38,348 bases of DNA from a virus. How positions within the stretch are numbered: position 1 is the stretch's first letter; each line of letters begins with the position of its first letter. The stretch is from positions 1 through 38,348 of IMG/VR virus record IMGVR_UViG_3300043409_000195; one strand, written 5' to 3'. Positions 1 to 38,348 of this stretch are shown piece after piece. A model generated the notes under the pieces. That model was not told where the DNA came from. It did no database searches and worked only from the letters and a program-made list of their open reading frames with translations. Made by a program: the position numbers and the translations under genes.

Positions 1-214
1 AACACCCAAGTGGCTAGATTCAGATGCTTTTGCCAAGATGGAAGAGTACTACTACACCGCCAATATGCTTGGGATGCACACTGGTGAGCAATACCATGTT
101 GACCATATAGTTCCTCTAAGAGGCAAGTTGGTAAGCGGTTTAAATGTTCCTTGGAACTTACAAATCCTTACAAAGACAGACAACCTGAGAAAGAAAAACA
201 AGTTCTATGGCTGA
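1..214 (+). CDS. HNH endonuclease, 3' part only (first copy)
   Basis: This is the last 70 or so codons of an HNH endonuclease whose 5' end lies outside the window. The same gene is complete at 36763-37269, and this stretch differs from it by only three silent changes. The visible part carries the HNH core YHVDHIVPLRG followed by GLNVPWNLQIL, the usual shape of small phage HNH nucleases. The stop codon overlaps the start of terL at 207. A free-standing HNH gene directly upstream of the large terminase is common in phages, where it may be a homing element or assist cos cleavage; I cannot tell which applies here. Confidence 0.85.
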   Translation, partial: TPKWLDSDAFAKMEEYYYTANMLGMHTGEQYHVDHIVPLRGKLVSGLNVPWNLQILTKTDNLRKKNKFYG

Positions 215-1293
215 TCTTAATTTCCAACTATTGCCGTGGCAGCAGATTGTTTTTAAAGACCCCGCCCGATTCAAAGTGGTTGCCGCAGGTCGTAGGTGTG
301 GGAAGTCTCGATTAGCCGCCACAACTTTGTTAATTGAAGGATTGCGTTGTCCTCCTGGTTCGGCAGTACTCTATGTTTCGCCAACAATGGGACAGTCGAG
401 GCAAATCGTCTGGGACTTGTTGCTAGACCTTGGTAGAGAGGTTATTCAGAACTCCCATGTAAATAACCTAGACATTACCCTGATAAACGGAGCTAGGATA
501 TACGTTAGGGGTGCGGATAGACCTGATACCCTTCGTGGAGTCTCGCTGACCTATGCCGTACTAGACGAGGTAGCAGACATTAAGCCTGAGGCATGGGAAC
601 AAGTCATTCGTGCCAGTTTGTCTGATAAACGTGGGAGAGCGCTCTTTATTGGCACTCCAAAGGGGAGAAATTGGTTCTACGACACCTTTAAACTAGGTGA
701 GAGTGAGGATGATCCTGATTGGAAGTCATGGCACTTCACCACTGCTGATAACCCCTTGATTGACCAAAAAGAGATAGATTCCGCTAAAAAGACCCTGAGT
801 TCTTTCGCTTTTAAGCAAGAGTTTATGGCTTCTTTTACCAATGCAGGGTCTGACATCTTCAAGGAAGAATGGATCAAATACGGGGTAAAACCTGAACATG
901 GGTCGTATTACATCGCTGTTGACCTTGCAGGATTCGAGGAAGTTGCCAAACAAGCAGCCAACTCTAAGAAGCGTCTAGACGAGTCTGCTATCTCAATCGT
1001 TAAGGTTACTGACGATGGGAAGTGGTTTGTTGAGAAGATTGAACACGGAAGATGGGACATCCGAGAGACTGCTTCTAAGATACTGATTGCCATTCGGGAC
1101 TACAGACCTCTTAGTGTGGGAATAGAGAGGGGGGCACTAAAGAACGCTGTTTTGCCCTATCTGAGCGACTTGATGCGAAAGAACAACACCTATGCTCACA
1201 TCATAGATTTGACCCACGGGAATAGAAAAAAAGCAGATCGAATCATTTGGGCTTTACAAGGTAGGTTCGAGCATGGCAGAATTGTGTTAAATT
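1..1293 (+). repeat. Diverged terminal direct repeat, left copy
   Basis: Bases 1-1293 align to 37056-38348 without gaps, at about 90% identity by my manual count of roughly 130 differences. Differences are sparse in the first about 300 bases (about six) and dense afterwards. The period is 37055 bases, which would be the genome unit if the phage is circularly permuted. Confidence 0.9.
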
Positions 1294-1466
1294 CGGAGGA
1301 AGATTGGGATGAGTTCGTAGACCAGTTAATCCTGTTCCCTGCTCAAGGAGTCCATGATGACCTTCCTGACTCCCTTAGTTACATTGACCAGCTTGCTGTT
1401 ACATCTTACATGGAAGAAGATGAGAGCGAGGAATGGCAACCAATAGATATTATCTCAGGGGTATAA
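207..1466 (+). CDS. terL: Terminase large subunit (first copy, complete)
   Basis: This 419-residue protein is the packaging motor ATPase and nuclease that drives DNA into the prohead. A Walker A-like motif GRRCGKSR lies at residues 28-35 and a Walker B stretch YAVLDE at 116-121. The C-terminal RNase H-like nuclease begins around residue 234 with YIAVDLAG (Asp239 a likely metal ligand) and continues through GIERGALKNAVLPYL and a late HDDLPDSLSY motif. The ATG at 207 overlaps the stop of the HNH gene, and portal follows after 2 bases. A second copy, incomplete at its 3' end, begins at 37262 and differs at about 10% of bases but only about eight residues, so both are under purifying selection. 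Confidence 0.95.
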   Translation: MADLNFQLLPWQQIVFKDPARFKVVAAGRRCGKSRLAATTLLIEGLRCPPGSAVLYVSPTMGQSRQIVWDLLLDLGREVIQNSHVNNLDITLINGARIYVRGADRPDTLRGVSLTYAVLDEVADIKPEAWEQVIRASLSDKRGRALFIGTPKGRNWFYDTFKLGESEDDPDWKSWHFTTADNPLIDQKEIDSAKKTLSSFAFKQEFMASFTNAGSDIFKEEWIKYGVKPEHGSYYIAVDLAGFEEVAKQAANSKKRLDESAISIVKVTDDGKWFVEKIEHGRWDIRETASKILIAIRDYRPLSVGIERGALKNAVLPYLSDLMRKNNTYAHIIDLTHGNRKKADRIIWALQGRFEHGRIVLNSEEDWDEFVDQLILFPAQGVHDDLPDSLSYIDQLAVTSYMEEDESEEWQPIDIISGV

Positions 1467-1468
1467 GA

Positions 1469-3505
1469 ATGGAATTTCAAGAACCTAGCGACTCAGACAA
1501 AGAACTAACAAACTTTGTGGTCAACCATTGTGATAGATGGAGGGACTACCGAGACACAAACTTCTTATCTGATTGGCTAGAGTATGAGCGCATCTTCAAT
1601 GGTGAATGGGATGCTCAAGACAAAACTAGGGATTCCGAGCGTTCAAGAATCGTTACCCCCGCTACCCAACAAGCCGTAGAAACACGCCATGCCGAGATCA
1701 TGGAAGCTATCTTTGGTCAGGGTGAGTTCTTTGATATCCAAGACGATATCCGTGATGTTAATGGTAGTCCTCTAGATGTTGCTGCCATCAAAGCACAACT
1801 CATGGAAGACTTCAAAGTCGATAAGATTCGCAAGTCTATTGACCAGATCGAGTTGTTAGCTGAACTGTATGGTACTGGAATCGGTGAGATTGTTGTCAAA
1901 ACAGAGAAAGTCTATGTTCCGTCAACTCAAGCAATACCTGGTCAAGTGGGACAAGCGGCTATCGGAGTCGTAGAACAAGACCGCATTGCAGTCAAGATTG
2001 TTCCTGTTAACCCCCGTAATTTCTTGTTTGACCCTAATGGAACATCTATTGATGACTGTATGGGTGTGGCTATTGAGAAGTATGTCTCTATCCACAAGGT
2101 CGTTAAAGGCCAAGAAGATGGCATCTATCGCAATGTAAAGGTCGGTACTGACTCTATGGATACGGACTTAGAGCCTACCCAAGAGATTACTCAGTACGAA
2201 GACGATAAAGTAAAACTTCTTACTTACTATGGTTTAGTTCCTAGAGAGTATCTAGAACAGCTAGAAAACGAAGAAGATGGCGAAGTAGAAGATTTGTTCC
2301 CTGAAGACTCTGTTCAGGATGAGTATTCCGATTTGGTTGAGGCAATTGTAGTGATTGCCAATGATGGTGTTCTTCTGAAGGCAGAAAAGAACCCATACAT
2401 GATGAAAGACCGCCCAATCCTTGCTTATCAGGACGATACAGTTCCTAATCGCTTGTTGGGTCGTGGTACTGTCGAGAAGGCTTATAACTCACAAAAAGCC
2501 ATAGATGCCCAAGTTCGTTCACACTTAGATTCACTAGCCCTGACAACTAGCCCCATGATGGCTATGGATGCTACTCGTCTACCACGGGGTGCTAAGTTTG
2601 AAGTAAAGCCAGGCAAGGCAATCCTGACAAACGGCAATCCAAATGAGATTTTGTTCCCGTTCAAGTTCGGAAATACTGATGGTTCTAACCTGACAACGGC
2701 TAAAGAGTTTGAACGTATGCTTTTGATGGCAACAGGCACTCTTGATTCACAGGGAATGGTCACTGCTGTTGCCAGAGATGGTGGTCAGGGTGGTATTTCA
2801 ATGGCAGTAGCCTCGATTATCAAGAAATACAAGCGCACCTTGGTTAACTTCCAAGAAGACTTTATGATTCCGTTCATCAACAAAGCCGCATATCGCTATA
2901 TGCAGTTTGACCCTGAGCGTTATCCTACTGTGGACATGAAGTTTATTCCTACAGCAGCGCTTGGTATCATTGCTAGAGAGCATGAGCAACAACAATTCAT
3001 CTCACTTTTGCAGACTCTTGGCCCTAATACACCTGTTTTGCCTATCATTTTGAAGGGCATCATGGCTAATTCTTCTCTGTCAAACAGACTTGAGTTGATT
3101 CAGATGCTAGACCAGATGGCTCAACCTGATCCACAAGCTCAACAGATGCAACAAGCCCAACAACAATTGGCTATGCAGTTGGCACAGGCTCAGATTGCTG
3201 TCCAAGCAACTCAAGCAGAGCAAAATCGTGCAGAAGCGACTAAATTGTCTGTTGAAGCTCAGTTAATGCCACAAGAAGTTCAGGCTAAAGTGCTTAGTAG
3301 CGCTACAAAGAACTTACCTCAAGGTAATGAGGCGAATGAGTTTGACAAACGGGTCAAGATTGCTGAATTGATGCTAAAAGAAGCTGATATTAAGAACAAA
3401 TCTAAGATTGTTGAACTTCAAATGGCTGATAAAAAGAATAAAATATCAGGCATGGAAGAAGATTTCTTAGATCAGTTGACCAAGGAGTTAAGCAATGGAC
3501 GCTGA
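1469..3505 (+). CDS. Portal protein
   Basis: The 678-residue product matches the size and position (directly after terL) of podovirus portal proteins, forming the dodecameric ring through which DNA enters and leaves the head. The N-terminal region (NHCDRWRDYRDTNFL onward) is like portal proteins of SU10/phiEco32-related and many uncultured podoviruses. The C-terminal about 120 residues are rich in Gln and Ala with a coiled-coil look (QQMQQAQQQLAMQLAQAQ), consistent with a portal barrel or crown. I chose the ATG at 1469, preceded by AGGGG, rather than an upstream in-frame codon inside terL. The gene overlaps the next by 11 bases. Confidence 0.8.
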   Translation: MEFQEPSDSDKELTNFVVNHCDRWRDYRDTNFLSDWLEYERIFNGEWDAQDKTRDSERSRIVTPATQQAVETRHAEIMEAIFGQGEFFDIQDDIRDVNGSPLDVAAIKAQLMEDFKVDKIRKSIDQIELLAELYGTGIGEIVVKTEKVYVPSTQAIPGQVGQAAIGVVEQDRIAVKIVPVNPRNFLFDPNGTSIDDCMGVAIEKYVSIHKVVKGQEDGIYRNVKVGTDSMDTDLEPTQEITQYEDDKVKLLTYYGLVPREYLEQLENEEDGEVEDLFPEDSVQDEYSDLVEAIVVIANDGVLLKAEKNPYMMKDRPILAYQDDTVPNRLLGRGTVEKAYNSQKAIDAQVRSHLDSLALTTSPMMAMDATRLPRGAKFEVKPGKAILTNGNPNEILFPFKFGNTDGSNLTTAKEFERMLLMATGTLDSQGMVTAVARDGGQGGISMAVASIIKKYKRTLVNFQEDFMIPFINKAAYRYMQFDPERYPTVDMKFIPTAALGIIAREHEQQQFISLLQTLGPNTPVLPIILKGIMANSSLSNRLELIQMLDQMAQPDPQAQQMQQAQQQLAMQLAQAQIAVQATQAEQNRAEATKLSVEAQLMPQEVQAKVLSSATKNLPQGNEANEFDKRVKIAELMLKEADIKNKSKIVELQMADKKNKISGMEEDFLDQLTKELSNGR

Positions 3506-5339
3506 AAGCCTAGTCAAGGAGTTAATACTCAAGAGCATGACTCCTGAGCAACAGGAGGCTATTCTTGCCTCTGTTAAGACTTCTGTTGCTAACGCTAGAG
3601 CAGTTCAAAAGCAAAAGATTGGCGAGAATGTCGATCTTGTTGTTCAAGCACTCAAGAAGATTGAGTCTGATATTCGCAGTCGCTATGACGATCTAGGCAA
3701 TCTCATTGAGAAACGAGTTGCTTCCATTCAAGATGGTCGGGATGGTATCAATGGTACGGATGGACGAGATGGCAGAGATGGTAAGCCAGGCAAAGATGGC
3801 GCTATGGGTCGCCAAGGCGCTCAAGGTGTTGCTGGTAAAGATGGAATAGATGGCATTGATGGAATCTCTGTAGAAAATGCTTACCTAGACTTTGATGGTG
3901 GTTTGGTCATTAAGTTGTCCAATGGCAATGAAATCAATGTTGGCGAGATTATGCCAATGGAGTTGGCAAGCCAGATCAAAGTTATCACCAATGGTGGCGG
4001 TACATCTCAGTATGTTTTAGATACGCTTGCTTCCTTACAGACTCAGATTAACACTCTGATTCCTAGCCAAACTGGTAACTCAGGAAAATACCTGACAACC
4101 AACGGAACAACGACTTCATGGGGTTCAATTGCTGGCGGTGGATTGAGCTACCAAGGCACTTGGAATGCGTCTACAAACACACCTACCCTTGCTTCTAGCA
4201 CTGGAGTTAATGGTTATTACTACATTGTTGGAACAGCAGGTTCTACAAATTTGGATGGAATTAGTGATTGGCAGATTGGCGATTGGTTGCTGTTTAATGG
4301 TTCTGTTTGGCAGAAGATTGACCAAAGTGAACTTGTAACTAGCATCACATCTGCTGATGCAAGTATTATTGTTACGACAACTGGATCAACAGTTGATCTT
4401 TCGGTATCACAAACTTCTCCCGCATCTGTATTGGTTGAGCAAGTACGAAATACTACTGGTGAAACTCTTACCAAGGGTACGGCAGTTTATATTTCTGGTG
4501 CTACAGGTCAAATTCCAACTGTTTCTAAAGCGCTAGCTACAGGTGATTCAACATCTGCACAGACGCTAGGTTTGATAACAAGCAATTTATCAAACAACTC
4601 CAATGGATATGTCACCATAATTGGCTTAGTTTCTAATCTAGATACTTCCGCATATACAGATGGAGCGCAACTCTATCTAAGCCCAACTACAGCAGGAACT
4701 TTAACGGCTACCAAGCCTTATGCACCACAGCATTTGGTATACATGGCAGTTGTGGCTCATGCTCACCCAACTCAGGGTAAATTGCTTGTCAAAGTACAAA
4801 ATGGTTATGAGTTAGATGAACTTCATAATGTTTCTGCTCAGTCTCCTGTAACTGGTCAAACCATTGTTTATAACTCAAGCACTTCGCTTTGGGAAAAGAA
4901 CACTGTTTCTTTGACTGCTGGTATCAATGGAACTTTGCCTGTTGCTAATGGTGGTACTGGCGTAACTACTAGCACTGGAACTGGTAACACTGTATTGTCT
5001 ACTAGTCCAACGCTAGTAACTCCTATCCTTGGAACTCCAACTTCTGCTACTTTGACAAATGCAACTGGTTTGCCTTTGACAACTGGTGTAACTGGAACAC
5101 TCCCAGTAGCCAATGGCGGTACAGGAACAACAACTCCAAGCATTGTCGCTGGCACAAACATCACAGTCACAGGTAGTTGGCCTAATCAAACAATTGCATC
5201 ATCTGGCGGTAGTGGTTCAATTGTTTTTCCATTTTATAAAGCAGATGGCACATCGGACACTATTGCTCTTATAAGTAGTACATTTCTGCCTTTCTTTAAT
5301 AGTTCTGGCACAGCAAAGAACATTGCACTAACAACTTGA
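3495..5339 (+). CDS. Collagen-like tail fibre protein
   Basis: The 614-residue product starts with a helical segment (about residues 1-75), followed by a collagen-like Gly-X-Y run (about 77-118, many GRDG/GKDG/GIDG triplets), which can trimerise as a triple helix. The rest is Ser/Thr/Gly-rich beta structure. Near residues 475-585 are two copies of the phage-fibre motif GTLPVANGGTG, flanked by repeats such as TPILGTPTSATLTNATG. This is a fibre or receptor-binding shaft of the virion. It sits between portal and scaffold, not after the tail genes, which is not the most common order. The start ATG overlaps the end of portal and follows AAGGAG. Confidence 0.75.
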   Translation: MDAESLVKELILKSMTPEQQEAILASVKTSVANARAVQKQKIGENVDLVVQALKKIESDIRSRYDDLGNLIEKRVASIQDGRDGINGTDGRDGRDGKPGKDGAMGRQGAQGVAGKDGIDGIDGISVENAYLDFDGGLVIKLSNGNEINVGEIMPMELASQIKVITNGGGTSQYVLDTLASLQTQINTLIPSQTGNSGKYLTTNGTTTSWGSIAGGGLSYQGTWNASTNTPTLASSTGVNGYYYIVGTAGSTNLDGISDWQIGDWLLFNGSVWQKIDQSELVTSITSADASIIVTTTGSTVDLSVSQTSPASVLVEQVRNTTGETLTKGTAVYISGATGQIPTVSKALATGDSTSAQTLGLITSNLSNNSNGYVTIIGLVSNLDTSAYTDGAQLYLSPTTAGTLTATKPYAPQHLVYMAVVAHAHPTQGKLLVKVQNGYELDELHNVSAQSPVTGQTIVYNSSTSLWEKNTVSLTAGINGTLPVANGGTGVTTSTGTGNTVLSTSPTLVTPILGTPTSATLTNATGLPLTTGVTGTLPVANGGTGTTTPSIVAGTNITVTGSWPNQTIASSGGSGSIVFPFYKADGTSDTIALISSTFLPFFNSSGTAKNIALTT

Positions 5340-5347
5340 GGTAATTT

Positions 5348-5848
5348 ATGGCTGTCGTTAATCTTGTCAAATCAATTTATACAGGTTCAGATGTAACCTC
5401 ACTAGGTGAAGTTGCTGCAGCAGATTCAGTTAACTTGCCAACTGGATCACAACTAAACTCCGCTGATCTTGTTAGCATTTCAGCGACACAAACGCTAACC
5501 AATAAGACTCTGACAAATCCAACAGTCACGAACTACACAGAGACTTTGTTCACTGCTAATACTAGCACTGCGATCACAGTTTCTTTAGCTAATGGAACTG
5601 TTCAGCAGTTGACTTTAACTGGCAATGCAACAATCACAATGCCAACGGCAACTGCTGGTAAGTCTTTCATCATCATGCTCAAGCAAGATGCTACTGGCGG
5701 TCGTTCAGTAACTTGGACAACAGTAAAATACCCTGGTGGCACAGCTCCAACGATTACAGCCACTGCTAGTAAGCAAGATATCTTCAGTTTCTTTGCTGAT
5801 GGGACAAATTGGTACGGCACAACAATTGGGGCTAATTACACACCATGA
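5348..5848 (+). CDS. Short tail fibre/tip protein, paralogue of 14952-15503
   Basis: This 166-residue protein is a probable virion fibre component. Its C-terminal about 110 residues (TNKTLTNPTVTNYTE, then MPTATAGKSFIIMLKQ, then a final DGTNWYGT) match position for position the protein encoded at 14952-15503, with the same length between landmarks, so the two genes are paralogues. It has no visible enzymatic motif and no signal peptide. A Shine-Dalgarno GAGGT lies ahead of the ATG. The next gene starts inside its last codons (ATGA overlap). Confidence 0.65.
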   Translation: MAVVNLVKSIYTGSDVTSLGEVAAADSVNLPTGSQLNSADLVSISATQTLTNKTLTNPTVTNYTETLFTANTSTAITVSLANGTVQQLTLTGNATITMPTATAGKSFIIMLKQDATGGRSVTWTTVKYPGGTAPTITATASKQDIFSFFADGTNWYGTTIGANYTP

Positions 5849-6621
5849 TGCAAACAGCATTTCTTTATCGTTGGACTCAAGCATCCACAGGAATGTGGTA
5901 CGTTGGAAGCCGCACAGCTAAGAATTGCCATCCTGATGATGGATACATCTGTTCATCTAAATACGTCAAGCCTTTAGTTGAAACTGCGCCAGATGATTGG
6001 AAGCGTGAAGTTTTGCTGATTGCACCGCCATTTTATGTGCGTGAAATTGAAGCTAAGTATTTGCTGGCTTTAAATGCTCGTGATGATGGGCTGTCTTACA
6101 ACCGCCACAATGGGGACATGAAATTTCATACTATTGGTCATACGCTTTCAGAAGAACACAAACGCAAGATTTCAACAAAAGGTCAAGTGCGTTCAGAAGC
6201 GACTAAAGCCAAAATACGTGCAAAAAAACTTGGTGACCAAAACCCATTTTTTGGTAAAACACATACGCCTGAATACTTACAAAAATTAACCCTGCGTATG
6301 TTGACTAACAATCCATCCAAACGAGATGATGTCAAACAGAAGTTGTCGCAGATGTTTAAGGGTAGACCAATGCCACAGACTAGAACTCCTGAAGCCTTGG
6401 CAAAAAAAGCTATAAGTGGCAAACGTGCATGGGCTAATGGTCTTTATGACAACCGCAAGCAAGCCAACTGGATTCCTACTGACCAACAAAGGGAAAAGAT
6501 GCGTGAAGCACGAGCAAAACAAACACCCCCTTTATTGGGTAAAACACATTCACTTGAGACAAAAGCAAAAATGGCTGAATCTAGGCGTTTGTATTGGGCT
6601 AAACGCAAGGAGAACATCTAA
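5845..6621 (+). CDS. GIY-YIG homing endonuclease with NUMOD3 repeats
   Basis: The N-terminal domain (residues 8-23, YRWT...WYVGSR) matches the GIY-YIG nuclease fold as seen in T4 Seg-type enzymes, and VREIEAKYLLAL around residue 63 supplies the expected acidic residue. The C-terminal half carries repeated NUMOD3-type DNA-binding motifs (GKTHTPEYLQKL and GKTHSLETKAKM, plus weaker copies), rich in Lys and Arg. Such free-standing enzymes cut related phage genomes lacking the gene and spread by repair. It sits precisely between two fibre genes with overlaps at both ends (ATGA and TAATG), so its insertion disrupts nothing. It is 258 residues, normal for the family. Confidence 0.85.
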   Translation: MMQTAFLYRWTQASTGMWYVGSRTAKNCHPDDGYICSSKYVKPLVETAPDDWKREVLLIAPPFYVREIEAKYLLALNARDDGLSYNRHNGDMKFHTIGHTLSEEHKRKISTKGQVRSEATKAKIRAKKLGDQNPFFGKTHTPEYLQKLTLRMLTNNPSKRDDVKQKLSQMFKGRPMPQTRTPEALAKKAISGKRAWANGLYDNRKQANWIPTDQQREKMREARAKQTPPLLGKTHSLETKAKMAESRRLYWAKRKENI

Positions 6622-8654
6622 TGTTTGCAGCATCAAAATCAGGTAGCGTTGACGCAAAAGACCCTCAGTTTAACTATGTAACCATGCTCTTACATGGCGA
6701 TGGAACTAATGGCGCACAGAACAATACGTTCCTAGACTCATCCACAAATAACTTTACTATCACCCGCAACGGCAATACAACCCAAGGCACGTTTACGCCT
6801 TATGGGGCTAATTGGAGTAATTACTTTGATGGTACGGGAGACACTTTAAATACAGCGTCAAATGCCGCATTTGGTTTAGGTACAGGTTCTTGGACATTGG
6901 AAGCATTTGTATATCCAACTGTTGCCCAAACAGATAATTGGATTATTGCAACAAATGATGCTGGTAAATTGCGTATGCGTGTTGGTGCAAGTGGTTATTT
7001 AAGTTTCTTTACGGACACTGGAAACGTAAGCCTTAACTCAACAACAGTTGTTACAGTCAATGCGTGGAGTCATGTGGCTATTTGTTACGATGGCACTACA
7101 TTAAGTCTTTTCCAAAATGGGACTAGAACGGCAACAGCAACTGTTAGCATTAGTAATGGTTCAGCAAACGCTTGTTATATTGGAAGCAATACTATTGGCG
7201 GTAGTTTTTGGAATGGCTATATTTCAAATGCTAGGGTTGTTAAAGGTACTGCGGTTTATTCAGGCGCAACATACACTGTGCCAACAGCGCCACTTACTGC
7301 AATTACCAACACATCATTACTGACTTGCGCTGATAACAGATTCATTGATGACAGCACAAACAACTTTACCATTACAAAGAGTGGCGATGTAAGCGTCCAA
7401 CGCTTCAGCCCATTTAGCCCTACAACTGCCTACTCCACAAGCGTGATTGGTGGCTCTGGGTACTTTGATGGTAGTGGGGATTATTTGACCACTCCACAAA
7501 ATGCGGCATTTAACATTGGTACTGGACAATTTACAGTAGAGTGTTTTATTTACTGGAATGGAACAGCACTTGCCAATGGAGGTTATGGTCTTATCAATCT
7601 TGGCAATGGTGCTAATGGTGGTGGCCCATTTACAGGATGGGGTTTAATTCTTGACTTTGATAGTGGTGGTAAACCTACTTTTTATCGTTTTGACGGGACT
7701 GTTTACAGTTACCAATCATCAACTAATCCAACTGCTAATCAATGGATTCATTTAGCAGTATCCCGAAACTCATCAAACACACTGTCCATTTGGATGAATG
7801 GTGTTCGTGTCTTTACAGGCACTGTCACAACATCATTTAACAATGTAAATTCAGACCCTTTAAACTTTGGCTACAGGCAAGATGGTGGCACAGGAGGAAC
7901 ACATTATTTCCCTGGATACATTAGCAACGCTCGTGTAGTTGTCGGAACAGATGTATATGGTGCGGCTAACTCAACCATTACTGTCCCAACTACACCCCTA
8001 ACAGCAATTACCAACACATCTTTGTTGCTCTCCACAACCAACGCTGGCATCTTAGACAACGCCATGATGAACGACTTAGAAACTGTGGGTAACGCACAGA
8101 TTTCTACAAGCGTTAAGAAGTATGGTACTGGCTCGATGTATTTTGATGGAACTGGTGATTGGTTAATGACACCCAATAGAACTAACTTAAATGTAGGTTC
8201 TGGCGACTTTACAGTAGAGGCTTGGGTTTATACAGGCTCAACATCACAACAAGTAATTATTGGTGCAAACCGAAATGTTGATGGTGTTGGCGCATTTATG
8301 TTGAATCTTAATTACACAGGAAAAGTTAGATTTTTCTGTAGTTATTCTGGTGGAACAATCCTTGATTACAACGTAGGCTCAGGCACAATTTCTGATTCTG
8401 CGTGGCATCACATTGCGGTTACAAGAAGTGGCTCATCTTTAAGAATATTTATTGATGGCACTCAAACAGGTACAACAAATACAACGCTTGGAACTGCCTC
8501 AATTGATAACGCCATTGCTGATTACAGAGTTGGTAGCACAACAGATGGTGCATTAAATTTCAACGGTTACATAGACGACTTACGCATCACCAAGTACGCT
8601 CGGTACACGGCTACGTTCACAGCACCAACAACAGCATTTGCAGATAAAGGATAA
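6621..8654 (+). CDS. Triple LamG-like (concanavalin-type) adhesin
   Basis: The 677-residue product consists of three successive LamG-like/concanavalin A-like jelly-roll domains. Each has the signature pattern SWTLEAFVYP or FTVEAWVY near its start, WxHIAV...L.IF.DG in the middle, and GYISNARVV or GYIDDLRIT at the end. Approximate domain extents are residues 70-215, 275-450 and 500-675. These folds bind glycans, so the protein is likely a tail or head adhesin acting on the host surface. The start MFAA is shared with the glycine-rich protein at 15503, suggesting a common attachment segment. The ATG overlaps the upstream stop (TAATG). Confidence 0.75.
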   Translation: MFAASKSGSVDAKDPQFNYVTMLLHGDGTNGAQNNTFLDSSTNNFTITRNGNTTQGTFTPYGANWSNYFDGTGDTLNTASNAAFGLGTGSWTLEAFVYPTVAQTDNWIIATNDAGKLRMRVGASGYLSFFTDTGNVSLNSTTVVTVNAWSHVAICYDGTTLSLFQNGTRTATATVSISNGSANACYIGSNTIGGSFWNGYISNARVVKGTAVYSGATYTVPTAPLTAITNTSLLTCADNRFIDDSTNNFTITKSGDVSVQRFSPFSPTTAYSTSVIGGSGYFDGSGDYLTTPQNAAFNIGTGQFTVECFIYWNGTALANGGYGLINLGNGANGGGPFTGWGLILDFDSGGKPTFYRFDGTVYSYQSSTNPTANQWIHLAVSRNSSNTLSIWMNGVRVFTGTVTTSFNNVNSDPLNFGYRQDGGTGGTHYFPGYISNARVVVGTDVYGAANSTITVPTTPLTAITNTSLLLSTTNAGILDNAMMNDLETVGNAQISTSVKKYGTGSMYFDGTGDWLMTPNRTNLNVGSGDFTVEAWVYTGSTSQQVIIGANRNVDGVGAFMLNLNYTGKVRFFCSYSGGTILDYNVGSGTISDSAWHHIAVTRSGSSLRIFIDGTQTGTTNTTLGTASIDNAIADYRVGSTTDGALNFNGYIDDLRITKYARYTATFTAPTTAFADKG

Positions 8655-8656
8655 AC

Positions 8657-8935
8657 ATGAACATTGCTAAACATATTGACGGACAACTTGTTGTTGCTGA
8701 TTACAGAGAGATGTTTAAAGAAACATCATTCCCTGTTGGTGGCCCTAATGATGACTTCTTTACAGAGAACAACTGCTTTAAAGTAAGCGTCTTTAAGGAA
8801 CATGACCGAGCAACACAAATGCTTGTTGGTTGTGGTGCTTACTTAGAGGATGGTGTGGTTTACACAGTAGAAGTGCAAACTAGACCAGAGCCAGTAGTAG
8901 AGACAATCACCATTGACTCAGGAAATGGCGCATGA
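8657..8935 (+). CDS. Hypothetical phage protein (92 aa)
   Basis: I do not recognise this small protein. It is soluble-looking, with a mixed composition and no membrane segment or metal motif. It begins two bases after the LamG adhesin stop and its own stop overlaps the next start (ATGA), so it is translated with the structural cluster. A role linked to the adhesin, such as a chaperone or small virion part, is possible but only from position. Confidence 0.7.
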   Translation: MNIAKHIDGQLVVADYREMFKETSFPVGGPNDDFFTENNCFKVSVFKEHDRATQMLVGCGAYLEDGVVYTVEVQTRPEPVVETITIDSGNGA

Positions 8936-9171
8936 ACCAAGAGTTACAGACCTATTATGAGGAGCGCTTCTCAATGATGGCTACCCAAGGGTGGAAAGAA
9001 CTTTTAGAAGATATTGACAATATGATTGAACCTTTGAATAATATATCTACAATTGAAGACGAAAGAAGTCTACAATTTCGCAAAGGTGAACTTTCTATTC
9101 TCACTTGGCTGAAAAACTTAAAAGAAGTCAGCGAGAGAGCATACGAGGACTTAAATGAAAAGAATGTATGA
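8932..9171 (+). CDS. Hypothetical helical protein (79 aa)
   Basis: The product is mostly charged alpha helix and looks like a short coiled coil, with residues such as EDIDNMIEPLNNISTIEDERSLQFRKGEL cut short here to its recognisable core LQFRKGEL. Small helical proteins with a similar RKGELxxL pattern occur just ahead of scaffold and capsid genes in many podoviruses. Function unknown. It overlaps both neighbours by a few bases, which points to translational coupling. Confidence 0.65.
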   Translation: MNQELQTYYEERFSMMATQGWKELLEDIDNMIEPLNNISTIEDERSLQFRKGELSILTWLKNLKEVSERAYEDLNEKNV

Positions 9172-9382
9172 ATTCGCCTGTGAAAACGGGCATAGAACGG
9201 ACAGATTTGTTGTTTATGAGACAACGAGTCTAATGTGTGAGTGCGGAGCTACAGCCAACCGCATTCTCTCTGCGCCAGCATTTCGGCTAGAAGGTTGGTC
9301 TGGTCATTTCCCAACGGCTCACGCTAAATTTGGGAAAAGCCATACTGACAAGCTGAAAAGTGAACGCAAAATCAACTCATAA
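9155..9382 (+). CDS. FmdB-like zinc-ribbon protein
   Basis: The 75-residue product opens with MKRMYEFACENGH and then CECGATANRILSAPAF, the pattern of the FmdB/CxxC_CxxC_SSSS family of putative regulatory zinc ribbons. Of the usual four ligands, Cys9 and His13 stand in for the first pair, with a CxC pair as the second. Phage copies are frequent just before scaffold and capsid genes, and their role is unknown. The start overlaps the upstream gene; ATG at 9164 is an alternative. Identification as a zinc ribbon is fairly secure, its task is not. Confidence 0.75.
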   Translation: MKRMYEFACENGHRTDRFVVYETTSLMCECGATANRILSAPAFRLEGWSGHFPTAHAKFGKSHTDKLKSERKINS

Positions 9383-9439
9383 GCAATAATGCCGAGTTGA
9401 ATCTCCTACAACCGATTGACGGCAGGAAAAAGGAAATAT

Positions 9440-10183
9440 ATGTTGATTGACGAAGATAAAGAATTGCCTGGTGAGTTAGAAATCGAAGAGCAGAAATCAT
9501 TTTCGAAACCAGACCTCCCTGAAAAATACAGGGATAAAAGTTTGGATGACATTGTGAGAATGCACCAAGAGGCTGAAAAGCTAATTGGTAAGCAGGCTCA
9601 AGAGGTAGGCGAAGTAAGAAAACTAGCCGATGAACTTATTAGACAGAACCTTGGGTCTAAACAACAACAGATAAAGCAGGACGAGCCTGAGATTGACTTT
9701 TTTGATGATCCAAAGAAGGCAGTTCAAAGGACAGTTGATAGTCACCCTGACATCTTGGCAGCTAGACAAGCTACCCTAGAGATGAAAAGGGCGCAAATTC
9801 AACAGAAGTTAGCGAATGAACACCCTGATTTTGGCAATATTGCTAAAGATCAGGACTTTGCAAATTGGGTTAAATCTAGCCCAGTTCGTATAGAATTGTT
9901 CAAGCGAGCCGATGCTGAGTTTGACTATGATTCTGCCAATGAATTGTTAAGCACTTATAAGCAACTTCGTGGCGTTAAGAAACAGCAGAATGAGGCTTCT
10001 AGCGAAGTCACACGAAAGCAGAATCTTAAAGCGGTAGGAGTTGATGTAGGTGGTTCTGGTGAGTCATCTAGGAAAGTTTATCGTAGGGCTGACCTTATTC
10101 GGCTGAAAATGCAAGACCCTAATCGGTATGATGCGCTAAGTGACGAGATCATGGCGGCATATCAAGAAGGTCGTGTTCGTTAA
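9440..10183 (+). CDS. Scaffolding-like capsid assembly protein
   Basis: The 247-residue protein is highly charged and helical (Glu, Lys, Gln and Asp rich), with the recognisable motif KYRDKSLDDIVRMHQEAEKL near its start. It is immediately upstream of the major capsid gene, the classic position of a scaffold that templates prohead assembly and is then removed. I chose the ATG at 9440, which has AGGA five bases upstream, over a TTG eight codons earlier. No protease motif is visible, and no separate protease gene is nearby. Confidence 0.75.
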   Translation: MLIDEDKELPGELEIEEQKSFSKPDLPEKYRDKSLDDIVRMHQEAEKLIGKQAQEVGEVRKLADELIRQNLGSKQQQIKQDEPEIDFFDDPKKAVQRTVDSHPDILAARQATLEMKRAQIQQKLANEHPDFGNIAKDQDFANWVKSSPVRIELFKRADAEFDYDSANELLSTYKQLRGVKKQQNEASSEVTRKQNLKAVGVDVGGSGESSRKVYRRADLIRLKMQDPNRYDALSDEIMAAYQEGRVR

Positions 10184-10206
10184 AATTTGTTTTAGGAGAT
10201 TTAATC

Positions 10207-11169
10207 ATGGCATATCCAACACCAGCGGTAACAGTAACAACCGCAGACAAGTTCATTCCAGAAATCTGGTCTGACGAAATCGTAGCTTCTTACAAGAAAA
10301 ATCTTGTATTGGCTAACATCGTAATGAAGATGAGCTTCAAGGGCAAGAAAGGTGACACTGTTCACATTCCAGCTCCTACTCGTGGTAACGCATCAGCTAA
10401 AGCGGCATCTACTGCTGTTACTCTGATTGCCGATACTGAGACTGAAGTTCAAGTCTTGATTAACAAGCACTATGAGTACTCACGTTTCATTGAGGACATC
10501 GTGGAAGCCCAAGCCCTGAACAGCTTGCGCCAGTTCTACACAGCAGACGCAGGTTATGCACTTGCCAAACAAGTAGATACTGATTTGATCCAATTGGGTC
10601 GTGCCTTCAATGGTGCTACTGTTGGTACAAATGACTACGCTACTAGCAATACATCCACCAAGGCTTATATCGGCTCTGATGGTACTACTGCTTACAACTC
10701 TACCAGCTCTAATGCTGCCGCCCTGACTGATGCTGCTATCCGCAGAACTATTCAGCGTTTGGATGACAATGACACTCCTATGGATGGTCGTTTCTTCATC
10801 ATTCCTCCTTCAAGCCGTAACACATTGATGGGTCTTGCCCGTTACACTGAGCAGGCTTTTGTGGGTAATGGCGATGCAATCCGCAATGGTGAAATCGGTC
10901 AACTGTATGGTATCCCCGTGTTTACATCTAGCAATGCTGATACTGGTGCTGGTAACTCTGGCGCTGATCGTATCTGCTTGATGGGCCACAAGGACTCTAT
11001 GGTTCTGGTTGAGCAAGTTGGTGTTCGTTCACAGACTCAGTACAAACAAGAGTACCTCGCTACTCTGTTTACATCTGACACTCTGTATGGCGTAAAAGCC
11101 ATGCGTACAGCCGCTACAACTGGTGCAGCTTTGTCTTCTAGCGCATTTGCGTTAGCAGTTCCAGCCTAA
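10207..11169 (+). CDS. Major capsid protein
   Basis: This 320-residue protein is the likely main shell subunit, of HK97-like fold. The segments KGKKGDTVHIPAP, EYSRFIEDIVEAQ, YALAKQVDTDLIQLG and GRFFIIPPSSRNTLMG are typical of capsid proteins from podoviruses related to T7-like and uncultured aquatic phages. It follows the scaffold by 23 bases, has a strong Shine-Dalgarno (TTTAGGAGAT) and is followed by a strong terminator, consistent with very high expression. No cleavable prodomain is obvious. Confidence 0.85.
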   Translation: MAYPTPAVTVTTADKFIPEIWSDEIVASYKKNLVLANIVMKMSFKGKKGDTVHIPAPTRGNASAKAASTAVTLIADTETEVQVLINKHYEYSRFIEDIVEAQALNSLRQFYTADAGYALAKQVDTDLIQLGRAFNGATVGTNDYATSNTSTKAYIGSDGTTAYNSTSSNAAALTDAAIRRTIQRLDDNDTPMDGRFFIIPPSSRNTLMGLARYTEQAFVGNGDAIRNGEIGQLYGIPVFTSSNADTGAGNSGADRICLMGHKDSMVLVEQVGVRSQTQYKQEYLATLFTSDTLYGVKAMRTAATTGAALSSSAFALAVPA

Positions 11170-11181
11170 TAGTTGCCTTTT

Positions 11182-11212
11182 CCCCTCGCCTTAATCGGTG
11201 GGGGGATTTTTT
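11182..11212 (+). terminator. Rho-independent terminator after capsid gene
   Basis: The sequence shows CCCCTCGCC (11182-11190), a six-base loop and GGTGGGGGG (11197-11205), forming a nine-pair stem with two G-U pairs, followed by six T. It lies 12 bases after the capsid stop and overlaps the leader of the next gene, so it probably trims most capsid transcripts while letting some readthrough into the tail genes. Confidence 0.9.
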
Positions 11213-11230
11213 ACATCAAGGAGATTTATT

Positions 11231-11554
11231 ATGGCAGCAGCAACAGCAGTTACCTCACGCAGGGGTAATGACCAGTTCCGTGGTCTATTTACAGACACTT
11301 GGGATGTTTCTTGTACTCTTGATAGCGGATCAGTATCTACTGTTTCAACCGCTACAGATACAGTTACAGTTCCAGGCGTTGCTTTGGGTGACATGGTTAT
11401 TGGTATGTCTGTTGGCGTATCTGAAGCAGGTTTGGTTCGTAGAGCCTATGTTTCAGCCGCTAATACAGTGACTATCGTGACTTACAACCCTACAGGCAGT
11501 TCTGTAGATTTGGCATCAACTACATTGAACCTTATCGTAGGTCGTGCAGTGTAA
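11231..11554 (+). CDS. Small head protein, possible capsid decoration protein
   Basis: The 107-residue product is Thr, Val and Ser rich with alternating hydrophobic residues (DTVTVPGVALGDMVIGMSVGVS), typical of a compact beta-sheet domain. It lies between capsid gene and tail genes and is bracketed by two strong terminators, giving it its own expression unit. These traits fit a capsid decoration or head fibre protein, but I know no motif that proves it. The ATG at 11231 follows CAAGGAG; the upstream in-frame GTG lies inside the terminator and is not credible. Confidence 0.65.
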   Translation: MAAATAVTSRRGNDQFRGLFTDTWDVSCTLDSGSVSTVSTATDTVTVPGVALGDMVIGMSVGVSEAGLVRRAYVSAANTVTIVTYNPTGSSVDLASTTLNLIVGRAV

Positions 11555-11555
11555 T

Positions 11556-11583
11556 AAAAGGGGGCTAATACCCCCCTTTTTTT
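11556..11583 (+). terminator. Rho-independent terminator
   Basis: AAAAGGGGG (11556-11564) pairs with CCCCCTTTT (11572-11580) around a seven-base loop, followed by a total run of seven T. It starts right after the stop codon of the small head protein and just ahead of the Shine-Dalgarno of the next gene. Together with the terminator at 11182 it isolates this gene transcriptionally. Confidence 0.9.
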
Positions 11584-11592
11584 GGAGTTTTT

Positions 11593-11787
11593 ATGGCTAC
11601 TTTTCGTTGTTTACAATCAAATAACACAGTCACTTTCACCTATCAGCACGATATTGATAGCATGAGAGGTCATCAAGGCTATGTCAGAATTGATGAAAAA
11701 GAAGTAGAAAACGACCAAAAACCTCTAATTCTAAAGCCTCCTGTACCTGTTAAGAAGATGGGTAGACCAAGGAAATCAAATGTCTGA
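11593..11787 (+). CDS. Hypothetical protein with basic C-terminal tail (64 aa)
   Basis: The N-terminal part (MATFRCLQSNNTVTFTYQHD) is found in small phage proteins near the head genes. The C-terminus ends in GRPRKSN, an AT-hook-like basic motif that could touch DNA. The Shine-Dalgarno GGAG is seven bases ahead of the ATG, immediately after the terminator T-run. Function unknown. The next gene starts before it ends (8-base overlap). Confidence 0.7.
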   Translation: MATFRCLQSNNTVTFTYQHDIDSMRGHQGYVRIDEKEVENDQKPLILKPPVPVKKMGRPRKSNV

Positions 11788-11983
11788 AATTGACCCACGA
11801 GAATTCGGTAAATTGGAAGCTCAAGTTGAGGCTTTACAAATAGAAGTTCATGGACTTCGCCAAGATATTAAAACGCTTTTGGAGATGGCTAACAAATCCA
11901 AAGGCGGTATGTTTGTAGGAATGGCTATTGCCTCCTTCATAGGTGGCATAGTCACGTTTATTGCTGATCGACTTTGGAAATAA
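11780..11983 (+). CDS. Coiled-coil protein with C-terminal membrane segment (67 aa)
   Basis: Residues 8-42 form a heptad-like helix (LEAQVEALQIEVHGLRQDIKTLL) and residues 45-62 a single hydrophobic span (GMFVGMAIASFIGGIVTFI). This layout resembles haemolysin XhlA-type proteins and some holin-accessory proteins. The gene is far from the main lysis cluster at 23498-25090, so a structural or membrane-anchoring role is equally possible. I cannot decide from sequence alone. Confidence 0.7.
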   Translation: MSEIDPREFGKLEAQVEALQIEVHGLRQDIKTLLEMANKSKGGMFVGMAIASFIGGIVTFIADRLWK

Positions 11984-11993
11984 GGAGCATATT

Positions 11994-12167
11994 ATGCCTA
12001 TGGTTGGAAAAAAGAAGTTTCCCTACTCTGAAGAGGGTAAGAAAGAAGCCAAAGAGTATGGCAAGAAAAAAGGTATGCCTGTAACCATTATGGTTGCTGT
12101 TAGCCTTCCTAAACGTGGTCAACGTACTGCTACAAACATGATGAAGAAATCAGGTCGTGGTAAATGA
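11994..12167 (+). CDS. Small basic protein (57 aa)
   Basis: The product is about one-quarter Lys and Arg and begins MPMVGKKKFPYSEEGKKEA, a pattern I recognise from many podovirus genomes near the adaptor genes. Its function is unknown; the charge suggests nucleic-acid or capsid-interior binding. ATG at 11994 follows TAAGGAG. Its stop overlaps the start of the next gene. Confidence 0.75.
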   Translation: MPMVGKKKFPYSEEGKKEAKEYGKKKGMPVTIMVAVSLPKRGQRTATNMMKKSGRGK

Positions 12168-12316
12168 AAAAGACCAAAGCAGAAGCTAAGATCAGCAAAG
12201 TCATGCGTGAATATAAAGCAGGTACGCTTCATTCTGGTAAAAAAGGGCCTGTCGTTAAGTCCCGAGATCAAGCGATTGCCATTGCTATTTCTGAATCTAA
12301 AAGGAAAAAGAAATGA
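12164..12316 (+). CDS. Small basic protein, DUF6496-like (50 aa)
   Basis: The product contains AEAKISKVMREYKAGTLHSG and SRDQAIAIAISESKRKKK, the two conserved blocks I associate with DUF6496-like proteins. It is strongly basic. Start and stop both overlap the neighbours by ATGA, so the four genes from 11994 to 12749 form one coupled set. Function unknown; several bacteria and phages encode similar short proteins. Confidence 0.75.
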   Translation: MKKTKAEAKISKVMREYKAGTLHSGKKGPVVKSRDQAIAIAISESKRKKK

Positions 12317-12459
12317 AACAAGGTCTATATTCCAATATTGCTGCCAAGAGAGAACGTATCAAAGCTGGTTCTAAGGAAAAGATGCGTAGGGTTGGCTCTA
12401 AAGGCGCTCCTACTGAGGCGGCATTTAAGCAAGCGGCTAAGACTGCTAAGAAGAAATGA
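12313..12459 (+). CDS. Small basic protein (48 aa)
   Basis: The product reads MKQGLYSNIAAKRERIKAGS and continues with GSKGAPTEAAFKQAAKTAKKK. I recognise this as a widespread tiny phage protein that usually lies beside DUF6496- and DUF6321-like genes. It is lysine-rich, without hydrophobic stretches. It is overlapped by ATGA at both ends. Confidence 0.75.
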   Translation: MKQGLYSNIAAKRERIKAGSKEKMRRVGSKGAPTEAAFKQAAKTAKKK

Positions 12460-12749
12460 AATCTCCTGCTTGGCAAACAAAAGCTGGAAAAAATGCCAAA
12501 GGGGGCTTGAATGCCAAAGGAAGAGCATCGTATAATGCAGAAACAGGTGGCAATTTAAAGCCACCAGTAAAGTCGGGAGATAACCCTCGTAGGGCATCCT
12601 TTTTAGCACGAATGGGCAATATGCCTGGCGCTGAGATGAAAGATGGAAAGCCTACCCGACTTTTACTTTCTCTCAATGCTTGGGGTGCATCATCCAAGGC
12701 AGACGCTAAAGCTAAAGCCAAAGCGATCTCAGAGAGGAATAAGAAATGA
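12456..12749 (+). CDS. DUF6321-like protein (97 aa)
   Basis: The sequence MKSPAWQTKAGKNAKGGLNA, then GDNPRRASFLARMGNMPG and RLLLSLNAWGASSKADA, matches my knowledge of the DUF6321 family, found in many aquatic phages. It is basic and soluble and its role is not known. It is the last of four consecutive small basic proteins and overlaps the adaptor gene start, suggesting these proteins are made together with the head-completion proteins. Confidence 0.8.
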   Translation: MKSPAWQTKAGKNAKGGLNAKGRASYNAETGGNLKPPVKSGDNPRRASFLARMGNMPGAEMKDGKPTRLLLSLNAWGASSKADAKAKAKAISERNKK

Positions 12750-13396
12750 CCACTTATTTGCAAGCAGTAAATGATGTGCTTGTTCGTCTGCGAGAAGCGG
12801 AAGTATCAACTGTTTCCGAAACATCTTATTCCGCACTTATTGGCAAGTTTATCAACGATGCAAAGCGTCATGTTGAAGATGCTTATGAGTGGAATGCTCT
12901 TGGCACAACTGTAAACATAACTACTACTTCTGGTACTTATTCATACGCATTGACAGGTGCGGGTCAGAAGTTCCGTGTTCAAGATGTAATTAACTCTACT
13001 AGCAAGATCAATCTTGATAACATTACGTTTGCTAGTATGAATCGTTATTTGAACTTTGGTACTCCTTCTAGTTCAATTCCAATGTATTACACCTTTGAGG
13101 GTGTAGATGCCAGTTACGATACAAAAGTAACCTTGTTTCCGATTCCTGATGGTGTTTACAACATTGCATTTAGCTTAGTTGTTCCACAAGCCGTTTTAAC
13201 TAGTGACAGTACAGTTATTGCTGTTGCTGCTGAATTGCTCGTTCAGAGTGCCTATGCAAGGGCTTTGGTTGAGCGTGGTGAAGATGGCGGGATGAATTCT
13301 TCTGAGGCTTATCAACTGTATAAGTCTATGTTGTCTGACTACATTGCTACAGAGGCTACTCGTTACCCTGAATTTGGCGTTTTTGAGGCTATTTAA
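12746..13396 (+). CDS. Head-tail adaptor protein (SU10 adaptor-like)
   Basis: The 216-residue protein has the N-terminal helical pattern of phage adaptor proteins (VNDVLVRLREAEVSTV, then IGKFINDAKRHVEDAYEW), a central beta domain, and a C-terminal helical part (AYQLYKSMLSDYIATEATRYPEF). This fits the family that docks under the portal and joins it to the tail nozzle in short-tailed phages such as SU10 and T7 (gp11). It is directly followed, with one-base overlap, by the nozzle-like gene, the expected partner. Confidence 0.75.
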   Translation: MTTYLQAVNDVLVRLREAEVSTVSETSYSALIGKFINDAKRHVEDAYEWNALGTTVNITTTSGTYSYALTGAGQKFRVQDVINSTSKINLDNITFASMNRYLNFGTPSSSIPMYYTFEGVDASYDTKVTLFPIPDGVYNIAFSLVVPQAVLTSDSTVIAVAAELLVQSAYARALVERGEDGGMNSSEAYQLYKSMLSDYIATEATRYPEFGVFEAI

Positions 13397-14955
13397 TGGC
13401 TCAACCTATCCAAACCTTCAGCATCTCTGCGCCAGGCTTTTTAGGCTTGAATACGCAAGATTCTCCATTGGATTTGGCATCTGGTTTTGCGCTTGTTGCT
13501 ACCAATTGCATCATTGACCAATTTGGTCGTATTGGCTCAAGAAAAGGTTGGACAAGGGTTAACTCATCTTCTGGAAACCTTGGTGCTAATGATATTGGTG
13601 TAATCCATGAGCTAGTCCAAACTGATGGCACTTTGACTGTTTTGTTTGCTGGGAACAATAAGTTGTTCAAGCTCGGAACATCTAATGCAGTGACTGAGTT
13701 GACCTATGGTGGTGGCGGTACTGCTCCTACCATTACTGCAAGTAATTGGCAATGTGCGTCTTTGAATGGAATCACTTATTTCTTTCAGAATGCACATGAT
13801 CCTCTAATCTATGACCCTGCTGTAAGTACAACTACTTATCGTAGGGTGAGTGAGAAGTCTGGTTATGCGGGTACTGTTACATCGTCTAACTTAGCAATCT
13901 CTGCTTTTGGTCGTTTGTGGGTTGCTAATAGCACTACTGATAAAACAACAATTTTCTTCTCTGATTTGTTAACTGGTCATATTTGGACGGGTGGCACTTC
14001 TGGATCGTTAAATGTCAATCAAGTATGGCCTAATGGTGCTGATGAAGTGCAAGCATTGGCTGCTCACAATGGCTTCTTGTTTGTCTTTGGTAAACGTCAA
14101 ATCTTGGTTTATCAAGGTGCGACTACGCCATCAACAATGAGTTTGTCTGACACCATTGGTGGTATTGGATGTTTAGGTAGAGACACTGTTCAAACAACAA
14201 GCTCTGATGTGATCTTCTTGTCAAACAGTGGTGTTCGTTCTTTGATGAGGACTATTCAAGAGAAGTCTGCACCAGAACGTGATCTGTCTAAGAATGTGCG
14301 AAATGACTTGATGACTGCAGTTGCTAGTCAGACATTGGCAAACATTAAGTCTGTTTATTCTGAGCGAGAAGGCTTTTATCTAATAACTTTACCAGTTGGT
14401 CAAGTTGTTTACTGCTTTGATACCAAAGTTCAGTTGCAAGATGGTTCTTCAAGGATAACAACTTGGGACTCTATTACTCCTACTGCTTTCTTGTCACGCA
14501 GAAGTGGTGAGCTATACATTGGTAAAAATGGTTATGTTGGCACATACACTGGTTATTCAGACTATCAAACGTCTTACCGAATGCTGTACTACACAAACAA
14601 TGCAGACCTTGGGAATGTCAATCAGACTTCTATTCTGAAGAAGATTTCTGCTGTTGTGATTGGTGGAACAAATCAGACAGTGACAATCAAATGGGGCTTT
14701 GATTTCAAGAGTAACTATTTGAGTGCCAATGCAACTATCCCTTTACAGGGTGTTGCTCAGTATGGCATCAATGAATATGGTGCTAATGCAACTACTGTTT
14801 CTTATTACTCTGATGGCATAGCACTAAATACTTTGACTGTTTCTGCAAGTGGTACAGGCAAGGTTGTTCAAACTGGTTATGAACTTGTTATTGATGGAGC
14901 GCAGTTGTCGATCCAGAAAATTGAAATCCAAGCTAAGAATGGAAAAATATCATGA
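13396..14955 (+). CDS. Tail nozzle/tubular protein (beta-propeller type)
   Basis: The 519-residue protein begins with a motif typical of phage stabilisation or nozzle proteins: GFLGLNTQDSPLDLASGFAL, then NCIIDQFGRIGSRKGW. Repeating sheet-forming blades follow (HELVQTDGTLTVLFAGNNKLF, SLNGITYFFQNAHDPL and so on), consistent with a beta-propeller tail tube. It lies after the adaptor and before fibre genes, so it probably forms the distal tail channel. It is shorter than T7 gp12 (about 790 residues) but of normal length for this class of aquatic podoviruses. Confidence 0.75.
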   Translation: MAQPIQTFSISAPGFLGLNTQDSPLDLASGFALVATNCIIDQFGRIGSRKGWTRVNSSSGNLGANDIGVIHELVQTDGTLTVLFAGNNKLFKLGTSNAVTELTYGGGGTAPTITASNWQCASLNGITYFFQNAHDPLIYDPAVSTTTYRRVSEKSGYAGTVTSSNLAISAFGRLWVANSTTDKTTIFFSDLLTGHIWTGGTSGSLNVNQVWPNGADEVQALAAHNGFLFVFGKRQILVYQGATTPSTMSLSDTIGGIGCLGRDTVQTTSSDVIFLSNSGVRSLMRTIQEKSAPERDLSKNVRNDLMTAVASQTLANIKSVYSEREGFYLITLPVGQVVYCFDTKVQLQDGSSRITTWDSITPTAFLSRRSGELYIGKNGYVGTYTGYSDYQTSYRMLYYTNNADLGNVNQTSILKKISAVVIGGTNQTVTIKWGFDFKSNYLSANATIPLQGVAQYGINEYGANATTVSYYSDGIALNTLTVSASGTGKVVQTGYELVIDGAQLSIQKIEIQAKNGKIS

Positions 14956-15503
14956 GTAACTATACAAAGAGTACTGACTTTGCGACTAAAGATAATCTTA
15001 CCTCTGGCAATCCTTTAAAGATTGTCAAGGGTACTGAGATTGATACTGAGTTCAACAATATTTCTACTGCTATTGCGACTAAGTTAGATTCTTCTAGCGC
15101 ACCAAGCGGTACGATTGTTGGCACTACAGACACTCAAACTCTGACAAACAAGACTATAACTAATCCTACTGTAAATAACTATACAGAGGGTGTTGTTGCG
15201 ATTGGTACTGTCACAACGTCAAACACTTTGTCATTGACAAATGGTACTGTCCAAACCGCAACTTTGACAGCATCTACTGCTTGCACGTTCACAATGCCTA
15301 CTGCTACTGCAGGTAAGTCATTCATCTTGATTCTCAAACAAGCGGCTTCTACTGGTGGTGGCAGTGCAACATTTACAAGTGTTAAATGGAATGTTCTTGG
15401 CGCTCCAACTGTGACTACTACGGCAGGAAAGTTAGATATCTTTACATTTGTTGCTGATGGCACATATTGGTATGGTTCTTACTCACAAGGATACACAGCA
15501 TAA
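14952..15503 (+). CDS. Tail fibre/tip protein, paralogue of 5348-5848
   Basis: The 183-residue product has an N-terminal segment STDFATKDNLTSGNPLKIVKGTEIDTEFNNI, of which the core KIVKGTEIDTEFNNI is common in phage fibre proteins just after the nozzle gene. Its C-terminal about 110 residues (TNKTITNPTVNNYTE ... MPTATAGKSFILILKQ ... GTYWYGS) parallel the protein at 5348-5848. The N-terminus probably attaches to the tail, while the shared domain may be a trimeric foot. It overlaps both neighbours. Confidence 0.7.
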   Translation: MSNYTKSTDFATKDNLTSGNPLKIVKGTEIDTEFNNISTAIATKLDSSSAPSGTIVGTTDTQTLTNKTITNPTVNNYTEGVVAIGTVTTSNTLSLTNGTVQTATLTASTACTFTMPTATAGKSFILILKQAASTGGGSATFTSVKWNVLGAPTVTTTAGKLDIFTFVADGTYWYGSYSQGYTA

Positions 15504-16366
15504 TGTTTGCCGCTATCAACGCATTCTTGTCGGGCAGTAATATTGCCAGTCAACAGGAGTACACAACGCCTGGCACTTACTCATGGGTTTGTCCTGCTCA
15601 CGTTACTTCTGTTTCTGTGGTTTGTGTGGGTGCAGGTAGTGGTGCTTCAGGAACTTTGGGTGGCGGTGATCGAGGCTCTGGTGCGGGTGGTGGTTTAGGT
15701 TATCTAAACACTTACTCTGTAACGCCTGGTAACTCCTACACAGTAGTTGTTGGTGCGGGTGGTGCGGGTGGCTCAAGTGATGGCTATACATTTCAAAGTG
15801 GTGGCGCTGCGGGTGGAAACTCTTACTTTGTAAACACATCTACTGTTTGTGGATTTGGTGGTGGTGCTAGTAGCCCATCTAATCCTCCTGTTGCCTCCAT
15901 TGGTGGAGCATACGCTGGAACTGGTGGCGGTGCTGGCGGCAATGGTGGTGGCTCGGCTGGCGGTGGCGCTGGCGGTTATGCAGGCACTGGTGGCACTGGT
16001 GCTAGTGGATTAGGTAATGGAACTGCTGGCTCTGGAGGTGGTGGAGGTGGTGGAGCTACTATCAATACTTCTACAGAATTTTCTGGATCAGGTGGAGGTG
16101 TAGGTTTACGAGGTCAAGGTACTAATGGCACAGCAGGAAGTACAACTGGAACACTTTATGGTGGTGGCGGTTCTGCAGGTTCTGATGGCTCAAATGGTAG
16201 TCAATCTTTAGGCGCTGATGGTGGTGCTTATGGTGGTGGTGGTAGCTCTTCTTGGTATGGAAGTAGTAGTCCATCAACTTCTGGTTCAGGTGCAGGCGGT
16301 GCTGTAAGAATCATTTGGCCTGGCGATAAACGCACATTCCCAAGCACAGCAACAGGAAATTTGTAA
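15503..16366 (+). CDS. Glycine-rich tail tip/receptor-binding protein
   Basis: The 287-residue product is about one-third glycine, with many GGGG, GGAGG and GTGG tracts between residues 50 and 270. It resembles polyglycine-sandwich adhesins such as S16 gp38. The C-terminus GAVRIIWPGDKRTFPSTATG is a conserved ending of glycine-rich structural proteins in aquatic phages. The N-terminus MFAAINAFLSG resembles the start of the LamG adhesin at 6621. ATG overlaps the upstream stop (TAATG). It probably contacts the host receptor; the glycine-rich loops would tolerate variation. Confidence 0.7.
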   Translation: MFAAINAFLSGSNIASQQEYTTPGTYSWVCPAHVTSVSVVCVGAGSGASGTLGGGDRGSGAGGGLGYLNTYSVTPGNSYTVVVGAGGAGGSSDGYTFQSGGAAGGNSYFVNTSTVCGFGGGASSPSNPPVASIGGAYAGTGGGAGGNGGGSAGGGAGGYAGTGGTGASGLGNGTAGSGGGGGGGATINTSTEFSGSGGGVGLRGQGTNGTAGSTTGTLYGGGGSAGSDGSNGSQSLGADGGAYGGGGSSSWYGSSSPSTSGSGAGGAVRIIWPGDKRTFPSTATGNL

Positions 16367-16375
16367 GGAAAAATC

Positions 16376-18730
16376 ATGGCAATACCAAACAATAACTACA
16401 CTGTAATGGAAGATGGCAGTATTGCCTATTCCTCTGATCCAGTTAATCAATCAGCATCAAACACCACATCTAACATGGTAAGGGACTATCAGGGTAAGGA
16501 ATACGATCCTGCTGTGATTCTGGCTCTTTCCAAACAAATTGCTGCTGCCGTTGACCCTAAAGCAATTAAAGGTGGTGTATTTACTACTAAGGGCGAGAGC
16601 GTTGGATTTAACTACGATGAAGCCACTAGGTTGCTTGGTCGTGCGCCTAATTCTGCTGAACAAGTCTTTTTAGACATGGCTCGTCACCTTGCAAAAGAAG
16701 GTGTAACAGACCTAAAGAATGCTGATTTAACAGAAACAAATCGTAGGTTTGGCTCTACCTTTACAGGTGGTGGTGGTACGATTTATGAGATTAAAAAGGA
16801 TGCTTCTGGTAATCCAGTAATCTCTACTTGGAGCAAAGAAACTAGCGACAAAGGTGCAATTCTTGGTGCTTTAGCTATTGCAGGTCTTGCTTTTGGCGTA
16901 CCTGCTTTGTTTGGTGAGACTTTAGCAGGGACTGCGGGACTTACTGCATCTGAATTAGCAACTGCTGATATGGCTCTTGGTGGTCTTGGCGGTACTGCGG
17001 GTGCTACTGCTTTGGCTGAGTCTGCGGCTCTTGGTGGAGCAGGTGCTAGTGCTTTAGGCGCTCAGAATACTTTTGAATTAGCTAATGCAGGTGCTTCTGC
17101 TTTAACAGACACTACAGCAGGTCTTTTAACTGGCGGTGCTGAAACTGCGGGTGCAACTACTTTAGGTGGAACTACTGGAGCTTCTACTCTTGGCGGTGGA
17201 ACAGGATTACTAACTGGTGGCGCAGAAACAGCAGTTACTGGCATGGGAACTGGCACTGGTTTAACAGGAACTTCAAGTGGTTTAGGATTAAATGCGGCTG
17301 GCACTGCGGGACTTGGTACTGAGGGTTTAGGTGCAGGATTAACAACTGGTACTGGTTTAACAGGAACTGGTGTTTTGACAGGCTCTGAACTTGGTACAGG
17401 ATTGTTAACTGGTGGTGCTGGTACGGCAGGTTTAACAGGCACTGGAGTATTGACAGGATCTACTCTTGGTACAGGTTTACTTGGCACAACAGGTACTGGT
17501 GCTTTGACGGGAACTGGCGTATTGACAGGCTCTACTCTTGGAACAGAAATATTAGGTACAGGCGCAGGAACTGCCGCTACTACTGGCGGTGTAACTGGCT
17601 TAACAAATACTGCCAATGTTGGAACAGGTGCTGTAACTACTGGTGTTACAGGTGGAACTACAGGAGTTACTGGAGGCACTACAGGCGGGACAACTGGTGG
17701 TACTACTGGTGGCACTACAGGGGTTACTGGAGCAACTGGATTAACTGGTTTGACTGCTCAACAGATTGCAGGATTGTTATCAGGAACTTTAACTACTGCT
17801 GGTGGTTTATTGCAACAACAGACTTCTAGAGAAGCCGCACAAGCTGCACAAGCACGAATTGATGCTGAGACAGAAGCTGCTAAACAAGCGGCTCAATTCC
17901 GTCCTGTTGGAACTACTACTCGGTTTGGCACTTCACAGTTCACCTATGATCCTATAACTGGTCAGATGGTTAGCTCTGGTTATCAGTTAACTCCAGAAGC
18001 AAAAGCTCAACAAGATCGCTTCATGGCTTTGTCAAATGCAGGTTTGACCCAAGCTGAACAAGCACAAGCACAATTTGCTCCTTTGCAACAAGGCGCTCAG
18101 AATTTGTTTAGCCTTGGCAATCAATACTTGGCTCAGAGTCCAGAGGATGTTGCTCAAAGATACATCTCTCAACAGATGAACTTATTAGCACCTAGCCGTG
18201 AACTTGATTTGGCTAACTTGCAAAACAGACTGTATCAACAAGGTCGCTCTGGTTTAGCGGTTTCTCAAGGTGGTAATTTAGGTGCTACAACTCCTGAGCT
18301 ACAGGCTTTGTATAACGCTCGGGCGCAACAAGATGCTCAGTTGGCGGCTCAAGCTCAACAAGCTGGTCAACAGCAAGTTGCATTTGGTGCGGGATTGTTG
18401 GGTACTGGCGCACAGACTATGGGTCAGTATTATGGTGGTCAGCAAGCGGCTTATGCTCCTTACACTACGGCAATGGGTCAAGTGCAGAACTTAGAGAATC
18501 AAGCTCAACAAGCCTACACAATGAGTCAAGCACTTGCTCAACAACAAGCAATGGCAGGAGCAAGAAGTGGAGAGTTAGGTTTACGAGGTGCAGGTCAAAG
18601 TGTGGCATTGGCTACTGGTAATGCTGCTACAACTAATCCTTACTCAACAGTTTTAAGTGGCTTGGGTGATCCAAATTCGTTGATTAGTCAAGGTATTACA
18701 AATGCCGTTAGAAGCATTTGGAGCAGTTAA
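16376..18730 (+). CDS. Probable internal virion protein with Gly/Thr repeats
   Basis: The 784-residue product has three parts: an N-terminal domain (1-165), an Ala/Gly/Thr-rich low-complexity region (about 165-460, including a hydrophobic stretch near 162-175, ILGALAIAGLAFGVPALF), and a Gln/Ala-rich helical C-terminus (460-784, with LNLLAPSRELDLANLQNRLYQQGR in shortened form as SRELDLANLQNRL). The C-terminal SRELDLxxLQNRLYQQGRSG motif is common in phage internal core proteins. Position before two more large alanine- or glutamine-rich genes supports an ejection-protein role. Shine-Dalgarno AAGGAA precedes the ATG. Confidence 0.65.
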   Translation: MAIPNNNYTVMEDGSIAYSSDPVNQSASNTTSNMVRDYQGKEYDPAVILALSKQIAAAVDPKAIKGGVFTTKGESVGFNYDEATRLLGRAPNSAEQVFLDMARHLAKEGVTDLKNADLTETNRRFGSTFTGGGGTIYEIKKDASGNPVISTWSKETSDKGAILGALAIAGLAFGVPALFGETLAGTAGLTASELATADMALGGLGGTAGATALAESAALGGAGASALGAQNTFELANAGASALTDTTAGLLTGGAETAGATTLGGTTGASTLGGGTGLLTGGAETAVTGMGTGTGLTGTSSGLGLNAAGTAGLGTEGLGAGLTTGTGLTGTGVLTGSELGTGLLTGGAGTAGLTGTGVLTGSTLGTGLLGTTGTGALTGTGVLTGSTLGTEILGTGAGTAATTGGVTGLTNTANVGTGAVTTGVTGGTTGVTGGTTGGTTGGTTGGTTGVTGATGLTGLTAQQIAGLLSGTLTTAGGLLQQQTSREAAQAAQARIDAETEAAKQAAQFRPVGTTTRFGTSQFTYDPITGQMVSSGYQLTPEAKAQQDRFMALSNAGLTQAEQAQAQFAPLQQGAQNLFSLGNQYLAQSPEDVAQRYISQQMNLLAPSRELDLANLQNRLYQQGRSGLAVSQGGNLGATTPELQALYNARAQQDAQLAAQAQQAGQQQVAFGAGLLGTGAQTMGQYYGGQQAAYAPYTTAMGQVQNLENQAQQAYTMSQALAQQQAMAGARSGELGLRGAGQSVALATGNAATTNPYSTVLSGLGDPNSLISQGITNAVRSIWSS
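17220..17740 (+). repeat. In-frame tandem repeats in the internal virion gene
   Basis: The stretch encodes imperfect repeats of about 15-30 residues built on LTGTGVLTGSTLGTGLL, followed by a short array of GGTT units (TGGTTGGTTGGTTGG in protein). At DNA level the units share words such as ACTGGTGTTTTGACAGG and TCTTGGTACAGG. Such arrays readily expand or contract by slippage or recombination. The opposite strand of this stretch is open too, but only because of the repeat composition. Confidence 0.8.
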
Positions 18731-18741
18731 GGAGAAACAAA

Positions 18742-20175
18742 ATGGCAGATATTATTCCTAGCTTATTCGGGTTAACTCCTGAGATGTATGGTCAACAACA
18801 GCAGATGAGTGCTATGAATAGAGGCATTCAATTAGCAGGAATGTCTCCTGAGGCCAGAGGTGCGGCTATGACCTATGCGGGTGCTTCAGGTCTTGGTCGT
18901 GCTGTAGGCGGTATATTGGGTGCTGAAGACCCACAATTGAAGTTGATTAGTATTCGCAATACTATTGCCCAACAGATTGACCAAACCAATCCTGAGTCGA
19001 TTTTGCAAGGTGCTCAAATGTTGGCTCAAGCTGGCGACCAACAAGGTGCTATGCAATTGGCTCAATTTGCTCGTCAAGCACAGAGTGAGATGGCTCAAAC
19101 ACAACAGCGTTTGTCAGCAAGTAGAGCATCTGAAGCTCAGGCTACTCGTGAGCGAATGACTCCACAACAACAAAATGCAATGGCTTATGCCGCAAGTGTT
19201 GCTCAACCAGGCACTCCACAGTTTAATTCTGTTTATCAAAAGACTTTGCAAGATTTGATTAACAAAGAAAAGCCTGATCTAACATCTACTGAGCAGAAAA
19301 ATGCTAAAGCAATAGCTTTGACTGCTGGCCCCGAAGGTTCTGCTCCGTACATTGAGAAATTTAACACAGAGATGCTTCGCTTAACAACTAAGGCTGAAGG
19401 TCGTCCTGTGATTAAAGAAGTTGGTGTCGCTGCCAATACTCGTGAGCCTGTTTACACATATCAAGAAGGCAATAATCCTCCTCAACAAATTATCTATAGA
19501 AATGTTGATGGAAAACAACAGATGATTCCATATACGGGCGGTGTTGATAGAACAACTGCAACATCAAAAACAGAAGTTAAATTGCCTGAAGGCGAGTCAG
19601 AGTTTCTTAAAGAAATGGGTAAGTTGGATGCTAAAAAAGTTTCCGATGCTATGGTCACTAGAGAAACTGCCTCTTCTACAATTAAGTCTCTAAATAAACT
19701 TGCTTCATTGCCAGATAATGAGTTGATTACAGGACAGTTTGCTACAGGTCGTGTGGGTGTCGCTAACCTAATTCAAACTCTTGGTTTGGCTTCTGCTTCA
19801 GATGCAAAAAAAGTAGCTGGAAGCCAAGAATATCAAAAAGTTGCAGGAGATGTTATCTTGCAAACTCTTGGTGGCAAGTTGGGTTCTGGCTTCTCGAATG
19901 CTGATCGTGAGTTCATTCAAGGACTTATTCCTCAACTTGAGACAAATCCTAATGCTCGTAGACAACTTATCTCATTCATGCAACAAAAGAATCAAGATAT
20001 TGTTGCTGAGGCAATTCGGACTGAAAATTATGCTCGGAAAAACAAAGGTCTATCAGGTTTTGAGCCTAACATTCCAATGTCGGTTGAGCCTGCAAAACCA
20101 AGACCTTATTCTGGCTTGAGTGATGCTGAACTTAATGCGAAAATTCGAGCCGCACAAGCTCAACAACCACGATAA
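18742..20175 (+). CDS. Probable internal virion protein (477 aa)
   Basis: The N-terminal part (FGLTPEMYGQQQQMSAMNRG, then GAAMTYAGASGLGRAVGGILG) has a short amphipathic segment, followed by long Gln/Ala-rich helices with repeated QGAQMLAQAGDQQGAMQLAQ-like units. This composition is typical of podovirus internal core proteins that are ejected into the cell and help form the DNA channel. No lytic transglycosylase motif is visible. I chose ATG at 18742, which follows AAGGAG, over an upstream codon inside the preceding gene. Confidence 0.65.
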   Translation: MADIIPSLFGLTPEMYGQQQQMSAMNRGIQLAGMSPEARGAAMTYAGASGLGRAVGGILGAEDPQLKLISIRNTIAQQIDQTNPESILQGAQMLAQAGDQQGAMQLAQFARQAQSEMAQTQQRLSASRASEAQATRERMTPQQQNAMAYAASVAQPGTPQFNSVYQKTLQDLINKEKPDLTSTEQKNAKAIALTAGPEGSAPYIEKFNTEMLRLTTKAEGRPVIKEVGVAANTREPVYTYQEGNNPPQQIIYRNVDGKQQMIPYTGGVDRTTATSKTEVKLPEGESEFLKEMGKLDAKKVSDAMVTRETASSTIKSLNKLASLPDNELITGQFATGRVGVANLIQTLGLASASDAKKVAGSQEYQKVAGDVILQTLGGKLGSGFSNADREFIQGLIPQLETNPNARRQLISFMQQKNQDIVAEAIRTENYARKNKGLSGFEPNIPMSVEPAKPRPYSGLSDAELNAKIRAAQAQQPR

Positions 20176-20185
20176 GAGGTAAAGC

Positions 20186-22315
20186 ATGGCTGATTCATTA
20201 GCAGAACTAATTGCTGAAAGAGAAAGACGCTCTGGTCGTGTTACTGGTGGTGTTCGTAGTGTTCTTGAGCAACCTGAAGAAACAACTAATCTAGAAGAGA
20301 TCAAAAGGGCTGTTACATCTCTTTTAAAAGGCTCAACTGTTAGCGTTATTGGCGCAGTAGGTGGTTGGGGTAATGTTTATGATGCAATTAGAGAAAGTAA
20401 AGACCCTAATCCTTTATCTAGTCGTGGAATAGTTAACGCTCTTACTAAAGTTGGTGGCCCTGACTTAATGAAAATTCAGGGATACAAAGGTTTATACGAT
20501 CTTGGTCAGGCGGGAGCTTTTCCAGCGGTGATGTCGGCAGTAGCGCCAGGCAGTAGTCTGTTTAGATTATCCACTCCTGCTAGAACTGCGGGTGCTGAAT
20601 TTACTACCGCAGGTACGTTGGGTCTATTGTCTCAACAAGTTGCCCCTGAAAGCCCTATGGCTCAGTTAACCATGCAAACCTTGCCTTACTTGGTTGTGGG
20701 TGGTGTTCGTGGTTATAGTGCCAAAGGTCAACAAGACAAAATCAACGAATACAAGAAATTGCTTCCTGAGGGCGATAAGAACATCTTTGATGAGTTTATG
20801 TTGCGTGGTCAGGCATCATCTGACCCTGTTATTGCCGCTGACATTGCTAGACTTTCTAGGTCACCAAAGTACTTAGAACTTGTTACTGCTTTAAATGAAG
20901 GTGCTGCCAAGAAAGCCGTATTAGGTATTGAGCCTAAAGCCGCACCTTTGACACTAGAGCAGGCTAAAACTGGTGTTATTCAAGGTATTCAAAACAAACT
21001 TGAAGCCATTAGAGACAGTAAATCTACTGGTTTATTTGAGAAAGCTAAAGGTTATGGTGCAAACCTTCCTTTGGTTGACCCATCAACTACATTGGCAAAC
21101 ATTGATGGATTGATTGCCAGATATGCTGCACAAACAACTCCAAATGCAGATCGTGCCGTTCAGGTATTGCGAAACATTAGAGAGCGTTTAGTCACAGAAG
21201 TTCCTGTTAATCCAGAGCAAGTTGCCCTTAGGGGTGCTACTGGCCCTATAGAGATGACAAACAAGCGGACTGTTGAGCAAGTTCAGGGCGTTTTGTCTGA
21301 GTTTGGCAAGAAAGCATCTGCTGGCGACAACTTAATTAAAGATTTGTCTATCTCTGATGAGCGAATTATCTCTAGTGCTATTTTTGGTGGCATGAAAGAG
21401 GATTTGAGAACTGCCATCAGAGCATCGTCAGGAAACGATAGGGCGGCTTTAAACCTACTATCTGAAGCTCGTAATCGTGTTGAGAAGTCAAGCACTGCTT
21501 ATCGTGAAGCAATCTCTCAGGGTATGCCAGCTTATTTGCAAAACAAAACCCTTGCAGAAGTTTCTCCTGAAGAACTTTTGGTTACCTACAAAGCATTGAC
21601 TCCTAATCAAAGGGCATCAATGCGTTCTTGGATTGAGAATACCGACTCTGCTGCTTTATCTGTTCTTGATAAACAAGTGTTTGATGACTTTGTAAGCAAG
21701 GCAAGAATGCCTAATGCTACAGGAGTAGAAACTGTTAATTTAGAACAAATGGCTAAAAACTGGCGTGGTTTAAACGCTGTGGACAAGGATGCTTTGGCTA
21801 CTGCTTTGGGGACTAATGCAAATGAATTTGGCAGTCGCATGAAAGACGCTGAGTTGATGACCAGAAAGATGAGTGTTTCACAACCAGCGAATCCTCCGAT
21901 TATTGGTGGCGAGACTGTTCGTGAAGCATCTGCTGTTTTGGGTGCTGCGGGTGGTTATGCAACATCTAAGGTTGGTCAACTTGGTTTGGATATTGTCAAT
22001 TCTTTCAGCAAGGGTGGCTTGAACGAAGATCAGTTGATGAAGGCTTTGCTTACTCCTGAAGGCGCTCAATTCTTGAAGACTGCGGCTTTAAGCCCAAGGT
22101 CTGCAAATGTGTTGTCAGATTTGACGAAAATGGAGAACTCAAATCCTGTTGCACGATGGATGATTGGAACTACTGCTCGACTTGGGCCACGAATGGCTGC
22201 TGCAGAACAACCTACTGTTCAGACGCAAGAACAAGCGACTGTTGGCGAAGATGAGTTGGCTGCTTTGCTACAAGAACAGCAATTGCGTCAACAACAACCT
22301 ATGCCTCAAGAATAA
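20186..22315 (+). CDS. Probable internal virion protein (709 aa)
   Basis: The protein is largely alpha-helical and Ala-rich, with a hydrophobic patch around residues 50-65 (STVSVIGAVGGWGNVYDAI) and a Gln-rich tail (LLQEQQLRQQQPMPQE). It is third in a row of three large genes between tail and lysis modules, the slot of ejection proteins in many podoviruses. It lacks a visible enzymatic domain. Its stop codon overlaps the start of the next tiny gene, and GAGGT precedes its own start. Confidence 0.65.
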   Translation: MADSLAELIAERERRSGRVTGGVRSVLEQPEETTNLEEIKRAVTSLLKGSTVSVIGAVGGWGNVYDAIRESKDPNPLSSRGIVNALTKVGGPDLMKIQGYKGLYDLGQAGAFPAVMSAVAPGSSLFRLSTPARTAGAEFTTAGTLGLLSQQVAPESPMAQLTMQTLPYLVVGGVRGYSAKGQQDKINEYKKLLPEGDKNIFDEFMLRGQASSDPVIAADIARLSRSPKYLELVTALNEGAAKKAVLGIEPKAAPLTLEQAKTGVIQGIQNKLEAIRDSKSTGLFEKAKGYGANLPLVDPSTTLANIDGLIARYAAQTTPNADRAVQVLRNIRERLVTEVPVNPEQVALRGATGPIEMTNKRTVEQVQGVLSEFGKKASAGDNLIKDLSISDERIISSAIFGGMKEDLRTAIRASSGNDRAALNLLSEARNRVEKSSTAYREAISQGMPAYLQNKTLAEVSPEELLVTYKALTPNQRASMRSWIENTDSAALSVLDKQVFDDFVSKARMPNATGVETVNLEQMAKNWRGLNAVDKDALATALGTNANEFGSRMKDAELMTRKMSVSQPANPPIIGGETVREASAVLGAAGGYATSKVGQLGLDIVNSFSKGGLNEDQLMKALLTPEGAQFLKTAALSPRSANVLSDLTKMENSNPVARWMIGTTARLGPRMAAAEQPTVQTQEQATVGEDELAALLQEQQLRQQQPMPQE

Positions 22316-22407
22316 TGAAAGACTTTGCCGTAGCATTTGTTGCGGCATTCTGTTTTGTTTGCTTTGTCATATTTTGTAGCTATATTCTTATCTGGGCATT
22401 TCCGTGA
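22315..22407 (+). CDS. Tiny membrane peptide (30 aa)
   Basis: The ATG overlaps the last A of the upstream stop, and the peptide is almost wholly hydrophobic: MKDFAVAFVAAFCFVCFVIF followed by CSYILIWAFP. It would form one membrane span. Coupled overlaps on both sides (stop TGA inside the next start GTGA) argue that it is genuinely translated. A role as holin or lysis modulator is possible because the lysis genes follow, but that is only inference. Confidence 0.5.
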   Translation: MKDFAVAFVAAFCFVCFVIFCSYILIWAFP

Positions 22408-22547
22408 TCGCCTTTCTCTTGGCGGCAACCATAGAGTACCGATGTATTAAGTGGACTTGGACTGGTGATGTTTACAACCGAAGAGTTGTTTGCATTAAGT
22501 GGGAGAGAAAGAATGATTCCGTTAGACCCGTTGAGCGCCCTAAATAG
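22404..22547 (+). CDS. Conserved small phage protein (47 aa)
   Basis: Starting at GTG inside the stop of the previous gene, the product contains YRCIKWTWTGDVYNRRVVC and then IKWERK. I recall this motif (WTWTGDVYNRRVxCLxW) from small proteins beside the internal virion genes of related podoviruses. The N-terminus is hydrophobic (MIAFLLAATI), so it may be inserted in the membrane or exported. Two cysteines could form a disulfide. It overlaps the following gene by 35 bases. Confidence 0.6.
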   Translation: MIAFLLAATIEYRCIKWTWTGDVYNRRVVCIKWERKNDSVRPVERPK

Positions 22548-23013
22548 CCTTCAAAACGCTATTTCGATGGTTAAAAAGGCTAGTAAAGTAGCCAATGATT
22601 TAGGTGGTCTTGCCCCGATGATAGGCAAGATGTTCGATGCTAAGAGTGCTGCCACTAAAGCATTGATTGAGACTAAGAAGAACAAAGGCTCAAACATGGG
22701 TCAGGCTCTCCAGATTGAGATGGCTCTTGAACAAGCCAGATCGTTTGAAGAAGAGCTGAAGATGCTCTTTATGACCACAGGTAAGGTTGACGTTTGGAAC
22801 AAGATTAAAGCCCGTCAAGACCAGATGGACATAGATGATGCTAGGGAACTTCGTTCTTTAGAAAAGGCAGAGAAAGCGGCTAAAAAGAAGGAAGAAGAAA
22901 TGAATGAGTTAGCCATCATCATTGGTGGTTGTGCATTTGTTTTGTTCTTGGTAGCAATTGGTATATATGAGTTGATGGAATTTTGTGAAACCACTAGAAG
23001 GTGTGGTCGGTGA
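22513..23013 (+). CDS. Coiled-coil protein with C-terminal membrane anchor (166 aa)
   Basis: The protein begins MIPLDPLSALNSLQNAISMV and contains long charged helices (KALIETKKNKGS, then EQARSFEEELKMLFMTTG), an extended Lys/Glu/Ala coil, and a terminal hydrophobic span ELAIIIGGCAFVLFLVAIGI. Similar proteins occur ahead of the lysis genes of T7-like aquatic podoviruses. I chose the ATG at 22513, with GGGAG seven bases upstream; an ATG at 22465 would add 16 residues. Function unknown, perhaps a virion or membrane-associated component. Confidence 0.7.
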   Translation: MIPLDPLSALNSLQNAISMVKKASKVANDLGGLAPMIGKMFDAKSAATKALIETKKNKGSNMGQALQIEMALEQARSFEEELKMLFMTTGKVDVWNKIKARQDQMDIDDARELRSLEKAEKAAKKKEEEMNELAIIIGGCAFVLFLVAIGIYELMEFCETTRRCGR

Positions 23014-23165
23014 ATGAGTATCAGAAGACCTTTGATCTATGCCTAAAGATATTTGTCTATGGGTGTGTGGCGTTATGGTTTCTTGGCTTCTTAAAGTTCT
23101 TGCCTGACGATTTGTCGGACAGGATTGTTAATCTTCTACTTGGAAGGGTTGGGTTAGGGAAATGA
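23010..23165 (+). CDS. Small membrane protein (51 aa)
   Basis: A GTG start overlaps the previous stop (GTGA). The product MNEYQKTFDLCLKIFVYGCV continues with a hydrophobic span ALWFLGFLKFLP and a short charged tail. It appears to span the membrane once. Its end overlaps the next gene by ATGA. I do not know its function. Confidence 0.55.
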   Translation: MNEYQKTFDLCLKIFVYGCVALWFLGFLKFLPDDLSDRIVNLLLGRVGLGK

Positions 23166-23332
23166 GAATTACCACTTACCAACAGAATGCTCAAATGTTG
23201 TCAGAGGCTCACAGGATGATCCACCAACAGAATATGAAGCGTTTGGCAGAGTTAACCAGACAGGCTGAACAACATCAGAAAGTGCATGAGATTAAGACTC
23301 AATGGGCTAAGTCTGTGGACATCAAAGCATGA
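23162..23332 (+). CDS. Small helical protein (56 aa)
   Basis: The product is a soluble, His-, Gln- and Lys-rich helix (MRITTYQQNAQMLSEAHRMI, then KRLAELTRQAEQHQKVHEIK). It carries ATGA overlaps with both neighbours. A short coiled-coil function is likely but nothing more can be said. Confidence 0.6.
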   Translation: MRITTYQQNAQMLSEAHRMIHQQNMKRLAELTRQAEQHQKVHEIKTQWAKSVDIKA

Positions 23333-23520
23333 GATATCTATTGCTTCTTTTGTTGCTCACTGGCTGCAAAGATGTTTACCGCTATCCCTGCCAGAACCCT
23401 GATAACTTTCATGCACCTGATTGCCAAAAGCCTAAATGCTTGTTTACTCAGATGTGTCCAGAATACTTAGTAGCCCCTATCTTGGAGAAAAAGGTCAATG
23501 ACATCCAACCAGAAAAATGA
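23329..23520 (+). CDS. Small cysteine-rich lipoprotein (63 aa)
   Basis: The N-terminus MRYLLLLLLLTGCKD is a short signal peptide with a lipobox LTGC, so Cys13 would be lipidated. The mature part has five further Cys (YPCQNPDNFHAPDCQKPKC, then MCPEY), probably oxidised in the periplasm. Small lipoproteins next to lysis genes can block superinfection or assist lysis, but the sequence does not decide. It overlaps the holin candidate by 23 bases. Confidence 0.7.
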   Translation: MRYLLLLLLLTGCKDVYRYPCQNPDNFHAPDCQKPKCLFTQMCPEYLVAPILEKKVNDIQPEK

Positions 23521-24013
23521 GCCATTGAGTACAGAGGCTTTTGAGGTCAGAATTTGGGGCTTTGTAGTGGTTGTAGTCACTCTTATTCTGTGCATCATTG
23601 TTATTGCACTACTTTATTCTGTTACTTTTGTAACACAACCTATCAAAAGTATGGCCCCGATTGACCAAGCCTACACCAAGATGCTGAACGACATTGTTCT
23701 TTTGATTGTTGGCGGTATCGGTGGGGTAATGACTAAACGGGCGGCAGGTGCGGCTTCTAAGATGTTTAACCCTCCAACACAGCCAATGTGTCAACCAATG
23801 GGCTATGGAGGCTCTCAGGGCGGTTTTAACGCCTCCTATGCACCTTCTGGTGGACAAACATGGACTTCACCTTCTGGTGCTTTGCCAGCTTGGGTAAATC
23901 CTGCTTTGGATGAGAGTTGGACACCTGGCCCACCACCGACTACGCCTCCTGACCACCTAGAAGATGACCATGAGCGTGAAGAATTAGCACAAGCTAGAAA
24001 AGAGGCTGAATAA
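23498..24013 (+). CDS. Holin candidate (171 aa, two membrane spans)
   Basis: Residues 18-45 (IWGFVVVVVTLILCIIVIALLY) and 65-78 (DIVLLIVGGIGGVM) look like two transmembrane helices, followed by a long Pro/Gly-rich and finally acidic cytoplasmic tail. Immediately downstream come spanins and endolysin, so a pore-forming holin is the best guess. The tail is longer than in typical class II holins. It shares its last base with the start of Rz (TAATG). Confidence 0.6.
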   Translation: MTSNQKNEPLSTEAFEVRIWGFVVVVVTLILCIIVIALLYSVTFVTQPIKSMAPIDQAYTKMLNDIVLLIVGGIGGVMTKRAAGAASKMFNPPTQPMCQPMGYGGSQGGFNASYAPSGGQTWTSPSGALPAWVNPALDESWTPGPPPTTPPDHLEDDHEREELAQARKEAE

Positions 24014-24510
24014 TGTTACCTATCCCTTTGCCTTGGTTAATCGTGGGTGTTCTTATTTCCTTGTTTGGCACTTACAGGGTAGGACACCATTATGGATGGC
24101 TAGAACGTGATGGAGATATGAAGATTGCCATTGCCAAAAAGAATGAAGAATCTCGTAAAACAGAGCAACAACTGAATGAACAAATCAACCAAAATGCTAC
24201 TAAATTATTGGAGGCTACCAATGCTATCAATCAAAAGACTTCTGCCCTTGCTGTTGCCAATCGTGCTGGCAAGTTGCGCCTCTGCCCCTCAAGTAACATA
24301 CAAGCCCCCACAAGTACCTCCGTTACCACCACAGATACAAAAGCAACCAGTGAACCTGACAGACCGACTGACACAGCTTCTGATGCCGAAAGAGCAACCA
24401 TCGAAGCCATTGCAGAAATAGTCGCTCAAGGGGATAGAAACACTATTGCATTGAATGCTTGTGTAGATTCTTACAATGACGTTAGGAATTTGTTAAATGA
24501 TAAGCGCTGA
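24013..24510 (+). CDS. Rz: i-spanin (Rz-like)
   Basis: The 165-residue protein has one N-terminal membrane span (about residues 5-20, PLPWLIVGVLISLFGTYRV) and a long periplasmic coiled coil (EESRKTEQQLNEQINQNATK). Cys91 and a Cys near 150 could give the disulfides known from lambda Rz. Together with the embedded lipoprotein at 24221-24421 it forms the spanin complex that fuses the inner and outer membranes after holin and endolysin action. This diagnoses a Gram-negative host. It overlaps the endolysin start. Confidence 0.85.
   Translation: MLPIPLPWLIVGVLISLFGTYRVGHHYGWLERDGDMKIAIAKKNEESRKTEQQLNEQINQNATKLLEATNAINQKTSALAVANRAGKLRLCPSSNIQAPTSTSVTTTDTKATSEPDRPTDTASDAERATIEAIAEIVAQGDRNTIALNACVDSYNDVRNLLNDKR
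24221..24421 (+). CDS. Rz1: o-spanin (Rz1-like lipoprotein) embedded in Rz
   Basis: This 66-residue gene lies wholly inside Rz in the +1 frame. It has a Shine-Dalgarno GGAG at 24210-24213 and starts at ATG 24221. The protein begins MLSIKRLLPLLLPIVLASC, with lipobox LASC and Cys19 as lipidation site. The mature part is Pro-rich (PPQVPPLPPQIQKQP), the hallmark of Rz1. It would be anchored in the outer membrane and bind Rz across the periplasm. Confidence 0.85.
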   Translation: MLSIKRLLPLLLPIVLASCASAPQVTYKPPQVPPLPPQIQKQPVNLTDRLTQLLMPKEQPSKPLQK

Positions 24511-25090
24511 ACAACTTAAACAACTTCACATTGGTGCTGAGTGGCTAGATGGTCTAAATGCTACTTTTGAGCGTTTTGACATTATGAATCCACTTAGAAA
24601 AGCGGCTTTTATTGGTCAATGTGGGCATGAGTGTGGGAACTTCAGAATCCTTGAAGAGAATTTGAACTATCGTGCAGAGGCTTTGCAGAAGTTATGGCCT
24701 AAAAGGTTTGATGCAACTAAGGCACAGATGTGCGCTAAAAACCCTAAGTTAATTGCAAATACTGTTTATTCCAATAGAATGGGAAACAGGGACGAGGCTT
24801 CTGGGGATGGCTATCGCTTCCGAGGTAGAGGTTGTATCCAATTGACGGGCCATGCAAACTACTACCATGCTGGTCAGGCTCTAGGGGTAGATTTTGTGAT
24901 GAACCCAGAGTTAGTGGCTACTCCTATGTATGCCGCACTAACTGCTGGTTGGTTTTGGGATGTTCAGAAACTAAACCAATACGCTGATTCTCGTGACTAC
25001 AAGACTATGACTAAAAAGATCAATGGTGGCTTTATCGGTCTTGATGACAGAATTAAACACATTAACCATGCCATAGAAGTTCTGACCTGA
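24497..25090 (+). CDS. Endolysin, GH19 chitinase-like
   Basis: The 197-residue enzyme is a GH19-type muramidase/chitinase-like lysozyme. AFIGQCGHECGNF contains the catalytic Glu45, and GDGYRFRGRGCIQLTG (about 103-118) is the second family signature. LNYRAEALQKLWPKRF between them is also typical. There is no signal peptide, so release probably depends on the holin. It begins inside the last codons of Rz and is overlapped at its 3' end by the convergent gene at 25062-25256. Confidence 0.9.
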   Translation: MISAEQLKQLHIGAEWLDGLNATFERFDIMNPLRKAAFIGQCGHECGNFRILEENLNYRAEALQKLWPKRFDATKAQMCAKNPKLIANTVYSNRMGNRDEASGDGYRFRGRGCIQLTGHANYYHAGQALGVDFVMNPELVATPMYAALTAGWFWDVQKLNQYADSRDYKTMTKKINGGFIGLDDRIKHINHAIEVLT

Positions 25091-25256
25091 CAGGGCAATC
25101 TTTGCCTTGGTTACAGTTCCCATGACAGGGTGGGCAAGTCTTCATATTCCTCACAAAAGTAGCAAAACTCTGTGATGTGTCACCAAAGGCTTTCATCTTG
25201 TCAAACTCTTGGGCTACTTCTTCAAGAGTATCGTTTCTGGTTTGAGTTTCGTTCAT
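25062..25256 (-). CDS. Small Cys-rich conserved protein (64 aa)
   Basis: The leftward product begins MNETQTRNDTLEEVAQEFDK and ends with a metal-binding-like cluster CPPCHGNCNQGKDCPV. Similar small proteins with CPPCxGxCNQGRxCP endings occur in phages of beta-proteobacteria, which weakly supports a host in that group. The ATG at 25256 has GGAG six bases upstream. The last 29 bases overlap the endolysin gene on the other strand. Confidence 0.65.
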   Translation of the reverse strand: MNETQTRNDTLEEVAQEFDKMKAFGDTSQSFATFVRNMKTCPPCHGNCNQGKDCPVRSELLWHG

Positions 25257-25338
25257 AAATGACTCCAGACCAACCAACTCACCCATGACCAAAATAGAAC
25301 TAAACACAAGAAGAATATTAAGTAAACTGTTTTTGTAC

Positions 25339-25524
25339 TCATCTAACTCTCCTTAAAGGAACTTCTGTTCTCTCGGGAGGTGGTGGTGGGGTCATACTCT
25401 CTGAGGGAGGAATCCAACCATGCTTTCTCCACAAGGTTTGAACGTCTGATCCAGACTCCCATTTGAAGTCTTTTAGAGGGACTGAAGGATAGCTAATCTT
25501 GGAATGTGGTGGTTTTTCTATCAT
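25339..25524 (-). CDS. Hypothetical phage protein (61 aa)
   Basis: The product contains DVQTLWRKHGWIPPSE, a motif (WRKxGWxPP) I know from tiny phage proteins of unknown function, and ends in a Pro-rich, basic tail (PPPPPERTEVPLRRVR). It is soluble. It lies 10 bases after the stop of the HNH-AP2 gene in the same leftward unit. Confidence 0.6.
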   Translation of the reverse strand: MIEKPPHSKISYPSVPLKDFKWESGSDVQTLWRKHGWIPPSESMTPPPPPERTEVPLRRVR

Positions 25525-25534
25525 TTTGTAGCCC

Positions 25535-26035
25535 TCATACGTTATGAGAATAAAGTTCTTGTCGTTTTTCTTCTACCGCTTTACTTGCTTCTTCTGCGGA
25601 ATCAAAATGGCAAGAGTAAACAACTTTTCCTTTTAATCTTAAATAACAATACCATTTTTTCCAGTTTTTTGAATAGCTAACATTTCTGAAACCAGATGTA
25701 TTAGATTTACTTATCGAGCGATTTTGTCCATTTTCAGAATGGTTTGCTTCACGCAAGTTTGTTATAGCATTGTCATTGCGAATTTTATTGATGTGATCTA
25801 TATTCTTTTTAGGGAATTCACCATAACAATAAAGCCAAGCTAATCTGTGTGCTTTATATTTAATTTCGTCAATTTGTATGGTTGTATAGCCTTGTGCGTT
25901 TTTCATACCAGCAACAGAGCCAATCTTTAAACCATATTTTTTTGCTGTTGTCCAAACAAAAATTCCAGTTACTTGATCGTAGTGAAGAATCTCTTTTAAG
26001 CGAGATTGTGTAAGTGTAGAATCGGCATTGTTCAT
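25535..26035 (-). CDS. HNH homing endonuclease with AP2-like domain
   Basis: The 166-residue protein has the HNH core HRLAWLYCYGEFPKKNIDHI (His63, Asp80, His81) and NDNAITNLRE, then an AP2-like DNA-binding domain around 114-155 (SGFRNVSYSK...FDSAEEASKA). Such genes are mobile and free-standing. It is a distant paralogue of the protein at 26789-27289, with the same domain order and equal length. A hairpin (26071-26098) lies upstream. Its local base composition is more AT-rich than the recombination genes around it, fitting horizontal arrival. Confidence 0.85.
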   Translation of the reverse strand: MNNADSTLTQSRLKEILHYDQVTGIFVWTTAKKYGLKIGSVAGMKNAQGYTTIQIDEIKYKAHRLAWLYCYGEFPKKNIDHINKIRNDNAITNLREANHSENGQNRSISKSNTSGFRNVSYSKNWKKWYCYLRLKGKVVYSCHFDSAEEASKAVEEKRQELYSHNV

Positions 26036-26070
26036 TGCTGTCGCTCCCTTTGCGATGGTTTTGGAAAGTG

Positions 26071-26098
26071 ACGGCTTGGTGTTGACGCACTAAGCCGT
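26071..26098 (-). other. Hairpin in intergenic leader
   Basis: ACGGCTT (26071-26077) pairs with AAGCCGT (26092-26098) around a 14-base loop. It lies between the winged-helix gene and the HNH-AP2 gene. There is no T-run on either side, so it is not a standard terminator. It may be a processing or stability element of the leftward transcript. Confidence 0.5.
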
Positions 26099-26122
26099 TG
26101 CGCCATTATAAAACTTACATAT

Positions 26123-26461
26123 TTAAATGCAAGTTTTTGCACGCATCACCCGTTGATTTCTGCCAAACCGACCTCGTTTGACACCCGTAACTTCGATAAA
26201 TCCCTTGTCTAACAAAGCACGATACCTTGCTGTTATTGAGGAATATGGGTAGTTTGGGAACATACCAAGGATGTCGTCTGAAATACACCCCTCTGGATGG
26301 CTTTTAATGGCCTCGTAGACCATTTGTTCTAGCTTGGTGCTATCAACTGCTTGAGCCGCCTCATGGCTCGTTGTAGGGTCTTCTTTGCGTACCAACTTAA
26401 ACGCTGGTGAACCAAAGAATCTGTCCATTGACTGCTTCATGCTGCCGAAAATATCATTCAT
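26123..26461 (-). CDS. Winged-helix DNA-binding protein (112 aa)
   Basis: The 112-residue protein has an N-terminal linker with RKEDPTTSHEAAQAVD and then a winged-helix-like segment (LEQMVYEAIKSHPEGCISDD, SSITARYRALLDKGFIEVTG). The same arrangement is widely found in small phage proteins of unknown target. A basic C-terminus (RGRFGRNQRVMRAK) supports DNA contact. It could regulate replication or early genes. Its ribosome binding region AGGAGTCAATAATGAAT is identical over 17 bases to that of the gene at 29428. Confidence 0.7.
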   Translation of the reverse strand: MNDIFGSMKQSMDRFFGSPAFKLVRKEDPTTSHEAAQAVDSTKLEQMVYEAIKSHPEGCISDDILGMFPNYPYSSITARYRALLDKGFIEVTGVKRGRFGRNQRVMRAKTCI

Positions 26462-26479
26462 TATTGACTCCTATTGGGT

Positions 26480-26535
26480 GAGGGGAAAACTGCTCGTCTG
26501 CAAGCTAGGAAAATCCTTTGCACAGCTCTCCCCTC
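26480..26535 (-). ncRNA. Long imperfect stem-loop between two leftward genes
   Basis: On the leftward transcript this 56-base stretch folds on itself: GAGGGGA (26480-26486) with TCCCCTC (26529-26535), CTG (26490-26492) with CAG (26523-26525), TGCAA (26499-26503) with TTGCA (26518-26522), and AGGA (26507-26510) with TCCT (26514-26517), closing on an AAA loop. It sits 14 bases after one gene (26550-26789) and just ahead of the Shine-Dalgarno of the next, with no T-run. It may be an RNase site or an initiation control element; this is inferred from pairing only. Confidence 0.5.
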
Positions 26536-26549
26536 GGGTTTATATTAAC

Positions 26550-26789
26550 TCAAAAGGGCAAATCCGACTCGTCAAAACTTGCCTTTTTAGGGGCTTGTTT
26601 GGGCTGATAGTCTTCTTTGGGTGATACTGCTAAACCCATGAATTTGCCTGACTTGCCATCTTTGACCCATGCACTGAGCCAGTAGTCTTTGCCATCAACA
26701 GTTATGTTACCTTTATAATTAGGCGACCTTTCGTTTTCAATTTTGTCATTCTTGAACAAAACACCGCTATTATCTTTACGATTTTCCAT
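26550..26789 (-). CDS. Small protein with SSB-like acidic C-terminal tip (79 aa)
   Basis: The product MENRKDNSGVLFKNDKIENE leads into a short beta-rich core (YKGNITVDGKDYWLSAWVKD) and ends SFDESDLPF. The last residues copy the acidic D(D/E)xxPF tip by which bacterial single-stranded DNA-binding proteins recruit replication and repair enzymes. It stands beside the ERF annealing gene, suggesting a recombination or replication accessory. It is too short for a full SSB OB-fold of standard type, so I call it SSB-tip-like only. Shine-Dalgarno AAGGAA lies in the end of the HNH gene. Confidence 0.7.
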   Translation of the reverse strand: MENRKDNSGVLFKNDKIENERSPNYKGNITVDGKDYWLSAWVKDGKSGKFMGLAVSPKEDYQPKQAPKKASFDESDLPF

Positions 26790-27289
26790 TAAATTTCCTT
26801 CGCTTTCTTTGCATGTTCATTATGTGTATGGTATTTAATTCCAGCCTCGCAATATGCTTTGTGTGCATCTTCTGCTTTGAAAAAATAACCTAAATGCTTA
26901 CATTTACCATTAAAACCTATTTGAGCTATAAATTTATTTCCTTTCTTGACAACACCTTTATATCCAGTAGTGTTATTTTTAAAAAATTTCTTATTTTGTA
27001 AGTTTTCTGCAGCCGTACATTCTCTTAAATTTTCAATTCTGTTGTCATGTCTTATTCCGTTAATGTGGTCTATTGTGTCTTCTGGAAATTCTCCATATAC
27101 ATAAAGCCATATAAGTCTATGAACCTTAAATGATTTTTTTTTGATTGCTACTTTTAAATATCCTTCAAAATCTGTTTTATTTATAATTTGTCCAGCTTTT
27201 GCATTGTTAGATACAGTAACTTTTCTTTTAAAAACTCCCGTATTAGGATCGTAATCAAATAATGATTTAACAAGTTCTTGCGTAATCAT
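26789..27289 (-). CDS. HNH homing endonuclease with AP2-like domain (second copy type)
   Basis: This 166-residue protein repeats the layout of the one at 25535: HRLIWLYVYGEFPEDTIDHI (Asp74, His75), RHDNRIENLRE, then an AP2-like domain (GYKGVVKKGNKFIAQIGF ... AEDAHKAY). Its DNA is clearly more AT-rich than the flanking genes. Its start abuts the ERF stop and its stop shares a base with the next start (TAATG). It therefore splits an ERF/SSB-like pair without harming either, as expected for a homing element. Confidence 0.85.
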   Translation of the reverse strand: MITQELVKSLFDYDPNTGVFKRKVTVSNNAKAGQIINKTDFEGYLKVAIKKKSFKVHRLIWLYVYGEFPEDTIDHINGIRHDNRIENLRECTAAENLQNKKFFKNNTTGYKGVVKKGNKFIAQIGFNGKCKHLGYFFKAEDAHKAYCEAGIKYHTHNEHAKKAKEI

Positions 27290-27907
27290 TTACAGCTCTT
27301 TGGCCTTCTTCAAAGCACTTCTTACCTTGCTAGGTAATAACGTCCAGAGGGCTATTTTCTGTTGATCGTCTAGGTTCTCTCCTTCCAACTTAACCCAAGC
27401 TGCCTTGGGGTCACCTTGCTCACAGGTGGCAATCAGATCAACTGCCATCTCTTGCAAGTACTGTAATTCCTCTGGAGGAATGTTATCTTGTGCGCCTTGA
27501 GTAGGGCTAATGATGACCTTATCTTCTTTTAATGGTGCAGAAGAGTCTAGCGCATCGTGCTCAACAATTTCCATTGCTGATACCCATAGGTATCTTCTTG
27601 TGTACGTTTCTACAGCCCCTAGGTTTTGAATTGGATGGCAACCTTTGAGGTTTGCTTCTGCCATAGGGCTTGTCAGAACGATCTCTGAGCCGTCTTCTAT
27701 GTCTGTGATAGTCAGACTAGCCAGTTCCTTACCAAACGACACTACGCCACATAAACCGATATTATAAAAAATCTCGGTAATGGTTGGGATAAAGTCACCC
27801 AATTCAAAGTAAGAATATCCCGCAAACTTGTTGTGGCCTGACTTTTTTAGTGGTGCTTCTTGCAGGCTTATTCTTGCTGCCATTAACTTTTTATGTACTG
27901 AACCCAT
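27290..27907 (-). CDS. erf: ERF-family single-strand annealing protein
   Basis: The 205-residue product carries the ERF core LKKSGHNKFAGYSYFELGDF, IPTITEIFYNIGLCGVVSF and, further on, NLGAVETYTRRYLW. ERF proteins of P22 type bind single-stranded DNA and anneal complementary strands, helping concatemer formation and circularisation. I chose ATG at 27907, which has AGGAGTTAAT before it, over an ATG seven codons upstream that would overlap the preceding gene. The neighbouring SSB-tip protein and RusA (31253) complete a likely recombination pathway. Confidence 0.85.
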   Translation of the reverse strand: MGSVHKKLMAARISLQEAPLKKSGHNKFAGYSYFELGDFIPTITEIFYNIGLCGVVSFGKELASLTITDIEDGSEIVLTSPMAEANLKGCHPIQNLGAVETYTRRYLWVSAMEIVEHDALDSSAPLKEDKVIISPTQGAQDNIPPEELQYLQEMAVDLIATCEQGDPKAAWVKLEGENLDDQQKIALWTLLPSKVRSALKKAKEL

Positions 27908-27908
27908 A

Positions 27909-28097
27909 TTAACTCCTTTGATTTTCATTTAACTCTTGTTGAATAATCTCTTTTTGTTGTTCAGGATATAAATCCTTGAACTCGATAAAGTCTGCTTCTT
28001 GGCAGCAAACTATTTTATTCCCTTTGATTGTCAAACAATAGGGGCAGTAGTGTATGTCTGAGAACTCTGACACGTAGGTTTGGAATAGTGTTTTCAT
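27909..28097 (-). CDS. Small Cys-rich protein (62 aa)
   Basis: The product contains HYCPYCLTIKGNKIVCCQEA, a CxxC...CC cluster likely to bind zinc, and an acidic, Gln-rich tail. It overlaps the upstream stop by ATGA and ends one base before the ERF start, so it belongs to the leftward recombination operon. I do not recognise a family. Confidence 0.65.
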   Translation of the reverse strand: MKTLFQTYVSEFSDIHYCPYCLTIKGNKIVCCQEADFIEFKDLYPEQQKEIIQQELNENQRS

Positions 28098-28294
28098 GTA
28101 AGCCTATCAAAAGCCATTTCCCACAGAACATCACCCGCCAGATCGGTGAGCTTATTCAACTCATCTTCTGTCAATGGTGTTCCATCTTCATAGCATCCAC
28201 CTGAAAAGTAGGCATCAGAGAAGTCTGGATAATCACTGCTATCTACTCCATCTACCTCTAGGTCTACAACCTTTTTTCCATTAAGAATCGGCAT
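28094..28294 (-). CDS. Hypothetical acidic protein (66 aa)
   Basis: This is probably the first gene of the leftward unit. It begins MPILNGKKVVDLEVDGVDSS and is rich in Asp and Glu, including DYPDFSDAYFSGGCYEDGTP. This pattern recalls a conserved phage protein with a GxxVxDLEVDGVDxxDYPDF motif; its function is unknown. ATG at 28294 follows AGGAGTGAAT, the same initiation cassette as ERF. An upstream ATG (28339) lacks a Shine-Dalgarno. Confidence 0.7.
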   Translation of the reverse strand: MPILNGKKVVDLEVDGVDSSDYPDFSDAYFSGGCYEDGTPLTEDELNKLTDLAGDVLWEMAFDRLT

Positions 28295-28511
28295 ATTCAC
28301 TCCTGTTAGTTTATTAAAATGTCCGTTTTTGCAATTCACTGTTTAATGCTTTAACACACTACGTTGAGCCAGCGCTTCATTGCAACTTTTTAGCACGATG
28401 GACTTCGCACAGAGAGTTGCTCAACACCTTTAATGTGCCACACAGATTCCCGAATTTACATAGGGGTTTTCCCTAATTTACGCAACTTTTTTATCATGCT
28501 AGGCTACTCGT
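28295..28511. promoter_or_regulatory. Divergent control region between leftward and rightward early operons
   Basis: This gap separates two divergent operons and must hold promoters for both, although I see no convincing -35/-10 pair. It holds the operator-like palindrome at 28459-28476 and an inverted pair GTTGAGC (28363-28369) and GCTCAAC (28419-28425). A strong T-run (28489-28493) lies just upstream of the rightward gene. Nothing here looks coding. Confidence 0.6.
28459..28476. promoter_or_regulatory. Operator-like palindrome, member 1
   Basis: The plus strand shows CATAGGGGTTTTCCCTAA, with arms TAGGG (28461-28465) and CCCTA (28471-28475). Read on the minus strand it is TTAGGGAAAACCCCTA, matching the palindromes at 35832 and 36232 in core and spacing. 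It lies about 35 bases before the start of the gene at 28512, a typical repressor or activator position. Confidence 0.6.
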
Positions 28512-28691
28512 ATGAAAACTGAAATACTTGAAAAAAGATGCGCTGAAGCCTTGCATGGGTACGCCCAAACAATGGCAGGTGCTTACACAACCGAACCAGA
28601 GGACTTTGATGCGGCTGTAACAGCTTTGCTTGCCAGAACGCTAGAACTCCATCTCAACCGCCCAATCAACCTGGAGAACCTTTACAAATGA
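28512..28691 (+). CDS. Hypothetical protein (59 aa)
   Basis: The product begins MKTEILEKRCAEALHGYAQT and continues PEDFDAAVTALLARTLELHL; it is a compact helical protein. As the first gene of the rightward early operon, directly downstream of the control region, it could be a regulator or a host-takeover protein, but there is no known motif. It overlaps the following gene by ATGA. No strong Shine-Dalgarno is visible ahead of it. Confidence 0.6.
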   Translation: MKTEILEKRCAEALHGYAQTMAGAYTTEPEDFDAAVTALLARTLELHLNRPINLENLYK

Positions 28692-29056
28692 CCCAACAAG
28701 CAGTTATCAGAGCATTACAAAATGGATCGCTTACTGCCTATGAGATGGAGAATCTAACGGGCATCCCAAGAACTTCTATCGTGGCTGCTTGCAAGAAGAT
28801 GTTTCGCAAGAAAGAGCTTACTGTTGAGAAAATCAAGGTCAGTCGTGCTTGGGTCTGTAGATATACCCTAGAGCCACACATGATTGAGGCTCAAAAGGTT
28901 GTCAACAATGAGCCACGTTGCTTGCTTAACCCGTTTGATCTTAGAAACGCACAGGGCATCTTTACTAAGGCTGAGTATGCGGTGATGAACTCTCAGGCTA
29001 GAAGATTGCTTGGCAGATCACCAACAAATGAAATCACAAATAATCAATTTATTTGA
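28688..29056 (+). CDS. Helix-turn-helix regulator candidate (122 aa)
   Basis: Residues 1-60 form a helix-turn-helix-like unit (AVIRALQNGSLTAYEMENLT, then RTSIVAACKKMFRKKELTVE), close to winged-helix domains that respond to sequence-specific sites. The C-terminal part (GIFTKAEYAVMNSQARRLLG) is helical. It is immediately upstream of the strong promoter at 29067, so it may control that transcript or the palindrome family. No other clear repressor is encoded nearby. Confidence 0.6.
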   Translation: MTQQAVIRALQNGSLTAYEMENLTGIPRTSIVAACKKMFRKKELTVEKIKVSRAWVCRYTLEPHMIEAQKVVNNEPRCLLNPFDLRNAQGIFTKAEYAVMNSQARRLLGRSPTNEITNNQFI

Positions 29057-29066
29057 AAAAAACTTC

Positions 29067-29093
29067 TTGACACACTAAAAATTTGTGTACAAT
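29067..29093 (+). promoter_or_regulatory. Strong sigma70-type promoter for a short RNA
   Basis: TTGACA (29067-29072) is a perfect -35 box and TACAAT (29088-29093) a five-of-six -10 box, with a short 15-base spacer. Transcription would start near G29100. This is the clearest promoter in the window. It points at the structured, noncoding stretch that follows. Confidence 0.7.
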
Positions 29094-29099
29094 GAAATT

Positions 29100-29201
29100 G
29101 TTGTCGTGGAAAACAACATACTTGAAGCCGTTTACACATGCCTTCGCCCTTGGTTTTCACTCTAGGGTTTCCACCGAGGGCAGTTGTAAGCGGCTTTTTT
29201 T
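29100..29201 (+). ncRNA. Candidate small structured RNA, about 102 nt
   Basis: A promoter ends just upstream and a terminator just at the end. The RNA would open with a hairpin GTTGT/ACAAC (29100-29104 with 29113-29117), then a long stem: AGCCGTTTACA (29126-29136) with TGTAAGCGGCT (29185-29195), eleven pairs, and inside it GCCCTTGG (29146-29153) with CCGAGGGC (29174-29181), eight pairs. The apical loop spans about 29154-29173. The final T-run is 29195-29201. The 5' loop GTGGAAA can alternatively pair with TTTCCAC in the apical region. It could be a stand-alone small RNA or a leader attenuator for the genes from 29428; no long reading frame with a Shine-Dalgarno occupies it. Confidence 0.65.
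29126..29201 (+). terminator. Terminator closing the small RNA
   Basis: The eleven-pair stem 29126-29136/29185-29195 (one G-U pair) is followed at once by seven T. Its loop of 48 bases is long for a simple terminator but is itself folded by the eight-pair inner stem. It would stop transcripts from the promoter at 29067, and possibly from the operon upstream. Confidence 0.7.
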
Positions 29202-29427
29202 ATGTTTTTTCCACTACATCCGTACTCCACACGATAGTAGTGCATCTGCATGGATGGCTTGGAAGAAAACACCGACATCAGGAAACACCCCCTGTTTGCC
29301 GACCAGCGTTGGTTAAGCGACTGGTAAAGCATTTGGTACAACGGTGGTAACAAGGCCAAATGTATAAGCGAATTAACTCGTCATGCGCACTTGGGGCGTT
29401 TTGTATTTTAATTAACAGGAGTCAATA
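29202..29427 (+). other. Mostly noncoding stretch with a hairpin and a possible 25-aa ORF
   Basis: This 226-base gap holds a stem CATTTGG (29330-29336) with CCAAATG (29356-29362) and a 19-base loop, framed by GTTAA/TTAAC. A short frame at 29250-29327 would encode MDGLEENTDIRKHPLF and nine more residues, without a good Shine-Dalgarno. I did not find a tRNA in it. It may be a leader of the replication gene at 29428. Confidence 0.4.
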
Positions 29428-29865
29428 ATGAATACCATAATGCTTGGAGAAGGTCGGATAGAAACCCCTCTATCCACCCTTGGAGAACCTATGTCTAAAG
29501 AAAACAACATTGATAACTTTGAGAGATTCTGGGAGACTTGGCCTAAATCATTTAGAAAGGGCGGTAAATCTGCCTGTAGAGTGAAATGGAAGAAGTTTTA
29601 CTGTGATACCTGTGCAGATCAGGTCATCAAACACATAGAGTGGATGAAAACAACCGATGCTTGGAGAAAAGACGATGGTGCTTTTATTCCAGCACCTTTG
29701 GTCTATTTAAACCAACAAAGATGGGATGGGGCAGAAATCCCAGAATCATTCGGGATCAAAGTACAAATTGATCCTGCCCTTGCAAAGATTGAAGCTGACA
29801 ACAAAAAAGCCGTTCCTATGCCTGAACACATTAGGCAAGCAATGGCTCAATTAAGGAATAAATGA
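29428..29865 (+). CDS. Replication-type protein, similar to C-terminal part of phage O-like proteins
   Basis: Residues 29-105 contain FERFWETWPKSFRKGGKSAC, then IKHIEWMKTTDAWRKDDGAF and IPAPLVYLNQQRWDGAE. This block forms the C-terminal domain of many phage replication initiator proteins (lambda O- or DnaT-like loaders), whose N-terminal helix-turn-helix origin-binding part is missing here. At 145 residues it may work with the separate HTH protein at 28688. ATG at 29428 has the AGGAGTCAATA cassette; ATG at 29494, also with GGAG, is an alternative. Confidence 0.65.
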   Translation: MNTIMLGEGRIETPLSTLGEPMSKENNIDNFERFWETWPKSFRKGGKSACRVKWKKFYCDTCADQVIKHIEWMKTTDAWRKDDGAFIPAPLVYLNQQRWDGAEIPESFGIKVQIDPALAKIEADNKKAVPMPEHIRQAMAQLRNK

Positions 29866-30953
29866 TGAACAAGATTGAATTTGGTGATTGCCGTGAGATT
29901 ATGCGTAAATGGGCATCACAAGGCGTTAAGGCTCAAACTTGTGTAACTAGCCCTCCTTACTATGGTTTGCGAGACTACGGGACTGCTAAATGGGAGGGAG
30001 GAGATTCTCATTGCGAGCATTCAATCTCAATGCCTACCAAGTGGAATGATCCCAAGCGTGGCACAGTTCTACGTCCAGAAGTCGGTCACAGAGGAGGATC
30101 ATCCTCAAACTGCCACCTCTGTGGTGCTAAACGCATTGATGAGCAATTAGGCTTAGAAGATACCCCTGATGAATACATCAAAAACATGGTTGAAGTGTTC
30201 CGATGTGTTTGGGATGTTCTTGAAGACGATGGCACTCTATGGGTCAACATTGGTGACAGCTACTGCAACAGCAATGGTTTCGCCAGAGCAAGCCCAGAAT
30301 ATCAGCGTGAGGGCAGAAACAATATGCCAGCAAATGACAGGAAGCTGGACAAGTTACACGCTACTGGACTGAAAACTAAAGACCTGATTGGTATACCTTG
30401 GATGCTTGCATTTGCATTGAGGGCAGATGGTTGGTATTTGCGTCAGGACATTGTTTGGAGTAAACCTAATCCAATGCCTGAGTCTGTTCAAGATCGTTGT
30501 ACCAAAGCGCATGAATACATTTTCTTATTAAGCAAATCCCATAAATATCATTTTGACCATGTTGCGATTAAAGAGCCTTTAAAAGGTGAGCCTGAAACAC
30601 GGGATAAGAATGCTGAAGGTTATCAGGCTGACTACTCAAAGGGAGACAGGTTTAGCAAGGGAGAGAGGGTTTTTGGTGCTGATGGCATGGCAAATAAACG
30701 AAGTGTTTGGACTGTAAATACAAAGCCTTATTCAGGCGCTCACTTTGCAGTTTTCCCAACAGAACTGATTGAGCCTTGCATTCTTGCTGGCGCACCACTT
30801 GGAGGGATTGTTTTAGACCCATTTATGGGGTCAGGAACTACCGCACAAGTAGCCCAAGACCTTGGTAGGCAATATATTGGATGTGAATTAAACCCTGAGT
30901 ATGGAAAACTTCAAAAGAAGCGTACGGCTCAAACATCATTGGATTTTGCATGA
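29862..30953 (+). CDS. DNA methyltransferase (beta class), orphan
   Basis: The 363-residue enzyme has the catalytic motif SPPY at residues 30-33 in its N-terminal part and the AdoMet motif DPFMGSGTT at 319-327 near the C-terminus, the beta-class order. SPPY occurs in m4C and in some m6A enzymes, so the base modified is uncertain. Between them lies a likely zinc-binding insert (CEHS ... NCHLCGAKR). No restriction gene is near, so it probably protects the phage DNA or mimics a host pattern. The start overlaps the upstream stop. Confidence 0.9.
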   Translation: MMNKIEFGDCREIMRKWASQGVKAQTCVTSPPYYGLRDYGTAKWEGGDSHCEHSISMPTKWNDPKRGTVLRPEVGHRGGSSSNCHLCGAKRIDEQLGLEDTPDEYIKNMVEVFRCVWDVLEDDGTLWVNIGDSYCNSNGFARASPEYQREGRNNMPANDRKLDKLHATGLKTKDLIGIPWMLAFALRADGWYLRQDIVWSKPNPMPESVQDRCTKAHEYIFLLSKSHKYHFDHVAIKEPLKGEPETRDKNAEGYQADYSKGDRFSKGERVFGADGMANKRSVWTVNTKPYSGAHFAVFPTELIEPCILAGAPLGGIVLDPFMGSGTTAQVAQDLGRQYIGCELNPEYGKLQKKRTAQTSLDFA

Positions 30954-31057
30954 ACTACTTTGAAGCAATGAGATTGTTAGACAAGGTTAAAGAGGGTGTT
31001 CCTTACCCACTACACCTGATAAACAAAGCATTGGAGCTTACTGGTGACTTGGAGTAG
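30950..31057 (+). CDS. Tiny conserved protein (35 aa)
   Basis: The ATG overlaps the methyltransferase stop (ATGA). The product MNYFEAMRLLDKVKEGVPYP then LHLINKALELTGDLE is a short helical peptide of a type I recall between methyltransferase and RusA genes in related phages. No function is known. The next gene starts 14 bases before its end, in another frame. Confidence 0.6.
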   Translation: MNYFEAMRLLDKVKEGVPYPLHLINKALELTGDLE

Positions 31058-31256
31058 GCGCAATAAAGAAAACCCTGGTGACAGAGTAACCCTCGAACAG
31101 TCTGAAGCAAGGGAAATCTACCGCACTTGGGAAACAAACAAAGATAGAGACTTTGTGCGTGGCAGATTAGAGAGAGCAGAAAGAATCTATGGCATAGGTG
31201 CTAGAGACAGAATCCGAGAATACATGAACAGAATTAAAGACGGGACACTTGAATGA
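31044..31256 (+). CDS. Hypothetical basic protein (70 aa)
   Basis: It begins at a GTG inside the previous gene, with GGAGCTTACTG upstream. The product (MTWSRRNKENPGDRVTLEQS, then RLERAERIYGIGARDRIREY) is rich in Arg and helical, possibly nucleic-acid-binding. It overlaps RusA by ATGA. I know no family for it. Confidence 0.6.
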   Translation: MTWSRRNKENPGDRVTLEQSEAREIYRTWETNKDRDFVRGRLERAERIYGIGARDRIREYMNRIKDGTLE

Positions 31257-31681
31257 CTTTTATTGTCACATTTATGGTGGAGGGAACACCAGTACCCAAG
31301 GGTAGACCAAGGTTTGCTAGAAGGGGCAAATTCGTATCAACTTACAGTCCTAAGACTACTGTTGACTATGAAACTAAGGTCAGCGAGGCGGCACAAGTGG
31401 CAATGGGCAGTTCAGAACCCCTACAAACCCCTGTGGGAGCTTACATCTACATCACCTTACCGATTCCCGCCAGTTACAGTAAAAAGAGAACCCAAGCCTG
31501 TTTATCAGGAGAGGAACGCCCAACAAAGAAAAGTGACATAGATAATTATTGCAAAGCGGTATTCGATGGGATGAACGGGATTGTTTTCCTAGATGACAGC
31601 CAAGTAGTCTCACTTCATTCAACGAAGGTTTACGGGACTGTTGGCATGGTTGAAGTAATGGTGAAAGAAGAGCTTATCTAA
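31253..31681 (+). CDS. rusA: RusA-family Holliday junction resolvase
   Basis: The 142-residue enzyme carries the RusA signature: VPKGRPRFAR near the start, and then KSDIDNYCKAVFDGMNGIVF with LDDSQVV. Asp95, Asp97, Lys101 and Asp114/115 correspond to the catalytic residues of E. coli RusA. It cuts four-way junctions made during ERF-mediated recombination and during resolution of branched concatemers before packaging. Length is normal for the family. Confidence 0.9.
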   Translation: MTFIVTFMVEGTPVPKGRPRFARRGKFVSTYSPKTTVDYETKVSEAAQVAMGSSEPLQTPVGAYIYITLPIPASYSKKRTQACLSGEERPTKKSDIDNYCKAVFDGMNGIVFLDDSQVVSLHSTKVYGTVGMVEVMVKEELI

Positions 31682-31747
31682 GGGTAAATCCCAATAGAAA
31701 AAGAAACAAACAAGAGTAAATTAAAGGTTTTAACAAGGGTGAATATT

Positions 31748-31993
31748 ATGAATACATGGGAATTTGACACAACAATCGGTCAGGGTAGTGAAGTCGTTAC
31801 TGTCGTCTATGAATACGAAATGGACGAGGACAAATCCACCTATAACGAATCAGTGAAGGAAGTCTGGTTTGAAGGTCGAGATATTGTGGGATGTATGTCT
31901 GAGGAGGCTTATGCTGAATTGGAAATGGAAGCGGCAATGCGTTTTCAACACCATAAACTGAACTATAAGCAAACATCAGACATCGAACCATGA
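31748..31993 (+). CDS. Hypothetical acidic protein (81 aa)
   Basis: The product begins MNTWEFDTTIGQGSEVVTVV and has a beta-rich first half and a helical, acidic second half (SEEAYAELEMEAAMRFQHHK). Such strongly acidic small early proteins are often inhibitors or DNA mimics, but no motif proves that here. I used ATG 31748; an in-frame GTG at 31739 is also possible. A 66-base gap upstream holds no clear signal. It overlaps the next gene. Confidence 0.65.
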   Translation: MNTWEFDTTIGQGSEVVTVVYEYEMDEDKSTYNESVKEVWFEGRDIVGCMSEEAYAELEMEAAMRFQHHKLNYKQTSDIEP

Positions 31994-32451
31994 GAAAGCA
32001 GACCAAGCGCAAGGTTTGGGCATTGATTGACCCACTTACTCACGCAATAGTAGGTGCGTCAATCACTCAAAGGGACAAGCTAGACAAGCTCAGAACCCTA
32101 GAATATTCAGCCTTAGAAGCAATAACCAAGGGAAAAGGGACAATCCACGATTGGAGAGTCCTTGTTGACGTTTTAAATCTAAGCGAAATGATGGCTAAGA
32201 ACGGAATTGGAAAAGATGAGGTTATGCCTGTATGCCAAAAAGCCCAAGATGCTTTGCATAAGGCAGCTATTCGATACCAAAATACGCTTCAAATCGGTTT
32301 ATCAGGCGAAGGAATCAAGGCAATTCGAGAGCTTTTAGAGTTTGCAGATTTACAACAATCAAGCATTTCAAGATCAGAATTCGAGAAATATATTAAGAAA
32401 ACCAAAGATTATATTAAGTCAAATAATGATTTAGTAGTGGAGATAATATGA
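31990..32451 (+). CDS. Conserved phage protein of unknown function (153 aa)
   Basis: The product MRKQTKRKVWALIDPLTHAI is followed by LDKLRTLEYSALEAITKGKG and DWRVLVDVLNLSEMMAKNGI. This set of motifs (ALxxPxxHAxxGA; WxxLxxxLNLxExMA) is shared by a family seen in many phages of beta-proteobacteria. It is helical, without catalytic signature. ATGA overlaps join it to both neighbours. Confidence 0.7.
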   Translation: MRKQTKRKVWALIDPLTHAIVGASITQRDKLDKLRTLEYSALEAITKGKGTIHDWRVLVDVLNLSEMMAKNGIGKDEVMPVCQKAQDALHKAAIRYQNTLQIGLSGEGIKAIRELLEFADLQQSSISRSEFEKYIKKTKDYIKSNNDLVVEII

Positions 32452-32732
32452 GTAATATTAAGTTAGATGAATTAGAAAAGATGGCAAAGGAAACTGCCGC
32501 ATTTGGAGTGCATCCAAGCGGTGAGTTCATTTACTCTTTTTACACTGAGCAATTACAAGCCTTTGCCAAATTGGTAGAAGACAGCATTTATGCTAAACAA
32601 CTAGAACTGCCAGAGCCAAGGCTAACGGGTAAGTTTTCAATCACTATGGGCAAATTCAAATGTACGGGTTGCACAGGTCTTTGGGAAAATAGAGAAGATG
32701 CAAAACACCACTCATGTAGGGATTACCAATGA
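32448..32732 (+). CDS. Hypothetical protein with zinc-finger-like end (94 aa)
   Basis: The first 55 residues form a helix pair (KLDELEKMAKETAAFGVHPS, EQLQAFAKLVEDSIYAKQLE). The C-terminus FKCTGCTGLWENREDAKHHS is a CxxC...H-type finger. It is part of the chain of overlapping early genes directly before the alpha-CTD-like protein. Function unknown. Confidence 0.65.
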   Translation: MSNIKLDELEKMAKETAAFGVHPSGEFIYSFYTEQLQAFAKLVEDSIYAKQLELPEPRLTGKFSITMGKFKCTGCTGLWENREDAKHHSCRDYQ

Positions 32733-33079
32733 CAAGAGAGGAACTACTAGACCAGATCGCAATCGAAGTACTTAAGAACCTACCGCACAACTTCGCCCGT
32801 GATGCCTACAACATCGCAGAGGGTGTGCTTGAACGTAGAGACGCAATACTTCACAAATGGGCTTTAACTGAGGCTATCGTTTTTGATGGATTAGAGAAAC
32901 TCAATTTAACTGTTCGATCTGAGCGTTGTTTAAAAGCTGATGAAGTATATACATTAACTCAATTATTAAACTGCACTAAAGACAGATTATTAAAAACACC
33001 TAATATGGGTAGAAAAAGTGTTAATGAGATAATCGAGAAACTAGCCGAGCATGGTTATAAACTAAAAGGCGAATTATGA
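32729..33079 (+). CDS. Stand-alone RNA polymerase alpha-CTD-like protein (116 aa)
   Basis: Residues 52-113 match the C-terminal domain of bacterial RNA polymerase alpha: LEKLNLTVRSERCLKAD and LLKTPNMGRKSVNEIIEKLA. By alignment from memory with E. coli RpoA, Arg63, Cys67, Lys69, Gly94, Lys96, Ser97 and Glu100 correspond to Arg265, Cys269, Lys271, Gly296, Lys298, Ser299 and Glu302, the DNA- and activator-binding surface; Asn268 is replaced by Arg66. The first 50 residues are a separate helical part, not the alpha assembly domain. It could bind UP-element DNA or sigma, or compete with the host alpha-CTD. It is mid-operon, with ATGA overlaps. Confidence 0.85.
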   Translation: MTREELLDQIAIEVLKNLPHNFARDAYNIAEGVLERRDAILHKWALTEAIVFDGLEKLNLTVRSERCLKADEVYTLTQLLNCTKDRLLKTPNMGRKSVNEIIEKLAEHGYKLKGEL

Positions 33080-33402
33080 GTGATAATCCACATAAGGCGG
33101 TGCAATTCCTGATTGACACTGCACCCCTTTACAGTAAGGCTAAGGCTAGTCGGATGTTTTTAGAGGAGTTTCGTAAGAGTCGCAAAGCCCAGTTAATGAG
33201 CCAGGCAGGGACTGAGGTACTCGGGAAACAAGAAACTTACGCCTACGCTCACCCTGATTACATTCAGATATTGGAAGGCATCAGGGAAGCGGTCGAATTA
33301 GAAGAGCGTTATCGCTGGCTTATGACCGCAGCACAAACCCGCATCGAGGTATATAGAACCGACGCCTACTCAGCTAGGCATGAAATAAAAAACACCCAAT
33401 AA
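33076..33402 (+). CDS. Conserved phage protein of unknown function (108 aa)
   Basis: The product contains KAKASRMFLEEFRKSRKAQL, GKQETYAYAHPDYIQILEG and RYRWLMTAAQTRIEVYRT. I recognise the pattern as a common family in phages with ERF or RusA genes; it is often placed beside recombination or HNH genes. It is helical and basic, probably acting on DNA together with its neighbours. Function not established. Confidence 0.7.
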   Translation: MSDNPHKAVQFLIDTAPLYSKAKASRMFLEEFRKSRKAQLMSQAGTEVLGKQETYAYAHPDYIQILEGIREAVELEERYRWLMTAAQTRIEVYRTDAYSARHEIKNTQ

Positions 33403-33704
33403 TGCAAAGCAAAAACAAGGCTAAACCCACCGCAAGCGAGAGATTGCATATCGCTAGAATCAAGGCCATGTCGTGCATTATTTGCGACAACCCAGCCCCA
33501 AGCGAATGTCATGAGATAACCCAAGGCCAATGGTTTACATCAATGCCACTTTGTGCAGATTGTCATCGAGGGCCGATCAATGGAATACATGGACAGCGCA
33601 GATTGTGGAATGTCTACAAAATGGACGAATTGTCAGCCCTAAATGAAACTATACGCAGATTGTGCGAAGATATACCCCTAGAAGGCAATAAAAGCCCCTT
33701 TTAA
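33402..33704 (+). CDS. Ref/HNH-like nuclease (100 aa)
   Basis: The product includes ARIKAMSCIICDNPAPSECH and MPLCADCHRGPINGIHGQRR. This matches the zinc-binding HNH fold of the P1 Ref-type RecA-dependent nuclease and related phage proteins with a Cys-Cys-His-His centre. Such enzymes cut DNA at displacement loops or promote recombination. It is the last gene of the rightward early operon and shares a base with the previous stop (TAATG). The exact activity is uncertain. Confidence 0.75.
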   Translation: MQSKNKAKPTASERLHIARIKAMSCIICDNPAPSECHEITQGQWFTSMPLCADCHRGPINGIHGQRRLWNVYKMDELSALNETIRRLCEDIPLEGNKSPF

Positions 33705-33862
33705 GCAGTTTTTTAGCCTTGTGCATAGCTACTATGCTTGACGTAAAAAAAGAGCCTGAAGCCCTTATTTGATAGACAAGAAAAAACCCGCTTTTTAGGG
33801 CGGGTTATGGGTTTAGCGTTTACCTGAGAGTATTCGCAAAATTAGGGCTGCAATTGCATAGA
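33705..33862. other. Convergent intergenic region
   Basis: Two operons converge here. A perfect hairpin GCATAG-CTA-CTATGC lies at 33723-33737 and a weaker AT-rich hairpin follows the Ref-like stop. The only typical terminator is that at 33781-33806 for leftward transcripts. A possible 17-residue frame on the minus strand is listed separately. Confidence 0.5.
33781..33806 (-). terminator. Rho-independent terminator of the leftward operon
   Basis: On the minus strand AACCCGC (complement of 33800-33806) pairs with GCGGGTT (complement of 33785-33791), with an eight-base loop and a final run of T (complement of the A-run 33781-33786). It ends transcription of the genes between 33813 and 35758. 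Confidence 0.85.
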
Positions 33863-33866
33863 TCAT
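33813..33866 (-). CDS. Possible 17-aa hydrophobic peptide
   Basis: An ATGA overlap with the stop of the preceding gene opens a short frame MIYAIAALILRILSGKR, a hydrophobic helix with a basic tail, ending seven bases before the terminator. The overlap arrangement and position make translation plausible, but the length is too small to be sure. Confidence 0.3.
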   Translation of the reverse strand: MIYAIAALILRILSGKR

Positions 33867-34033
33867 TCAAACCCCACAAATTCTAAAGCTTCAAATTTGC
33901 AAGCTTCAACCTGATCAGCCGATAACCCGAAGGCTATTTTTTCGGCTAGTTGTGAAGCTTGATCGGCTTTTTTATCATTGGGAGCGGTTAATGCTAAAAT
34001 TAAACATTGGGTTAATGCTTCAATTTGTGACAT
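33863..34033 (-). CDS. Small helical protein (56 aa)
   Basis: The product MSQIEALTQCLILALTAPND is followed by KKADQASQLAEKIAFGLSAD and VEACKFEALEFVGFE. It is amphipathic and helical. AAGGGG lies five bases ahead of the ATG. It is the last sizeable gene of the leftward operon that begins at 35758. No family recognised, although similar peptides near GP88-like genes exist. Confidence 0.65.
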   Translation of the reverse strand: MSQIEALTQCLILALTAPNDKKADQASQLAEKIAFGLSADQVEACKFEALEFVGFE

Positions 34034-34042
34034 ATAAGCCCC

Positions 34043-34690
34043 TTAAATTTGCTTCAACTTGATCACACGTGCCATTTTTTGGCCATGCGCTGGGTATGCA
34101 ATCAAGGGTACGTCTTTAGACCAGCAAGCACGACAGCCGTTACAGTTACCCCCATGTTTGTAAGCTTCGCACAATTGAACCCCAGCCCTTGCCTGAAATG
34201 TGGAAGCATCAGGGCCGATAACCGATCCATGCAAACCCTCGATATATTCCCCTTGAATTGAATCACTGGAAAACCTAACCATTACATTGGGCAAAGCTTG
34301 CATTTGTGCGAAAACGTGGGCAAATTTGGGGAATTTGTGCATCCTAGTAGGTAGCCAATGGTTCACCCAAGGGGTTTGAATCATTACTTCTAGAATTTTC
34401 TCAGCAAGGCCCAGAGTGTAGACATCGCCAGAATCAAACCAGCGAAAATATCGATCGGAATCTAATTCTGAAACCATATCGGAAACCCAATCTAAACGCT
34501 GCCAGTCTTCCCGATTAGACAATCTAGGGGCTTTTACATTGGGGTAATTGTAATTGCCAGTAGTAGCGTAGCAGCCCTTGCAGGCGTCTACTAGTTCACC
34601 TGGAGCGGCCCATGAACCAGGACAAGTATCAAGGGCTTGCAAGCTCCATGATCTAGCATTTAATTTTGAGGTTTGAGATATTTTGATCAT
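34043..34690 (-). CDS. GP88-like/DUF7227-like protein (215 aa)
   Basis: The protein includes LDTCPGSWAAPGELVDACKG with CYATTGNYNYPNV, then YFRWFDSGDVYTLGLAEKIL, VNHWLPTRMHKFP and VMVRFSSDSIQGE, and a Cys cluster CNGCRACW near the end. This set matches the phage gene-product-88 type proteins known from mycobacteriophages and many aquatic phages. The Cys pattern (CxxC, GCRAC) suggests a metal or iron-sulfur site, and the (S/D)GD and (R/M)FSSD motifs suggest an alpha/beta barrel-like enzyme. Its biochemical role is not known. Leader AAATAGGTGTTCATATG resembles that of the gene at 35758. Confidence 0.75.
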   Translation of the reverse strand: MIKISQTSKLNARSWSLQALDTCPGSWAAPGELVDACKGCYATTGNYNYPNVKAPRLSNREDWQRLDWVSDMVSELDSDRYFRWFDSGDVYTLGLAEKILEVMIQTPWVNHWLPTRMHKFPKFAHVFAQMQALPNVMVRFSSDSIQGEYIEGLHGSVIGPDASTFQARAGVQLCEAYKHGGNCNGCRACWSKDVPLIAYPAHGQKMARVIKLKQI

Positions 34691-34723
34691 ATGAACACCT
34701 ATTTACAGTTAAAAAATACGATT

Positions 34724-34744
34724 CTAGGGGCATGAAACCCCTAG
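34724..34744. promoter_or_regulatory. Inverted repeat in leader of the GP88-like gene
   Basis: CTAGGGG (34724-34730) and CCCCTAG (34738-34744) are perfect arms around seven bases. On the leftward transcript it forms a hairpin 33 bases before the start of the GP88-like gene. The half sites resemble the AGGG/CCCT palindromes elsewhere, but the spacing is wider, so it may be an RNA element and not an operator. Confidence 0.45.
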
Positions 34745-34761
34745 TAAATCAGTGAAAACCC

Positions 34762-35196
34762 TTAAGCGGTTTCAGCGGTTAACTCTTTCATTTCATTAAG
34801 CGCTTCAGCGTACAAATTGCACAATTCGGAAATTTCATCGATGCCAGCGTGTACGTTTTCGCTATAACCATTGCAGCATTCTGACCAAACCCCGTCGCTA
34901 TCGTCATGCATTAGGGTAATGGTTTGATGTAATTTCCAGCGTTTATTCACCCCAGCAAGCGAATGCAAAGCTTTTTTATACTCTTTTAGTGCGGGTTTGC
35001 TTTTAAAAAAATCATTTTGACGGGTTACCGCTTTTTCATAAGCAAACAAGGGATCGATTCCCTCTTTTACTTTTGCGTGTAATTTCCAGCCAAAACCTAT
35101 ATTTTTTAGAATTTTGCCATCGCTGAAATAAGCTTTTACGCTAGTCAACGCTGTAATGCGACCGATCTCTTGACCATGAACTGATAATTTTGCCAT
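34762..35196 (-). CDS. Conserved phage protein of unknown function (144 aa)
   Basis: The product begins MAKLSVHGQEIGRITALTSV and has a beta-rich N-terminal part ending with GWKLHAKVKEGIDPLFAYEK, then helices. Such proteins (VHGQEIGRI..TxxKAYFSDG) occur in several phages and mobile elements; no activity is known. The leader TAATAGGTTTCAATATG carries AGG about ten bases ahead of the ATG. Composition is similar to its neighbours. Confidence 0.65.
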   Translation of the reverse strand: MAKLSVHGQEIGRITALTSVKAYFSDGKILKNIGFGWKLHAKVKEGIDPLFAYEKAVTRQNDFFKSKPALKEYKKALHSLAGVNKRWKLHQTITLMHDDSDGVWSECCNGYSENVHAGIDEISELCNLYAEALNEMKELTAETA

Positions 35197-35221
35197 ATTG
35201 AAACCTATTAAAAAAAGAAAA

Positions 35222-35317
35222 TTATTTGACTAGAACGTCAAACCATGCCATTAAACCGATGCAAAGCAGAAGGCCAATTGCAATGGCTGTGATGTAGTCT
35301 AAAAGAGTATTTTTCAT
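35222..35317 (-). CDS. Tiny membrane protein (31 aa)
   Basis: The product MKNTLLDYITAIAIGLLLCI continues GLMAWFDVLVK, one membrane helix with short charged ends. Its ATG overlaps the previous stop (TAATG), and AAGG lies seven bases upstream. It might act at the inner membrane during takeover; nothing more is visible. Confidence 0.6.
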   Translation of the reverse strand: MKNTLLDYITAIAIGLLLCIGLMAWFDVLVK

Positions 35318-35487
35318 TATGCAACCTTGATTGTAAAACTATTAGCGGTTAAGGTCTTATCCATGAAATAGCCCTTGCTGACGTATTCAGGGGCTTTTGT
35401 ATCGATCCAGTTTTGAGCACGTTCTAATGTGTCGCAAATAGCGTGAACGGCTAAGCGGTTTTTCTTTTCAATAACTAAAAATCTCAT
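35317..35487 (-). CDS. Small hypothetical protein (56 aa)
   Basis: The product MRFLVIEKKNRLAVHAICDT is followed by LERAQNWIDTKAPEYVSKGY, a compact alpha/beta pattern. It starts one base after the preceding stop with GGGG upstream and runs into the tiny membrane gene. Similar short proteins with a (R/K)FLVIExxNRxAVH beginning occur in phages and plasmids; function unknown. Confidence 0.6.
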   Translation of the reverse strand: MRFLVIEKKNRLAVHAICDTLERAQNWIDTKAPEYVSKGYFMDKTLTANSFTIKVA

Positions 35488-35488
35488 T

Positions 35489-35758
35489 TCAAACCCCAGT
35501 TTTATATTGTGAATATGAGCGGATAGGGCTGCGGCTATTTGTATGCTTAGCCTTGAGGGTTAAATTGATCCCGTTAGCGTCACAAACCCGATAAAGTGTA
35601 CCCAGATCACAATCTTCCTCAAGATATGCGCTTTTTCCTCGCATATAAGAGTAGTGGCTGATCTGGTCGGCTATGCCTAGATTTTTTAATGTGTCAATTT
35701 TGACGGATACCCAGCCGTGACCTGGATCAGTGAAATAAGAGAGGGATAAGCTTTTCAT
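35489..35758 (-). CDS. Conserved small protein, first gene of leftward operon (89 aa)
   Basis: The product contains DPGHGWVSVKIDTLKNLGIA, then SYMRGKSAYLEEDCDLGTL. This DPGHGW...YLEEDCD pattern is widely found in small phage and plasmid proteins of unknown function. It lies directly downstream of the divergent control region and its leader AAATAGGTGTAAATAACATG includes AGGTG. It may be among the earliest proteins made. Confidence 0.7.
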   Translation of the reverse strand: MKSLSLSYFTDPGHGWVSVKIDTLKNLGIADQISHYSYMRGKSAYLEEDCDLGTLYRVCDANGINLTLKAKHTNSRSPIRSYSQYKTGV

Positions 35759-35887
35759 GTTATTTACACCTATTTAACCCCTAGTTCCGCTAGGTCGGTA
35801 TTAGTAGAGTAGCAACAAAAAAAGAAAAAACTATTAGGACAAACCCTAATAAAGTACAATTATTTCAAATTATTTTATGGGGATGAC
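35759..35887. promoter_or_regulatory. Divergent control region with operator-like palindrome, member 2
   Basis: TATTAGG (35832-35838) and CCTAATA (35845-35851) are perfect arms separated by ACAAAC. A -10-like TACAAT follows at 35855-35860, so a bound protein would cover the -35 region of the rightward promoter. A hairpin CCTAG-TTCCG-CTAGG lies at 35780-35794 in the leftward leader. No leftward promoter is obvious. Confidence 0.65.
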
Positions 35888-36145
35888 ATGGCAAGGCCAT
35901 CAACACCACAAACCCGATACTTTCAACGACAACTAACAGCCCCTGAAAAATTGATACTGTTAGCGGCTGGTGAGGGTAATTTGATCAAGGGTTTTGCAAA
36001 TGTGTTGGCACTCTACCAGGAAGCTCACAATCAAGGGTATCGCCCTGACATGGAAACGGGTTATTTAAAAATAGGTCTCGCAACAACTAACAGCCCCAAT
36101 ACAGATCAATCAATAGACAAGGTAAGAGAACACATAAGGGAATAA
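35888..36145 (+). CDS. Small basic protein, possible regulator (85 aa)
   Basis: The product MARPSTPQTRYFQRQLTAPE is followed by EGNLIKGFANVLALYQEAHN, with a helix that could be part of a ribbon-helix or helix-turn-helix. It is flanked by palindromes on both sides (35832 and 36232), an arrangement typical of an autoregulator. There is no definite family match. Shine-Dalgarno GGGGA lies five bases before ATG. Confidence 0.6.
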   Translation: MARPSTPQTRYFQRQLTAPEKLILLAAGEGNLIKGFANVLALYQEAHNQGYRPDMETGYLKIGLATTNSPNTDQSIDKVREHIRE

Positions 36146-36404
36146 CACAATGCTAAACCTAGAATTCAAGTACATCAAATTAGGTGCTTCACCCTCTTTC
36201 ACACTTAACATAACAACTTAACATAACGTAGTCAGGGTAAACCCTGATCTGTATAGATAGACAGTACTGTAAGGATAGACAGTAGGGTAAACGAGTAGGT
36301 AGAAACCCTGATATGGGGGGGGAGGGGGTGAGTGGTGTGTGTAGATATTTGTGGAGCATCCCACCCTCAGAAAAAGCTAAATTGACCATTCCAAGGAGGA
36401 GAAA
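36146..36404. promoter_or_regulatory. Repeat-rich noncoding block upstream of terS
   Basis: The block contains a tandem pair of ACTTAACATAAC (36203-36214, 36216-36227), a perfect palindrome TCAGGGTAAACCCTGA (36232-36247), two GATAGACAGTA repeats (36256-36266, 36274-36284) 18 bases apart that flank palindrome ACAGTACTGT (36261-36270), further half sites AGGGTAAAC (36284-36292) and AAACCCTGAT (36303-36312), and a G-run G8-A-G5 at 36315-36328. No gene longer than 23 codons is present. It could combine an operator, an origin with iterons, or the packaging recognition site for small terminase. Confidence 0.65.
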
Positions 36405-36770
36405 ATGGAAAAAAGAGGACGAGGTCGCCCTAAGGGGTCAGTCAAGATGACCATACAGAGGTTTGCTGACAATCCACCCCTTGTACTGCCTAAGACAGAC
36501 CACCAGAGGCTCAAGGAGCTAAAGGAGTTGATGATTAGGAGTGGGGGTAAGGATGTGGCTCAGAAGGTCATAGAGATAGCTTTGAATGACGAGCATCCCC
36601 ATCAGTTAGTGGCTCTGAAGATGTGCTTGGATAGGACTCTACCAGTGAGTATGTTTGAGAAGGATAAGAGCCAGAGGAGTGCTGTGACGATTAACATCAC
36701 TGGTTTGGGACAAGAACCGACTATAATAGAGCCTAATAACGCTGAAGACGTAGAGGCTAAATATGAGTAG
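36405..36770 (+). CDS. terS: Terminase small subunit
   Basis: The 121-residue protein begins with an AT-hook-like segment (GRGRPKGSVK) and contains GGKDVAQKVIEIALNDEHPH with LVALKMCLDRTLPVSMFEKD. The last motif (H.xQLxALKMCLDRxLPxSxFE) is typical of small terminase proteins of aquatic podoviruses. It binds the packaging signal and recruits TerL. The repeat block at 36203-36328 directly upstream is a candidate target. AAGGAGGAG precedes the ATG. It overlaps the HNH gene by 8 bases. Confidence 0.75.
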   Translation: MEKRGRGRPKGSVKMTIQRFADNPPLVLPKTDHQRLKELKELMIRSGGKDVAQKVIEIALNDEHPHQLVALKMCLDRTLPVSMFEKDKSQRSAVTINITGLGQEPTIIEPNNAEDVEAKYE

Positions 36771-37269
36771 AGCAGCAGAGCGTGCCAAGGCAAAAGAGCT
36801 AGGTGATCGTTTTTACTTTACTGGCAAACCCTGTAAGCATGGGCATATTTCAAAGCGTTATACAGATAAAGGCACTTGTTGCGAGTGCATGACTCTTGAT
36901 TTTGAGGCTAAAAAAGAATCAAGATTAAGCCAAATGAAGTCAAACTACGAAGCAAAGAAGTCAATCTATGCTCAGAGGATGGTTTCTTGGAGAGCAAACA
37001 ATAAGCACAAACAAGCCGTGTATTCCTCTAAGAAGCGGTCTGAAATCATGTTGCGAACACCCAAGTGGCTAGATTCAGATGCTTTTGCCAAGATGGAAGA
37101 GTACTACTACACCGCCAATATGCTTGGGATGCACACTGGTGAGCAATACCATGTTGACCATATAGTTCCGCTAAGAGGCAAGTTGGTAAGTGGTTTAAAT
37201 GTTCCTTGGAACTTACAAATCCTTACAAAGACAGACAACCTAAGAAAGAAAAACAAGTTCTATGGCTGA
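36763..37269 (+). CDS. HNH endonuclease next to terminase (complete copy)
   Basis: The 168-residue protein has an N-terminal zinc-binding part (GKPCKHGHISKRYTDKGTCC followed by ECM) and a C-terminal HNH core YHVDHIVPLRGKLVSGLNVP. It lies between terS and terL, with an 8-base overlap on each side. HNH proteins at this position may help terminase cut or may be homing elements. The copy at the start of the window is nearly identical in this gene, although terL diverges further on. Confidence 0.9.
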   Translation: MSRAAERAKAKELGDRFYFTGKPCKHGHISKRYTDKGTCCECMTLDFEAKKESRLSQMKSNYEAKKSIYAQRMVSWRANNKHKQAVYSSKKRSEIMLRTPKWLDSDAFAKMEEYYYTANMLGMHTGEQYHVDHIVPLRGKLVSGLNVPWNLQILTKTDNLRKKNKFYG

Positions 37270-38348
37270 TCTTAATTTCCAACTATTGCCGTGGCAGCAG
37301 ATTGTTTTCAAAGACCCCGCCCGATTCAAAGTGGTTGCCGCAGGTCGTAGGTGTGGAAAGTCTCGATTAGCCGCCACAACTTTGTTAATCGAAGGATTGC
37401 GTTGCCCTCCTGGTTCGGCTGTACTGTATGTTAGCCCTACTATGGGACAGTCGAGGCAAATCGTCTGGGACTTGCTGCTAGACCTTGGTAGAGAGGTTAT
37501 TCAGTCTTCCCACGTAAACAATCTAGACATTACCCTGATAAACGGGGCTAGGATATACGTTCGCGGAGCAGATCGGCCTGATACGCTCCGTGGTGTCAGT
37601 CTGACCTATGCCGTTCTCGATGAGGTTGCTGACATCAAACCAGAGGCATGGGAACAGGTCATCAGGGCTAGTTTGTCTGATAAACGGGGTAGAGCACTCT
37701 TTATTGGTACTCCAAAGGGCAGAAACTGGTTCTACGATACCTTCAAGTTGGGAGAGAGTGAAGATGATCCTGATTGGAAGTCTTGGCACTTTACCACTGC
37801 TGATAACCCCTTGATTGACGCAAAAGAGATTGAATCTGCCAAAAAGACTCTAAGTACTTTTGCTTTCAAGCAAGAATACATGGCTTCCTTTACCAACGCT
37901 GGTTCTGACATCTTCAAGGAAGAATGGATCAAATACGGGGTAAAACCTGAACATGGAAGCTATTTCATTGCTGTTGACCTAGCAGGATTCGAGGAAGTTG
38001 CCAAACAAGCGGCTAATGCTAAGAAGCGTCTGGATGAGTCTGCTATCTCAATCGTTAAGGTCACAGACGATGGGAAGTGGTTTGTTGAGAAGATTGAACA
38101 TGGTCGCTGGGACATCCGTGAGACCGCCTCCAAGATTCTGATTGCCATTAGGGACTACCGCCCTTTATCCGTAGGGATAGAGAGGGGGGCACTCAAGAAC
38201 GCTGTTTTGCCCTACTTGTCAGACTTGATGCGAAAGAACAACACCTATGCTCATATCGTGGATTTGACTCATGGGAATAGAAAAAAAGCGGACAGAATCA
38301 TCTGGGCTTTACAAGGTAGGTTCGAGCATGGCAGAATTGTGTTAAATT
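37056..38348 (+). repeat. Diverged terminal direct repeat, right copy
   Basis: This is the right-hand counterpart of the repeat at 1-1293. It holds the HNH 3' end and the first 1087 bases of terL. As the copies differ, the ends cannot simply be an exact wrap of one molecule. Confidence 0.9.
37262..38348 (+). CDS. terL: Terminase large subunit (second copy, 3' end outside window)
   Basis: The first 362 codons of terL are present, colinear with 207-1293. The ATPase motifs GRRCGKSR and YAVLDE and the nuclease segment IAVDLAG are intact. Relative to the first copy I count about eight replacements (for example N82S, Q187A, D191E, F206Y, Y235F) against roughly 125 base changes, nearly all silent. 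This is a genuine functional allele from a related phage or strain, not an exact duplicate of the assembly end. Confidence 0.95.
   Translation, partial: MADLNFQLLPWQQIVFKDPARFKVVAAGRRCGKSRLAATTLLIEGLRCPPGSAVLYVSPTMGQSRQIVWDLLLDLGREVIQSSHVNNLDITLINGARIYVRGADRPDTLRGVSLTYAVLDEVADIKPEAWEQVIRASLSDKRGRALFIGTPKGRNWFYDTFKLGESEDDPDWKSWHFTTADNPLIDAKEIESAKKTLSTFAFKQEYMASFTNAGSDIFKEEWIKYGVKPEHGSYFIAVDLAGFEEVAKQAANAKKRLDESAISIVKVTDDGKWFVEKIEHGRWDIRETASKILIAIRDYRPLSVGIERGALKNAVLPYLSDLMRKNNTYAHIVDLTHGNRKKADRIIWALQGRFEHGRIVLN

Follow-up and report, generated by a model that had tools for sequence, protein, structure and literature searches.

A freshwater phage carries its own copy of the C-terminal domain of the RNA polymerase alpha subunit (alpha-CTD): the ORF at 32729..33079 (plus strand) of the window, i.e., the whole 38,348-nucleotide stretch of DNA that was analysed, is a genuine gene for a stand-alone alpha-CTD homologue. 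Its ATG start overlaps the stop codon of the upstream gene (ATGA), and residues 54–107 of the 116-aa product match PF03118 (RNA_pol_A_CTD, Pfam) with 66.5 bits and an E-value of 1.7e-18, above the curated gathering threshold of 23.8 bits. A phmmer search of PDB gave a best match at E 3.4e-12 (residues 48–112), RNA polymerase alpha subunits accounting for nearly all rows and every top one, and the local alignment to a betaproteobacterial alpha-CTD scored 153 versus a maximum of 58 among 5000 shuffles of the same composition. The protein has no family in PHROGs, and the best RpoA equivalog reaches 61.3 bits against a cut-off of 302, in the CTD part only. A full-length RpoA has about 330 aa and an N-terminal assembly/dimerisation domain (alpha-NTD); the phage product has neither that domain nor that length and falls outside RpoA proper. 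The sequence-only reading had already proposed a stand-alone relative of the RpoA alpha-CTD, and HMM, predicted-structure and comparative evidence all bear this out. Other helix-hairpin-helix proteins, which it had named as the possible source of a mistaken identity, turned out to be poorer matches, both in sequence (HHH_5, 19.3 bits, under the cut-off of 27) and in fold (HhH domains of Dmc1, Z ~9–10 vs 11–13 for the best alpha-CTDs).

The predicted structure divides the protein into two modules. AlphaFold, run with a 25-sequence alignment, returned a model of the full protein (pLDDT 88.5) consisting of an N-terminal helical hairpin (residues 1–52; 32729..32884, plus strand) with helices at residues 3–17 and 23–51/53, followed by the alpha-CTD (residues 54–116; 32888..33076, plus strand), whose identity rests on HMM, superposition and residue table together. 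Residues 52–114 of the model superpose on the E. coli alpha-CTD (8y5l_A2) with Z 13.0 and an rmsd of 1.1 Å over 63 residues, and the N-terminal part modelled separately folds into the same hairpin (pLDDT 87). Comparison of this hairpin with viral models gave no match with E < 0.1, although a two-helix hairpin is too simple a fold for such a search to mean much. Profile alignment with hhalign did connect it to small phage proteins of the MTLRDYFAAKAMQ type (probability 95%, E 2.8e-8), which have the form MTLRDYFAAKAMQG..AYxxADAMLxAR and are found, lacking any CTD, at other places in the same loci. Thus, the earlier description of an unrelated helical segment in place of the alpha-NTD holds as far as the alpha-NTD is concerned, but the segment does have relatives of its own. 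One locus (L059) even encodes a canonical MTLRDYFAAKAMQ-type protein fused straight to an alpha-CTD.

Most family members share the hairpin, while one sub-branch has an unrelated N-terminus. Searches of IMG/VR recovered 23 related loci with the single sequence and 40 with a profile, and five further loci of the N-terminally different class bring the family to approximately 45 viral loci; PF03118 is matched by all 25 aligned members. In the close group, pairwise counts gave dN/dS values of 0.08 for the N-terminal part and 0.13 for the CTD, with 0.18 and 0.10, respectively, in a second group, i.e., around 0.1 for the family, and since all values lie between 0.08 and 0.18 both halves of the protein are under purifying selection. 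Eight loci carry the same CTD on the unrelated N-terminus (MTKEIYLKQYQEARGTV...). Six of these were included in an alpha-CTD tree, built on only 63 columns and with many open forks, in which they group within the main phage clade (support 96/93), so that the CTD is the transferable functional part. Judged by these sequence comparisons, the alpha-CTD behaves as a mobile, exchangeable module. Another locus, L029, harbors two tandem alpha-CTD copies, one of them strongly diverged; this paralogue (L029:3405-3791, 128 aa) has changed the equivalents of K271, K298, S299 and E302.

In the same 63-column tree the main phage clade adjoins proteobacterial RpoA, and by sequence the phage CTD either derives from proteobacterial RpoA or has a common ancestor with it. 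The top-scoring bacterial matches are betaproteobacterial; a betaproteobacterial host is only suggested by this, because the search pattern itself favoured such sequences. Several matches in phage collections, from Salmonella, Listeria, Acinetobacter and faecal 'phage' records, were full-length or apparent RpoA genes of bacteria and were set aside as probable host sequence. When the profile was run against 151 genomes of the bacterial family around a freshwater Limnohabitans, 138 genomes had one match and 13 had none; all but one of the 138 matches lay in frames of RpoA size (~330–380 aa), the exception being a frame of 173 aa (G087). Likewise, the 22 inspected out of 80 matches on bacterial genome contigs were all RpoA-sized. 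No stand-alone alpha-CTD copy was recognised in the 151 genomes, and a prophage or chromosomal origin was rejected in view of RpoA-sized matches that, bar the one short frame, never exceeded one per genome. As the bacterial matches are nearly all RpoA-sized, the gene is essentially confined to phages among the genomes sampled.

What sets the phage domain apart from its bacterial counterparts is the distribution of changes over its surface. In the E. coli alpha-CTD, the 265 set of residues contacts UP-element DNA (N268 being one of the DNA-contact residues), whereas positions 258–261 face sigma70 and 285–288 face CAP. In E. coli numbering (residue number in the window protein plus 202), the window protein is identical at R265, C269, K271, N294, G296, K298, S299 and E302, and its only difference within the 265 determinant is N268, replaced by arginine (R66); the residue table thereby confirms, position by position, the seven retained residues and the one substitution reported from sequence inspection (N294 was not among them). 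The DNA-contact residues are equally stable across the family (R265 24/25, C269 25/25, K271 23/25, N294 25/25, G296 25/25, K298 24/25, S299 23/25, E302 24/25), while position 268 is occupied by R in 12, by H in nine and by N in four of the 25 members, and K or Q in several members with the swapped N-terminus. C269 is changed in three proteins of this swapped class (L141, L144 and L145), the first of which has also changed K271. The protein-contact surfaces present a different picture: the window protein has D259 replaced by K, E261 by N, E286 by K and E288 by R. Only 4/25 members retain E261, position 259 is K in 16/25 and E288 has become R in 21/25, whereas positions 259, 261 and 288 are acidic in 85/85 bacterial sequences compared, a contrast that holds against betaproteobacteria only, since the comparison set is nearly all betaproteobacterial. 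The family CTDs carry a net charge of +1 to +3, versus -1 for a host CTD segment that differs slightly in length. The E. coli-type 261 and 287 determinants are thus absent, which bears on RpoA-like function and not on domain membership. The simplest reading of these substitutions is that DNA binding would be conserved and the usual protein contacts would not. The mode of DNA binding may nonetheless differ from that of the host alpha-CTD, as N268 is replaced and the paralogue in L029 changes K271, K298 and E302.

The genomic setting was examined in the entire window, whose ends are colinear: positions 1–1293 and 37056–38348 align over 1293 bp without gaps at 90% identity. The record seems to be one turn of a circularly permuted genome of ~37,055 bp in which two strain variants are joined, and given the overlapping ends the genome looks complete. 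End repeats as divergent as these (90%) would be missed by a search for identical ends. The late genes start with the terminase (37262/207), and next come the structural, lysis, reverse and replication blocks. Within the forward replication-side operon, the alpha-CTD gene is found close to the 3' end, after the genes for the replication initiator, a methyltransferase and RusA, and it is probably expressed together with the replication genes given this position; the terminase gene is located ~4.2 kb beyond it. The ORFs scanned contain no recognised RNA polymerase, sigma factor or antiterminator. Three large ORFs (16376–18730, 18718–20175 and 20186–22315, encoding 784, 485 and 709 aa) have no Pfam match and are probably virion proteins. 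The sequence-only reading had stated that the phage has no RNA polymerase of its own and must commandeer host transcription; the apparently complete genome and the lack of any recognised polymerase support this, and we regard it as likely, short of proof because of the three large ORFs that match no Pfam family.

The gene directly upstream (32448..32732, plus strand) has no Pfam family above cut-off, and its product carries at its C-terminus a putative zinc finger of the form CxxC..H..C (ELPEPRLTGKFSITMGKFKCTGCTGLWENREDAKHHSC). Of the 34 loci with the MTREELLD-type N-terminus, 19 have a putative zinc-finger gene in this position; in the other 15 it was not seen. On the downstream side, the alpha-CTD gene is followed by a gene of cluster C7 (33076..33402, plus strand; no family above cut-off) that is its neighbour in most close relatives, and then by the final gene of the operon, which encodes a Cys/His-rich protein (33402..33704, plus strand; phrog_1588, E 2.4e-14). 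Among phage lineages the gene neighbourhood of the alpha-CTD differs. The small genes of this region look modular, being put together from N- and C-terminal cassettes: the putative zinc-finger C-terminus GKFKCTGCTG...HHSCKDYQ is found on various FAKLVAEHERE-type N-termini, and the ...WVGLTDEEI...AIEAKLKEKNT proteins show a similar pattern.

Taken together, we tentatively propose, as a possibility that stops a little short of being probable, that the protein is a small DNA-binding transcription modulator that would occupy UP-like DNA and compete with the host alpha-CTD. In this proposal a phage helical hairpin module fused to an alpha-CTD forms a modulator whose 265 determinant would bind the A/T-rich minor groove at UP-like sites while unattached to RNA polymerase, and, being free of the polymerase, it would compete with the host alpha-CTD at UP-element and activator-dependent promoters of host or phage. 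The N-terminal module could dimerise or bring in a phage partner, for which the product of the upstream zinc-finger gene is a candidate. In this way the phage would probably be able to grip A/T-rich promoter DNA during infection. The sequence-only reading had suggested three possible roles for a free alpha-CTD, namely redirecting transcription of the host, anti-activation at UP elements and the tethering of a further phage factor. A role as a substitute polymerase part is unlikely, and the pattern of substitutions favours DNA occupancy and competition over a simple activating replacement CTD, as the DNA-contact surface is kept while the sigma- and CAP-contact surfaces are changed. For the family as a whole we would go further only with some reserve: it is possible that phages took the DNA-reading domain of their hosts as a free, swappable module, placed it on phage N-termini and rewired its sigma and activator contacts, thereby reprogramming UP-element-dependent transcription in the infected cell, with the upstream zinc-finger protein as a frequent partner.

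The strongest competitor is that the protein switches phage transcription on rather than blocking that of the host, i.e., that it is an activator of middle or late genes in which the N-terminal module (with the zinc-finger neighbour) contacts either the host polymerase or a factor of the phage, the CTD serving as the anchor at phage promoters. In lambdoid phages the late-gene regulator Q is located near the end of the replication operon, and the alpha-CTD gene, close to the end of its own replication operon and ~4.2 kb before the terminase, takes the corresponding place. The ORFs scanned contain no other recognised late regulator, the putative zinc-finger gene lies immediately upstream in 19/34 loci, and the P2 protein Ogr, which binds the alpha subunit and activates late genes (cited in PMC7552054), is a published parallel. 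However, exactly those surfaces through which a host alpha-CTD faces sigma70 and CAP are changed in the phage protein, the presumed partner was not seen in 15/34 loci and the surroundings of the gene vary among phage lineages, so that we regard an activator as rather unlikely. Less likely again is a general DNA-binding or replication/recombination accessory that uses its helix-hairpin-helix-like CTD as a mere grip on DNA and has no role in transcription. Such a function would suit an operon shared with the replication initiator, RusA resolvase and methyltransferase, as well as the plain annotation 'DNA binding protein' of relatives in Microbacterium phages, but the sequence matches alpha-CTD specifically rather than generic HHH families, and the very residues known for UP-element binding are retained. 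Improbable, finally, is a decoy that absorbs factors of the host or of rival phages (activators, ADP-ribosyltransferases, alpha-cleaving systems) and so protects or starves the polymerase: the alpha-CTD is a known phage target (T4 Alt/ModA, PMC2988021; LUZ19 Rac, PMC7552054) and R265 is retained in 24/25 members, but a decoy should keep its protein-contact surfaces, and it is positions 259–261 and 286–288 that changed while the DNA-contact surface stayed.

As for DNA sites, a promoter-associated box, AGGGTAAACCCTRAT (phage-associated box AGGGNAAACCCTRAT), occurs at 17 sites in the window with up to three mismatches, versus 5.6 expected. The four sites with at most two mismatches (28460–28474 on the minus strand, 31681–31695, 35836–35850 and 36234–36248) are all intergenic, the one at 31681 starting with the final base of a stop codon, and intergenic DNA makes up 6% of the genome. 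In the early promoter region of relatives, AGGGNAAACCCTRAT immediately precedes a -35-like AGACA. We nevertheless do not assign AGGGTAAACCCTRAT to the alpha-CTD protein as its target, because the presence of the box does not track the alpha-CTD gene across phages, several other alpha-CTD phages having no copy anywhere in their records. A generic sigma70 promoter scan did no better than chance (25 vs 26.2). The 259-bp intergenic region at 36146–36404, before the endonuclease VII-like and terminase genes, contains a tandem 18-bp repeat (CTGTATAGATAGACAGTA / CTGTAAGGATAGACAGTA), the AGGG box and a long G tract, and might serve in packaging or as an origin.

Named phage alpha-CTD proteins already exist in databases, and the window protein is a further member of this kind. 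Several UniProt entries from uncultured Caudovirales (A0A6J5MNY7, A0A6J5L490 and others) are called 'RNA polymerase, alpha subunit, C-terminal', as are similar proteins of Rhodococcus phage Finch and Mycobacterium phage Mithril, although the actinophage proteins differ in length (149–240 aa). Like the window protein, the bearers of this name are small and come without an alpha-NTD-sized partner, the name being given by homology only; A0A6J5MNY7 (128 aa) aligns with the window protein over its full length at 32% identity. Other phage proteins carry a C-terminal alpha-CTD on different N-terminal parts, e.g., the 'RNA polymerase subunit alpha' of Bacillus phage Goe8 (QDP42789.1; PF03118 78.1 bits) and the 'DNA binding protein' of Microbacterium phages Mazun (PF03118 50.5 bits), Morrill, Atraxi and TrippleS, of which Mazun has changed C269, K271 and K298. 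The Goe8 and Microbacterium phage proteins fall outside the main phage clade, in a position that is unsure owing to long branches. We found no functional study of a phage-encoded alpha-CTD in the literature covered, which includes few subscription journals. Compared with the alpha-CTDs of betaproteobacterial and other RpoA (PF03118; PDB 1lb2, 3n4m and 3n97), the phage domain has the same fold (Z 12–13) and the 265 determinant, with ~45–51% identity to the betaproteobacterial CTDs; it differs from RpoA in having neither alpha-NTD nor linker, in the changed 261 and 287 determinants, in the replacement of N268 by R and in its fusion to a phage helical module. If our interpretation is true, the phage domain would be a naturally occurring separation-of-function variant of a domain that has been studied in depth. 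The family is easy to test in vitro, since assays and mutants exist for the E. coli alpha-CTD. Other phages act on the domain or subunit of the host: Alt and ModA of T4 modify Arg265 of the alpha-CTD (PMC2988021), Rac of LUZ19 causes removal of the alpha-CTD (PMC7552054), and Ogr of P2 binds the alpha subunit. The phage described here, by contrast, carries its own copy, and an alpha-CTD that has kept its DNA contacts but altered its protein contacts would, if confirmed, represent a tactic unlike modifying, cleaving or binding that of the host.
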